Assembly (NCBI GenBank): GCA_028280965.1
Contig: JANQKT010000124.1
Location: 1 to 39,849, forward strand
Source: Phycisphaeraceae bacterium
GTDB taxonomy: Bacteria > Planctomycetota > Phycisphaerae > Phycisphaerales > Phycisphaeraceae
Reading direction: 5' to 3'
Length of the DNA stretch: 39,849 bases
The notes below the pieces were generated by a model. The model was not told the origin of the DNA, ran no database searches, and was given only the letters and a program-made list of their open reading frames with translations. The position numbers and the translations under genes are program-made. Shown here in pieces: positions 1-39,849 of this stretch. How positions within the stretch are numbered: the first letter of the stretch is position 1; every line of letters begins with the position of its first letter.

Positions 1-989
1 AACGCATCTCGGATTTCGTTGAAGAACAAAGCGAAACGTATTCGCAGGCGCCGCTGCTGCTGACGCCCGGCAAGCGCGACCGCTTCCTGCTGCCGTTCCC
101 GGCGCTGCCCGATGCGCCGATCACGACGCTGCGAGTCACCGCGTTCCGCGATTACCTGGCGTGCCCGTATCGGTTCTACCTCAAGCACGTCTTAGGCCTG
201 CGGGTGCTGGACGACCGTGCCGCCGAGCTGTCCGCTGGTGATTTCGGCACGCTCGCACACCACGCGCTGCGCATCCTCGCGGACCCGGCGGTGCGGGCGG
301 TTGCTGATGCGCAGGCCATCGCCGAACGGTTGAGCATGGCGCTCGACAAAGCGTTCGAGCGCAAGTACGGCCGAGCGCCCGTGGTCGCCGCGCGCGTCCA
401 GGCCGAACAATTGCGTTACCGGCTCGAGGCGTTTGCGCCCAAGCAGGCCGAGCTGGTCGCCGAGGGTTGGCGGATCATGCACCACGAAGAAGGCCTGTCC
501 GCGACGATTGATGTCGATGGCCAGCCGTTCACGATCACCGGGCAGGTCGACCGGATCGACCACCACCCCGACGGCCGATGGCGCCTGATCGATTACAAGA
601 CATCGGACTCGGCCAGGCCGCCGACGAAGACCCACCGCAAACGGGTGGAGGGCGAGGCGCGATGGGTTGATCTGCAGCTGCCGCTGTACCTGGACCTGAG
701 CGCCGAGCTGCGGGGCGGGGCACCCGCCGAGCTGGGCTACATCAATCTGCCGAAGAAATCCGCGGACACCGCGTACCGCCCGGCGGATTGGTCGGCCGAT
801 GAGCTCGCGTCGGCGCGTGCGCAGCGGGACGAGGTGATCCGGCTGGTGCGCGCGGGCGTGTTCTGGCCGCCGAAGCAGCCGCCGGTGTTTGATGACGGCT
901 TCATGCAGCTTTGTGCGGATCAGGCACCGGACCGGCCAAGCCTGATCGTCCAGTCCGAACGCGCGGCGGCGGGGGGCGACCGTGGCTGA
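1..989 (+). CDS. AddB-like PD-(D/E)XK nuclease, C-terminal part (5' end outside window)
   Basis: The reading frame is open from base 3, so the gene starts upstream of the window. What remains is the RecB-family nuclease domain of an AddB/RexB-like subunit, which would process double-strand breaks with the AddA-like protein encoded next. Visible motifs are the CPYRFYLKHVLGL segment that opens this domain, GQVDRID, the metal-binding LIDYKTSD and the QLPLY motif, so the nuclease site looks intact. Classical AddB proteins hold an Fe-S cluster with one Cys in the CPxxF segment and three near the C-terminus. Here only one Cys (FMQLC) follows the nuclease motifs, so the cluster is probably lost or altered. 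The stop overlaps the next start by 8 bp, indicating translational coupling. Assignment as AddB rather than another RecB-family nuclease rests mainly on this neighbour. Confidence 0.85.
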   Translation, partial: RISDFVEEQSETYSQAPLLLTPGKRDRFLLPFPALPDAPITTLRVTAFRDYLACPYRFYLKHVLGLRVLDDRAAELSAGDFGTLAHHALRILADPAVRAVADAQAIAERLSMALDKAFERKYGRAPVVAARVQAEQLRYRLEAFAPKQAELVAEGWRIMHHEEGLSATIDVDGQPFTITGQVDRIDHHPDGRWRLIDYKTSDSARPPTKTHRKRVEGEARWVDLQLPLYLDLSAELRGGAPAELGYINLPKKSADTAYRPADWSADELASARAQRDEVIRLVRAGVFWPPKQPPVFDDGFMQLCADQAPDRPSLIVQSERAAAGGDRG

Positions 990-3900
990 ACAGCACAGGC
1001 CACGCATCCCGCACCGGGTCGTCCGCGCCTCCGCGGGCGCGGGCAAGACCTATCAGCTGACGACGCGCTACCTCGAGCTGCTCCGCCGGGGCGAGCCGAT
1101 GCAGCAGGTGCTGGCGACAACCTTCACACGCAAGGCGGCGGGCGAGGTGCTGGCCCGCGTGCTCGGGCGATTGGCCGGGGCCTGCAGCGACGAGACGCAG
1201 CGCAACCAACTCGGCGAGGCGCTCGGCGACCGGTCGCTTTCGCACAGCAACTGCCTGACGATGCTGCGAGTACTCATCGATGGGCTCGACCGGTTGTCGG
1301 TCGGTACGATCGACGGGTTCTTCAACCGAGCGGCCCGGGCGTTGTCGCTGGAGCTGGGCCTGCCCGCGAGCCCGCGGCTGATCGACGAGGGCTCCCCGCT
1401 GGCCCGGCAGATGCGCGCCGACGCGATCCACGCCGTGCTCGGCGAGCAGGGCGCGACCGACGACGGCATGCTCGCCCTCATCGAGATGCTCCGCCGACTG
1501 CACCACGACAACGCGCAGCGCAGCGTGACCGATGCGATCGACGACATCGTCGTCAAGCTCGACGAGGTCTACCGGGTCTACCGCGGCCGCGCGTTATGGG
1601 ATGCGCTGCCGACGGTGGGGTTGCTTGATGCGGGCTTGTTGAGCACCGCACTGCACGCCCTGGATGACATGTCTGACACGGTGCCCCGCAGCAGCAAGAA
1701 CAAGACCTACGCCGCATTCGCCGACCGTTACCACGAACTACTTGCGGACGCCCGAGCGGGGCGGTGGGATCGCGTGTTGTCCAATGGGTTGATCAAGAAG
1801 GTCGGCGAAGGTGCGGCCAAGTACGGCCATGCCCCGATCGACGAGGCCTGGCATCGCGCGGTCAGGCCGCTGTTCATCCATGCCAAGGCGCACCGCATCG
1901 CACGTCTCGCCGAACAGACGCGCGCGACCTACGACCTGCTCGCGCTGTTTAACGAGCAGTACACGCGGCAGCGGTACGGGCAGGGCGTGCTGCTGTTCAG
2001 CGACCTGACGCATGTTCTGGCCGAGGGCCTGCCGGGCTTCGGCGAGCTTTCGGGGGAGACTCCGGGGGCGGGCGTGGAAGAATTGTGCTACCGCCTGGAC
2101 ACCCGCGTGATGCACCTGCTTCTGGATGAGTTCCAGGACACATCGCTGCGGCAGTGGCAGGTGCTCGCGCCGTTCGCCGAGCAGATTGTCGCGGGCGGCG
2201 AAGACAGCAGGAGCCTGTTCTGCGTGGGCGACACGAAGCAGGCGATCTACGGCTGGCGCGGCGGGTGCGCGGAGCTGTTCGAACAAGTCGAAGCGTTGCC
2301 CGGCGTCGAGCAGCAATCACTCAGCACGAGCTGGCGGTCGTCGCCGGTCATACTCGAAGCCGTGAATCAAGTGTTCACGTCGTTGGCGACGAACCCAGCG
2401 CTGGAGAAGTGCCGCGACGCCGCCGACGCCTGGCAGGGCGGGTTTCAAACGCACGTCGCCGAGCGCACCGGCTTGGCCGGGCACGTGGTCTTACAGACGA
2501 CCGCCTTGGACTCGCACGATTCAGACAGCGATCCCGATGAAGACGACCCCGCGGCTCCCGCCGATGCGCACGCCCGCGCCGTCGCCGGGTATATCCAGCA
2601 ACTCGAGCAGCAGCAGCCCGGGCGATCCATCGGCGTGCTGGTCCGGCGGCGCGCGGCGGCGCTGCGCTTGATGCACGAGCTGCGGTCGCTGGGCGTCTTC
2701 GCCGCCGAGGAGGGCGGCAACCCGATCGACAACGCCCCGGCGGTCGGCGCGGTGCTCTCGGCCATCCAGATCGCCGACCACCCCGGCGACGCGGTCGCGC
2801 GCTTCCACGTCATCAACTCACCGCTTGGTGAAGCGCTCGGCCTGGTCGGCAAGAACCCGCCGCAGGACCTCGACGCGTCCGCGCACCGGACCCGCCTGGC
2901 GCTGCTCGACCGCGGCTACGCGGGGGTGATCGGTGAATGGGTCGAGCGCCTTGCGCCGCACTGCGATGCGACATCGCTCCGCCGACTGATGCAGCTGGTT
3001 GAGCTCGCTGAAGTGCACGACGAGCGGGACGCGGGCCTGCGCCCGGGTTTCTTTGTCGATGCGGTGCGCGCGGCCAGGATCGAAGACCCAAGCCCCGCGC
3101 GTGTGCGCGTGATGACGATCCACGCGGCCAAGGGCCTGGAGTTCGACACGGTCGTGCTGCCGGACCTCGATGGCGTGCTCTCCAAGTCTGATGCGCGTGA
3201 ACAGATCGTGCTGGACCGTGACTCCCCGATCGATCCAGTGCGCGCGGTCTATCGGCGGGCTAAAGATGAAGTCATGCGGCTGCTGCCCGAGCTTGAACGA
3301 GCGGTCGAGCAGCGCACCCGTGAAAAGCGCACCGAGGACCTGTGCTTGTTGTATGTCGCGATGACACGCGCACGCCACGCGCTGCACATGCTTGTCCGAC
3401 CCTTGAAACCCTTGAAAAACGGCGGACCCTCCGGCGAGGGCCGGACGAATCTCAGCTACGCCGCGGTCCTGCGTCAGGCGCTGTGCCCGGACGATGACGA
3501 AGGCTTTGGCGGCCACGAGCTCCTGCATGAATCCGGTGACGCGGCGTGGTCCTCTCAGGGCGGCATGGCAGACAAGCGACACGAATACGGACCATCAACC
3601 CCGCGTCCGATGCGCTCGATCAAGCTGTCCGATGATTCGCAAGGGCGTGGCCGATCGTGGGTGCAGACTTCGCCGAGCGAGATGCACGAGTCCGGGTCGG
3701 TGTCCGCCGCGGAACTGCTCCGGCGATCGCCGGGCGCCGGGCAATCGTACGGGACGCTGATGCACGCGCTTATCGAGCAGGTCGGCTTTGTTGACGAACA
3801 ACTGCCTGATGCAGAATCACTTGAAGCCACGCTCGCGCAGCACGGCGACCCGGCGATCGACCCCCGGCGGGTGCTGGACAGCTTCAACCGGGCGCTCGAG

Positions 3901-4236
3901 GCTGCAGCGGTCCGTTCCCTGCTTGAACGCGACGGGGCCGGCCAGCTCTGGCGTGAACGGCCGTTCGTCGTTCGCCTGGCAGACCGCCTGGTGCGTGGCA
4001 CGTTCGACCGTGTCCATCTCTGGACCGGCCCGGACGGCCGGGCGACGCGGGCGCTGCTGATCGATTTTAAGACCGACCGGGTAGACGATGCGAACGTTGC
4101 CGAAGTCGTTGCGTCCTATACGGATCAGCTCGGTCTGTACCGTGATGCGCTCATGACGATGACCGGGCTTGAGCCCGGCGCGATCGAAACCCGGCTGTGC
4201 TTTGTGGGCGATGCGCGGGTGGAAACGGTGAATTGA
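982..4236 (+). CDS. AddA-like UvrD/Rep-family helicase-nuclease
   Basis: This 1084-residue protein has the layout of AddA/RecB: SF1A helicase motifs followed by a C-terminal PD-(D/E)XK nuclease. Motif I is ASAGAGKT (residues 16-23). Further on are Walker B LLLDEFQDTS, GDTKQAIYGWRG, STSWRSS, MTIHAAKGLEFD and LLYVAMTRARHAL. Near the C-terminus are VRGTFDRV, LLIDFKTD and YTDQLGLYRDAL, which provide the nuclease site. The start is a GTG at 982 that overlaps the upstream nuclease gene by 8 bp, typical of a coupled addB-addA operon. The predicted role is ATP-driven unwinding and end resection ahead of RecA loading. The helicase and nuclease assignment is firm; the name AddA is inferred from the paired nuclease. 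Confidence 0.92.
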   Translation: MAEQHRPRIPHRVVRASAGAGKTYQLTTRYLELLRRGEPMQQVLATTFTRKAAGEVLARVLGRLAGACSDETQRNQLGEALGDRSLSHSNCLTMLRVLIDGLDRLSVGTIDGFFNRAARALSLELGLPASPRLIDEGSPLARQMRADAIHAVLGEQGATDDGMLALIEMLRRLHHDNAQRSVTDAIDDIVVKLDEVYRVYRGRALWDALPTVGLLDAGLLSTALHALDDMSDTVPRSSKNKTYAAFADRYHELLADARAGRWDRVLSNGLIKKVGEGAAKYGHAPIDEAWHRAVRPLFIHAKAHRIARLAEQTRATYDLLALFNEQYTRQRYGQGVLLFSDLTHVLAEGLPGFGELSGETPGAGVEELCYRLDTRVMHLLLDEFQDTSLRQWQVLAPFAEQIVAGGEDSRSLFCVGDTKQAIYGWRGGCAELFEQVEALPGVEQQSLSTSWRSSPVILEAVNQVFTSLATNPALEKCRDAADAWQGGFQTHVAERTGLAGHVVLQTTALDSHDSDSDPDEDDPAAPADAHARAVAGYIQQLEQQQPGRSIGVLVRRRAAALRLMHELRSLGVFAAEEGGNPIDNAPAVGAVLSAIQIADHPGDAVARFHVINSPLGEALGLVGKNPPQDLDASAHRTRLALLDRGYAGVIGEWVERLAPHCDATSLRRLMQLVELAEVHDERDAGLRPGFFVDAVRAARIEDPSPARVRVMTIHAAKGLEFDTVVLPDLDGVLSKSDAREQIVLDRDSPIDPVRAVYRRAKDEVMRLLPELERAVEQRTREKRTEDLCLLYVAMTRARHALHMLVRPLKPLKNGGPSGEGRTNLSYAAVLRQALCPDDDEGFGGHELLHESGDAAWSSQGGMADKRHEYGPSTPRPMRSIKLSDDSQGRGRSWVQTSPSEMHESGSVSAAELLRRSPGAGQSYGTLMHALIEQVGFVDEQLPDAESLEATLAQHGDPAIDPRRVLDSFNRALEAAAVRSLLERDGAGQLWRERPFVVRLADRLVRGTFDRVHLWTGPDGRATRALLIDFKTDRVDDANVAEVVASYTDQLGLYRDALMTMTGLEPGAIETRLCFVGDARVETVN

Positions 4237-4284
4237 GCGAACGGTTTTTGCCCGCGTCACTGATCTGACCGATGATGCGGGGGT

Positions 4285-5796
4285 ATGCCCGACCGACCCT
4301 ATCAACAAGCGACGCCGGCCGATCTTGTAGCGCTGGCGATGCGCGTCCAGGCGCACGAGCGCGCGACACGTGGTGAGCGTCTGGCCGAGCGGTTGCGGCT
4401 GCAGGAATCATTGGGCCATCAAGCACAAGAAAGCCAATCAGACACGGGCCGGCTGCTCTGGCTCATCGATCAATCCGATGGCCCAGCCATCGAGCAGCGC
4501 GCACAACAAACCCACACGGCGTTTTCGTTCGCCGGGCTGATCCTCGCCGTGCTCGGGCTGTTGTCCGGCGTCGCGCTCGGCTCGGCGGTCTTCTATTACG
4601 ACGGGCGTTCACCGGTCAATATCATCGCGGTGCTCGGCGTTTTCGTCGTGCTGCAGGGCGCGCTGCTGCTGTTGGCGGCGCTCGCGGCACTGCCGCGCGC
4701 GTGGGCACGCCGGTTGCCAGGCCTGGAAGGCGTGCAGGAGGCGCTGCGGCTGGCGAGCCCGGGGCGGCTGGCGTTGCTCGGCGCGCGGCTCTTGCCGCAG
4801 GACCTGCGCGAGGCGCTGCTCGCCGCGATCGGACGCAGCGGCGCGCACCAGCGCGTCTACGGCCGGGTCCAGCTCTGGGCGATCCTCCGGTGGTCCCAGC
4901 TCTACGCGGTTGTGCTCAACCTCGCCGCCGCGGCGACCTTTGTCTACCTCGTCTCGTTCTCCGACCTCGCCTTCGGCTGGAGCACGACGCTGAAGATCGA
5001 GCCGGCGCAGATGCACCGGATCGTGCACGGCGTCGCGCTGCCCTGGTCGTGGAACGAGACGCTCACGCCGTCGCTGGAACTGGTCGAGCGATCGCGTTAC
5101 TTCCGCGGTACGCCCTTCGAGCCCGAGCAGCGCGGCGGGTGGTGGCCGTTCGTGCTGGCGGTCATGCTGGTGTACGGCCTGCTGCCGCGCGTGATCGCAC
5201 TGCTCATCGCGTCTCGGCGGCTGCAGGTGGCGACACAAAAGGCCTTGGTCGCAACGCCGGGTGCCTCGGATCTGTTGTGTCTACTTGATGGATCGGACCA
5301 CGCACGTGCAGAAGAAAACGGGGACACCACAGCGTCAACCGCCGGTGATGGCCTCGGCCCGATCGGGTCGGGGTCGGTCGTGATCGACTGGTCCCGCGCG
5401 GCGGGCTCATCGGTCCGGGCGGCGAGCCTGCTCGGGTTCGAACCGGCGCGTTACGAGCCGGCCGGCGGCGCACGATCGATCGGCGAAGACCGCGACACCG
5501 TCGAACGCATCGCACGGTCGGCCGGTCAAGCGGGTGTGGCGGTGATGGTCAAGCTTTGGGAGCCACCGGTGATCGAGACGACCGAGTTCCTCAAGGCGCT
5601 GCGGGCCGCGGTCAGCGGCGGCCTGCCGGTGCGGGTCGTGCCGGTCGCGTGCGATGGCGACGGCCGGGTGGTCGGCGAGACCGGCGTGCTGCTCGAGCAA
5701 TGGCGTCGGCGTGTGTCGGCGCTGGGCGACCCGTGGACCGCGGTCGCCCAGCCGGTCGGCTTGTCGCCCAGGCGGCAGGAGCCGGCCGATGACTGA
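4285..5796 (+). CDS. DUF2868-family multi-pass membrane protein
   Basis: This 503-residue protein resembles DUF2868 proteins, whose function is unknown. About four hydrophobic segments are visible, near residues 80-104, 111-136, 209-232 and 285-312. They are followed by a soluble C-terminal region (about 330-503) rich in Ala, Gly and Arg. The gene follows the AddA-like gene by 48 bp, and its last 8 bp overlap the next gene, which encodes a DUF3482-type GTPase. DUF2868 and DUF3482 genes are commonly paired in Proteobacteria, so the two products probably act together at the inner membrane. The ATG at 4285 has no good Shine-Dalgarno. A weak GATGAT hexamer lies 8 nt upstream. Confidence 0.75.
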   Translation: MPDRPYQQATPADLVALAMRVQAHERATRGERLAERLRLQESLGHQAQESQSDTGRLLWLIDQSDGPAIEQRAQQTHTAFSFAGLILAVLGLLSGVALGSAVFYYDGRSPVNIIAVLGVFVVLQGALLLLAALAALPRAWARRLPGLEGVQEALRLASPGRLALLGARLLPQDLREALLAAIGRSGAHQRVYGRVQLWAILRWSQLYAVVLNLAAAATFVYLVSFSDLAFGWSTTLKIEPAQMHRIVHGVALPWSWNETLTPSLELVERSRYFRGTPFEPEQRGGWWPFVLAVMLVYGLLPRVIALLIASRRLQVATQKALVATPGASDLLCLLDGSDHARAEENGDTTASTAGDGLGPIGSGSVVIDWSRAAGSSVRAASLLGFEPARYEPAGGARSIGEDRDTVERIARSAGQAGVAVMVKLWEPPVIETTEFLKALRAAVSGGLPVRVVPVACDGDGRVVGETGVLLEQWRRRVSALGDPWTAVAQPVGLSPRRQEPADD

Positions 5797-7228
5797 TGCC
5801 AACCGTGACAACGCCGCGCCGGTCTTCGCCGTCGTCGGCCACCCGAACAAGGGCAAGTCGAGCATCGTCGCGACGCTTGCGCGCAGCAGCACGGTGCGGA
5901 TCGCGCCGCGACCGGGCACGACGACGACCGCCGACCGTTACCCAGTCGTCATCGCCGGCGGGCCGCTGTACACGCTGATCGACACGCCGGGATTCGAGAA
6001 CGCGCGCCGCGCGCTGGCCTGGATGCGCGAGCACGATACGACCGCCGACCAGCGCGGCGAGGTGGTCAGGCAGTTCATCCGTGAGCACGGGCACGACCCG
6101 GCGTTTAGCAACGAGGTCGAGCTGCTCCGGCCGATCGTCGACGGCGCGGGCATCTTGTATGTCGTCGATGGCTCGGTGCCGTACAGCGACGAGTACGAGG
6201 CGGAGATGGAGGTCCTGCGCTGGACCGGCCGGCCGCGCATGGCGCTGATCAACCCGATCGGCCCGGCGGACTACATCGACGCCTGGCGTAGCGCGTTGGA
6301 CCAGTACTTCAGCATCGTGCGCGTGTTCAACGCAGTCACCGCCGCGTTCGACAAGCACGTCGACCTGCTGCGTGCGTTCGGCGAGCTGCGCGAGGCCTGG
6401 GCCGGTCCGATGAGCGGCGCCGTCACGGCGCTCGAGCACGACCGGGCCGAGCGACGCAGACGGTCCGCACGCACGATCGCCGAGGGCCTGGCGGACATGC
6501 TGACGCTGACCGAGTCCAGGACACTGAAACGCGAAGAGTCGAGCGAACCCTTCCGGGAGCCGCTGCAGGAGAAGCTGCGCGGCAAGCTCAGGCAGATCGA
6601 ACGCCTGACACGCCGGGATGTTGAGAAGCATTACGGCTACGAAGGCCTGGAACACGATGAGGCCGCGGCATCGGAGGACCGCAAGCTGTTAGAGGGTGAT
6701 TTATTCTCCGAGTCGTCCTGGGTGTTGTTCGGGTTGCAGAAGCGCCACCTCGTCCTCGCGGGCGCGGCGGGCGGGGCGGCGACCGGCGGGGTGATCGACG
6801 CGTCGGTCGGCGGGGCGTCGATCCTGATGGGCACCATCTTCGGTGCGGTCCTCGGCGGCGGGCTGGGCTGGTACTCCGCCGGCCGGGTCGCCAAGATCCC
6901 GACGACCAGCCGCTGGCTGGGCACGGCGATCGGCGGCAAGAAACTGACCTGCGGGCCGATCCGGAACGTCAACTTCCCCTTCGTCGTGCTCGGCCGGGCG
7001 CGCCTGCACCACGCGGTCATCGCCGGTCGGAACCACGCCGCGCGCGAGCCGATCACCACAAACTTCACCGAGGCCGACGCGGGCAAGCTCAACCCGCTGA
7101 GCGCCGAGCAGACCCGCCGGTTCAGCCGGCTGTTCGCCCGGCTCGGCAAGGCCCGCAACGACGGCGGGCAGCTCGAGCGCCTGACCGACCAGCTCGCGGA
7201 CGCGGTTGCGGGGTTGTTGGGTGACTGA
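5789..7228 (+). CDS. DUF3482-type membrane-associated GTPase
   Basis: This 479-residue protein begins with a GTPase domain. The P-loop is GHPNKGKSS (residues 17-25), a Thr-rich switch I region follows (about 44-48), and the G3 motif is DTPGF (65-69). The usual NKxD G4 motif is not evident; LINPIG (153-158) sits where it would be expected. Residues 321-366 form a Gly/Ala-rich glycine-zipper-like hydrophobic segment likely to insert in the membrane. I chose the ATG at 5789 because it sits directly before the P-loop domain and overlaps the upstream stop (ATGACTGA); the longer frame from 5654 is shadow sequence. It is probably the partner of the DUF2868 protein. The cellular role is unknown. Confidence 0.82.
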   Translation: MTDANRDNAAPVFAVVGHPNKGKSSIVATLARSSTVRIAPRPGTTTTADRYPVVIAGGPLYTLIDTPGFENARRALAWMREHDTTADQRGEVVRQFIREHGHDPAFSNEVELLRPIVDGAGILYVVDGSVPYSDEYEAEMEVLRWTGRPRMALINPIGPADYIDAWRSALDQYFSIVRVFNAVTAAFDKHVDLLRAFGELREAWAGPMSGAVTALEHDRAERRRRSARTIAEGLADMLTLTESRTLKREESSEPFREPLQEKLRGKLRQIERLTRRDVEKHYGYEGLEHDEAAASEDRKLLEGDLFSESSWVLFGLQKRHLVLAGAAGGAATGGVIDASVGGASILMGTIFGAVLGGGLGWYSAGRVAKIPTTSRWLGTAIGGKKLTCGPIRNVNFPFVVLGRARLHHAVIAGRNHAAREPITTNFTEADAGKLNPLSAEQTRRFSRLFARLGKARNDGGQLERLTDQLADAVAGLLGD

Positions 7229-7277
7229 CGATTGCGGATGTGAACGCCACTGTTCGTTAATCGTGGGCCGTCGTCGT

Positions 7278-7892
7278 TCAGGGTGTGTCTGGCGCACCGG
7301 CGCCAAGATCACTTTCGGATTGCCCAACTGATTGCGATGGGCCTGTAAAATCGAAATCCAGGTCCCAGGACGTTTCCCAATCGTCTGCGGTGTCCCATTG
7401 CCCGTCACGGCCCGGGTGCTGAATGTAGAACGAATCAGGCAGGCTCCCCGCTCTGTAGCGGAAGTCTTGCCCGTCATGGCTATAACCGCTGACGATCGTT
7501 GTGCCCAGGATTCCATCGGGTAACGAGCCGTTCGTTTGATAGTGCTGATAGATCGCATCTGCCGCGGGCCTGGACGCCTGCTGTTGTTCAGCAAGCTGCG
7601 CAAGACCCGCCGCGCCCAGACCACACATCGCCAGGATCGCCGTGCCGAAAATGAGGAACACGATCAGCGGGACCACCGTCCCGAGAGCCCCAATGATCAC
7701 GCCGGCCATGGCTAGTCCTTTCGGCTGCCTGCCTAACCCAATCAAACCCAGAATCAAGCCGATCGGGCACAAAAGACCGCAAGTGAACCAACCAATCAAC
7801 GACAGCACAAATGATGCCGTGCCAAGCGAATTACTTTCACTCTGATGGACGTGTACATGTGCGGCTGGTTGTTGCGGATTGTTTTGGCTCAT
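7278..7892 (-). CDS. DUF4190-type membrane protein with pseudopilin-like C-terminus
   Basis: This 204-residue protein has a short His/Gln-rich N-terminus (AAHVHVHQ). Two hydrophobic hairpin segments follow (about 23-53 and 59-90), with the pattern of DUF4190 proteins: SLGTASFVLSLIG, a GLxLGLIGLG loop, then GVIIGALG. The C-terminal part (about 105-204) is hydrophilic. Its PGRDGQWDTADDW stretch resembles the C-termini of type II secretion pseudopilins such as GspG, which suggests an extracytoplasmic domain. The ATG at 7892 is preceded by AGGAG at 10 nt, so it is preferred over an in-frame ATG 42 bp upstream. It is convergent with the GTPase gene, and GC is visibly lower than in neighbours. Function unknown. 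Confidence 0.7.
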   Translation of the reverse strand: MSQNNPQQPAAHVHVHQSESNSLGTASFVLSLIGWFTCGLLCPIGLILGLIGLGRQPKGLAMAGVIIGALGTVVPLIVFLIFGTAILAMCGLGAAGLAQLAEQQQASRPAADAIYQHYQTNGSLPDGILGTTIVSGYSHDGQDFRYRAGSLPDSFYIQHPGRDGQWDTADDWETSWDLDFDFTGPSQSVGQSESDLGAGAPDTP

Positions 7893-7964
7893 GGCCTGAA
7901 TGCTCCTGCGTAGAGGATTCGCCTGATGGATCAAGGAGATGATTGCTGCGTTTTGAATGGACTC

Positions 7965-8465
7965 CTACGCCCCCATCGCGCGGAGCACGCGTGGCGGAAG
8001 CAGCGCCTCCAGGCTCGCCGAGGGGGTATTCCGGGGGTTGGCCGGATCGACGCGGCTCAGGCGCAGGACGACCGCGCCCGCTTTCTTGAGCTCGATAAAC
8101 GATGCCGCGCCGACGCCGCACAGCCGTTCGCCGATCATGCTGAGCTGCGGCTCGTGGCCGACGAGCACGACCGACGACTGCCCGCACTGCTTGACCGCGG
8201 AGAGGACCTGGTTGATCGTGCCCGAGGCGAGCGGCTTGCTGGTCTGGTGCGCGACGCCGGTTGCTTCGCTGAGCAGGTCCGCGGTCTGCACCGCCCGGCG
8301 CTTGGGGCTGGTGAGGATGGCATCGATCTCGCCGAGGTAAGACGCCAGGCCCCGCGCCGCCAGGCCCGTGCGCCCGATGCCTTCCGGGGTGAGCCGCCGG
8401 TCGGCGTCGTCCAGGTCGGGCCGGCGTTCCTCCGCGATGCCGTGTCTAAACAGGATCAGCCGCAT
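7965..8465 (-). CDS. SixA-like phosphohistidine phosphatase (histidine phosphatase superfamily)
   Basis: This 166-residue protein starts MRLILFRHGIAE, with the catalytic RHG motif at residues 7-9. It has the second conserved His in VLVGHEPQLSMIGE, the branch-2 arrangement seen in SixA. SixA enzymes remove phosphate from histidine residues of phosphotransfer proteins. The substrate here is not known, as no phosphotransfer or PTS gene is adjacent. The ATG at 8465 places RHG at the usual position. The upstream in-frame start at 8501 adds 12 residues not expected in the family. A CACAAT hexamer lies 6 nt before the ATG and no Shine-Dalgarno is visible, so the message may be leaderless. It follows the DUF47 gene by 45 bp on the same strand. 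Confidence 0.85.
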   Translation of the reverse strand: MRLILFRHGIAEERRPDLDDADRRLTPEGIGRTGLAARGLASYLGEIDAILTSPKRRAVQTADLLSEATGVAHQTSKPLASGTINQVLSAVKQCGQSSVVLVGHEPQLSMIGERLCGVGAASFIELKKAGAVVLRLSRVDPANPRNTPSASLEALLPPRVLRAMGA

Positions 8466-8471
8466 CGCAAC

Positions 8472-8477
8472 ATTGTG
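8472..8477 (-). promoter_or_regulatory. Candidate -10 element (CACAAT) for sixA-like gene
   Basis: On the minus strand CACAAT is followed by 6 nt and then the ATG at 8465. A TGGACG hexamer lies exactly 17 nt upstream and matches TTGACA at four of six positions. Transcription would start at the A of the start codon. Confidence 0.4.
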
Positions 8478-8510
8478 CTGCGGATCGGCGCGGGCGTCCA
8501 ATCGTTTTGC

Positions 8511-9185
8511 CTACTTGACCTGCAGTGTGCTGCGCAGCCGGTTGCCCAGCCGGTTGCTGCGGTCGCCGATGTCCCCGACCTGCCTGAAGATCTTGGTCCA
8601 GAGGAAGAACCCGCCGGGGCTCATGCGCTGCTCGACCTGGAAGAGCTCTTTGAGCAAGCGGTGCTGCAACACATCCGCCTCGCTCTCCATCTCTGAGACG
8701 CGCTCGATCTGGTCGAACACCGGGCCAAGCCCATCGACCGTCCCGCCCTGATCGATCAGCTCGTCCAGCCGGTCGATCACCCCGCGGATCGCCTCAAAGA
8801 TGTCGAGGTTCAGCTGCAGGAAGTTCTTAAACGTCTCCGCGAACGGCGGCGGCTCCTCACACGCCCGCAGCGTCGTCAGCCTGGCAAGGTTCTGCATCTT
8901 GTCCGCGATCGAGTCCTGCACGGAGATGACCTGGCGCAGCCGCCCGCGCTCGACCGCGACGAACATCCCGCCGCGCAGCTGCTGCTCGACATCGCGCTTC
9001 ATCGCGTCCGCCTCGGCCTCGAGCAGGTCGATCTCCTCGGCGAGCTGCTCCACCGTCGCCTGATCACCGACCAGGTACGCGTCCAGCAGCGCCTGGCCCT
9101 TCGCGACCGTTCGGGCGACGTGCTCCATGTGCTGCCGGATCGGCACGAAGGGCGACTTGCCGAAGAGCTTGGTGATCGAACGCAT
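8511..9185 (-). CDS. DUF47 (TIGR00153) PhoU-like protein
   Basis: This 224-residue all-helical protein matches the DUF47/TIGR00153 family: MRSITKLFGKSPFVPIRQHM at the start, then repeated acidic helices such as LAEEIDLLEAEADAMKRDVE and FDQIERVSEMESEADVLQHR with the ExxAD pattern. Family members are PhoU-like and usually sit beside a Pit-type phosphate transporter gene, which they are thought to regulate. No pit gene is adjacent here; the next gene is the SixA-like phosphatase. The ATG at 9185 is chosen over the GTG one codon upstream. A TATGCT hexamer ends 6 nt before this ATG, suggesting a leaderless transcript. With the porin and PhoBR genes it is one of several phosphate-related genes in the window. 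Confidence 0.85.
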   Translation of the reverse strand: MRSITKLFGKSPFVPIRQHMEHVARTVAKGQALLDAYLVGDQATVEQLAEEIDLLEAEADAMKRDVEQQLRGGMFVAVERGRLRQVISVQDSIADKMQNLARLTTLRACEEPPPFAETFKNFLQLNLDIFEAIRGVIDRLDELIDQGGTVDGLGPVFDQIERVSEMESEADVLQHRLLKELFQVEQRMSPGGFFLWTKIFRQVGDIGDRSNRLGNRLRSTLQVK

Positions 9186-9191
9186 CACGAC

Positions 9192-9197
9192 AGCATA
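9192..9197 (-). promoter_or_regulatory. Candidate -10 element (TATGCT) for DUF47 gene
   Basis: On the minus strand TATGCT is followed by GTCGTG and then the ATG at 9185. The 6-nt gap places the predicted transcript start on the initiator codon. No convincing -35 is seen. Confidence 0.45.
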
Positions 9198-9226
9198 GCG
9201 TTCAACGCGTATCGGAGCCCGGGGTA

Positions 9227-9255
9227 TTGCGACTTTGCCGGGTTCGGGCTATAGT
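9227..9255 (+). promoter_or_regulatory. Sigma70-type promoter of the DEAD-box helicase gene
   Basis: TTGCGA (9227-9232), a 17-bp spacer and TATAGT (9250-9255) make a good housekeeping promoter pointing at the helicase gene. The expected start, near 9262, gives an untranslated leader of about 190 nt. Bases 9186-9455 hold no credible gene: only this promoter, the divergent DUF47 promoter and the leader. Confidence 0.6.
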
Positions 9256-9455
9256 TCCCGCCCAACTCTCGCCTTTGGTCGAGCCCCTCCAGCAACCGCT
9301 GATTGAATCGAACCCGGCAACAGTTGCAGCGCATCGGCTGATCCAAACCGCGGACCGTCCGCGTCCTTCTCGGTGCGTCACCCCCGGAATCGGCCTTTGT
9401 CGCGGATGCAGCGTCAGGGGCTGAACCCGGCCGGCAGTGCCGAAGAAAGACCCAC

Positions 9456-10895
<1,440 letters not shown>

Positions 10896-10945
10896 GTCCA
10901 TTCGCCTGTTCTTTGGTCGGGTAGCCGCGTCTGAGTTTGCGAACA

Positions 10946-10988
10946 CCCGGAACGAATTGTGATGATAGAGATGAGGATTCGTTCCGGG
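10946..10988. repeat. Perfect 12-bp inverted repeat with 19-nt loop
   Basis: CCCGGAACGAAT (10946-10957) is the exact reverse complement of ATTCGTTCCGGG (10977-10988). It lies between the DEAD-box helicase stop and the next gene. No T-run follows, so it is not a standard intrinsic terminator. It may stabilise the helicase mRNA 3' end, act as a factor-dependent terminator, or be a remnant of a palindromic repeat. Confidence 0.7.
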
Positions 10989-11019
10989 GGCGCTTAGACT
11001 CCACCCGGCCAGCCGTTGG

Positions 11020-11025
11020 TATGAT
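11020..11025 (+). promoter_or_regulatory. Extended -10 element (TGGTATGAT) for DUF4272-like gene
   Basis: TATGAT at 11020-11025 is preceded by TGG, giving an extended -10 (TGn). It is followed by 7 nt and then the ATG at 11033, so the transcript would be leaderless. Confidence 0.55.
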
Positions 11026-11032
11026 CGCGGTC

Positions 11033-11854
11033 ATGACCGACGTGATAGATCCAATCAAACGCGACAACCCTTGGCCGTACGCCACTACCCCGGACCAAGC
11101 GAAGTCGCAGAGTGAGCAGTTCTTTGCCGGCGTGAAGCTGGAGCCCGACTCGGGCTGGTCGGTGTTGCCGGACCCCGGCACCTGGGAACCGCCGACGGTG
11201 GCCGATGTGGCGCGTCGTGCCTGCGTGCTGTCGATTATCGCTGCCGTCGGCCTCCACCAAGAAACCCAGCAGGATCTGGCGGGGGCTGTGGAAGAGTCCG
11301 GCATCGCGGATTGGATGACCCCGGCCGAACAAGCGATGTACCTTAAACCCACCACCAGAGCCACGGTGCCATACGATGCGATGCCCGATCAAATCCACGC
11401 CCTGCTCTACGCAACGGGGCATGTCGATTTGGACATACAGGTGGCCAACCCCGACGATCTGATTGACCTGACCCCCGCGGGCGGCAAGGTCACCGTTGAC
11501 GAGCTGGTCCGCAGTGCCGCGCGCAGGCCGCTGGATGAAATATACGCACAGCTCGATACGCATGTAAGGTTTATGCGGATCGAAGAGCGGATGCGCGCAG
11601 ATGATTATCCCAAAGCATCTCCCGATTCGGCAGACATTGAATCCTTGAATGCTTTTCTTAAGGAAACCGACAAAATCACAAGGGGCCATACCAAGCGATT
11701 CAACCGCGCCAAGCTATTTGGTGGGCGCGAGAAATCTGGCCACCCCATGATCGCAACGTATCGCGCTCAAGCATGGGCCTGGGTGCTTGGCCAATGCCCG
11801 GTTTGGGCAGAGTGGGATTTGGATCGCTTGGTACCTCTGAAGCGAGGGGTGTGA
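11033..11854 (+). CDS. DUF4272-like protein
   Basis: This 273-residue soluble protein has no signal peptide or membrane segment. Two features recall DUF4272 proteins: an early ARRACVLSIIAAVGL helix followed by a W-x-TPAEQAMYL segment, and a C-terminal stretch with YRAQAWAWVLGQCPVW. The function of that family is unknown, and the match here is by pattern only. I chose the ATG at 11033 rather than 11021 or further upstream because the TATGAT hexamer at 11020 overlaps the earlier ATG and would place the transcript start on the later one. Moderately lower GC than the flanking genes. It stands alone, convergent with thiC. Confidence 0.6.
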   Translation: MTDVIDPIKRDNPWPYATTPDQAKSQSEQFFAGVKLEPDSGWSVLPDPGTWEPPTVADVARRACVLSIIAAVGLHQETQQDLAGAVEESGIADWMTPAEQAMYLKPTTRATVPYDAMPDQIHALLYATGHVDLDIQVANPDDLIDLTPAGGKVTVDELVRSAARRPLDEIYAQLDTHVRFMRIEERMRADDYPKASPDSADIESLNAFLKETDKITRGHTKRFNRAKLFGGREKSGHPMIATYRAQAWAWVLGQCPVWAEWDLDRLVPLKRGV

Positions 11855-11903
11855 CCGATCGGGACGCGTAGTGGCACACTAACCCACCGGACTGATACCC
11901 CCC

Positions 11904-13841
<1,938 letters not shown>

Positions 13842-13898
13842 GGCGATAGCTCCGCTTGATGGTCTTCAAGTCGGGGAAGCGTTTGCCAGAGCACGTGC

Positions 13899-13916
13899 TA
13901 AGCCGCAGGCGGCTTA
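13899..13916 (-). promoter_or_regulatory. Hairpin between TPP aptamer and thiC start (possible expression platform)
   Basis: An 8-bp perfect inverted repeat, TAAGCCGC/GCGGCTTA, lies 12 nt downstream of the aptamer in the thiC leader. A second short palindrome, AGCACGTGCT (13890-13899), abuts it. Neither is followed by a T-run, so control is more likely translational or Rho-dependent than by an intrinsic terminator. Confidence 0.5.
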
Positions 13917-13928
13917 AGGGTGGACGGG

Positions 13929-14024
13929 CTCGCCTCCCTACGCGGCCCACATCCGTTTGCGGGACCGATCAGGTTCCAAGGGTGTTTCTCAGCCCAGCAA
14001 CAAACGCGGGGCACCCCTGGCGAG
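13929..14024 (-). promoter_or_regulatory. TPP riboswitch (THI element) aptamer
   Basis: Reading the minus strand, the conserved THI-box segments appear in order: GGGGTGCC, GGCTGAGA, ACCCTTGGAACCTGATC, GGATGTGGGCCGCGTAGGGA. The P1 helix is formed by CTCGCC (14019-14024) and GGCGAG (13929-13934), a perfect 6-bp match. The 96-nt aptamer lies 87 nt before thiC, where it should sense thiamine pyrophosphate. Confidence 0.95.
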
Positions 14025-14031
14025 TGGGTTC

Positions 14032-14060
14032 AGGATAGGGGCGGGGTGTGGCCGAGGCAA
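14032..14060 (-). promoter_or_regulatory. thiC promoter
   Basis: On the minus strand TTGCCT (14055-14060), a 17-nt spacer and TATCCT (14032-14037) form a sigma70-type promoter. The predicted start near 14025 is immediately before the first base of riboswitch helix P1, so the aptamer is the very 5' end of the message. It lies back to back with the recX -10 element. Confidence 0.65.
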
Positions 14061-14063
14061 GGG

Positions 14064-14069
14064 TACACT
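14064..14069 (+). promoter_or_regulatory. Candidate -10 element (TACACT) for recX
   Basis: TACACT is followed by GATCCC and then the ATG at 14076, a 6-nt gap that predicts a leaderless message. It lies just outside the -35 of the divergent thiC promoter, so the two promoters may interfere. Confidence 0.45.
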
Positions 14070-14075
14070 GATCCC

Positions 14076-14765
14076 ATGCCCGATCTTTTTGGCCAGGACG
14101 ATGCGCAGGAGGTCGTTGTCGAGATCCGCCCGACGCAGCGGGATGCGAACCGGGCGACGATCCGCGTGGGGCCGCCCAAGGCCAAGAAACCGCGCGTGGT
14201 CGCGACGCTTACCACGCGCCTGATCGCGGATCTGGGCCTGCGCGTCGGCCAGGCGTGGACACCGGAACTCGCCAAGCAGGTCGAGGGTGGCGTCGGCTTC
14301 GACAAGGCGATCCGTGCGGCGATGACGCGGCTGAGCCGCCGGTCGATGAGCGGGTGGATGCTCGCGGGCAAGCTGAAGGCGCTCGGGCACGAACCAGCGG
14401 TCATCGAAGCGGTGCTTGAGCGGCTGGCGGAGCTGGACCTGCTGGATGATGAGCGGTTCGGACGGGCGCTGATCAGGGACGTGCTGTCGCGCAAACCCGC
14501 GGGGCCGGCGCTCCTGAAGCAGAAGCTGTATCAGAAGGGTATCCGCGGATCGCTGGCGGACCGGCTGGTGGCGGAGGCGACAGCGGATGGCGACGCCCAG
14601 CGGGACAGCGCCGTCGCGTTCGCGCGCAGGAAGGCGGCCTCGATGGCGGACCTGGACAAACCCACGCGCGACCGCAGGCTCTGCGGGCAGCTCGCCCGGC
14701 GGGGGTTTGGCCCCGACACGATCCGCGCGGCGATGGAGGCGGTGCAGCGGGATGCGTCGGAGTGA
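14076..14765 (+). CDS. recX: RecX family regulatory protein
   Basis: RecX binds and usually inhibits RecA filaments. The 229-residue product has an N-terminal extension of about 65 residues (MPDLFGQDD onward, basic around PPKAKKPR). Tandem three-helix RecX repeats follow: AAMTRLSRRSMSGWMLAGKL, VIEAVLERLAELDLLDDERFGRALIRD, and a final repeat ending LARRGFGPDTIRAAMEA. The motif LLDDERFGRALIRD is a strong family signature. The start at 14076 is favoured because a -10-like hexamer lies 6 nt upstream; the longer frame from 13920 runs through the thiC riboswitch and cannot be coding. No recA gene is nearby. Divergent from thiC. Confidence 0.88.
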   Translation: MPDLFGQDDAQEVVVEIRPTQRDANRATIRVGPPKAKKPRVVATLTTRLIADLGLRVGQAWTPELAKQVEGGVGFDKAIRAAMTRLSRRSMSGWMLAGKLKALGHEPAVIEAVLERLAELDLLDDERFGRALIRDVLSRKPAGPALLKQKLYQKGIRGSLADRLVAEATADGDAQRDSAVAFARRKAASMADLDKPTRDRRLCGQLARRGFGPDTIRAAMEAVQRDASE

Positions 14766-14868
14766 ATGCGGTGCCTCGCATGCGATGGGCATCCCATGGC
14801 GTGCCTCAGCGCAGGCGCGCCGTGGGCATGGGCTGAGTGTCCTGGTCTTGATCTGTTGCGACTTTGAT

Positions 14869-14874
14869 TACAAT
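14869..14874 (+). promoter_or_regulatory. Candidate -10 element (TACAAT) for PEGA lipoprotein gene
   Basis: TACAAT is followed by 7 nt (ACCGTCC) and then the ATG at 14882. No Shine-Dalgarno is present in the gap, so a leaderless transcript is predicted. Confidence 0.5.
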
Positions 14875-14881
14875 ACCGTCC

Positions 14882-15277
14882 ATGCCGAAGCTCGTCCTAC
14901 TGATCTTGGCGCCCATGCTCTCGCTCGGCTGCGTCGAGCGTCGTTTGCTGATCTCCTCCGAGCCTTCCGGGGCGCTGGTGTTCTTGAACGATCAGGAGGT
15001 CGGGCGGACGCCTTTGGAGGTGCCGTTTACCTGGTACGGCGTGTACGACGTTCGTTTGGAGCGAGACGGCTACACGACGCTGCAGACGACGCGCGAGGCG
15101 CAGCGGCCTTGGTGGGAGACGCCGGGCCCGGACCTGTTTGCCGAGGCGGTGCCGGACAAGCGTGTCGAGATCGCCTGGCATTTGGAGATGCGGCCGGCCG
15201 AGCCCGCGGACGCGGTTGACCCCCAGAGAACGCTAGGCAACGCCAAACAACTACGCGAGCTGAATCGGCGGGACTAA
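14882..15277 (+). CDS. PEGA-domain lipoprotein
   Basis: This 131-residue protein has a lipoprotein signal peptide ending in LSLGC (Cys 17). A PEGA domain follows: ISSEPSGALVFLNDQEVGRTPLEVPFTWYGVYDVRLERDGY, the typical surface-associated beta-sandwich repeat in which P-S-G-A-x-V begins the unit. The last 60 residues are polar. It is probably anchored in the cell envelope; its specific role is unknown. The ATG at 14882 is chosen because it begins the signal peptide and follows a -10-like hexamer by 7 nt. The DUF971 gene starts 20 bp downstream on the same strand and may be co-transcribed. Confidence 0.85.
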   Translation: MPKLVLLILAPMLSLGCVERRLLISSEPSGALVFLNDQEVGRTPLEVPFTWYGVYDVRLERDGYTTLQTTREAQRPWWETPGPDLFAEAVPDKRVEIAWHLEMRPAEPADAVDPQRTLGNAKQLRELNRRD

Positions 15278-15297
15278 CGGCCCGGCCCGGCCAAGCC

Positions 15298-15615
15298 ATG
15301 GCGATCCACCCCGAGCACCTCGACCTCAAGCGTGACGAAACGCTGACCATCCGCTGGTCCGACGGGCGGGTGTCGGTGTACCCGGTGGCGTACCTGCGTC
15401 GGCTGTCGCCCTCGGCCGACAGCATCCAGCAGCGCGAACAGCTCAAGGCCGATCCGCTGGCGGTGCTGCCGGCGACCGGTGATACGGGCCCGCTGCGCGC
15501 CGAGGAGGTCGAGCCGGTCGGCCGATACGCGGTCCGTATCACGTTCTCGGACGGCCACCGCACGGGCCTGTACACGTGGGCCTACCTCAGGGCAATCGAT
15601 CCTGAGCGTTGCTGA
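15298..15615 (+). CDS. DUF971 (GBBH-like N-terminal domain) protein
   Basis: This 105-residue protein is a stand-alone DUF971 domain. It shows LTIRWSDGRVSVYPVAYLRRLSP near the N-terminus and VEPVGRYAVRITFSDGHRTGLYTWAYLRAID at the end. This domain also forms the N-terminus of gamma-butyrobetaine hydroxylase, where it binds zinc. The small stand-alone proteins are often found near Mrp/ApbC Fe-S carriers, but no such gene is visible here. A few residues (about 45-70) are inserted between the two conserved halves. The gene lies 20 bp after the PEGA lipoprotein gene, so it probably shares its transcript. Confidence 0.8.
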   Translation: MAIHPEHLDLKRDETLTIRWSDGRVSVYPVAYLRRLSPSADSIQQREQLKADPLAVLPATGDTGPLRAEEVEPVGRYAVRITFSDGHRTGLYTWAYLRAIDPERC

Positions 15616-15651
15616 GCAGATTTTTTGTTGTTTTCCACAAATGTGGGGGCT

Positions 15652-15668
15652 GGATGTGAATTGTGTTA
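15652..15668 (+). promoter_or_regulatory. Candidate Pho box upstream of porin gene (copy 1)
   Basis: The 17-mer GGATGTGAATTGTGTTA here is identical to bases 17628-17644 upstream of phoB. Internally it is two 7-bp tandem units, TGTGAAT and TGTGTTA, as expected for a winged-helix regulator that binds as a tandem dimer. The sequence differs from the E. coli Pho box, so the assignment is inference from sharing and context. Confidence 0.5.
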
Positions 15669-15710
15669 ACGCACTTTCCGTCCGTTTTGTTTTGATTTAA
15701 TGTCCCGTAA

Positions 15711-15722
15711 GTGAATGATGTT
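15711..15722 (+). promoter_or_regulatory. Candidate second Pho-box-like site upstream of porin gene
   Basis: GTGAATGATGTT matches the core of the first site (GTGAATTGTGTT) at 10 of 12 positions. It starts exactly 55 bp downstream of that core, about five helical turns, so both sites face the same side of the DNA. Confidence 0.35.
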
Positions 15723-15919
15723 GCGAATATTTTTTATGTTTGCCGATAACAAACTGGCCGAGGCATCAGGCATAGGCTCGTCGGGCAGTTCTCGTTCGAT
15801 AAGTCTTTGGTTTCAAGCGATTTGAGAAGCGTGTTGAGATTCAAGTCCAGATTGTGGGGTTGTCGATTTTGAACAGCAAAGCACCGTTCACCGGCCCGTG
15901 ACCGTGGGTCTGTGGGGTT

Positions 15920-15945
15920 GAGGCCACTCGGGGGCGAGCGGCCTC
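15920..15945 (+). repeat. Stable hairpin in porin leader
   Basis: GAGGCC-A-CTCG, a GGGG loop, then CGAG-C-GGCCTC form a 10-bp stem with a single A-C mismatch. It lies about 110 nt upstream of the porin start. It would be in the 5' UTR if transcription begins near the Pho-box motifs. Confidence 0.55.
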
Positions 15946-16010
15946 GGAAGAAGGCGGGGCATTGATGACCTGTTCGGCGTGTGCCGGGCCGGTCGCCCCG
16001 CTCCGACAAC

Positions 16011-16028
16011 GGCCCGGAGGTCCGGGCC
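16011..16028 (+). repeat. GC-only hairpin just upstream of the porin ribosome-binding site
   Basis: GGCCCGGA and TCCGGGCC form a nearly loop-less inverted repeat that ends 14 nt before the AAGGAG site. It could protect the 5' end of an abundant message or affect ribosome access. Confidence 0.5.
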
Positions 16029-16052
16029 AACTGCATCTTTCCAAGGAGACGC

Positions 16053-17447
16053 ATGATGCAACGCAAGATGACGAAGGCCTTGTTGGCAAGCGTGCTGATG
16101 ATCGGCTCGGCCGGCTTCAGCCACGCTCAGGACACCGAACTGGAGCAGATGCGTGCCGAGATGGCGCAGATGCGTGCCGAGATGGCCCAGCTGCGCGCCC
16201 AGCAGCAGGGCGACTGGATGAATGATGTCCGCCGGGCGGAGATCGAAGGCATGATCGCCGACGTCTTCTCCGACGCGCAGAACCGCGCCAGCCTGCTCCA
16301 GGAAGGCGCGCTCGCCGGCATCGACGAGAAGGGCAAGATCTTCCTGATGTCCAGCGATGGAAGCTTCAAGATCAACTTTAACGGCCAGATTCAGTTCCGC
16401 TACATCTGGAACTCGCTGGATACCGACAACACTTCTGGTACGCGCGCCAGCGAGTCGATCTCCGGCTTCCAGGCCCGCCGTGTGAAATTCGGGATGAAGG
16501 GCCAGGTTGGTGACGGCTGGGGCTACAAGCTCGTTTTTGCGACATCTCGCGGAACCGGCCCTGGCGGTGGTAACACCTTTACCGAAGATGTCTACATCAC
16601 GAAAGACCTGGGCGACGGCTGGTCGATCCTCGCGGGGGTCAACAAGCTCCCGTTCGCCCGCCAGGAGATCATCAGCTCAACGCGGCAGGTCGGCGTGGAC
16701 CGTGGTTTGGTGACCGAGTTCTTCACGCTCAACCGCTCGGACCAGGTCACGCTGCGGTACAAAGACGACACGATTCATGCTCAACTCGCGCTCTCCGACG
16801 GCGGCAACGCGGACTTCACCGAGTACACCGCCGATGCCTCGACCGACTTCGCGCTCACCGGCCGGGTCGATGTGCAGGTGATCGGGGACGACTGGGATGA
16901 GATGAAGGACGAATTCGCGGGGGCCGAGAACGACGCGCTGTTTGTTGGTGGTGCGGTGCACTACGAAGTCGCCGAAGGCAGCGCCGGCGGCCTGCCCGAG
17001 AACGGCCTGGCCTGGACCCTGGACGCGTTGTATAAGACCGGTGACCTTGGCCTGACCGCGGCGGTCTTCGGCAACCACACCGAGAACGGCGGTGCGACCG
17101 CTGATTCTGATCAGTACGGTGTGTATGTCCAGGGCGACGTGATCGTTGCCGATGGTGTAGACGTCTTCGGTCGCTGGGAGTGGATCGACGACGACGGCGT
17201 CGCCGGCGCCGGCACGGACCCGCTGCAGGCGGTCACGCTCGGTGTCAACCGCCACTTCAGCAAGAACGTCAAGCTGACCGCCGACGTCGTCTGGGTCTAC
17301 GAGGGCGATGCCCAGGCCCATGATGGCAACTTCCTCAACGGCGGCGAGCTTGGCAGCGGCCTCGGTTTGTCCGGCACGGCCTTCACCGCTGCGGACGACC
17401 ACGACGATCAGATCGCGTTCCGCATCCAGCTCCAGCTGCTGTTCTGA
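16053..17447 (+). CDS. OprP/OprO-type (phosphate-selective) outer-membrane porin
   Basis: The protein is about 464 residues. It starts with a signal peptide (MTKALLASVLMIGSAGFSHA, cut after SHAQ-type sequence). A coiled-coil of heptads EMAQMRA-EMAQLRA (about residues 30-50) follows. Then come alternating beta strands typical of the phosphate-selective porin family: FKINFNGQIQFRYIWNS, GFQARRVKFGMKGQVGDGWGYKLVFATS, ILAGVNKLPFARQEIISS. It ends FRIQLQLLF with the terminal Phe recognised by the BAM machinery. AAGGAG precedes two ATGs at 16053 and 16056; spacing slightly favours the second. Specificity for phosphate is inferred from the shared motif and the phoB gene downstream. A UUCG terminator follows. 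Confidence 0.88.
   Translation: MMQRKMTKALLASVLMIGSAGFSHAQDTELEQMRAEMAQMRAEMAQLRAQQQGDWMNDVRRAEIEGMIADVFSDAQNRASLLQEGALAGIDEKGKIFLMSSDGSFKINFNGQIQFRYIWNSLDTDNTSGTRASESISGFQARRVKFGMKGQVGDGWGYKLVFATSRGTGPGGGNTFTEDVYITKDLGDGWSILAGVNKLPFARQEIISSTRQVGVDRGLVTEFFTLNRSDQVTLRYKDDTIHAQLALSDGGNADFTEYTADASTDFALTGRVDVQVIGDDWDEMKDEFAGAENDALFVGGAVHYEVAEGSAGGLPENGLAWTLDALYKTGDLGLTAAVFGNHTENGGATADSDQYGVYVQGDVIVADGVDVFGRWEWIDDDGVAGAGTDPLQAVTLGVNRHFSKNVKLTADVVWVYEGDAQAHDGNFLNGGELGSGLGLSGTAFTAADDHDDQIAFRIQLQLLF
16146..16187 (+). repeat. Two tandem 21-bp repeats encoding coiled-coil heptads
   Basis: The 21-bp unit starting CAGATGCGTGCCGAG occurs twice in tandem (16146-16166, 16167-16187), differing only in the last base. 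A decayed third unit follows. Each unit encodes one heptad (QMRAEMA) of the porin's N-terminal coiled coil, so length variation by slippage would preserve register. Confidence 0.85.
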
Positions 17448-17492
17448 TCGTGGGCCCCGTCGGGCTACACCATCCATGCTTCAATACGAAGG

Positions 17493-17518
17493 CGCGCGGC
17501 TTCGGTCGCGCGTTTTTT
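17493..17518 (+). terminator. Intrinsic terminator of the porin gene
   Basis: CGCGCGGC, a UUCG tetraloop and GTCGCGCG form an 8-bp stem (one G-U pair), followed by six T residues. It ends 71 bp after the porin stop. Confidence 0.92.
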
Positions 17519-17627
17519 GATGCGCTCGAGGCCACACCCGGCTGAGGGGTCGTGCGCGGTCCTATTCGAGAGGCTGTGCGATGCGTCTATCGCACCCGGT
17601 GGGGCTGCCTTGCGTGGAAAGGCGATC

Positions 17628-17655
17628 GGATGTGAATTGTGTTAGAGACGTGAAT
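17628..17655 (+). promoter_or_regulatory. Candidate Pho box upstream of phoB
   Basis: Bases 17628-17644 repeat the 17-mer found at 15652-15668 exactly. A further GTGAAT lies 18 bp after the first (17632 and 17650), suggesting a second half-site. A GATATT-type -10 candidate lies around 17680. This would allow PhoB autoregulation. Confidence 0.5.
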
Positions 17656-17736
17656 CAGCCCTTTCCTTTGTTCTCAGGCATGATATTCTTCCCCTGATCC
17701 GCTAGCCGTGTGAAGGATCGATTTGGAGTGTTCATC

Positions 17737-18483
17737 ATGGCCCCGATGTCAACGACGGCGTCCCAGCGTTCCAGGATCCAGCAGGTCAACAACGAGACAA
17801 CCATCTTGCTGGTGGAAGACGAGCAGGACCTGCTCGAGTTGTTGCGTTACAACCTGTCCCGGGAGGGCTTCCAGGTCGAGACCGCGGCGACCGGGGAGGA
17901 CGGGCTCAAGAAGGCCCGGGAGATGGGCAAGCGGCTGGACCTGGTGCTGCTGGACCTGATGCTCCCGGGCATCGACGGGCTGGAGGTCTGCCGGACGCTC
18001 AAGGGCCGGGACCAGACCGAGCACGTGCCGGTGATCATGCTCACGGCCAAGGGCGAGGAGTCGGACATCGTCCGGGGCCTGGAGTACGGCGCGGACGACT
18101 ACATCACCAAGCCGTTCAGCCCGCGGGTGCTGATGGCCCGGATCGGCGCGGTGCTCCGCCGACGCGAGGGCGAGCAGCGCGGGGGCGACGGCTCGGTCAT
18201 CGAGGTCGGCGGGGTGCAGATCGACAACGAACGGCACGAGGTGCTGGTCAAGGGCGAGCCGGCGACGCTGACCGCGACGGAGTTCAAGCTGCTGTCGCTC
18301 CTGGCGAGCAAGGCCGGCCGTGTCTTCACCCGCCAGCAGATCATCGAGGCGATCCACGAGGGCTACGCCGCGGTGACCGACCGCAGCGTCGATGTCCAGG
18401 TCGTCTCGCTCCGCCGCAAGCTCGGCGAGGCGGGCCGGAGCGTCGAAACCGTCCGCGGCGTGGGCTACCGCTTCCGTGACTGA
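17737..18483 (+). CDS. phoB: PhoB-type OmpR-family response regulator
   Basis: This 248-residue protein has a receiver domain and a winged-helix DNA-binding domain. In the receiver the acidic pocket is EDE (27-29), the phospho-acceptor is Asp 73 in LVLLDLMLPG, and the conserved Lys 105 is in MLTAKGEE. The output domain runs from about 140 to 247, with LTATEFKLLSLLASKAGRVF, RSVDVQVVSLRRKLGE and VRGVGYRF. The start at 17737 has GGAG 8 nt upstream; a GTG at 17710 would add nine residues. About 20 residues precede the receiver, slightly more than usual. PhoB rather than another OmpR-family member is inferred from the PhoR-like kinase and porin nearby. A strong bidirectional terminator follows. 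Confidence 0.85.
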   Translation: MAPMSTTASQRSRIQQVNNETTILLVEDEQDLLELLRYNLSREGFQVETAATGEDGLKKAREMGKRLDLVLLDLMLPGIDGLEVCRTLKGRDQTEHVPVIMLTAKGEESDIVRGLEYGADDYITKPFSPRVLMARIGAVLRRREGEQRGGDGSVIEVGGVQIDNERHEVLVKGEPATLTATEFKLLSLLASKAGRVFTRQQIIEAIHEGYAAVTDRSVDVQVVSLRRKLGEAGRSVETVRGVGYRFRD

Positions 18484-18516
18484 CCTTCCGCTGTTTTTCT
18501 TAAAGTGATTGCATTG

Positions 18517-18548
18517 AAAAACCACTGAGCCTTGGCTCAGTGGTTTTT
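18517..18548. terminator. Bidirectional intrinsic terminator between phoB and the lipoprotein gene
   Basis: A perfect 15-bp stem (AAAAACCACTGAGCC / GGCTCAGTGGTTTTT) with a TT loop has a T-run on both strands. It can therefore stop phoB transcription and the convergent lipoprotein gene. Confidence 0.95.
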
Positions 18549-18596
18549 CGTACGGCCCGTTTTTTAACACCTTTGCCCAATCTACGCTTGGAAGAT

Positions 18597-19166
18597 TCAG
18601 TTGGGGTTGTAGGGCAATGACGAGTGGTGCAGGTTGATCTTCAGGTCGCCATTGGCATCAAGGACATAGCCAAAGGTATACTCGACCTTGGTCTCTTTGC
18701 CATCCGGGCCGGTGAAGAAGTAATTGCCCATCGCCATCGCGGTTTTACCATCGGTGTAGATGCCGTTGTTCTGCCAGCGGACGTTTGTCCATCCCTTGAT
18801 GGCGAACCCGCCGTCTTCGGTGCCGGCCTTGCCGATGAAGTAGGACAACGCCTCATCGAAGCTCTCACGGAACTGGTCGGCTGATGCGAGTGTTGGTTTG
18901 AACATCACATCGGTATCGCCATATGCGTAGAGCGTATTGATGTGCTTGGACGCGCGGGCTTTGTAGTCGCCGCCGGAGGCGTGGACCTTCGAGATCGCCA
19001 CAATGCCCTCGCCCCATTCTTTCTGGGCGGCAACCACGTCTGCCTTCGAAACGGCCGCGCCCGAGCAGGAGGTGCCCCCGCAGCACGAGCCGGTCGTTTT
19101 GCAGCCCGTAAACAGGGTGAGTGCGCCCAAAGCAAGCGCGGGGATAATCAAAGTCAGGTTCTTCAT
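18597..19166 (-). CDS. NTF2/SnoaL-like lipoprotein
   Basis: This 189-residue protein starts with a lipoprotein signal peptide (LTLFTGC, Cys 22), then a Cys/Gly-rich linker (GSCCGGTSCSG). A domain of about 130 residues follows with the pattern of SnoaL/DUF4440-type NTF2-like folds: an N-terminal helix (AAQKEWGEGIVAISKVHASG), a DVMFKPTLA strand, and C-terminal beta strands TAMAMGNYFFTGPDGKETKVEYTFGYVLDANGDLKINLHHSS. Similar envelope lipoproteins in other bacteria have unknown roles. GGAGA lies 8 nt before the ATG. It is transcribed toward phoB and lies between phoB and phoR, so the two-component pair is split. Lower GC than neighbours. Confidence 0.7.
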   Translation of the reverse strand: MKNLTLIIPALALGALTLFTGCKTTGSCCGGTSCSGAAVSKADVVAAQKEWGEGIVAISKVHASGGDYKARASKHINTLYAYGDTDVMFKPTLASADQFRESFDEALSYFIGKAGTEDGGFAIKGWTNVRWQNNGIYTDGKTAMAMGNYFFTGPDGKETKVEYTFGYVLDANGDLKINLHHSSLPYNPN

Positions 19167-19226
19167 CGCGTAGTCTCCAAGTTATTTGGATAGACGCAGC
19201 ACCCACGGCTGCGAATGGATTGACGA

Positions 19227-19254
19227 AGTATAGTTCGCACATTGTCGGAGGCAA
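19227..19254 (-). promoter_or_regulatory. Promoter of the NTF2-like lipoprotein gene
   Basis: On the minus strand TTGCCT (19249-19254), a 16-nt spacer and TATACT (19227-19232) form a sigma70-type promoter. The leader is about 54 nt, and the SD GGAGA follows. Confidence 0.55.
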
Positions 19255-19370
19255 GGTTCGGGAACATTTTTTTGATCGCCGATTGATCTCTAGTCCTGCA
19301 ACTCATTAATCTCTGGTTTTGAGCCTCGATATGTGCTGTGTGTCCCGCCCGCCGAACGCGCCGGAATTAT

Positions 19371-19376
19371 TATGGT
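19371..19376 (+). promoter_or_regulatory. Candidate -10 element (TATGGT) for phoR
   Basis: TATGGT is followed by 7 nt (AGCCGAT) and then the ATG at 19384, which predicts a leaderless transcript. If real, phoR has its own promoter separate from phoB. Confidence 0.4.
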
Positions 19377-19383
19377 AGCCGAT

Positions 19384-20757
19384 ATGCAAAACTTGCACCC
19401 GAGCCCGGTTCTTGCACACACACTGACGATGCCGCTGGCCTTGCTGCTTGCGCTGTCGGTCGTGGTGATCCTGATGCTCGTGGCGATGCTGCTGCGCTAC
19501 CGCAAATGGCTCAGCCAGTTGGGCGCGGCGGCGGGGCAGCTGGCCAAGGGCGACTTCAGCAAGCCGATCCAATCCACCGGCCCGCCCCCGGTTGCAGACC
19601 TTGCCAATACGCTCAACCAGATGGCCCAGCAGCTGGACGACCGGTTGTCGGAGGTCGTCCGCCAGCGCAACGAGCTGGGCACGATCCTCTCGTCGATGGA
19701 CGAGGGCGTGCTCGCGGTGGACTCGGACCTGCGGGTGATCAGCCTGAACCGCGCCGCGGCGGCGCTCTTGCAGCTCGACCCCGCGCGGACGATCGACCGG
19801 CCGATCGACCGGGCCCTCGACGATGACGACCTCCGCCGGTTTGTCCGCCAGCCACTGGAGACCGGCCGGGGCATGCAGGGCGAGGTGACGCTGCTGCGCC
19901 CGGCCGACCCGCAGCCCGAGGGCGCGCCGCCGGCCCCGCCGACGGACCCGCGCATCATCGAGGCGCAGTCGGCGATTCTGCGCGACGCGGCGGGCCGGCG
20001 GATGGGCGCGGTGCTCGTGCTGCACGACGTGTCGGACCTGCGCCGGCTCGAGTCGATCCGCCAGGATTTTGTCGCCAACGTCAGCCACGAGATCCGCACC
20101 CCGATCAGCGCGATCAAGGCCGCCGCCGAGACGCTGTTCGACGACCTGTCTTACGAGGACGAGCACCCGACGGACCCGGCGCAGCTGCGCAACTTCCTGG
20201 GGATCATCGCCCGCCAGGCCGAGCGGCTGCACGCGATCGTCGAGGACCTACTGGCGTTGGCGCGGATCGAGCAGGGCAAGCGCGAGGACGCGATCGAGCT
20301 GGAGCCGGGCCCGCTGTCGCCGGTGATCGCCGCCGCCGTGGAGACCTGCCAGGCCAAGGCGGACAAGAAGGACATCTCGGTCCGCGTGCGCTGCGAGACG
20401 GGGCTGATAGCGAAGATGAACCGGACGATGCTCGAACAGGCGCTGATCAACCTCGTCGACAACGCGGTCAAGTACAGCCCCGAGGGCTCGAAGGTCGAGG
20501 TCGAGGCGGGGGTCGATGGCAGCGAGGCCGCGGTGAAAGTGACCGACCAGGGCCGCGGCATCGAGCCCGAGCACCTGCCGCGCCTGTTCGAGCGTTTCTA
20601 CCGCACCGACCGTGCCCGCAGCAGGCAGATGGGCGGCACCGGCCTGGGGCTTTCGATCGTTAAGCACATCGCCGAAGCCCACGGCGGGCGCGTCAGCGTC
20701 GAGAGCCTGTCCGGGCAGGGCAGCACGTTTGTGCTGACGATCCCAAGGCCGGGGTAA
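19384..20757 (+). CDS. phoR: PhoR-type sensor histidine kinase
   Basis: This 457-residue kinase has one membrane segment (about 15-37) and a HAMP-like linker (38-95). A PAS domain (about 96-215; LSSMDEGVLAVDSDLRVISLN) is followed by a HisKA domain with the phosphorylated His 235 (VSHEIRTP). The ATPase domain has Asn 360 (NLVDNAVKY), DQGRG (388-392) and GTGLGLS (418-424). There is no periplasmic sensor domain, as in E. coli PhoR, which senses phosphate status through the Pst-PhoU complex. No pst or phoU gene is in the window. The start at 19384 is chosen from the TATGGT hexamer 7 nt upstream; an ATG four codons earlier (19372) is possible. Partner of the PhoB-like regulator at 17737. Confidence 0.85.
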   Translation: MQNLHPSPVLAHTLTMPLALLLALSVVVILMLVAMLLRYRKWLSQLGAAAGQLAKGDFSKPIQSTGPPPVADLANTLNQMAQQLDDRLSEVVRQRNELGTILSSMDEGVLAVDSDLRVISLNRAAAALLQLDPARTIDRPIDRALDDDDLRRFVRQPLETGRGMQGEVTLLRPADPQPEGAPPAPPTDPRIIEAQSAILRDAAGRRMGAVLVLHDVSDLRRLESIRQDFVANVSHEIRTPISAIKAAAETLFDDLSYEDEHPTDPAQLRNFLGIIARQAERLHAIVEDLLALARIEQGKREDAIELEPGPLSPVIAAAVETCQAKADKKDISVRVRCETGLIAKMNRTMLEQALINLVDNAVKYSPEGSKVEVEAGVDGSEAAVKVTDQGRGIEPEHLPRLFERFYRTDRARSRQMGGTGLGLSIVKHIAEAHGGRVSVESLSGQGSTFVLTIPRPG

Positions 20758-20784
20758 TCAGTGTTTGAAGCGAACGAGGTACAA

Positions 20785-20815
20785 GGACAGTCCCTCTCTA
20801 TAGGAGGGACTGTCC
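20785..20815. repeat. Perfect 12-bp inverted repeat after phoR
   Basis: GGACAGTCCCTC (20785-20796) and GAGGGACTGTCC (20804-20815) flank a 7-nt loop, TCTATAG. No T-run follows. The GGGACTGTCCC core resembles dispersed palindromic (REP-like) repeats and may also slow or end phoR transcription. Confidence 0.75.
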
Positions 20816-20893
20816 CCTGGTGTACGCTGGCCGCGCCGATCCGATCAACGCACGCGTCGCCTGCAAGGCGGCTGCTAACCAAGGCAATCGAAC

Positions 20894-20899
20894 TATACT
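20894..20899 (+). promoter_or_regulatory. Candidate -10 element (TATACT) for lactonase-like gene
   Basis: TATACT lies 34 bp before the ATG at 20933, leaving room for the AGGGG ribosome-binding site at 20919-20923. No good -35 is seen. Confidence 0.4.
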
Positions 20900-20932
20900 C
20901 TTGCCTGCTCCAATCGATCAGGGGATTATGCA

Positions 20933-22048
20933 ATGGCGTTCTGTAAACAAGTCCACACCGTCCGATTCACCCGTCTGCTCCTGCTGGCCTGCGTCTTCTG
21001 CTTGACCGCGTGCCAAGCCGCCGGCCCTGAGCGCCAGGTACTTTACCTGACATGCAGCCAGGGCAAGCAGCTACTCGCCTACCAGATCGACGCCGAGACC
21101 GGTGCGCTCAGCGAGGTCCAACGGCTCGACTTGCCCGGGCCCGGCGGGCCGTTCGCGCTGACCGATGACGGCCGGCACGCCTACGCGGCGGTCCGCAACC
21201 CGGCGCGCGTCCTGCCGTTTTTGCGCGACGCCGTCACCGGCGAGCTATCGCCGCTCAAGCCTTCGGAAGTCCCCGCCTTCCCGACGTACCTCGACATCGA
21301 CGCGACCGGGCGTTTCGCCGTCACCGCGTCGTACCGCGAGGGGCTGGTGCACACCTTCGCGATCAATGATGACGCCACGGTCAACCCCACGCCGATCCAG
21401 ACCACCCAAACCGAGAAGACCGCGCACGCGAGCCTGATCGACCCGAGCAACCGCTTTGTCTACATCCCGCACACCACGCCCAACGCGATCTACCAGTTCC
21501 GCCTCGACGCCGCGACCGGCAAGCTCGCGCCGATCACGCCGATTGTCGTCAAGGGCGGCGGCACGCCCGACCGGCCGCAGGGCCCGCGGCACTACGCCTA
21601 CCACCCCGAACTCGACCGCGTGTACGTCGTCAACGAGTTGGACAGCTCCGTCGCCGCCTACGCATGGGATCGGCGGGGCGGCAGGCTCCAGCGGTTCCAG
21701 TCGCTGTCCACCCTGCCCGGCCGGTGGGACGGCAAGAACACCTGCGCCGATATCCACATCACACCGAACGGCAGGTTCCTCTACGCTTCCAACCGCGGGC
21801 ACAACTCCATCGCCGCGTTCCGGCTCGACGACGACGGGCACATGAAAATGATCGATACCTTCCGGACCGAGGCGGTCCCGCGCGAGTTCGCGATCGACCT
21901 GGCCGGCCGGTACCTCTACGCCGCGGGCCAGCAGAGCAACAAGCTCGCCGCCTACGCGATCGATTCGCGCACCGGCCGGCTCACGCGCATCGCCACCTAC
22001 GACACGCCGGAAGGCCCGATCTGGGTCGAGCCGGCGGCGCTGGATTGA
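20933..22048 (+). CDS. Lactonase-family beta-propeller lipoprotein
   Basis: This 371-residue protein has a lipoprotein signal (LTAC, Cys 27). A seven-bladed propeller of the 6-phosphogluconolactonase/YncE-like lactonase family follows. Repeated blade motifs include YLTCSQGKQLLAYQIDAETGALSEV, HVDLD-type turns, GPRHYAYHPELDRVYVVNELDSSVAAY and GRFLYASNRGHNSIAAFRLDDDG. The GPRH and NRGHNSIA segments are characteristic of this family. Because it is exported and lipid-anchored it is unlikely to serve the cytosolic pentose phosphate pathway. A role in sugar-acid metabolism or as a binding protein is possible. AGGGG lies 9 nt before the ATG. It stands apart from phoR by 175 bp. Confidence 0.82.
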   Translation: MAFCKQVHTVRFTRLLLLACVFCLTACQAAGPERQVLYLTCSQGKQLLAYQIDAETGALSEVQRLDLPGPGGPFALTDDGRHAYAAVRNPARVLPFLRDAVTGELSPLKPSEVPAFPTYLDIDATGRFAVTASYREGLVHTFAINDDATVNPTPIQTTQTEKTAHASLIDPSNRFVYIPHTTPNAIYQFRLDAATGKLAPITPIVVKGGGTPDRPQGPRHYAYHPELDRVYVVNELDSSVAAYAWDRRGGRLQRFQSLSTLPGRWDGKNTCADIHITPNGRFLYASNRGHNSIAAFRLDDDGHMKMIDTFRTEAVPREFAIDLAGRYLYAAGQQSNKLAAYAIDSRTGRLTRIATYDTPEGPIWVEPAALD

Positions 22049-22064
22049 TCGTAACCGCAGTGCT

Positions 22065-22143
22065 GTGTCGCGGGAGACGCGCAGCGTCCCGTGCGGATGA
22101 TCTATCACGATTTGCACCGGACGCTGCGCGTCTCCCGCGAAAC
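22065..22143. repeat. 79-bp palindromic element, copy 1
   Basis: Arms of about 34 bp fold back around an 11-nt loop. Bases 22068-22089 pair perfectly with 22119-22140. The element begins GTGTC and ends GAAAC. It shares 67 of 79 positions with the copy at 22514-22592. It fills most of the gap between the lactonase-like gene and the SUI1 gene, ending 12 bp before the SUI1 start codon. Confidence 0.9.
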
Positions 22144-22155
22144 TGGTGGAAACCC

Positions 22156-22509
22156 ATGCCCGGACTTTTTAGCGGAACCAGCTTTGAACAACCCGTCACC
22201 TGTGCGGTCTGTGAGAAGATACTCGACGATTGCATTTGCCCGCGCGACGCCGATGGCAACAGCTGCCCGCCCGCGGACCAGCCCGCGCGCGTCCGCCGGG
22301 AGAAACGCCGGGGCAAGTGGGTCACCGTCGTCACCGGCCTGGACCCGGCGGCGACGGACCTGAAGCAGCTGGCCAAGCAGGCGAGGGCCGCGTGCTCGGC
22401 GGGCGGGTCGGCGACCGACGACGGCATCGAGGTCCAGGGCGACCACCGCGACAAGCTTGTCCAGATGCTCAAAGAAAAGGGCTATCCCGCGAAGCCGGCG
22501 GGGGGTTGA
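22156..22509 (+). CDS. SUI1/eIF1-family translation factor (YciH-like)
   Basis: This 117-residue protein has the SUI1 domain in its C-terminal half: RREKRRGKWVTVVTGLDP, then LAKQARAACSAGGSATDDGIEVQGDHRDKLVQMLKEKGY, the conserved GxxVxxGxIEIQGDxRD-type core. In E. coli the family member YciH influences start-site fidelity; eukaryotic eIF1 does the same. The N-terminus has four Cys in a CxxC-x6-CxC cluster (residues 16, 19, 26, 28) likely to bind zinc, as in many bacterial SUI1 proteins. The gene lies between two copies of a 79-bp hairpin element. Only GGAAA lies upstream of the ATG as a weak ribosome-binding site. Confidence 0.88.
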   Translation: MPGLFSGTSFEQPVTCAVCEKILDDCICPRDADGNSCPPADQPARVRREKRRGKWVTVVTGLDPAATDLKQLAKQARAACSAGGSATDDGIEVQGDHRDKLVQMLKEKGYPAKPAGG

Positions 22510-22513
22510 CCCC

Positions 22514-22592
22514 GTTTCACGGGTGACGCGCAGCGTCCCATGCGATTGATCTATCATGATTCGCATGGGACGCTGCGCGTCACCGGCGAAAC
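22514..22592. repeat. 79-bp palindromic element, copy 2
   Basis: Bases 22522-22545 pair perfectly with 22561-22584 (24 bp) around a 15-nt loop. The outer ends GTTTC and GAAAC also pair. It lies 4 bp after the SUI1 stop and ends 31 bp before the Dabb gene. Two of the differences from copy 1 are paired changes that keep the stem intact. Confidence 0.92.
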
Positions 22593-22623
22593 TGTTATCA
22601 CCTTATCAATCAAGGACCTGCCC

Positions 22624-22938
22624 ATGCCCGCCTTCCTGCATACCGTCCATTTCTGGCTCAAGGACGAGCTGACCGATGACCAGAAGCACGAGGTGCTCGA
22701 GGGGGTCCGCGCACTTGCGGAGAGCCCGAACGTCGCCCGCGTGAGCGTGCGCGTCCCCGCCGGTACGCCGCGCGAGGTCGTGGACAACAGCTACGACATC
22801 CAACTCGTCTGCGAGTTCGACAGCGAAGAACTGCACGCCGCCTACCAGTCTCCCGACGACGCGGTCCACCAGGCGTTTGTGCAGAACCACAAAGACAAGT
22901 GGACGAAGGTGCTGATCTACGACTCGGTCCGGGCGTGA
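22624..22938 (+). CDS. Dabb (stress-responsive alpha/beta barrel) protein
   Basis: This 104-residue protein is a single Dabb domain, a dimeric ferredoxin-like barrel. The N-terminal strand HTVHFWLKDELTDDQKHEVLEGVRAL carries the conserved His and Phe-Trp. A later YDIQLVCEFDSEELHAAYQSPDDAVHQAFVQ stretch is typical, with the family's paired H-x-x-F near the end. Dabb proteins occur alone or fused to enzymes, and most lack a known role. AAGGA precedes the ATG at 22624 by 8 nt, so this start is preferred over the frame from 22540, which runs through the hairpin element. Confidence 0.88.
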   Translation: MPAFLHTVHFWLKDELTDDQKHEVLEGVRALAESPNVARVSVRVPAGTPREVVDNSYDIQLVCEFDSEELHAAYQSPDDAVHQAFVQNHKDKWTKVLIYDSVRA

Positions 22939-23047
22939 ATCAGCGCGGGAATAAGCCGAGGGCCGTCTGCTTTATCTGTGCGGGCCCGGCGATATACCTT
23001 CCTGGCCCGGATTCACCGGCCTAGGATGTCTGGTGATGGAGTTACCT

Positions 23048-23781
<734 letters not shown>

Positions 23782-23785
<4 letters not shown>

Positions 23786-24300
23786 CGAGTGGGGGGCGTC
23801 GCAAGACGACCGTTCAGATGATCCGAGAGGCGAACGAGTCTGATTTGCCGTGTTTGGCCGCGGCGCTGGTCCGGTTGCAGGACGCCCACGTCGAGGCCTA
23901 CCCAGAGGTTTATCGCCGCTTCGAGGTCGGCGATGCGCGTTCGTTTTTGTCGGACCTGCTCGCGAACCCCGACGTTTTTGTGCGTGTCGCGACCAGCCGG
24001 GGGGCTGTCGTCGGCCATGCGGTATTCCGGACCGAGACGAGCCCCGCGAGCCTGTTCAAGCACCCGCAGCGCTTTGGGCATATCTCTCAGATTGAAGTCG
24101 AGCCATCTGCCCGCCGCAACGGTGTTGGGCGGGCGTTGCTGGAGGACTGCGAGCGGCTCGCCGTATCGCATGGCCTGCATCGGATCGTTTTAGATGTGTG
24201 GGCATTCAATCATGCCGCAAAATCATTCTTCCAATCGAACGGGTACGACGGTTTTGGTTTCAAGCTGTCGCGCTTGATGGATGAGGTTAGTGCTTCATAG
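23782..24300 (+). CDS. GNAT-family N-acetyltransferase
   Basis: This protein of about 172 residues is a GNAT domain. The N-terminal strand is [20 protein letters not shown]. The acetyl-CoA binding motif A is [27 protein letters not shown] (R-x-x-G-x-G/A pattern as RRNGVG). The motif B region [31 protein letters not shown] carries the conserved AxxFFxxNGF-type segment. The substrate is unknown. The GTG at 23782 overlaps the msrA stop as GTGA, suggesting coupling. An internal ATG at 23818 begins exactly at the domain and is an equally plausible start; neither has a good ribosome-binding site. Confidence 0.85.
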
Positions 24301-24341
24301 CGTAGGCCCGCTCGGCCAACTGTTCATGGCGGACCGGTTGC

Positions 24342-26312
24342 CTACGTCTCGTCCTCCGCAACAACAATCAGCCGGTCTTCGGGCTTGAGCGTGTAGCGGG
24401 TGTTCTTCTCGGGGATAAGCTTGACGCCGAAGTTCTGGTCGATCGCGGATTCGAGCTCAGTGATCTTCAAACCGATGCAGATCTCGCCGCGTTTCTGAGC
24501 GATCGCCATCATGTCGGCGAAGCTGTACTCGCCGGGCAGGTCCTTGAAGTACAGGGACGCGGGCTTGAGGTAGATCTCGCTGCCGTCTTCCTCGAAGATG
24601 TCGGCGTAGACGTCGTTGATCGACTGCTCCTCGCTGATCTGCGCCAGCAGCATCGACACCAGGCGGTTGCTCACGATGAAGTCGTTGACGCCTGCCCTTG
24701 CGACCAGCTCCATGTTGTCCGAGTCCATGACCTCGGAGATCAGCTTGGTGTTCATGGCGGCCCCGGGGTGCTGGTCGAAGATCCGCCGAAGCTGGAGCAG
24801 GATAATGATCGTCTCCGAGTCGGTCGTCTCGGGGTCGATCGACGAGCCGCCCTGGCTGAAGATGATGATGTTGTCGTACTTGAACGGCTCGGCGGCGATC
24901 AGCGACTCGGGGCGCAGCGGGTCGGCGTCGATGACCGTCAGCTCGAGCGTCGGCAGCTCGCGGCGCAGCTGCTCGACCTGCTCGGTGACCGCCGCCGGCG
25001 GGTCGGTCAGCATGATGTCGATGCGCGACCCTTCGAGCACGTAGTCGGCGTACTCGCGGATGACGATCGGCGTCTTCGCGTTCCAGCCGATCAGCAGCTC
25101 GTGCTCGATCCGCTGGGTGTTCTGGCCCCCGGCGAGCTCGTGCGCGCTCGGCGTCGCAACCGGCTTGTCACGGAACTCGATCGTCGAATCGTCGTCCGCG
25201 ACGATCAGCACGTCGTCGCCGGTGTGGATCGGCGTGTCGGCGGGCGGGTTGATCATCAGCTCGCCGTCGGCCCGGCGGATGCCCATCAGCACACCGTCCG
25301 GGAAGTGGTAAAGCGCCCGGCCGAACGCGATGTCGTCCCACTGGATGCCGTCTTCGGCGCCGTGGAAGTACATCTCGCAGCCGTCGAACGACATGATCTC
25401 GTTGTACACCACGCTCAGGCCGATCGAGCGCGACGTCTGCACGAGGATCTTCGCCAAGACGTCCAGACCGTCGATCGTCGTGACCTCGTCGGAGATGTCG
25501 TCCGCGACGATGCGGCTGCGCTCGTTGAACAGCTCGGCGACGATGTTCATCTCCTGGCCCTCGGCCTTGCTCGCCAGGACGCCCAGCACCGTCTTGATCA
25601 CCCGCGTGTCGCTCGCGCCCTTCTCGTCTTTCGATTCGGCGTCGGTGCAGTAGGGCAGCACGATCACGCTCTTGCACGTCTTGACCGACACGATGTCGAG
25701 GTTGACCAGCGACGAGATCTTGCCCGACCGCGTCACGACCTTCGTGTTCTGCGTATCGGGCATGTGCACCGCGAGGTAGTCGTCCATCTCCTCCTTGTCT
25801 TTCTCGGACAGGATGACGACGCAGGGCTTGTTCTCGGACTCGTTGGCGATGACCAGCTCGCGCAGGATCTCGGGCACGCGCTCGCCCCAGCCGAGGATCA
25901 GCGTGTGGTCTTCTTCGATGACCTTCGAGTGGCCCTTCTTGAGCTGGCCGATCTTCTGGTCCAGCGCGGTGGTGATGAACGCGATGAGCATCGAGAGGAT
26001 GACGATCCCCGCCAGGCCCGCCATGATCGCGGGGATCTTGTAGAGGGCGTGGGACTCGACGTCCTGGTTCATGTTGCCCGGGTCGGTCATCGCCAGCCAG
26101 ATGATGTAGACCTGGCCGAACATATCGACCTTGCGTTCCGAGGCGTGGTGCTCGCCGGGCAGGGCGAAGTAGATCCCCAGCCGGACGACGGTGATGGACA
26201 GCAGTAGGCCGGCGAAGACGACGACCAGCGAGATGAAGATGGACGACCCGCCGCGCGCCATGAATGAGTCGAAGCGGTAGCGCACCAGCTGCTTGAACGT
26301 GTGGTCGGCCAT
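24342..26312 (-). CDS. CASTOR/POLLUX-like ion channel with RCK-type domains
   Basis: This 656-residue protein matches the bacterial relatives of the plant symbiosis channels CASTOR and POLLUX/DMI1. The N-terminus has a membrane segment at 24-47, a pore-loop region 64-81 containing WLAMTDPGNM, and a second membrane segment at 92-117. Two large cytosolic NAD-binding/RCK-like modules follow. The first opens with DHTLILGWGERVPEILREL; the second has HELLIGWNAKTPIVIREYADYV and ends with a TrkA-C-like segment. In the plant proteins the filter is ADAGN; here TDPGN occupies that place. A tetrameric cation channel gated by cytosolic ligands is inferred. The ATG at 26312 is the natural start. No partner gene is evident other than the downstream intergenic region. 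Confidence 0.85.
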   Translation of the reverse strand: MADHTFKQLVRYRFDSFMARGGSSIFISLVVVFAGLLLSITVVRLGIYFALPGEHHASERKVDMFGQVYIIWLAMTDPGNMNQDVESHALYKIPAIMAGLAGIVILSMLIAFITTALDQKIGQLKKGHSKVIEEDHTLILGWGERVPEILRELVIANESENKPCVVILSEKDKEEMDDYLAVHMPDTQNTKVVTRSGKISSLVNLDIVSVKTCKSVIVLPYCTDAESKDEKGASDTRVIKTVLGVLASKAEGQEMNIVAELFNERSRIVADDISDEVTTIDGLDVLAKILVQTSRSIGLSVVYNEIMSFDGCEMYFHGAEDGIQWDDIAFGRALYHFPDGVLMGIRRADGELMINPPADTPIHTGDDVLIVADDDSTIEFRDKPVATPSAHELAGGQNTQRIEHELLIGWNAKTPIVIREYADYVLEGSRIDIMLTDPPAAVTEQVEQLRRELPTLELTVIDADPLRPESLIAAEPFKYDNIIIFSQGGSSIDPETTDSETIIILLQLRRIFDQHPGAAMNTKLISEVMDSDNMELVARAGVNDFIVSNRLVSMLLAQISEEQSINDVYADIFEEDGSEIYLKPASLYFKDLPGEYSFADMMAIAQKRGEICIGLKITELESAIDQNFGVKLIPEKNTRYTLKPEDRLIVVAEDET

Positions 26313-26435
26313 GAAGCCCCCAGGGGAGATGGACCGGAGCGTGCAGGCCGATGATACCGCCCGGTCTTCGGCGGGGGAAGGGTCAGGCCGGCGATTGATA
26401 ACCTGGATTGGCCTGAGAAAATGAGCAACCGTGGG

Positions 26436-27119
26436 TTAGTCGCCCTTGACCAGCCGGCGCTGGTGCGTGCGGATCGTCTCGATGACCCTGCGCGGCCGGG
26501 CGATGCCGCGGGCGACGATCTCCATGTCGTCCTGGCCGGCGGAGCTGATCGCGATGGTGCCCGCGCCCACAAGCCGCTCGACCAGGCTCTGCTGCACCTG
26601 GATGTTGCGGATGTCGTCGTGCTGGACCTCCGACGATCGGCGGTTGATCACGCCGCGGGCCCAGACCGTCCGCTGATTGGTGATCGTCAGCGACTCGAAA
26701 CGCGAGAGGACGAACTGGGTCGTCAGCATCGCGGCGCTGATGACAACGGCGAGCGCCGAGATCGCGGTCAGCGCGGCGTAGCCGATGCCCTGCGCCGCTT
26801 CGCCGGTGAACGTGAACAGGCCGATCAGCCCGGCGAGGGTGATGAGCGCCAGCACCAGCGAGCGGACCGGCACCTCGCGGAACGCGGCGGGGTTGACGGT
26901 CAGGACGGTTTGTTCGGATGGGGACTGGGTTGGGGTTGTTGCATGTTCGCCCGCCGGGCTGAAGCCCGGCTCGCCGGGGGCGGTGATGAGCTTGGCCAGG
27001 GGCACTTCGGGCAGGTACGGCCGGGCGCAGGCGTTGCACAGCGAGGTTTTGCCGAGGGATTCAAAACCAACGGTTGTGGCTTCACCGCAGTGCGGGCATT
27101 GGTAGTTGAACTCGGCCAT
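26436..27119 (-). CDS. Bacterial PH-domain (YdbT/bPH2) membrane protein with N-terminal zinc ribbon
   Basis: This 227-residue protein begins with a zinc ribbon (Cys 8, 11, 28, 31: CPHC and CNAC). A linker of about 50 residues leads to two membrane segments (about 85-105 and 110-135). A bacterial PH domain follows: LSRFESLTITNQRTVWARGVINRRSSEVQHDDIRNIQVQQSLVERLVGAGTIAISSAGQDDMEI, the typical bPH2/DUF304 pattern. Such proteins sit in the inner membrane; their ligands are mostly unknown. The ATG at 27119 starts the zinc ribbon and is 6 nt from a TATCGT hexamer with no Shine-Dalgarno. The gene diverges from the MFS transporter gene and precedes nothing obviously related. Confidence 0.8.
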   Translation of the reverse strand: MAEFNYQCPHCGEATTVGFESLGKTSLCNACARPYLPEVPLAKLITAPGEPGFSPAGEHATTPTQSPSEQTVLTVNPAAFREVPVRSLVLALITLAGLIGLFTFTGEAAQGIGYAALTAISALAVVISAAMLTTQFVLSRFESLTITNQRTVWARGVINRRSSEVQHDDIRNIQVQQSLVERLVGAGTIAISSAGQDDMEIVARGIARPRRVIETIRTHQRRLVKGD

Positions 27120-27125
27120 GCCCAG

Positions 27126-27131
27126 ACGATA
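27126..27131 (-). promoter_or_regulatory. Extended -10 element (TGGTATCGT) for PH-domain gene
   Basis: On the minus strand TATCGT, preceded by TGG, is followed by CTGGGC and then the ATG at 27119. The 6-nt gap predicts a leaderless transcript. Confidence 0.45.
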
Positions 27132-27188
27132 CCACGGCGGGTATGCTGTGGCACGCTGCCTGCACGGCTTATCAACCCCGACGACGCA

Positions 27189-28649
27189 TTGATTCAACCA
27201 CCGACGAACGATGATGCCAAGCCCCACCGCGTGCTGCGTTGGGCGGTGTTCTTCTCGCTCGCCTATCTGGTTCAGGGCTTCGCGCAGACGACCGGCGTGC
27301 TGTTCCAGCCGCTGCAGTTCTATCTCAAGGAGGGCCACGGATACGGCGCCGGCCAACTCGCCGCGTTTACGTTCTGGGTCACCTTCCCCTGGTACATCAA
27401 GCCGGTGTACGGGCTGCTCGCGGACTTTATCCCGCTGTTCGGTTTCAAGCGGCGGAGCTACCTGATCGTGTCGTGCGTGCTCAGCTTCGGCGCGTTCGCC
27501 CTCGTGCTCGGGGTGCGCGAGCCGGTGGTGCTGCTCTACGCGCTGGTGCTGACGGCCATCTGCACCGCGGTCGGTGATGTGATGGTCGATGGGCTGATGG
27601 TCGAGAAGGGCCAGGCTTTCAACAGGATCAAGCTCTTCCAGGGCCTGCAGTGGACCACGATCAGCGTGATCGGCGTCGCCGCGGCGGTCGGCGGGGGGCT
27701 GCTGGCCCAGCACGCGAAGAACACCGGCGCGCCTTTTGACGGTGTGCGACTCGCCGCATTGATCGCGATGATCGGGCCGGCGATCCTGCTGGTCTCGACG
27801 TGGTTCATCGTGCGCGAGAAACGCTCGCGGCTCGACGCCGAGGGCCTGCGCAAGACCTCGCGCGGATTCCGGCTGGCGTTGACATCCAGGCCGCTGCTCG
27901 GCGTGATCCTGTTCGTCTCGCTGTTCTGGTTCCAGCCCGGGCTGATCACGCCGATGTACATCCACTGCACGCAGACGCTGGAGATCAGCGAGGCGTTCTA
28001 CGGCGGCGCGGCCGCGTGGACGCAGGGCGGGTACGCGATCGGTGCGCTCCTGTTCCTCGTCGTGCTCGGCCCGCTGTTGAGTATCCGACAGCTCGCGGCG
28101 CTGAGCATCCTGATCTACGCGGGCTCGACCTTCGCCTACCTCGCGCTCGTTGGCAAGACCTCGCTGGTCGTGCTCAACGTGCTCTACGGCGTCACGTACA
28201 TGATCGCCAACCTGACGCTCCTGTCGCTGGCGGCGCAGGTCTGCCCGCGGCACGTCGAGGCGTTCGTCTTCGCCTTCCTCATGGGCCTGTTCAACTTCGT
28301 CAAGCAGGGCTCGGAGTGGATCGGCGGGTGGCTGTTCGACGGCCTGCGCCCGGCGATCGAGGGCGGCGACACCCAGAGCCCCTGGGCCGCGCTCGACCTC
28401 TCCGCGATCGGGCTGCCCTACGCGATCGACCCGCTCATCATTATCTCCGGCTCGATCACGCTGCTCGCGTTTGTCTTCCTGCCGCTGCTGCCCAAACGCG
28501 GCGACCCGGTCGGCGATCCGCGCAGCGACACCGAGGGTCTCTGCCCGTTCTGTTTCTACGACCTGCGTGGCAACCTGTCGGCAACAATCTGTCCGGAGTG
28601 TGGCGCTGAGATCGAAGCAGATGATGACGCCGATCAGGCGGGGGCCTAG
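27189..28649 (+). CDS. BT1-like major facilitator transporter with C-terminal zinc ribbon
   Basis: This protein of about 486 residues has around twelve membrane segments. It shows the folate-biopterin transporter (BT1) pattern near the start: FAQTTGVLFQPLQFYLKEGHGYG, PWYIKPVYGLLADFIPLFGFKRRSYLI. The substrate is not predictable. The last 38 residues are a soluble zinc ribbon, LCPFCFYDLRGNLSATICPECGAEIE, of the CxxCxYDLRG type common in Planctomycetes. The start is uncertain. The frame stays open upstream across the antisense of the PH-domain gene, which cannot be coding. I chose TTG 27189; a GTG at 27231 is the alternative. TATGCT at 27142-27147 is a possible -10. Confidence 0.82.
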   Translation: MIQPPTNDDAKPHRVLRWAVFFSLAYLVQGFAQTTGVLFQPLQFYLKEGHGYGAGQLAAFTFWVTFPWYIKPVYGLLADFIPLFGFKRRSYLIVSCVLSFGAFALVLGVREPVVLLYALVLTAICTAVGDVMVDGLMVEKGQAFNRIKLFQGLQWTTISVIGVAAAVGGGLLAQHAKNTGAPFDGVRLAALIAMIGPAILLVSTWFIVREKRSRLDAEGLRKTSRGFRLALTSRPLLGVILFVSLFWFQPGLITPMYIHCTQTLEISEAFYGGAAAWTQGGYAIGALLFLVVLGPLLSIRQLAALSILIYAGSTFAYLALVGKTSLVVLNVLYGVTYMIANLTLLSLAAQVCPRHVEAFVFAFLMGLFNFVKQGSEWIGGWLFDGLRPAIEGGDTQSPWAALDLSAIGLPYAIDPLIIISGSITLLAFVFLPLLPKRGDPVGDPRSDTEGLCPFCFYDLRGNLSATICPECGAEIEADDDADQAGA

Positions 28650-28668
28650 CGTGGTCTATCTGTCTCGG

Positions 28669-28674
28669 TATCAT
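28669..28674 (+). promoter_or_regulatory. Candidate -10 element (TATCAT) for esterase gene
   Basis: TATCAT is followed by CGAGTG and then the ATG at 28681. The 6-nt gap and absence of a Shine-Dalgarno predict a leaderless transcript. Confidence 0.5.
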
Positions 28675-28680
28675 CGAGTG

Positions 28681-29649
28681 ATGAGCAACAGACTCTGTCT
28701 TCACTTTGCCGCCGCTGCGCTGATGGCCTTGCTGCTGATCGGTTGTGCCTCGCCCGTATTGGCGGTGGACCCCGCGGAGCTGCCGGATGCGGAGAAGTTC
28801 GATCTCTGGCCGGGCGACCCGCCGGGCGAGGCGGTGTTCGAGGGCGAGCTGCCCGAGACCAGCCGACGCAACGGGCGGCTCCAGTTCGTGCACGTCCCGA
28901 CGCTCGAGGTCTTCCACGCCAAGGGCGAAAACCGCACCGGCGCAGCGGTCGTGATCTGCCCCGGCGGGGGCTACCGCGTGCTGGCGGATGGTCACGAGGG
29001 CACGGCGGTCGCCCAGTGGCTGAACGCCAACGGCATCACCGCGGCCGTCCTGCGCTACCGCATGTACCCGTACCGACACCCGGTGCCGATGCGAGATGTG
29101 CAGCGCGCGATCAAGACCGTGCGATACAACGCGCACGCATGGGCGCTCGATCCGGACCGTATCGGCGTGCTGGGTTTTTCCGCCGGCGGCCACCTCGCAT
29201 CGACCGCGGCGGTGCATCATGCCCAAGCCGACCCCGATGCGATGGACCCGGTCGCGCGTGTCACCAGCCGGCCGGACTTCGCGGTGCTTGTCTACCCGGT
29301 CATCACCCTCCAGGCGCCGCACCTGCACAAGGGCTCGCGGAACAACCTGCTCGGGCCCGACCCCGACCCGGCGCTCGTCGATCTGCTGAGTAGCGAGAAG
29401 CAGGTCAATGAAACGACGCCGCCGACGTTCTTGGTCCACTCCCGCGACGACAAGGCGGTGAAGATCGAGAACAGCGCGATGTTCCTCGCGGCCTTGAAGA
29501 AGCACGCTGTGCCCGGCGAACTGTCGATCTATGAGACAGGCGGGCACGGGTACGGCCTGGGCCGGGGCGAGGGCCACGAGACCGCCGCCTGGCCGGGCGC
29601 GTGCATCAAGTGGTTTGCCGAGCGGGACATCATCCCAGCATCACAATAG
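28681..29649 (+). CDS. Secreted alpha/beta-hydrolase esterase (acetyl-xylan-esterase-like, BD-FAE type)
   Basis: This 322-residue protein begins with a lipoprotein-like signal (LLLIGC, Cys 22). An alpha/beta hydrolase domain follows. The oxyanion segment is VICPGGGYRVLADGHEG (HGGG-like), the nucleophile Ser 167 lies in GFSAGG, and Asp 256 or 257 is in HSRDDKAV. His 289 is in ETGGHGYGLG, completing the triad. The arrangement resembles planctomycete esterases that deacetylate plant or algal polysaccharides; the substrate is inferred only from family resemblance. The start at 28681 follows a TATCAT hexamer by 6 nt, and no SD is seen. It starts 31 bp after the transporter gene but with its own predicted promoter. 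Confidence 0.87.
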   Translation: MSNRLCLHFAAAALMALLLIGCASPVLAVDPAELPDAEKFDLWPGDPPGEAVFEGELPETSRRNGRLQFVHVPTLEVFHAKGENRTGAAVVICPGGGYRVLADGHEGTAVAQWLNANGITAAVLRYRMYPYRHPVPMRDVQRAIKTVRYNAHAWALDPDRIGVLGFSAGGHLASTAAVHHAQADPDAMDPVARVTSRPDFAVLVYPVITLQAPHLHKGSRNNLLGPDPDPALVDLLSSEKQVNETTPPTFLVHSRDDKAVKIENSAMFLAALKKHAVPGELSIYETGGHGYGLGRGEGHETAAWPGACIKWFAERDIIPASQ

Positions 29650-29654
29650 TTGGC

Positions 29655-31139
29655 CTAGTCAAGAACCCACACGGTCAATGCCATGAGGGCTTTGTCCTCA
29701 GGGTCGCCTGCAATGGCAATTTTCGTTGTTCCGTTGCTAGTTATGAAGGCGAGATCATCGATTGAACTGTGCGAGCCGTATTGGCTGCGGATGATTTTGC
29801 CTGCTTTTAGATCCACCAGCGCGGCCTCAGCGGGATCGCAGATCTCGATGGGATTCATTCCCAATGCAAGCAGCGTGTCGTCCGGGGAGAAGGCCGCAGT
29901 TTGGATCTCACGCTCAAGGTTGTAGGTCTTCAGTACCTTGCCGGTCTGAGGATTGACGATCCTCAAGGGATCGCGCTCCCATGGGCTGTACACCGCCATG
30001 CGGTCCCCCTTGTTGTTAAAGGTGACGGCGTTGGCCTTGATACCCGCATTGTGTATGGCGGGCTCCCACTTGAGCGTGTCCCAAACAAACAGCCCGGATC
30101 TGCGGTCCGCCGACGCTAGAAGCCTGCTGTTTGGGCTCACAGCGATTTTTCTGGGCCAGTCCTTGTGAGCTTTGAATCGAGCTAGTTGTTCGTCATTCGG
30201 CGCGTAGACAGTGAGCCAATTGTTCTGGGTCGACATGGCATACCAATCGCCTGTTGGGGAGCCAACAAACGACAAGGGTTCTTTATCCTGCAGTGGGAAA
30301 TGTTTTACCTTAGACCAGTTCTTCCCGGTCAGGATAGACAGCGTAGGCTTGCCACCCTCTTCGGTAAGAACCGCCAGGGTTCCTTCGACGGAGAAACTAA
30401 CACCATGTAGATTGGCATACGCCCCGCGTTTGGGAAGCTCCTTGGCGAGCACTTGCCTGGGCGGGCCCGTCTCAAAAACAAACGCACGGGTATCACCAGC
30501 AATGGCAATGTATTGACCGTCGACACTCAGCGCGAGGGCGCTGGTTCCGCTCTTCCGTGACCCGTACTGCTCAATCGTTCCCTGGGTCGGTGTTTGGTGG
30601 ATCGGTTCGATAAAGGCTTCATAGACTGACTTTGGGTTCAGCTTCTTAAGCCAGTGCAGCGCGAATTCATCGGCGTTGTCAGGCCCGGTCAGCACAATGG
30701 TTATTGATTCGCGCATCTTGCCCTTGCCGAAGAGGCCTTCTTTGTCGAGGGTTTTCAATGCGGTATATGCAGCTTGGTGCCGCGTGCGGGCTTCGCGGTC
30801 GGATTGAGATTCCGTTAGGCCATACGGGTCCGGTCGATCACTAAGCAGCATCTCGGTCCGGTCGTATTTGAACGTGTCATGGTGCGGAGAGTCGGGTAGC
30901 GACCAGCGTAGGGCTTCGAGAGCTTCTCCGGATTTGTAGTGGCCTTCCTTCACGTAGCGCTTGGCAACCTTAGCCAACCCTTTTTCACCGCAGGCGGTCG
31001 GGATGAGATAGTCTCCCAGCTCGGTCGTATAGATGCCAAAGCAATAGATTTCTTCACGTTTTTCTGATTTGATCAGCTTTTGCCATGCCTCTCGCAAGTC
31101 CTGGGCGATTGCTTCGGTGAGTTTGCTTGTACTTGCCAT
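29655..31139 (-). CDS. DUF4303 - WD40-like repeat fusion protein
   Basis: This 494-residue protein has no signal peptide. Residues 1 to about 165 resemble DUF4303: AIAQDLREAWQKLIKSEKREEIYCFGIYTTELGDYLIPTACGEKGL, then LRWSLPDSPHH. The remaining 320 residues are WD40-like blades: TSALALSVDGQYIAIAGDTRAFVFE, PRKIAVSPNSRLLASADRRSGLFVWDTLKWE, EIQTAAFSPDDTLLALGMNPIEI, so a propeller scaffold is likely. Function unknown. GC is clearly lower than in neighbours (near 50% over long stretches), suggesting recent acquisition. AAGGAA precedes the ATG. Its 3' end lies 5 bp from the esterase stop, so the two genes converge tightly. Confidence 0.75.
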   Translation of the reverse strand: MASTSKLTEAIAQDLREAWQKLIKSEKREEIYCFGIYTTELGDYLIPTACGEKGLAKVAKRYVKEGHYKSGEALEALRWSLPDSPHHDTFKYDRTEMLLSDRPDPYGLTESQSDREARTRHQAAYTALKTLDKEGLFGKGKMRESITIVLTGPDNADEFALHWLKKLNPKSVYEAFIEPIHQTPTQGTIEQYGSRKSGTSALALSVDGQYIAIAGDTRAFVFETGPPRQVLAKELPKRGAYANLHGVSFSVEGTLAVLTEEGGKPTLSILTGKNWSKVKHFPLQDKEPLSFVGSPTGDWYAMSTQNNWLTVYAPNDEQLARFKAHKDWPRKIAVSPNSRLLASADRRSGLFVWDTLKWEPAIHNAGIKANAVTFNNKGDRMAVYSPWERDPLRIVNPQTGKVLKTYNLEREIQTAAFSPDDTLLALGMNPIEICDPAEAALVDLKAGKIIRSQYGSHSSIDDLAFITSNGTTKIAIAGDPEDKALMALTVWVLD

Positions 31140-31186
31140 CGGTTTCCTTCGGAGAAAGGTCGGCCCGAATCACGGATGTTGTGAAC

Positions 31187-31192
31187 TATCAT
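31187..31192 (+). promoter_or_regulatory. Candidate -10 element (TATCAT) for pcp
   Basis: TATCAT is followed by 7 nt (AATGCCG) and then the ATG at 31200. It lies close to the divergent DUF4303 gene start. It predicts a leaderless pcp transcript. Confidence 0.5.
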
Positions 31193-31199
31193 AATGCCG

Positions 31200-31859
31200 A
31201 TGCATACTGAATCATTTATAGCCCTCGTCACCGGTTTCGAGCCGTTCGGCGGCAGCACGCTTAACCCGTCGCAGGTGATCGTTGAAGCGCTTGCGGAGAC
31301 GCCGGAGCTCGGCGGTGCTTGCGAACTGCGTACTGCACTACTTCCGGTCGATACCGCTACGATCGGCCCGACGATCGATGTGCTTTGGGAGAAGCACACG
31401 CCGGATACCGTGCTGCACTTCGGCGAGTCGGCCAAGGCCGAGCACCTGACGCTCGAGCGTGTCGCGCTCAACCTGCTGGATTTTGACACGCCCGACAACG
31501 CGGGTCGGCGGCTGGTCGATAAGCCGATCGACCCGGCCGGGCCCGCGGCGCGTTTCGTCACGCTGCCGGCCCGGGCGATCCGGGGCGGCCTGGCCGAGCA
31601 GGGCGTCGAGGCCCGTCTGTCGCTGAGCGCGGGGGCGTACCTGTGTAACCAGGCGCTTTATTTGTCGCTCGCGCACGCCGAGCGGCTCGGCGGCCGGTCT
31701 GTGGGCTTTGTACACGTGCCCGTGCTGGCCGAGCAGGCCGAACGCGGCGAGCGGGCCGGCCCGGGCATGCCGCGCGATCAGCTGCTTGACGCTGCCCGGC
31801 GGCTTGTCCGATTAGCAGTCGAATTGCATGGCGACCAACGGAGCGGGTCAGACCGTTGA
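31200..31859 (+). CDS. pcp: Pyroglutamyl-peptidase I (family C15)
   Basis: This cytosolic enzyme removes N-terminal pyroglutamate from peptides. The 219-residue product has TGFEPFGG (11-18), a catalytic Glu in LTLERVALN (Glu 86), the nucleophile Cys 149 in GAYLCNQALY and His 172 in GFVHVPVL, so the triad is complete. The usual GGR before the Glu motif is changed to FGESAKAEH. Two ATGs are in frame; the second at 31200 is favoured because TATCAT lies exactly 7 nt before it, while the first (31194) would be upstream of the predicted transcript start. Length is normal for the family. Confidence 0.93.
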   Translation: MHTESFIALVTGFEPFGGSTLNPSQVIVEALAETPELGGACELRTALLPVDTATIGPTIDVLWEKHTPDTVLHFGESAKAEHLTLERVALNLLDFDTPDNAGRRLVDKPIDPAGPAARFVTLPARAIRGGLAEQGVEARLSLSAGAYLCNQALYLSLAHAERLGGRSVGFVHVPVLAEQAERGERAGPGMPRDQLLDAARRLVRLAVELHGDQRSGSDR

Positions 31860-31935
31860 ATCCTCCCGCCTGTTGCGATAGCTTAATCGTGAGTGAGCCC
31901 GGGGCCGCCCGCCCGGCCGCTGGATGGAGCCCGAC

Positions 31936-32223
31936 ATGGCATCGATGCTGCTTTACAACGACCACGGCGAGGTCGCCCTCACCGATGAGGACTGGGAGAA
32001 CATCACCGCCGCCGCGACCGACCACGGCTGGGAGCCGGTGGACCGCCCGGACCACGGCCACGCGCTGTCGGAGGACGACGCGGCGCACCTGGCCGAGGCG
32101 TTGCACGCCGCGCTCGCGACGGGCGAGGTGCTGCCGCACCAGCTCATCGACGACACCGACGCGGAAGAGCGGCTCGAGTTGTTCATGGAGGTCTGCGAGT
32201 CGGGCGCGCTCATGGAGAAGTAG
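31936..32223 (+). CDS. Small acidic hypothetical protein
   Basis: This 95-residue protein is strongly acidic, without a signal peptide, membrane segment or recognised motif. The first 50 residues are rich in Asp, Glu, His and Trp (DEDWENITAAATDHGWEPVDRPDHGH). The rest looks helical, with ALSEDDAAHLAEALHAAL and TDAEERLELFMEVCESGALMEK. GGAG lies 6 nt before the ATG at 31936, supporting translation. It follows pcp by 76 bp and converges with the membrane protein gene, leaving 2 bp between the stop codons. I do not recognise the family. Confidence 0.65.
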   Translation: MASMLLYNDHGEVALTDEDWENITAAATDHGWEPVDRPDHGHALSEDDAAHLAEALHAALATGEVLPHQLIDDTDAEERLELFMEVCESGALMEK

Positions 32224-32225
32224 GA

Positions 32226-32852
32226 TCAGCCGCGCGGCCGGGTCGGGATCAGGCCCATCACCAGCCCCGCCGCCGCGATGACGAACGCGATCAGCGTGAT
32301 CGGCGGCAGCCCGCCCGGCCAACGCCCGACCGCGAACCACCCGCCCCAGCCGATCACCGCGACGTGCGCTGCCGAGAGCACAAGCACCGACAAGCCCAGC
32401 CGGCGGAGCAGGCGGCGGTCATCGTCGTTGCCCGCGGCCGGCAGGCGCGACTGCCAGGCCAGCAGCGCCAGGGCGCCCAGCCCCACCAGCGTGGACACCT
32501 CGCCCGCGAGGTTCATCCGCCCCGACATGAGGTACAGCTTGCCGTAGTAGTCGGGCGTCAGCAGCACCAGCGACATCGCCGAGTGCGCGACCGCCAGGCC
32601 AAAGCCGGTCAGCCCGATCCGCCGGCGGTCCTGCAGCAGCCGCGCACCGAAGCGTCCCGGGGCCCGGCCGAGCACCCGCGCGCCGACCGCCAGGGCGATC
32701 ATGAGCACCGCGGCGACCGAGACGGCCTTGTTCAGCAGGAACAGCGGGACCTGATCGGTGGGATCGGTCCCGAAGAACGCCTCGTGGTAACGCAGGACCG
32801 CGTAGGCCAGGCCGACGGCCATCGATAACGTTGCAAGCCATAGCGGACGCAT
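32226..32852 (-). CDS. Six-helix membrane protein, possibly ferric-reductase-like
   Basis: This 208-residue protein has about six hydrophobic segments. Three His residues fall in or beside them: His 23 (LRYHEAFFG), His 90 (LAVAHSAMSL) and His 163 (LSAAHVAVIG). This pattern, with GLAVAHSAMSLVLLT in the middle, resembles the ferric-reductase-like (cytochrome b-type) transmembrane domain that binds heme through His pairs. The resemblance is by pattern only and no reductase partner is adjacent. The ATG at 32852 follows TATCAT by 8 nt, giving almost no leader. It is divergent from ogt. Confidence 0.6.
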   Translation of the reverse strand: MRPLWLATLSMAVGLAYAVLRYHEAFFGTDPTDQVPLFLLNKAVSVAAVLMIALAVGARVLGRAPGRFGARLLQDRRRIGLTGFGLAVAHSAMSLVLLTPDYYGKLYLMSGRMNLAGEVSTLVGLGALALLAWQSRLPAAGNDDDRRLLRRLGLSVLVLSAAHVAVIGWGGWFAVGRWPGGLPPITLIAFVIAAAGLVMGLIPTRPRG

Positions 32853-32859
32853 TCGGTGC

Positions 32860-32866
32860 TATGATA
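32860..32866. promoter_or_regulatory. Symmetric bidirectional -10 element
   Basis: The 7-mer TATGATA contains TATGAT on the plus strand (32860-32865) and TATCAT on the minus strand (32866-32861). The plus element precedes ogt by 39 bp, with its own ribosome-binding site. The minus element precedes the membrane protein ATG by 8 nt. One site may therefore serve both genes. Confidence 0.5.
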
Positions 32867-32904
32867 ACTCACCCATCTTTCGCATACGCACGGAGGCGTT
32901 CGCC

Positions 32905-33420
32905 ATGGTCCATCACCTTTACCCAAGTCCGGTCGGAGACCTCTATCTCACCGCACAAGCGGGCCGCCTTATCGGCTTGTCGTTTTGTGATCCCGACGAG
33001 GGGGTGCATCAAGAACCGGACGGGCTGCTGACGCGCGACCGCTGGGCCAACGACCGGTTGTTCGACGCGGCGCGCAGCCAGCTCGACGCCTACTTCGAAC
33101 GCAAACGCAAGTCCTTCGACCTGCCGATCGCGCTATCGGGCACGCCGTTCCAGCTCCGGGTCTGGGCCGAGCTCCGGCGGATCGACTTCGGCACGACGAT
33201 CAGCTACCGCGAGCTGGCCGAACGCCTCGGCAAGCCCGGCGCGAGCAGGGCGGTGGGCTCGGCGAACGGCGCCAACCCGATCGCGATCCTCGTGCCCTGC
33301 CACCGCGTGATCGCGTCCGACGGCTCGCTCGCGGGGTTCGCCGGCGGCGTCGCGGTCAAGCGGGCCCTGCTCGACCACGAGCGCGCCGGGGCCGGGCAGT
33401 TCGCGCTGGCTTTTGGGTAA
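32905..33420 (+). CDS. ogt: Methylated-DNA-protein-cysteine methyltransferase
   Basis: This protein repairs O6-alkylguanine by transferring the alkyl group to its own cysteine. The 171-residue product has the N-terminal ribonuclease-like domain (SPVGDLYLTAQAGRLIGLSF) and the C-terminal domain with GTPFQLRVWAEL, ISYRELAERLGKPGASRAVGSANGANPIAILVPCHRVI. The active Cys 132 lies in PCHRV, and GSLAGFAGG follows. No AraC or AlkA domain is fused, so it is the Ogt type. GGAGG lies upstream of the ATG at good spacing. Confidence 0.95.
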   Translation: MVHHLYPSPVGDLYLTAQAGRLIGLSFCDPDEGVHQEPDGLLTRDRWANDRLFDAARSQLDAYFERKRKSFDLPIALSGTPFQLRVWAELRRIDFGTTISYRELAERLGKPGASRAVGSANGANPIAILVPCHRVIASDGSLAGFAGGVAVKRALLDHERAGAGQFALAFG

Positions 33421-33430
33421 TGAGCGGGAA

Positions 33431-33436
33431 TACAAT
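33431..33436 (+). promoter_or_regulatory. Candidate -10 element (TACAAT) for glutathione peroxidase gene
   Basis: TACAAT lies 11 bp after the ogt stop and 57 bp before the peroxidase ATG. No good -35 at 17 bp was found. Confidence 0.35.
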
Positions 33437-33492
33437 GCGTCGGTCCGTCGTTCCGATACCAAGCAGACTCTAACTTTACCTAGGGGTTTCTC

Positions 33493-34203
33493 ATGCGCCG
33501 TGTACTCTTGCCCTCGTGCCTTGTCCTGATCCTCGCCGGCCTGGTTTTGGGGCTTGGCCTCGCCTCGGCCGACGCACACCACCACGGTGAGCACCGCCAG
33601 CCCGCGTCCGCGACGGCGGTCGACGAGGAGCAGCCGGCCATCCCCGGCGTGCTCGACCACGGCGTCACGACCCTCGCGGGCGGTAAGACCCACCTCAGCC
33701 AGTACTACGGCGATGTGGTCCTGATCGTCAACACCGCCAGCAAGTGCGGCCTGACCCCGCAGTACGAGCAGTTGCAGGCGCTTCACGAATCGGGAAGCGA
33801 GAAGGGCTTGTCCATTCTCGGCTTCCCCGCCAACAACTTCGGCAAGCAGGAGCCGGGCACTGACAAAGAGATCAGTGTGTTCTGCCAGGAGAACTACGGC
33901 GTTGAGTTCGACATGTTCTCGAAGATCTCGGTCAAGGGCGACGACCAGCACCCGCTCTACGCCTTCCTGACCAGCAAGGAGACCAACCCCGAGTTCGCCG
34001 GCGACATCCGCTGGAACTTCGACAAATTCCTGGTCAGCCGGCAGGGCGTGGTGATCGCCCGTTTTTCGCCGCGCACCAAGCCCGACTCGAAAGAGGTCGT
34101 CGAGGCGATCAAGGCCGCGATGAAGCAGCCGGTGCCCGATGATGTCGAGGCGGTCCGGGCGATTCACGCCAAAGACGCCGAGGGAGCCAAGGACGCGGAA
34201 TAA
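33493..34203 (+). CDS. Exported glutathione-peroxidase-family protein
   Basis: This 236-residue protein has a signal peptide (about 1-27) and a His-rich linker (HHHGEH). A GPx domain follows: VVLIVNTASKCGLTPQY with the peroxidatic Cys 85, GFPANNFGKQEPG with the conserved Gln, and WNFDKFLVSRQGVVIARF with the conserved Trp and Asn. A further Cys 132 (ISVFCQENYGVEFDMFSKI) is at the place of the resolving Cys in thioredoxin-dependent GPx enzymes. It thus probably uses thioredoxin-like donors in the periplasm. The ATG at 33493 has GGGG upstream. The last 20 residues are charged and Ala-rich. Confidence 0.9.
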   Translation: MRRVLLPSCLVLILAGLVLGLGLASADAHHHGEHRQPASATAVDEEQPAIPGVLDHGVTTLAGGKTHLSQYYGDVVLIVNTASKCGLTPQYEQLQALHESGSEKGLSILGFPANNFGKQEPGTDKEISVFCQENYGVEFDMFSKISVKGDDQHPLYAFLTSKETNPEFAGDIRWNFDKFLVSRQGVVIARFSPRTKPDSKEVVEAIKAAMKQPVPDDVEAVRAIHAKDAEGAKDAE

Positions 34204-34280
34204 TCGGCCGATGATGGGTGTTGTACCCGGTGAGCGCGGATGCTGTGGTCCGCCCGGGCACGAATGAAAGGACCCTTGCC

Positions 34281-34529
34281 ATGCTGATCAAGACCCTCGC
34301 GGGCATCGGACTGTTCGCCGCCGCCGGCGCCGCGGTCGGCTACTCGAAGGTCCTCTGCGCCGGCGGGGAGTGCGCGATCACCGGCACGCCCTACGGCGGG
34401 GCGTTCTTCGGCGGGTTGCTCGGCATGGCCGTTATGAGCGGGCTGAACGCGCCCAAGGCGACCGACCAGCCGCCGCGGGAAAACCCGGACGCCGAGTCAT
34501 CTACTGGCGAAGATACCGGCAAGCACTAG
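34281..34529 (+). CDS. Small DUF6132-like membrane protein
   Basis: This 82-residue protein has a hydrophobic N-terminal segment (IKTLAGIGLFAAAGAAVGY). A Cys-containing loop CAGGECAITGTPYGGAFFGGLLG follows, whose C-x-x-x-x-C-x-I-T-x-x-P-Y pattern resembles DUF6132 proteins. The rest is a polar, acidic tail. DUF6132 function is not known. AAGGA lies 9 nt before the ATG at 34281; the upstream frame to 34218 lacks a site. It lies 77 bp after the glutathione peroxidase gene and is followed by a clear terminator, so the two may form a small operon. Confidence 0.7.
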   Translation: MLIKTLAGIGLFAAAGAAVGYSKVLCAGGECAITGTPYGGAFFGGLLGMAVMSGLNAPKATDQPPRENPDAESSTGEDTGKH

Positions 34530-34568
34530 ACCGCCCGGCTTCACCGCATAACACGCATCCACACCAAG

Positions 34569-34591
34569 ACCAGCCGAATGGCTGGTTTTTT
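34569..34591 (+). terminator. Intrinsic terminator after the DUF6132-like gene
   Basis: ACCAGCC, a GAAT loop and GGCTGGT form a 7-bp stem followed by a run of six T residues. Confidence 0.92.
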
Positions 34592-34619
34592 CATGCCCCC
34601 GGCTTGTGTGTTGCGCGGT

Positions 34620-34625
34620 TATAGT
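34620..34625 (+). promoter_or_regulatory. Candidate -10 element (TATAGT) for PPC-protein gene
   Basis: TATAGT lies 30 bp before the ATG at 34656. The leader would carry the GAGGGA ribosome-binding site. No good -35 is seen. Confidence 0.45.
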
Positions 34626-34655
34626 TGTCATGAGCCTTAACTGAGGGAACCCATC

Positions 34656-35357
34656 ATGCGGAATCGAGCTGTCGTCTTCTTGTTATTTTTCGTCGTGTTG
34701 TTCGCTGGCGACGCCCGGCCCAATGAGATCGAGTTCACCGGCGTGCTTGAGGAAGGCGACGAGACACTCGAGGAAACCCACGAGTTTTCGGACACTTATG
34801 AAGTCCGGCTGGTCGCGGGCGAGTTTGTCGATGTGAGCCTGACCTCCGAAGAATTCGATACGTACCTGATCATCGTCCCGCCCGAGGGCGATCAGATGAG
34901 TGTCGATGATTACTACACAGACGACACGAACGCCGCGATGCTCTTTGTCGCGCGTGAGGCAGGCATCTACGAGTTCGTTGTCACCAGCCACCGGCCCGGG
35001 GAGACAGGCAGCTATCGGTTGCATTGCACGACGACGCAAACACATGCCGAAGCCGTCCACGAGGGGGAACTGACCGAGGGTGACCCATTTTCCTGGAAAG
35101 GCGGCGAGTACTACGACCGCTACGAGCTGGAGTTGGGAGCGAACGACACGCGCATCCTGTCGCTCGATTCCGACGACTTTAATACCTACCTCGCCATACA
35201 CACGCCCCAGGGCGAGGTCTGGTATGTCTACGGCTTCCCCACCGCCACGACGCTCGAAGCTGGCGAAGAGGGCGGGACCTACACCATCATTGTGACCTCC
35301 ATGGACACACGCGAGACGGGGGCTTACCGGTTGGAGATCCTGTCGGCGGTGGATTAG
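34656..35357 (+). CDS. Secreted protein with two PPC-like domains
   Basis: This 233-residue protein has a signal peptide (about 1-21). Two similar halves of about 100 residues follow. Each shows the pre-peptidase C-terminal (PPC) pattern: a GxLxEGDxxxxxxxxxDxYEVxLxAGE-type opening, a SxDFDTYLxIxxPxG-type centre (EEFDTYLIIVPPEGD; DDFNTYLAIHTPQGE), and a GxYxxxVTSxxxxETGxYRLxxxx-type end. PPC domains are small beta-sandwiches found on secreted hydrolases. No catalytic domain is attached here. GAGGGA precedes the ATG. The gene is convergent with the lipid kinase gene. Confidence 0.78.
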   Translation: MRNRAVVFLLFFVVLFAGDARPNEIEFTGVLEEGDETLEETHEFSDTYEVRLVAGEFVDVSLTSEEFDTYLIIVPPEGDQMSVDDYYTDDTNAAMLFVAREAGIYEFVVTSHRPGETGSYRLHCTTTQTHAEAVHEGELTEGDPFSWKGGEYYDRYELELGANDTRILSLDSDDFNTYLAIHTPQGEVWYVYGFPTATTLEAGEEGGTYTIIVTSMDTRETGAYRLEILSAVD

Positions 35358-35375
35358 TCGCCGGCCCCGGTGGGC

Positions 35376-36296
35376 CTAGGCGCCCATCGCCAGCACCACG
35401 CGCATCGCGTTCGGGCGGACCCTGATCGTCGCGGGCGTGTCCCCGCCCGGGTCGCCATCGGCCTGGATCGGCACCGCGCCGCCTTCGGATGCGAGCGTGA
35501 TCTCGCGCGACCGGCCGTGCTTGACGTCGCTGCGGTTCAGGTGCCCGCGGAGCATGACCGACAGGCCGTAGCGTGCCAGCCGCAGCAGGCCCGACTTCTC
35601 GAATACGACCCAGTCGAGCAGGCCGTCGGACGCGTCCGCGTGCGCGCCGATGCGCAGGCCCCCGCCGTAGCGCCCGATGTTGAAGACGAACACGTGCGCG
35701 CCGGTGTGCGAGACGCCGTCGGCGGTCAGTGTCACCCGCGGGTAGCGGTAGCCGGTCAGCACGGACGTGATCCGAGGCGCGTAGCTGAGCCGGTTGACGC
35801 GCTTGAGCCGCTGGCCCTCGGTCGCCCTTCGCCAGCGGTCCACGCGCTGCACGACCTCCGAGTCGAAGCCCGCGCTGGCCATGAGCGTGAACAGCCGGCC
35901 GTCCACCTCGCCGACGTCGATCGTCCGCGTGTCCAGCCGCTCGACCGCCTCGGCTAGCGTTTCGATGCCCCTGTCGTGGCCGAACTCCCGGGCGAACAGG
36001 TTCTCGTTGCCCATCGGCAGCATCGCGATGGCCGTGCGGGTCGTGTCGCCGCCGGCCTGCAGGTCGTTGACCACGCCCGCCATCGAGCCGTCGCCGCCCG
36101 CCGAGACGATGCAGCGATACCGCTTGCCGACATCGGGTTGGCTTAAGAGTTCGGCGCGCTCGGCCAGGTCCCAGCACTGGCGGGTGGTTATGCCGCGCTT
36201 GCCCAGCGTGCCGGCGAGTGCTTCGACGCGGCGTTGGTTCTCGCCTTTGCCGCTGTATGGGTTGGCCAGGATGACGACTTCACGGCTGCCGGTCAT
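35376..36296 (-). CDS. Diacylglycerol/sphingosine-kinase-family lipid kinase
   Basis: This 306-residue protein has the DAGK catalytic pattern: VVILANPYSGKGENQRRVE (residues 7-25, NP-x-S-G-x-G), then IVSAGGDGSMAGVVNDL with the nucleotide-binding GGDGS (67-71), and LPMGNENLFAREFG. The usual motif is LPLGTGNDFAR; here the G-T-G is replaced by G-N-E-N. The C-terminal beta-sandwich follows to VLAMGA. Members phosphorylate diacylglycerol or related lipids; the substrate here is not certain. The ATG at 36296 is preceded at 9 nt by TATCCT, so the leader would be very short. Confidence 0.88.
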   Translation of the reverse strand: MTGSREVVILANPYSGKGENQRRVEALAGTLGKRGITTRQCWDLAERAELLSQPDVGKRYRCIVSAGGDGSMAGVVNDLQAGGDTTRTAIAMLPMGNENLFAREFGHDRGIETLAEAVERLDTRTIDVGEVDGRLFTLMASAGFDSEVVQRVDRWRRATEGQRLKRVNRLSYAPRITSVLTGYRYPRVTLTADGVSHTGAHVFVFNIGRYGGGLRIGAHADASDGLLDWVVFEKSGLLRLARYGLSVMLRGHLNRSDVKHGRSREITLASEGGAVPIQADGDPGGDTPATIRVRPNAMRVVLAMGA

Positions 36297-36348
36297 GGGG
36301 CGGCAAGGATAGCCGAATCGTGACCCGCCGTCGGGCGCTTCCGTTATA

Positions 36349-36462
36349 CAGCCGCCGGGCCACGCCCGGGGGACGAGTCGGCTGGCGCATCATGCAAGGC
36401 GAGCGTGTGTTGCCGTCTTGCATCTGCGATGGCTCGTCCCCCGCGTGGCGACGCGGCGGCTG
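36349..36462. repeat. 114-bp imperfect palindromic element
   Basis: The outer arms CAGCCGCC (36349-36356) and GGCGGCTG (36455-36462) pair. Further in, GGGGGACGAG (36368-36377) pairs with CTCGTCCCCC (36433-36442), and ATGCAAG (36392-36398) pairs with CTTGCAT (36417-36423). The stem is imperfect with small bulges, and an 18-nt loop lies in the centre. It fills the gap between the lipid kinase and VWA genes and could be a MITE-like repeat. Confidence 0.8.
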
Positions 36463-36496
36463 CGTCGCGCTGCTGATCGCAGGTATCACAACATGT

Positions 36497-39400
36497 TTAC
36501 TTCGGCACGTCCGCGTCTCCGGCCGGCTTGTTCTCCGGCATCAGCGACATCGCCTCGCCGACCAGCTCGATGAACTGGGCGCGCAGTCGGTCTGGGTCGT
36601 AGCCCGATGCGTCCGCCGCCGTGTCCAAGACCCAGCCCAGGTCGGCATCCCCGGCGTGCGGGCTCGAACGCAGGACCATCCCGAAGCCCGCGACCGCCGC
36701 GGCGAAGCGTGTGGACTCGTCGGCCTCGCCGAACGGCACGACGTCGTCCGCGAAGATCCGCTCGTCGATCCGCCGGGAGCTGCCCTGCTCCGCCGGGGCG
36801 TCCACGGGTTTGTACCGCAGCCGCAGCGACATCATCGCGCCGTCCTCGAATTTGTCGAGCTCGACCTCCGGCCGATCGTCTTGAGGTTCTGCGACCGCGG
36901 GCGCATCGCCGATCTTCTGCTCGCCTTCCGGGTCCTCCACTTCTTCCGGGGCGGGGGCGTGCCTGTCCACCGCCGCCCGGCAGAGCACCAGCTCCTGCAT
37001 GAGCAGCTTGTTGGACGCGTTGAGTTTCATCGCGTCGCCTTCACTCATCGCGCAGGTCTGCATCAGCGAGCTGTTGAGCGCGATCGCGTCTTCGAGCTGT
37101 TCGATCTGGAGTCTGACTTCGCGGATGCCCTCGTCGTCGAGCGCCGGGCCTTCGCCGAGGAACGGCACGACCTCGTACAGCGCGGTGACGCTGTGGCCCG
37201 CGCCGATGTCGCCCGCGTCCACCGTGTCGTCATCGAAGTCCTTGGTCGCGAGGATGCGGTTCTCGTAGCCGATCAGCCGGTACGCCATAACCTGCTCGGG
37301 GTCGAAGTGCACCTGCACCTTCACGTCCTTGGCGATCGCGACCAGCGTCGCGCCGGCCTGGTCGTACATGACCTTCTGCGCCTCTTCACGCGTGTCGATG
37401 TACGCGTACGTCCCGTTGCCCGCGTTCGTCAGGGGCTCCATCATCGCGTCGTTCAGGTTGCCCATGCCGTAGCCGAGGACGCTGAGGTAGACGCCGCGCT
37501 GCCTGCCGTCGTCATCGCGGGGCGGGTTGGCCTTCTGCTTGATGAGCGCGACCAGGTCATCGGTATCGGAGATCCCGACGTTGAAGTCGCCGTCCGTGCA
37601 CAGGATGACGCGGTTGACCCCGCCGTCGATGAAGTGCTTCTGTGCCGCGTCGTAGGCGAGCTGGATGCCCGCGGCGCCCGCGGTGGACCCGCCGGATTTC
37701 AGCTCGTTGAGCGCCTGCTCGATCCTCGGCCGGTCCTTCGCCGACACGTTCTCCATCACCGTCGCGGTCCGCCCGGCGTACACCACGATGCTGATCCGGT
37801 CCCGCTCGTTGAGCTTGTCCAGCAAGAGCTTGATCGACTCCTTGACCAGCGGCAGCTTGTTCGGCGAGCCCATCGAGCCGGACACATCCAGCAGGAACGT
37901 CAGGTGCGCCGTCGGCCGATCGGTCTGCGTGACCTCCATGCCCTTGATGCCGATGCGCACCAGCTTGTTCCCCGCGGTCCACGGGCAGTCGGTGACCTCG
38001 ACGTGCGTCGCGAAGGGCGCGAAGTCCGCGTTGTCCTGCTCGAAGCGCTCGAGCGACGCCTGCGTGACGACGCCGTCCTCGACCGCGCGGGCGTCGACGA
38101 CCGGTGCATCGTAGCCGTAGTCGAAGTAGTTGATCATCTCCTCGATGCGGATCGCCCCCGGAACGGGCAGCTGGCGCTGCTGCATGAGTTGACGGCGGAC
38201 CAGCGAGTAGGCCGCGGTATCGACATCGACGGAGAAGGTCGAGATCGCCTGGCCCGCCTCGCCGGGGTTCTTGAACGGGTTGTCGTTGACGGTCGCGTAC
38301 GCGTCGCGCGACATCTGCGGGTCGGGCTGGAGCGCTTCCAGCGAGCCTTCCGTGAACCGGCGTTCGAGCTCGCGCAGCTCGTGCATGGCCTCGATGCGCG
38401 AACGCTCCAGCGGCTCGGTCGCCGCGACGCGGTTACGACCCCGCTCAAGGCCCTCGATCTGCTCGCGGACGTCGTCGGTGAGCTCTTCTTCGTCCTCGAT
38501 CGATTCGTAGTAGTTTTGGATCAACTTCTCGTAGCGTTCACGACGCGGCGCTTCGACCTGCGGTTTGTCATAGTCCGCGAATCGGACGATTCCTCCGAGC
38601 TGCTGCTGCTGTTGTTGTTCCGCCAGTTGTTCGGTCAGGTGGCGTCCGGAAGCGGTGCGGGCCGGCGCGAGGGCGGGTGCGTCAAACAAGTAGAGCTCGG
38701 TCCCGGCGACGATACCACGGTAGTCTGCAGGGTCGGCGTCGATGTTCAGGGCGAAGCTTGTGTTGGCTGGGCCCAGGGCGCCGAAACGACTCCCCCCGCG
38801 TTCGTAGTAGACGGTGCCGCCGGAGACGATGCTCTGCTGCAGCTGCAAGCCCCGGCGGGACTCGCCGAGCCGCGACAGGGGTTGCCCCGCGAACCCGCCG
38901 CGGAATTGGACCTGCCCGGGCGCCGCTTCGTTGGCGAACCAGACGGATTGTTTTCCGAGTTTCGGCTGGAGGCTCCCGGTGACCGCCGACAGCCCGCTGT
39001 CGAACCGGCCGTTGGCGCTCTGGATGCCGCCCGCGAATTCATATTGCGCGTCGGCTTTGAGGCTGTCCAGCTTCCCGTCGAGCCTGCCCCGGGACAACTG
39101 ATCGCCCGCGACCAGACCGAAGTCGTCGATCAGGGTGTCCATACGCCACTCTGCTTCACGTTCACGGCGGAGCACCCGGGCGCTTTCCAGCGCGACACCG
39201 CCGTCCTTGAGCATGTCCCGCATGCCGGTGAGCGCCGGGTTGTCCGGCTCGAGGAAGAGCGCCGCGTCGAGTTCGTCCACGGCCTGGTTGTACTGGCCCT
39301 GCTGCTGGAACTGCCGCGCCGCGGTCAGGCGGGCGGTGACCTCCTCGGCCTTGCGGCGTTCGGCCTGGGTCGCGGCCTCCAGTCCGAATTGGCGATGTTC

Positions 39401-39849
39401 GGTCTCGGCTTCCTGCAGCAGCAGCGCCTCGGCCCGATGGCGGTTGATTTGGATCTCGTTCTGCAAGCGTGCCGCGCGGGCGGTCAGCTCGTTGTATTCC
39501 GCGGCCTCATACTGGTCGCGGCTGCTGGTGAGGTGCGTGCGGGCGGCGGTCACCGCGTCGTTCGCGGCCTGGAAGGATTGGTTGTCCAGCGCCTCGCCCG
39601 CCGCGAGCATCGCGGACTCGTACGCGCCCAGCTCGGTGTCGTCCGCCTCGGCCTGCGCGACGGCCGCTGCGATCGCGGCCTTGTCCTGCGCGAGCTTGCC
39701 GTTGTAGATCGTTTCACGCAGCTCGCCGATGCGCTTGAGCGGCGCATCGAACTGCTCGCCCTTGAGCACCGCGCTGTGCGTCGCCAGCAGCTGGTACGCG
39801 TACAGCCCGTGCTCGCTCGCGGCGTCGTAGTCGGCGATCTTCGCCGCGG
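36497..39849 (-). CDS. YfbK-type von Willebrand factor A protein with DUF3520 (5' end outside window)
   Basis: At least 1116 residues are encoded; the frame is still open at the window edge. The first 350 residues or so are helical and rich in Ala, Glu and Gln (TPR/coiled-coil-like: EAEDTELGAYESAMLAAGEAL, QFQQQGQYNQAVDELDAALFLEPDNPAL). A beta-rich spacer and a Gln-run (EQQQQQQLGG) follow. The YfbK N-terminal motif is NPGEAGQAISTFSVDVDTAAYSLVRRQL...IRIEEMINYFDY. The VWA domain has the MIDAS motif DVSGSMGSPNK and later LCTDGDFNVGI. The C-terminal DUF3520 has LNASNKLLMQELVLCRAAVD and SLRLRYKPVD. It probably mediates metal-dependent protein binding at the cell envelope; the function is not known. 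Confidence 0.87.
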   Translation of the reverse strand, partial: AAKIADYDAASEHGLYAYQLLATHSAVLKGEQFDAPLKRIGELRETIYNGKLAQDKAAIAAAVAQAEADDTELGAYESAMLAAGEALDNQSFQAANDAVTAARTHLTSSRDQYEAAEYNELTARAARLQNEIQINRHRAEALLLQEAETEHRQFGLEAATQAERRKAEEVTARLTAARQFQQQGQYNQAVDELDAALFLEPDNPALTGMRDMLKDGGVALESARVLRREREAEWRMDTLIDDFGLVAGDQLSRGRLDGKLDSLKADAQYEFAGGIQSANGRFDSGLSAVTGSLQPKLGKQSVWFANEAAPGQVQFRGGFAGQPLSRLGESRRGLQLQQSIVSGGTVYYERGGSRFGALGPANTSFALNIDADPADYRGIVAGTELYLFDAPALAPARTASGRHLTEQLAEQQQQQQLGGIVRFADYDKPQVEAPRRERYEKLIQNYYESIEDEEELTDDVREQIEGLERGRNRVAATEPLERSRIEAMHELRELERRFTEGSLEALQPDPQMSRDAYATVNDNPFKNPGEAGQAISTFSVDVDTAAYSLVRRQLMQQRQLPVPGAIRIEEMINYFDYGYDAPVVDARAVEDGVVTQASLERFEQDNADFAPFATHVEVTDCPWTAGNKLVRIGIKGMEVTQTDRPTAHLTFLLDVSGSMGSPNKLPLVKESIKLLLDKLNERDRISIVVYAGRTATVMENVSAKDRPRIEQALNELKSGGSTAGAAGIQLAYDAAQKHFIDGGVNRVILCTDGDFNVGISDTDDLVALIKQKANPPRDDDGRQRGVYLSVLGYGMGNLNDAMMEPLTNAGNGTYAYIDTREEAQKVMYDQAGATLVAIAKDVKVQVHFDPEQVMAYRLIGYENRILATKDFDDDTVDAGDIGAGHSVTALYEVVPFLGEGPALDDEGIREVRLQIEQLEDAIALNSSLMQTCAMSEGDAMKLNASNKLLMQELVLCRAAVDRHAPAPEEVEDPEGEQKIGDAPAVAEPQDDRPEVELDKFEDGAMMSLRLRYKPVDAPAEQGSSRRIDERIFADDVVPFGEADESTRFAAAVAGFGMVLRSSPHAGDADLGWVLDTAADASGYDPDRLRAQFIELVGEAMSLMPENKPAGDADVPK

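Follow-up and report, generated by a model that had tools for sequence, protein, structure and literature searches.

The window, which here means the whole stretch of 39,849 nucleotides analysed from a Phycisphaeraceae bacterium, carries a small SUI1-domain gene between two similar hairpins. The question that this locus raises is whether these hairpins are RNA structures controlling SUI1 and the adjacent Dabb gene or MITE- or REP-like mobile repeats, both of which had been put forward in an earlier note on this DNA. Our answer is that they are very probably REPINs, i.e., non-autonomous mobile elements consisting of inverted REP pairs, and that they belong to a family with a cognate RAYT in the Phycisphaeraceae. 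All coordinates are positions in the window unless a locus is named, and G000 denotes the window's own genome. The features are as follows.

22065 to 22143, plus strand: copy 1, read as a REPIN, between the lactonase-like gene and SUI1 (fold and model match; the orthologous site is empty in the relatives G003 and G004)
22065 to 22092, plus strand: REP unit 1a, with tag GTCG at 22067-22070 and small hairpin GACGC-GCA-GCGTC at 22076-22088 (consensus of 154 arms)
22093 to 22115, no strand: loop or spacer of copy 1, its outer bases loosely paired (family alignment)
22116 to 22143, minus strand: REP unit 1b, inverted, with tag TTCG on the minus strand at 22138-22141 (alignment and arm consensus)
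22156 to 22509, plus strand: SUI1-domain gene between the copies, a neighbour outside the element (Pfam PF01253)
22514 to 22592, plus strand: copy 2, read as a REPIN, between SUI1 and Dabb (fold and model match; G003 has a family member at this position)
22514 to 22541, plus strand: REP unit 2a, with tag TTCA at 22516-22519 (family alignment)
22542 to 22564, no strand: loop or spacer of copy 2 (family alignment)
22565 to 22592, minus strand: REP unit 2b, inverted, with tag TTCG on the minus strand at 22587-22590 (family alignment)

The description from which the question arose was largely reproduced. Each element is 79 bp long, the two agree at 67 of 79 positions, and two differences are double changes that preserve pairing, namely 11/69 (A-T versus T-A) and 27/53 (G-C versus A-T). 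The SUI1 ATG lies 12 bp past copy 1, and copy 2 begins 4 bp past the SUI1 stop. The neighbouring genes are a lactonase-like gene, SUI1, Dabb and a methionine sulfoxide reductase gene, with SUI1 (PF01253, E 5e-21) and Dabb (PF07876, E 1e-12) confirmed by Pfam. Folding gives both copies an energy of about -61 to -64 kcal/mol, with z-scores of -9.6 to -12.9 on either strand, and none of 200 shuffles folds equally well. The strong folds thus stand, but the earlier stem length of about 34 bp is an upper figure, because several pairs (3/77, 6/74, 8/72, 26/54, 31/49, 32/48, 33/47 and 36/44) are disrupted in one copy only. Similarly, the shared loop core GATCTATCA(C/T)GAT is present, yet it is merely the loose loop consensus of a whole family and is not peculiar to this pair. 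Rfam returned chance-level matches only.

This family is large. In G000 (4.16 Mb), a similarity search with the window element scored at least 40 places, a covariance model built from 40 copies gave at least 149 matches on both strands, and the regions fetched around matches hold at least 77 distinct full two-armed copies; the sister species G003 has 48 distinct two-armed elements, and all of these copy counts are lower bounds. The half-unit GGGNGACGCGCAGCGTCCC, allowing up to three mismatches, matches 248 times, as against 14 for a reversed-pattern control. Contigs L164, L171, L175, L177, L196 and L022 start or end within an element, as expected of repeats that break short-read assembly, and therefore the true copy number is probably higher. 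The model detects elements in all five members of the genus and in G013, G015, G018 and G065, and finds none in the remaining 42 of the 51 family genomes. Further copies in the genome and its relatives had been named beforehand as the evidence to look for, and of the mobile repeats envisaged it is the REP-like kind that is borne out.

The anatomy of the copies points in the same direction. Over 154 arms, the consensus of the unit is GT(G/T)T(C/A)GCGGG(N)GACGCG(N)AGCGTCCC, conserved at 88-99% save at positions 3, 5, 11 and 18, and conservation drops beyond position 26. The unit comprises a tag at positions 3-6, (G/T)T(C/A)G, and a small hairpin, GACGC-GCA-GCGTC, with a GG/CC pairing beyond a one-base bulge at position 11. 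The long hairpin is two such REP units inverted around a looser loop, which is the REPIN/BIME anatomy described in PMC3116915 and PMC3733652. The two window hairpins are thus ordinary members of a dispersed family and not a dedicated device of SUI1. The family itself is apparently a new REPIN family of an already known kind; 24 REP families are described in PMC3733652. A literature search, with most subscription journals outside its scope, found no prior description of REP concerted evolution or of Phycisphaera palindromes.

Copies lie mostly between genes and close to gene ends. Of 70 copies with both flanks judged, 66 lie between called genes and four overlap one. The elements of G000 sit between 29 convergent, 33 tandem and four divergent gene pairs, whereas about 12, 38 and 16, respectively, would be expected from base counts of element-free intergenic DNA at the same loci; in G003 the numbers are 20, 26 and one. 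The distance to a stop codon is at most 20 bp on 83 of 91 stop sides in G000. Gene context was taken from a purpose-made codon-usage caller, checked by eye against the Pfam-supported genes of the window; this caller placed the start of Dabb within copy 2, at 22540, instead of at 22624. Other REPs are reported to have the same placement at gene ends (PMC3733652).

A candidate enzyme has also been identified: the search for a RAYT with matching ends, proposed in the earlier note, led to an element-flanked gene in G000. It lies at C177 (L093:831-1427), encodes 198 aa and was found by a search with the G003 protein, to which it is 70% identical; elements stand on either side, at L093 725-821 and 1442-1543. 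The orthologues in G003 and in G015, which belongs to another genus, also have an element on both sides (L062, L069), and these two proteins first surfaced in a search of relatives for Y1 transposases. Linkage of this kind is the defining trait of a REPIN-RAYT system, and we assign the family to such a system accordingly. The HUH, W and Y..NP motifs (H105, H107, W159, Y175, NP) are invariant in 12 relatives. The NCBIfam model for REP-associated tyrosine transposases matches with E-values of 3e-14 to 6e-13, but at 53-60 bits, under its 80-bit cut-off, and the Pfam score is at or under cut-off in two of the three RAYT genomes; the activity of the enzyme is uncertain for this reason. A profile of the RAYT family matches IS200 transposases (E 4e-5) and, weakly, E. 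coli TnpA-REP 4er8 (E 0.003), and PHROGs returned no match. Modelled by itself with AlphaFold, the G015 RAYT gave a mean pLDDT of 52 and a best Foldseek E of 0.003 with poor TM-scores, and this model was not used as evidence. The family is most likely copied by this single RAYT gene, bracketed by the same repeats.

G000 has a single RAYT of the close subfamily, together with two distant Y1 proteins (L059, L060). The latter were found first, and were rejected as the cognate enzyme since no such element lies nearby. The L059 protein (L059:1944-2438, plus strand) is RAYT-like and scores 100.9 bits, above the 80-bit NCBIfam cut-off for REP transposases, and a different hairpin of 98 bp (AGGGGGACAGGCATTCCTGCCTGTC...) lies about 30-130 bp downstream of it; the two are possibly a second REP system. 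By eye, an rRNA operon seems to precede the RAYT of G000 immediately, as L093:1-720 contains 23S-end-like and 5S-like sequence. No RAYT of the close subgroup was found in G001, G002 or G004, yet some copies of the element are present there; as two of these three assemblies are nearly complete, either the RAYT must have been lost there or another enzyme must be at work. More widely, long hairpins occur in the flanks at 16 of 24 RAYT loci, with stems that vary by locus and a GTTTAGCG-like start that recurs in many. RAYT relatives across the order (L095, L096, L099, L104, L107, L111, L112, L114 and L115) are flanked by long hairpins with differing stems, many of them beginning with GTTTAGCG or GTTAGC, and hairpin arms of the GAAGCGCCGCG type are found at L103, L107 and L111.

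The two sites beside SUI1 have different histories. Copy 1 is missing from G003 and G004, where the SUI1 start follows the lactonase stop after only about 5-8 bp, which implies either a gain in the lineage of the window or loss in the others. At this junction the window is about 100 bp longer than G004, without a duplication. The slot after SUI1 holds a family member in G003, an unrelated long hairpin in G004 (L090; arms ACTGGCTTGGGTGC / GCACCCAAGCCAGT), which may be another repeat family, and other GC-rich hairpins in G001 and G002. The hairpin that occupies this slot thus differs from one relative to another.

The double changes that first drew attention to the pair can be explained either by ancestry or by selection on RNA, and the latter would make the hairpins cis-acting structures whose pairing is maintained by selection on the SUI1 and Dabb transcripts. 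The very stable folds, the placement just past stop codons and the presence of some hairpin after SUI1 in the relatives read are what one would expect of such structures, as is covariation of the whole structure above that of shuffles and slides. The proposed covariance test therefore gave the excess over shuffles, but not the spread along the stem: double-change cells fall mostly at columns 3/84 and 11/76, and a per-position test of arm agreement shows that symmetric variation in both G000 and G003 is carried by positions 3, 11 and 18, with position 4 being borderline in each genome (p 0.02-0.03, from one or two symmetric cases). Positions 3, 11 and 18 are the tag, bulge and loop of the REP and are unpaired in its hairpin. 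At positions 1, 2, 6, 7, 8, 17 and 26, by contrast, G000 has 68 one-arm changes and no symmetric change; bases of the small hairpin are doubly constrained, so the test is weaker there, but this does not apply to positions such as 1, 2, 6 and 8. On the transcribed strand of tandem sites, G-U mismatches (32) are no commoner than A-C mismatches (30). Because compensation is confined to three REP positions, one arm decays alone elsewhere and G-U is not favored, we attribute the double changes to palindromic parents from which the elements were copied, and not to RNA selection on SUI1. Compensatory changes are reported to be common in REPINs (PMC3116915), and the pattern fits copying from symmetric REP variants followed by decay arm by arm. 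Descent from distinct, already palindromic parents, one of the two possibilities raised earlier, is thus the one that held. Considering also that copy 1 is missing from two sister species and that the family is scattered across many unrelated genes, we regard control of SUI1 and Dabb by RNA structure as very unlikely.

A location after stop codons and between convergent genes, along with the unrelated GC-rich hairpins after SUI1 in G001 and G002, would also suit intrinsic terminators, bidirectional between convergent genes and multiplied via chance similarity or duplication. The flanks of the copies lack a T-run, as at least five T in an 8-base window starting 0-3 bases past the hairpin occur in only 13 of 151 G000 flanks, and a terminator scan reports none of the copies, though its loop limit of 8 excludes the family loop. 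This explanation, which leaves both the identity between copies and the element-flanked RAYT unaccounted for, is more improbable still, while the copies could have a secondary role in ending transcripts. The least probable explanation, with next to no chance of being correct, is that the family is a MITE and depends on a classical DDE transposase: the elements are short and dispersed and have long terminal inverted repeats, but no target-site duplication is seen by eye in the flanks, nor in the comparison with the empty site of copy 1, where the window has roughly 100 bp of extra DNA. REP anatomy of the unit and linkage to an enzyme of the Y1 HUH type also speak against a MITE of this kind.

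The REPIN reading, in contrast, draws together the size and anatomy of the family, a RAYT with flanking elements in three genomes, placement at gene 3' ends and presence or absence at one site. The enzymology, mobility and effect on expression of the REPIN-RAYT system are what we infer from these sequences. The RAYT at C177 of G000 would recognize the REP unit, i.e., the tag plus the small bulged hairpin, in single-stranded DNA, cut it and spread copies. Insertion, survival or both would favor gene 3' ends, leaving copies a few bases past stop codons, and both arms would derive from one REP variant, giving rise to double changes that preserve pairing. Should SUI1 or Dabb be affected at all, for example through slowed termination or 3'-end protection, this would be incidental to having a strong hairpin beside a stop codon. 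Against the REPIN reading stand the low scores of the RAYT, the copies in G001, G002 and G004, and the main tags of G000, GTCG and TTCG, which depart from the canonical GTAG.

This departure is part of a difference between sister species. Among 154 arms in G000 the tags are GTCG (65), TTCG (39) and TTAG (17), and among 96 arms in G003 they are GTAG (78) and TTAG (11); TTAG prevails in the small number of copies seen from G002, G004, G015 and G018, and the one copy seen from G001 has TTCG. At 18 flank-matched sites, of which 14 have support from both flanks, two have it from one flank and two lie beside the RAYT, the third tag base is C in 33 of 36 G000 arms and A in 33 of 36 G003 arms (for example, L173 versus L217 and L013 versus L206). 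At shared sites, neither the loops nor the other arm variants match significantly better than in random pairs (p 0.07, 0.12 and 0.95), and both were set aside as proof of vertical inheritance; some pairs align better in opposite orientation. The difference arises from either re-occupation of slots or homogenization in place. A tentative scenario, which we consider possible but rather doubtful, is that REPINs are homogenized or replaced in place, arm by arm, tracking a change in RAYT specificity, with fixed 3'-end slots taken again and again by whichever REP type is current. In one REP system, the tag is reported to contribute to the choice of cleavage site (PMC8266576), and a tag switch could therefore carry mechanistic meaning.

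These findings add a complete REPIN-RAYT system, repeats plus a likely transposase, for the Phycisphaerales, where relatives pair different REP stems with different RAYTs. They also show that palindromic ancestry can account for a striking pair of hairpins with seemingly compensatory changes, so that RNA structures should be called with caution where repeats are palindromic. A natural test of RAYT-REP coevolution is offered by the species-wide difference in tags between the sisters.

Among known systems, the closest in architecture are the REPINs of Pseudomonas fluorescens SBW25 (Bertels and Rainey 2011, PMC3116915), which are likewise inverted REP doublets forming one hairpin of similar length, with a looser spacer, a REPIN-flanked RAYT and compensatory changes, and which number about 100 copies. 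However, the sequence of the present family is unrelated, its host is a planctomycete, and its symmetric changes concentrate at three positions. The family also resembles the GTAG-tagged REPs (Di Nocera 2013, PMC3733652), already reported from Planctomycetes: a tag adjoins a short hairpin whose loop is small, and the units mostly form inverted head-head dimers near gene 3' ends between convergent or tandem genes. The tag of G003 is a perfect GTAG, whereas those of G000 are mainly GTCG or TTCG; GTMG is among the variants reported for GTAG-tagged REPs, and TTCG is not. A bulge in the stem, as in the REP unit of G000, is found in E. coli REPs. The enzyme is similar to TnpA-REP/RAYT, class 2 of the TnpA-Y1 superfamily (PMC6006769; E. 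coli TnpA-REP 4er8), in its HUH (DHxH), W and Y..NP motifs, its length of about 200 aa and its flanking REPs. Its YVExNP motif and N-terminal YGFWLPNDPRGSW block match no subclass line in Table 1 of PMC6006769, and, judged by these motifs, the RAYT of G000 probably represents a subclass absent from that table.
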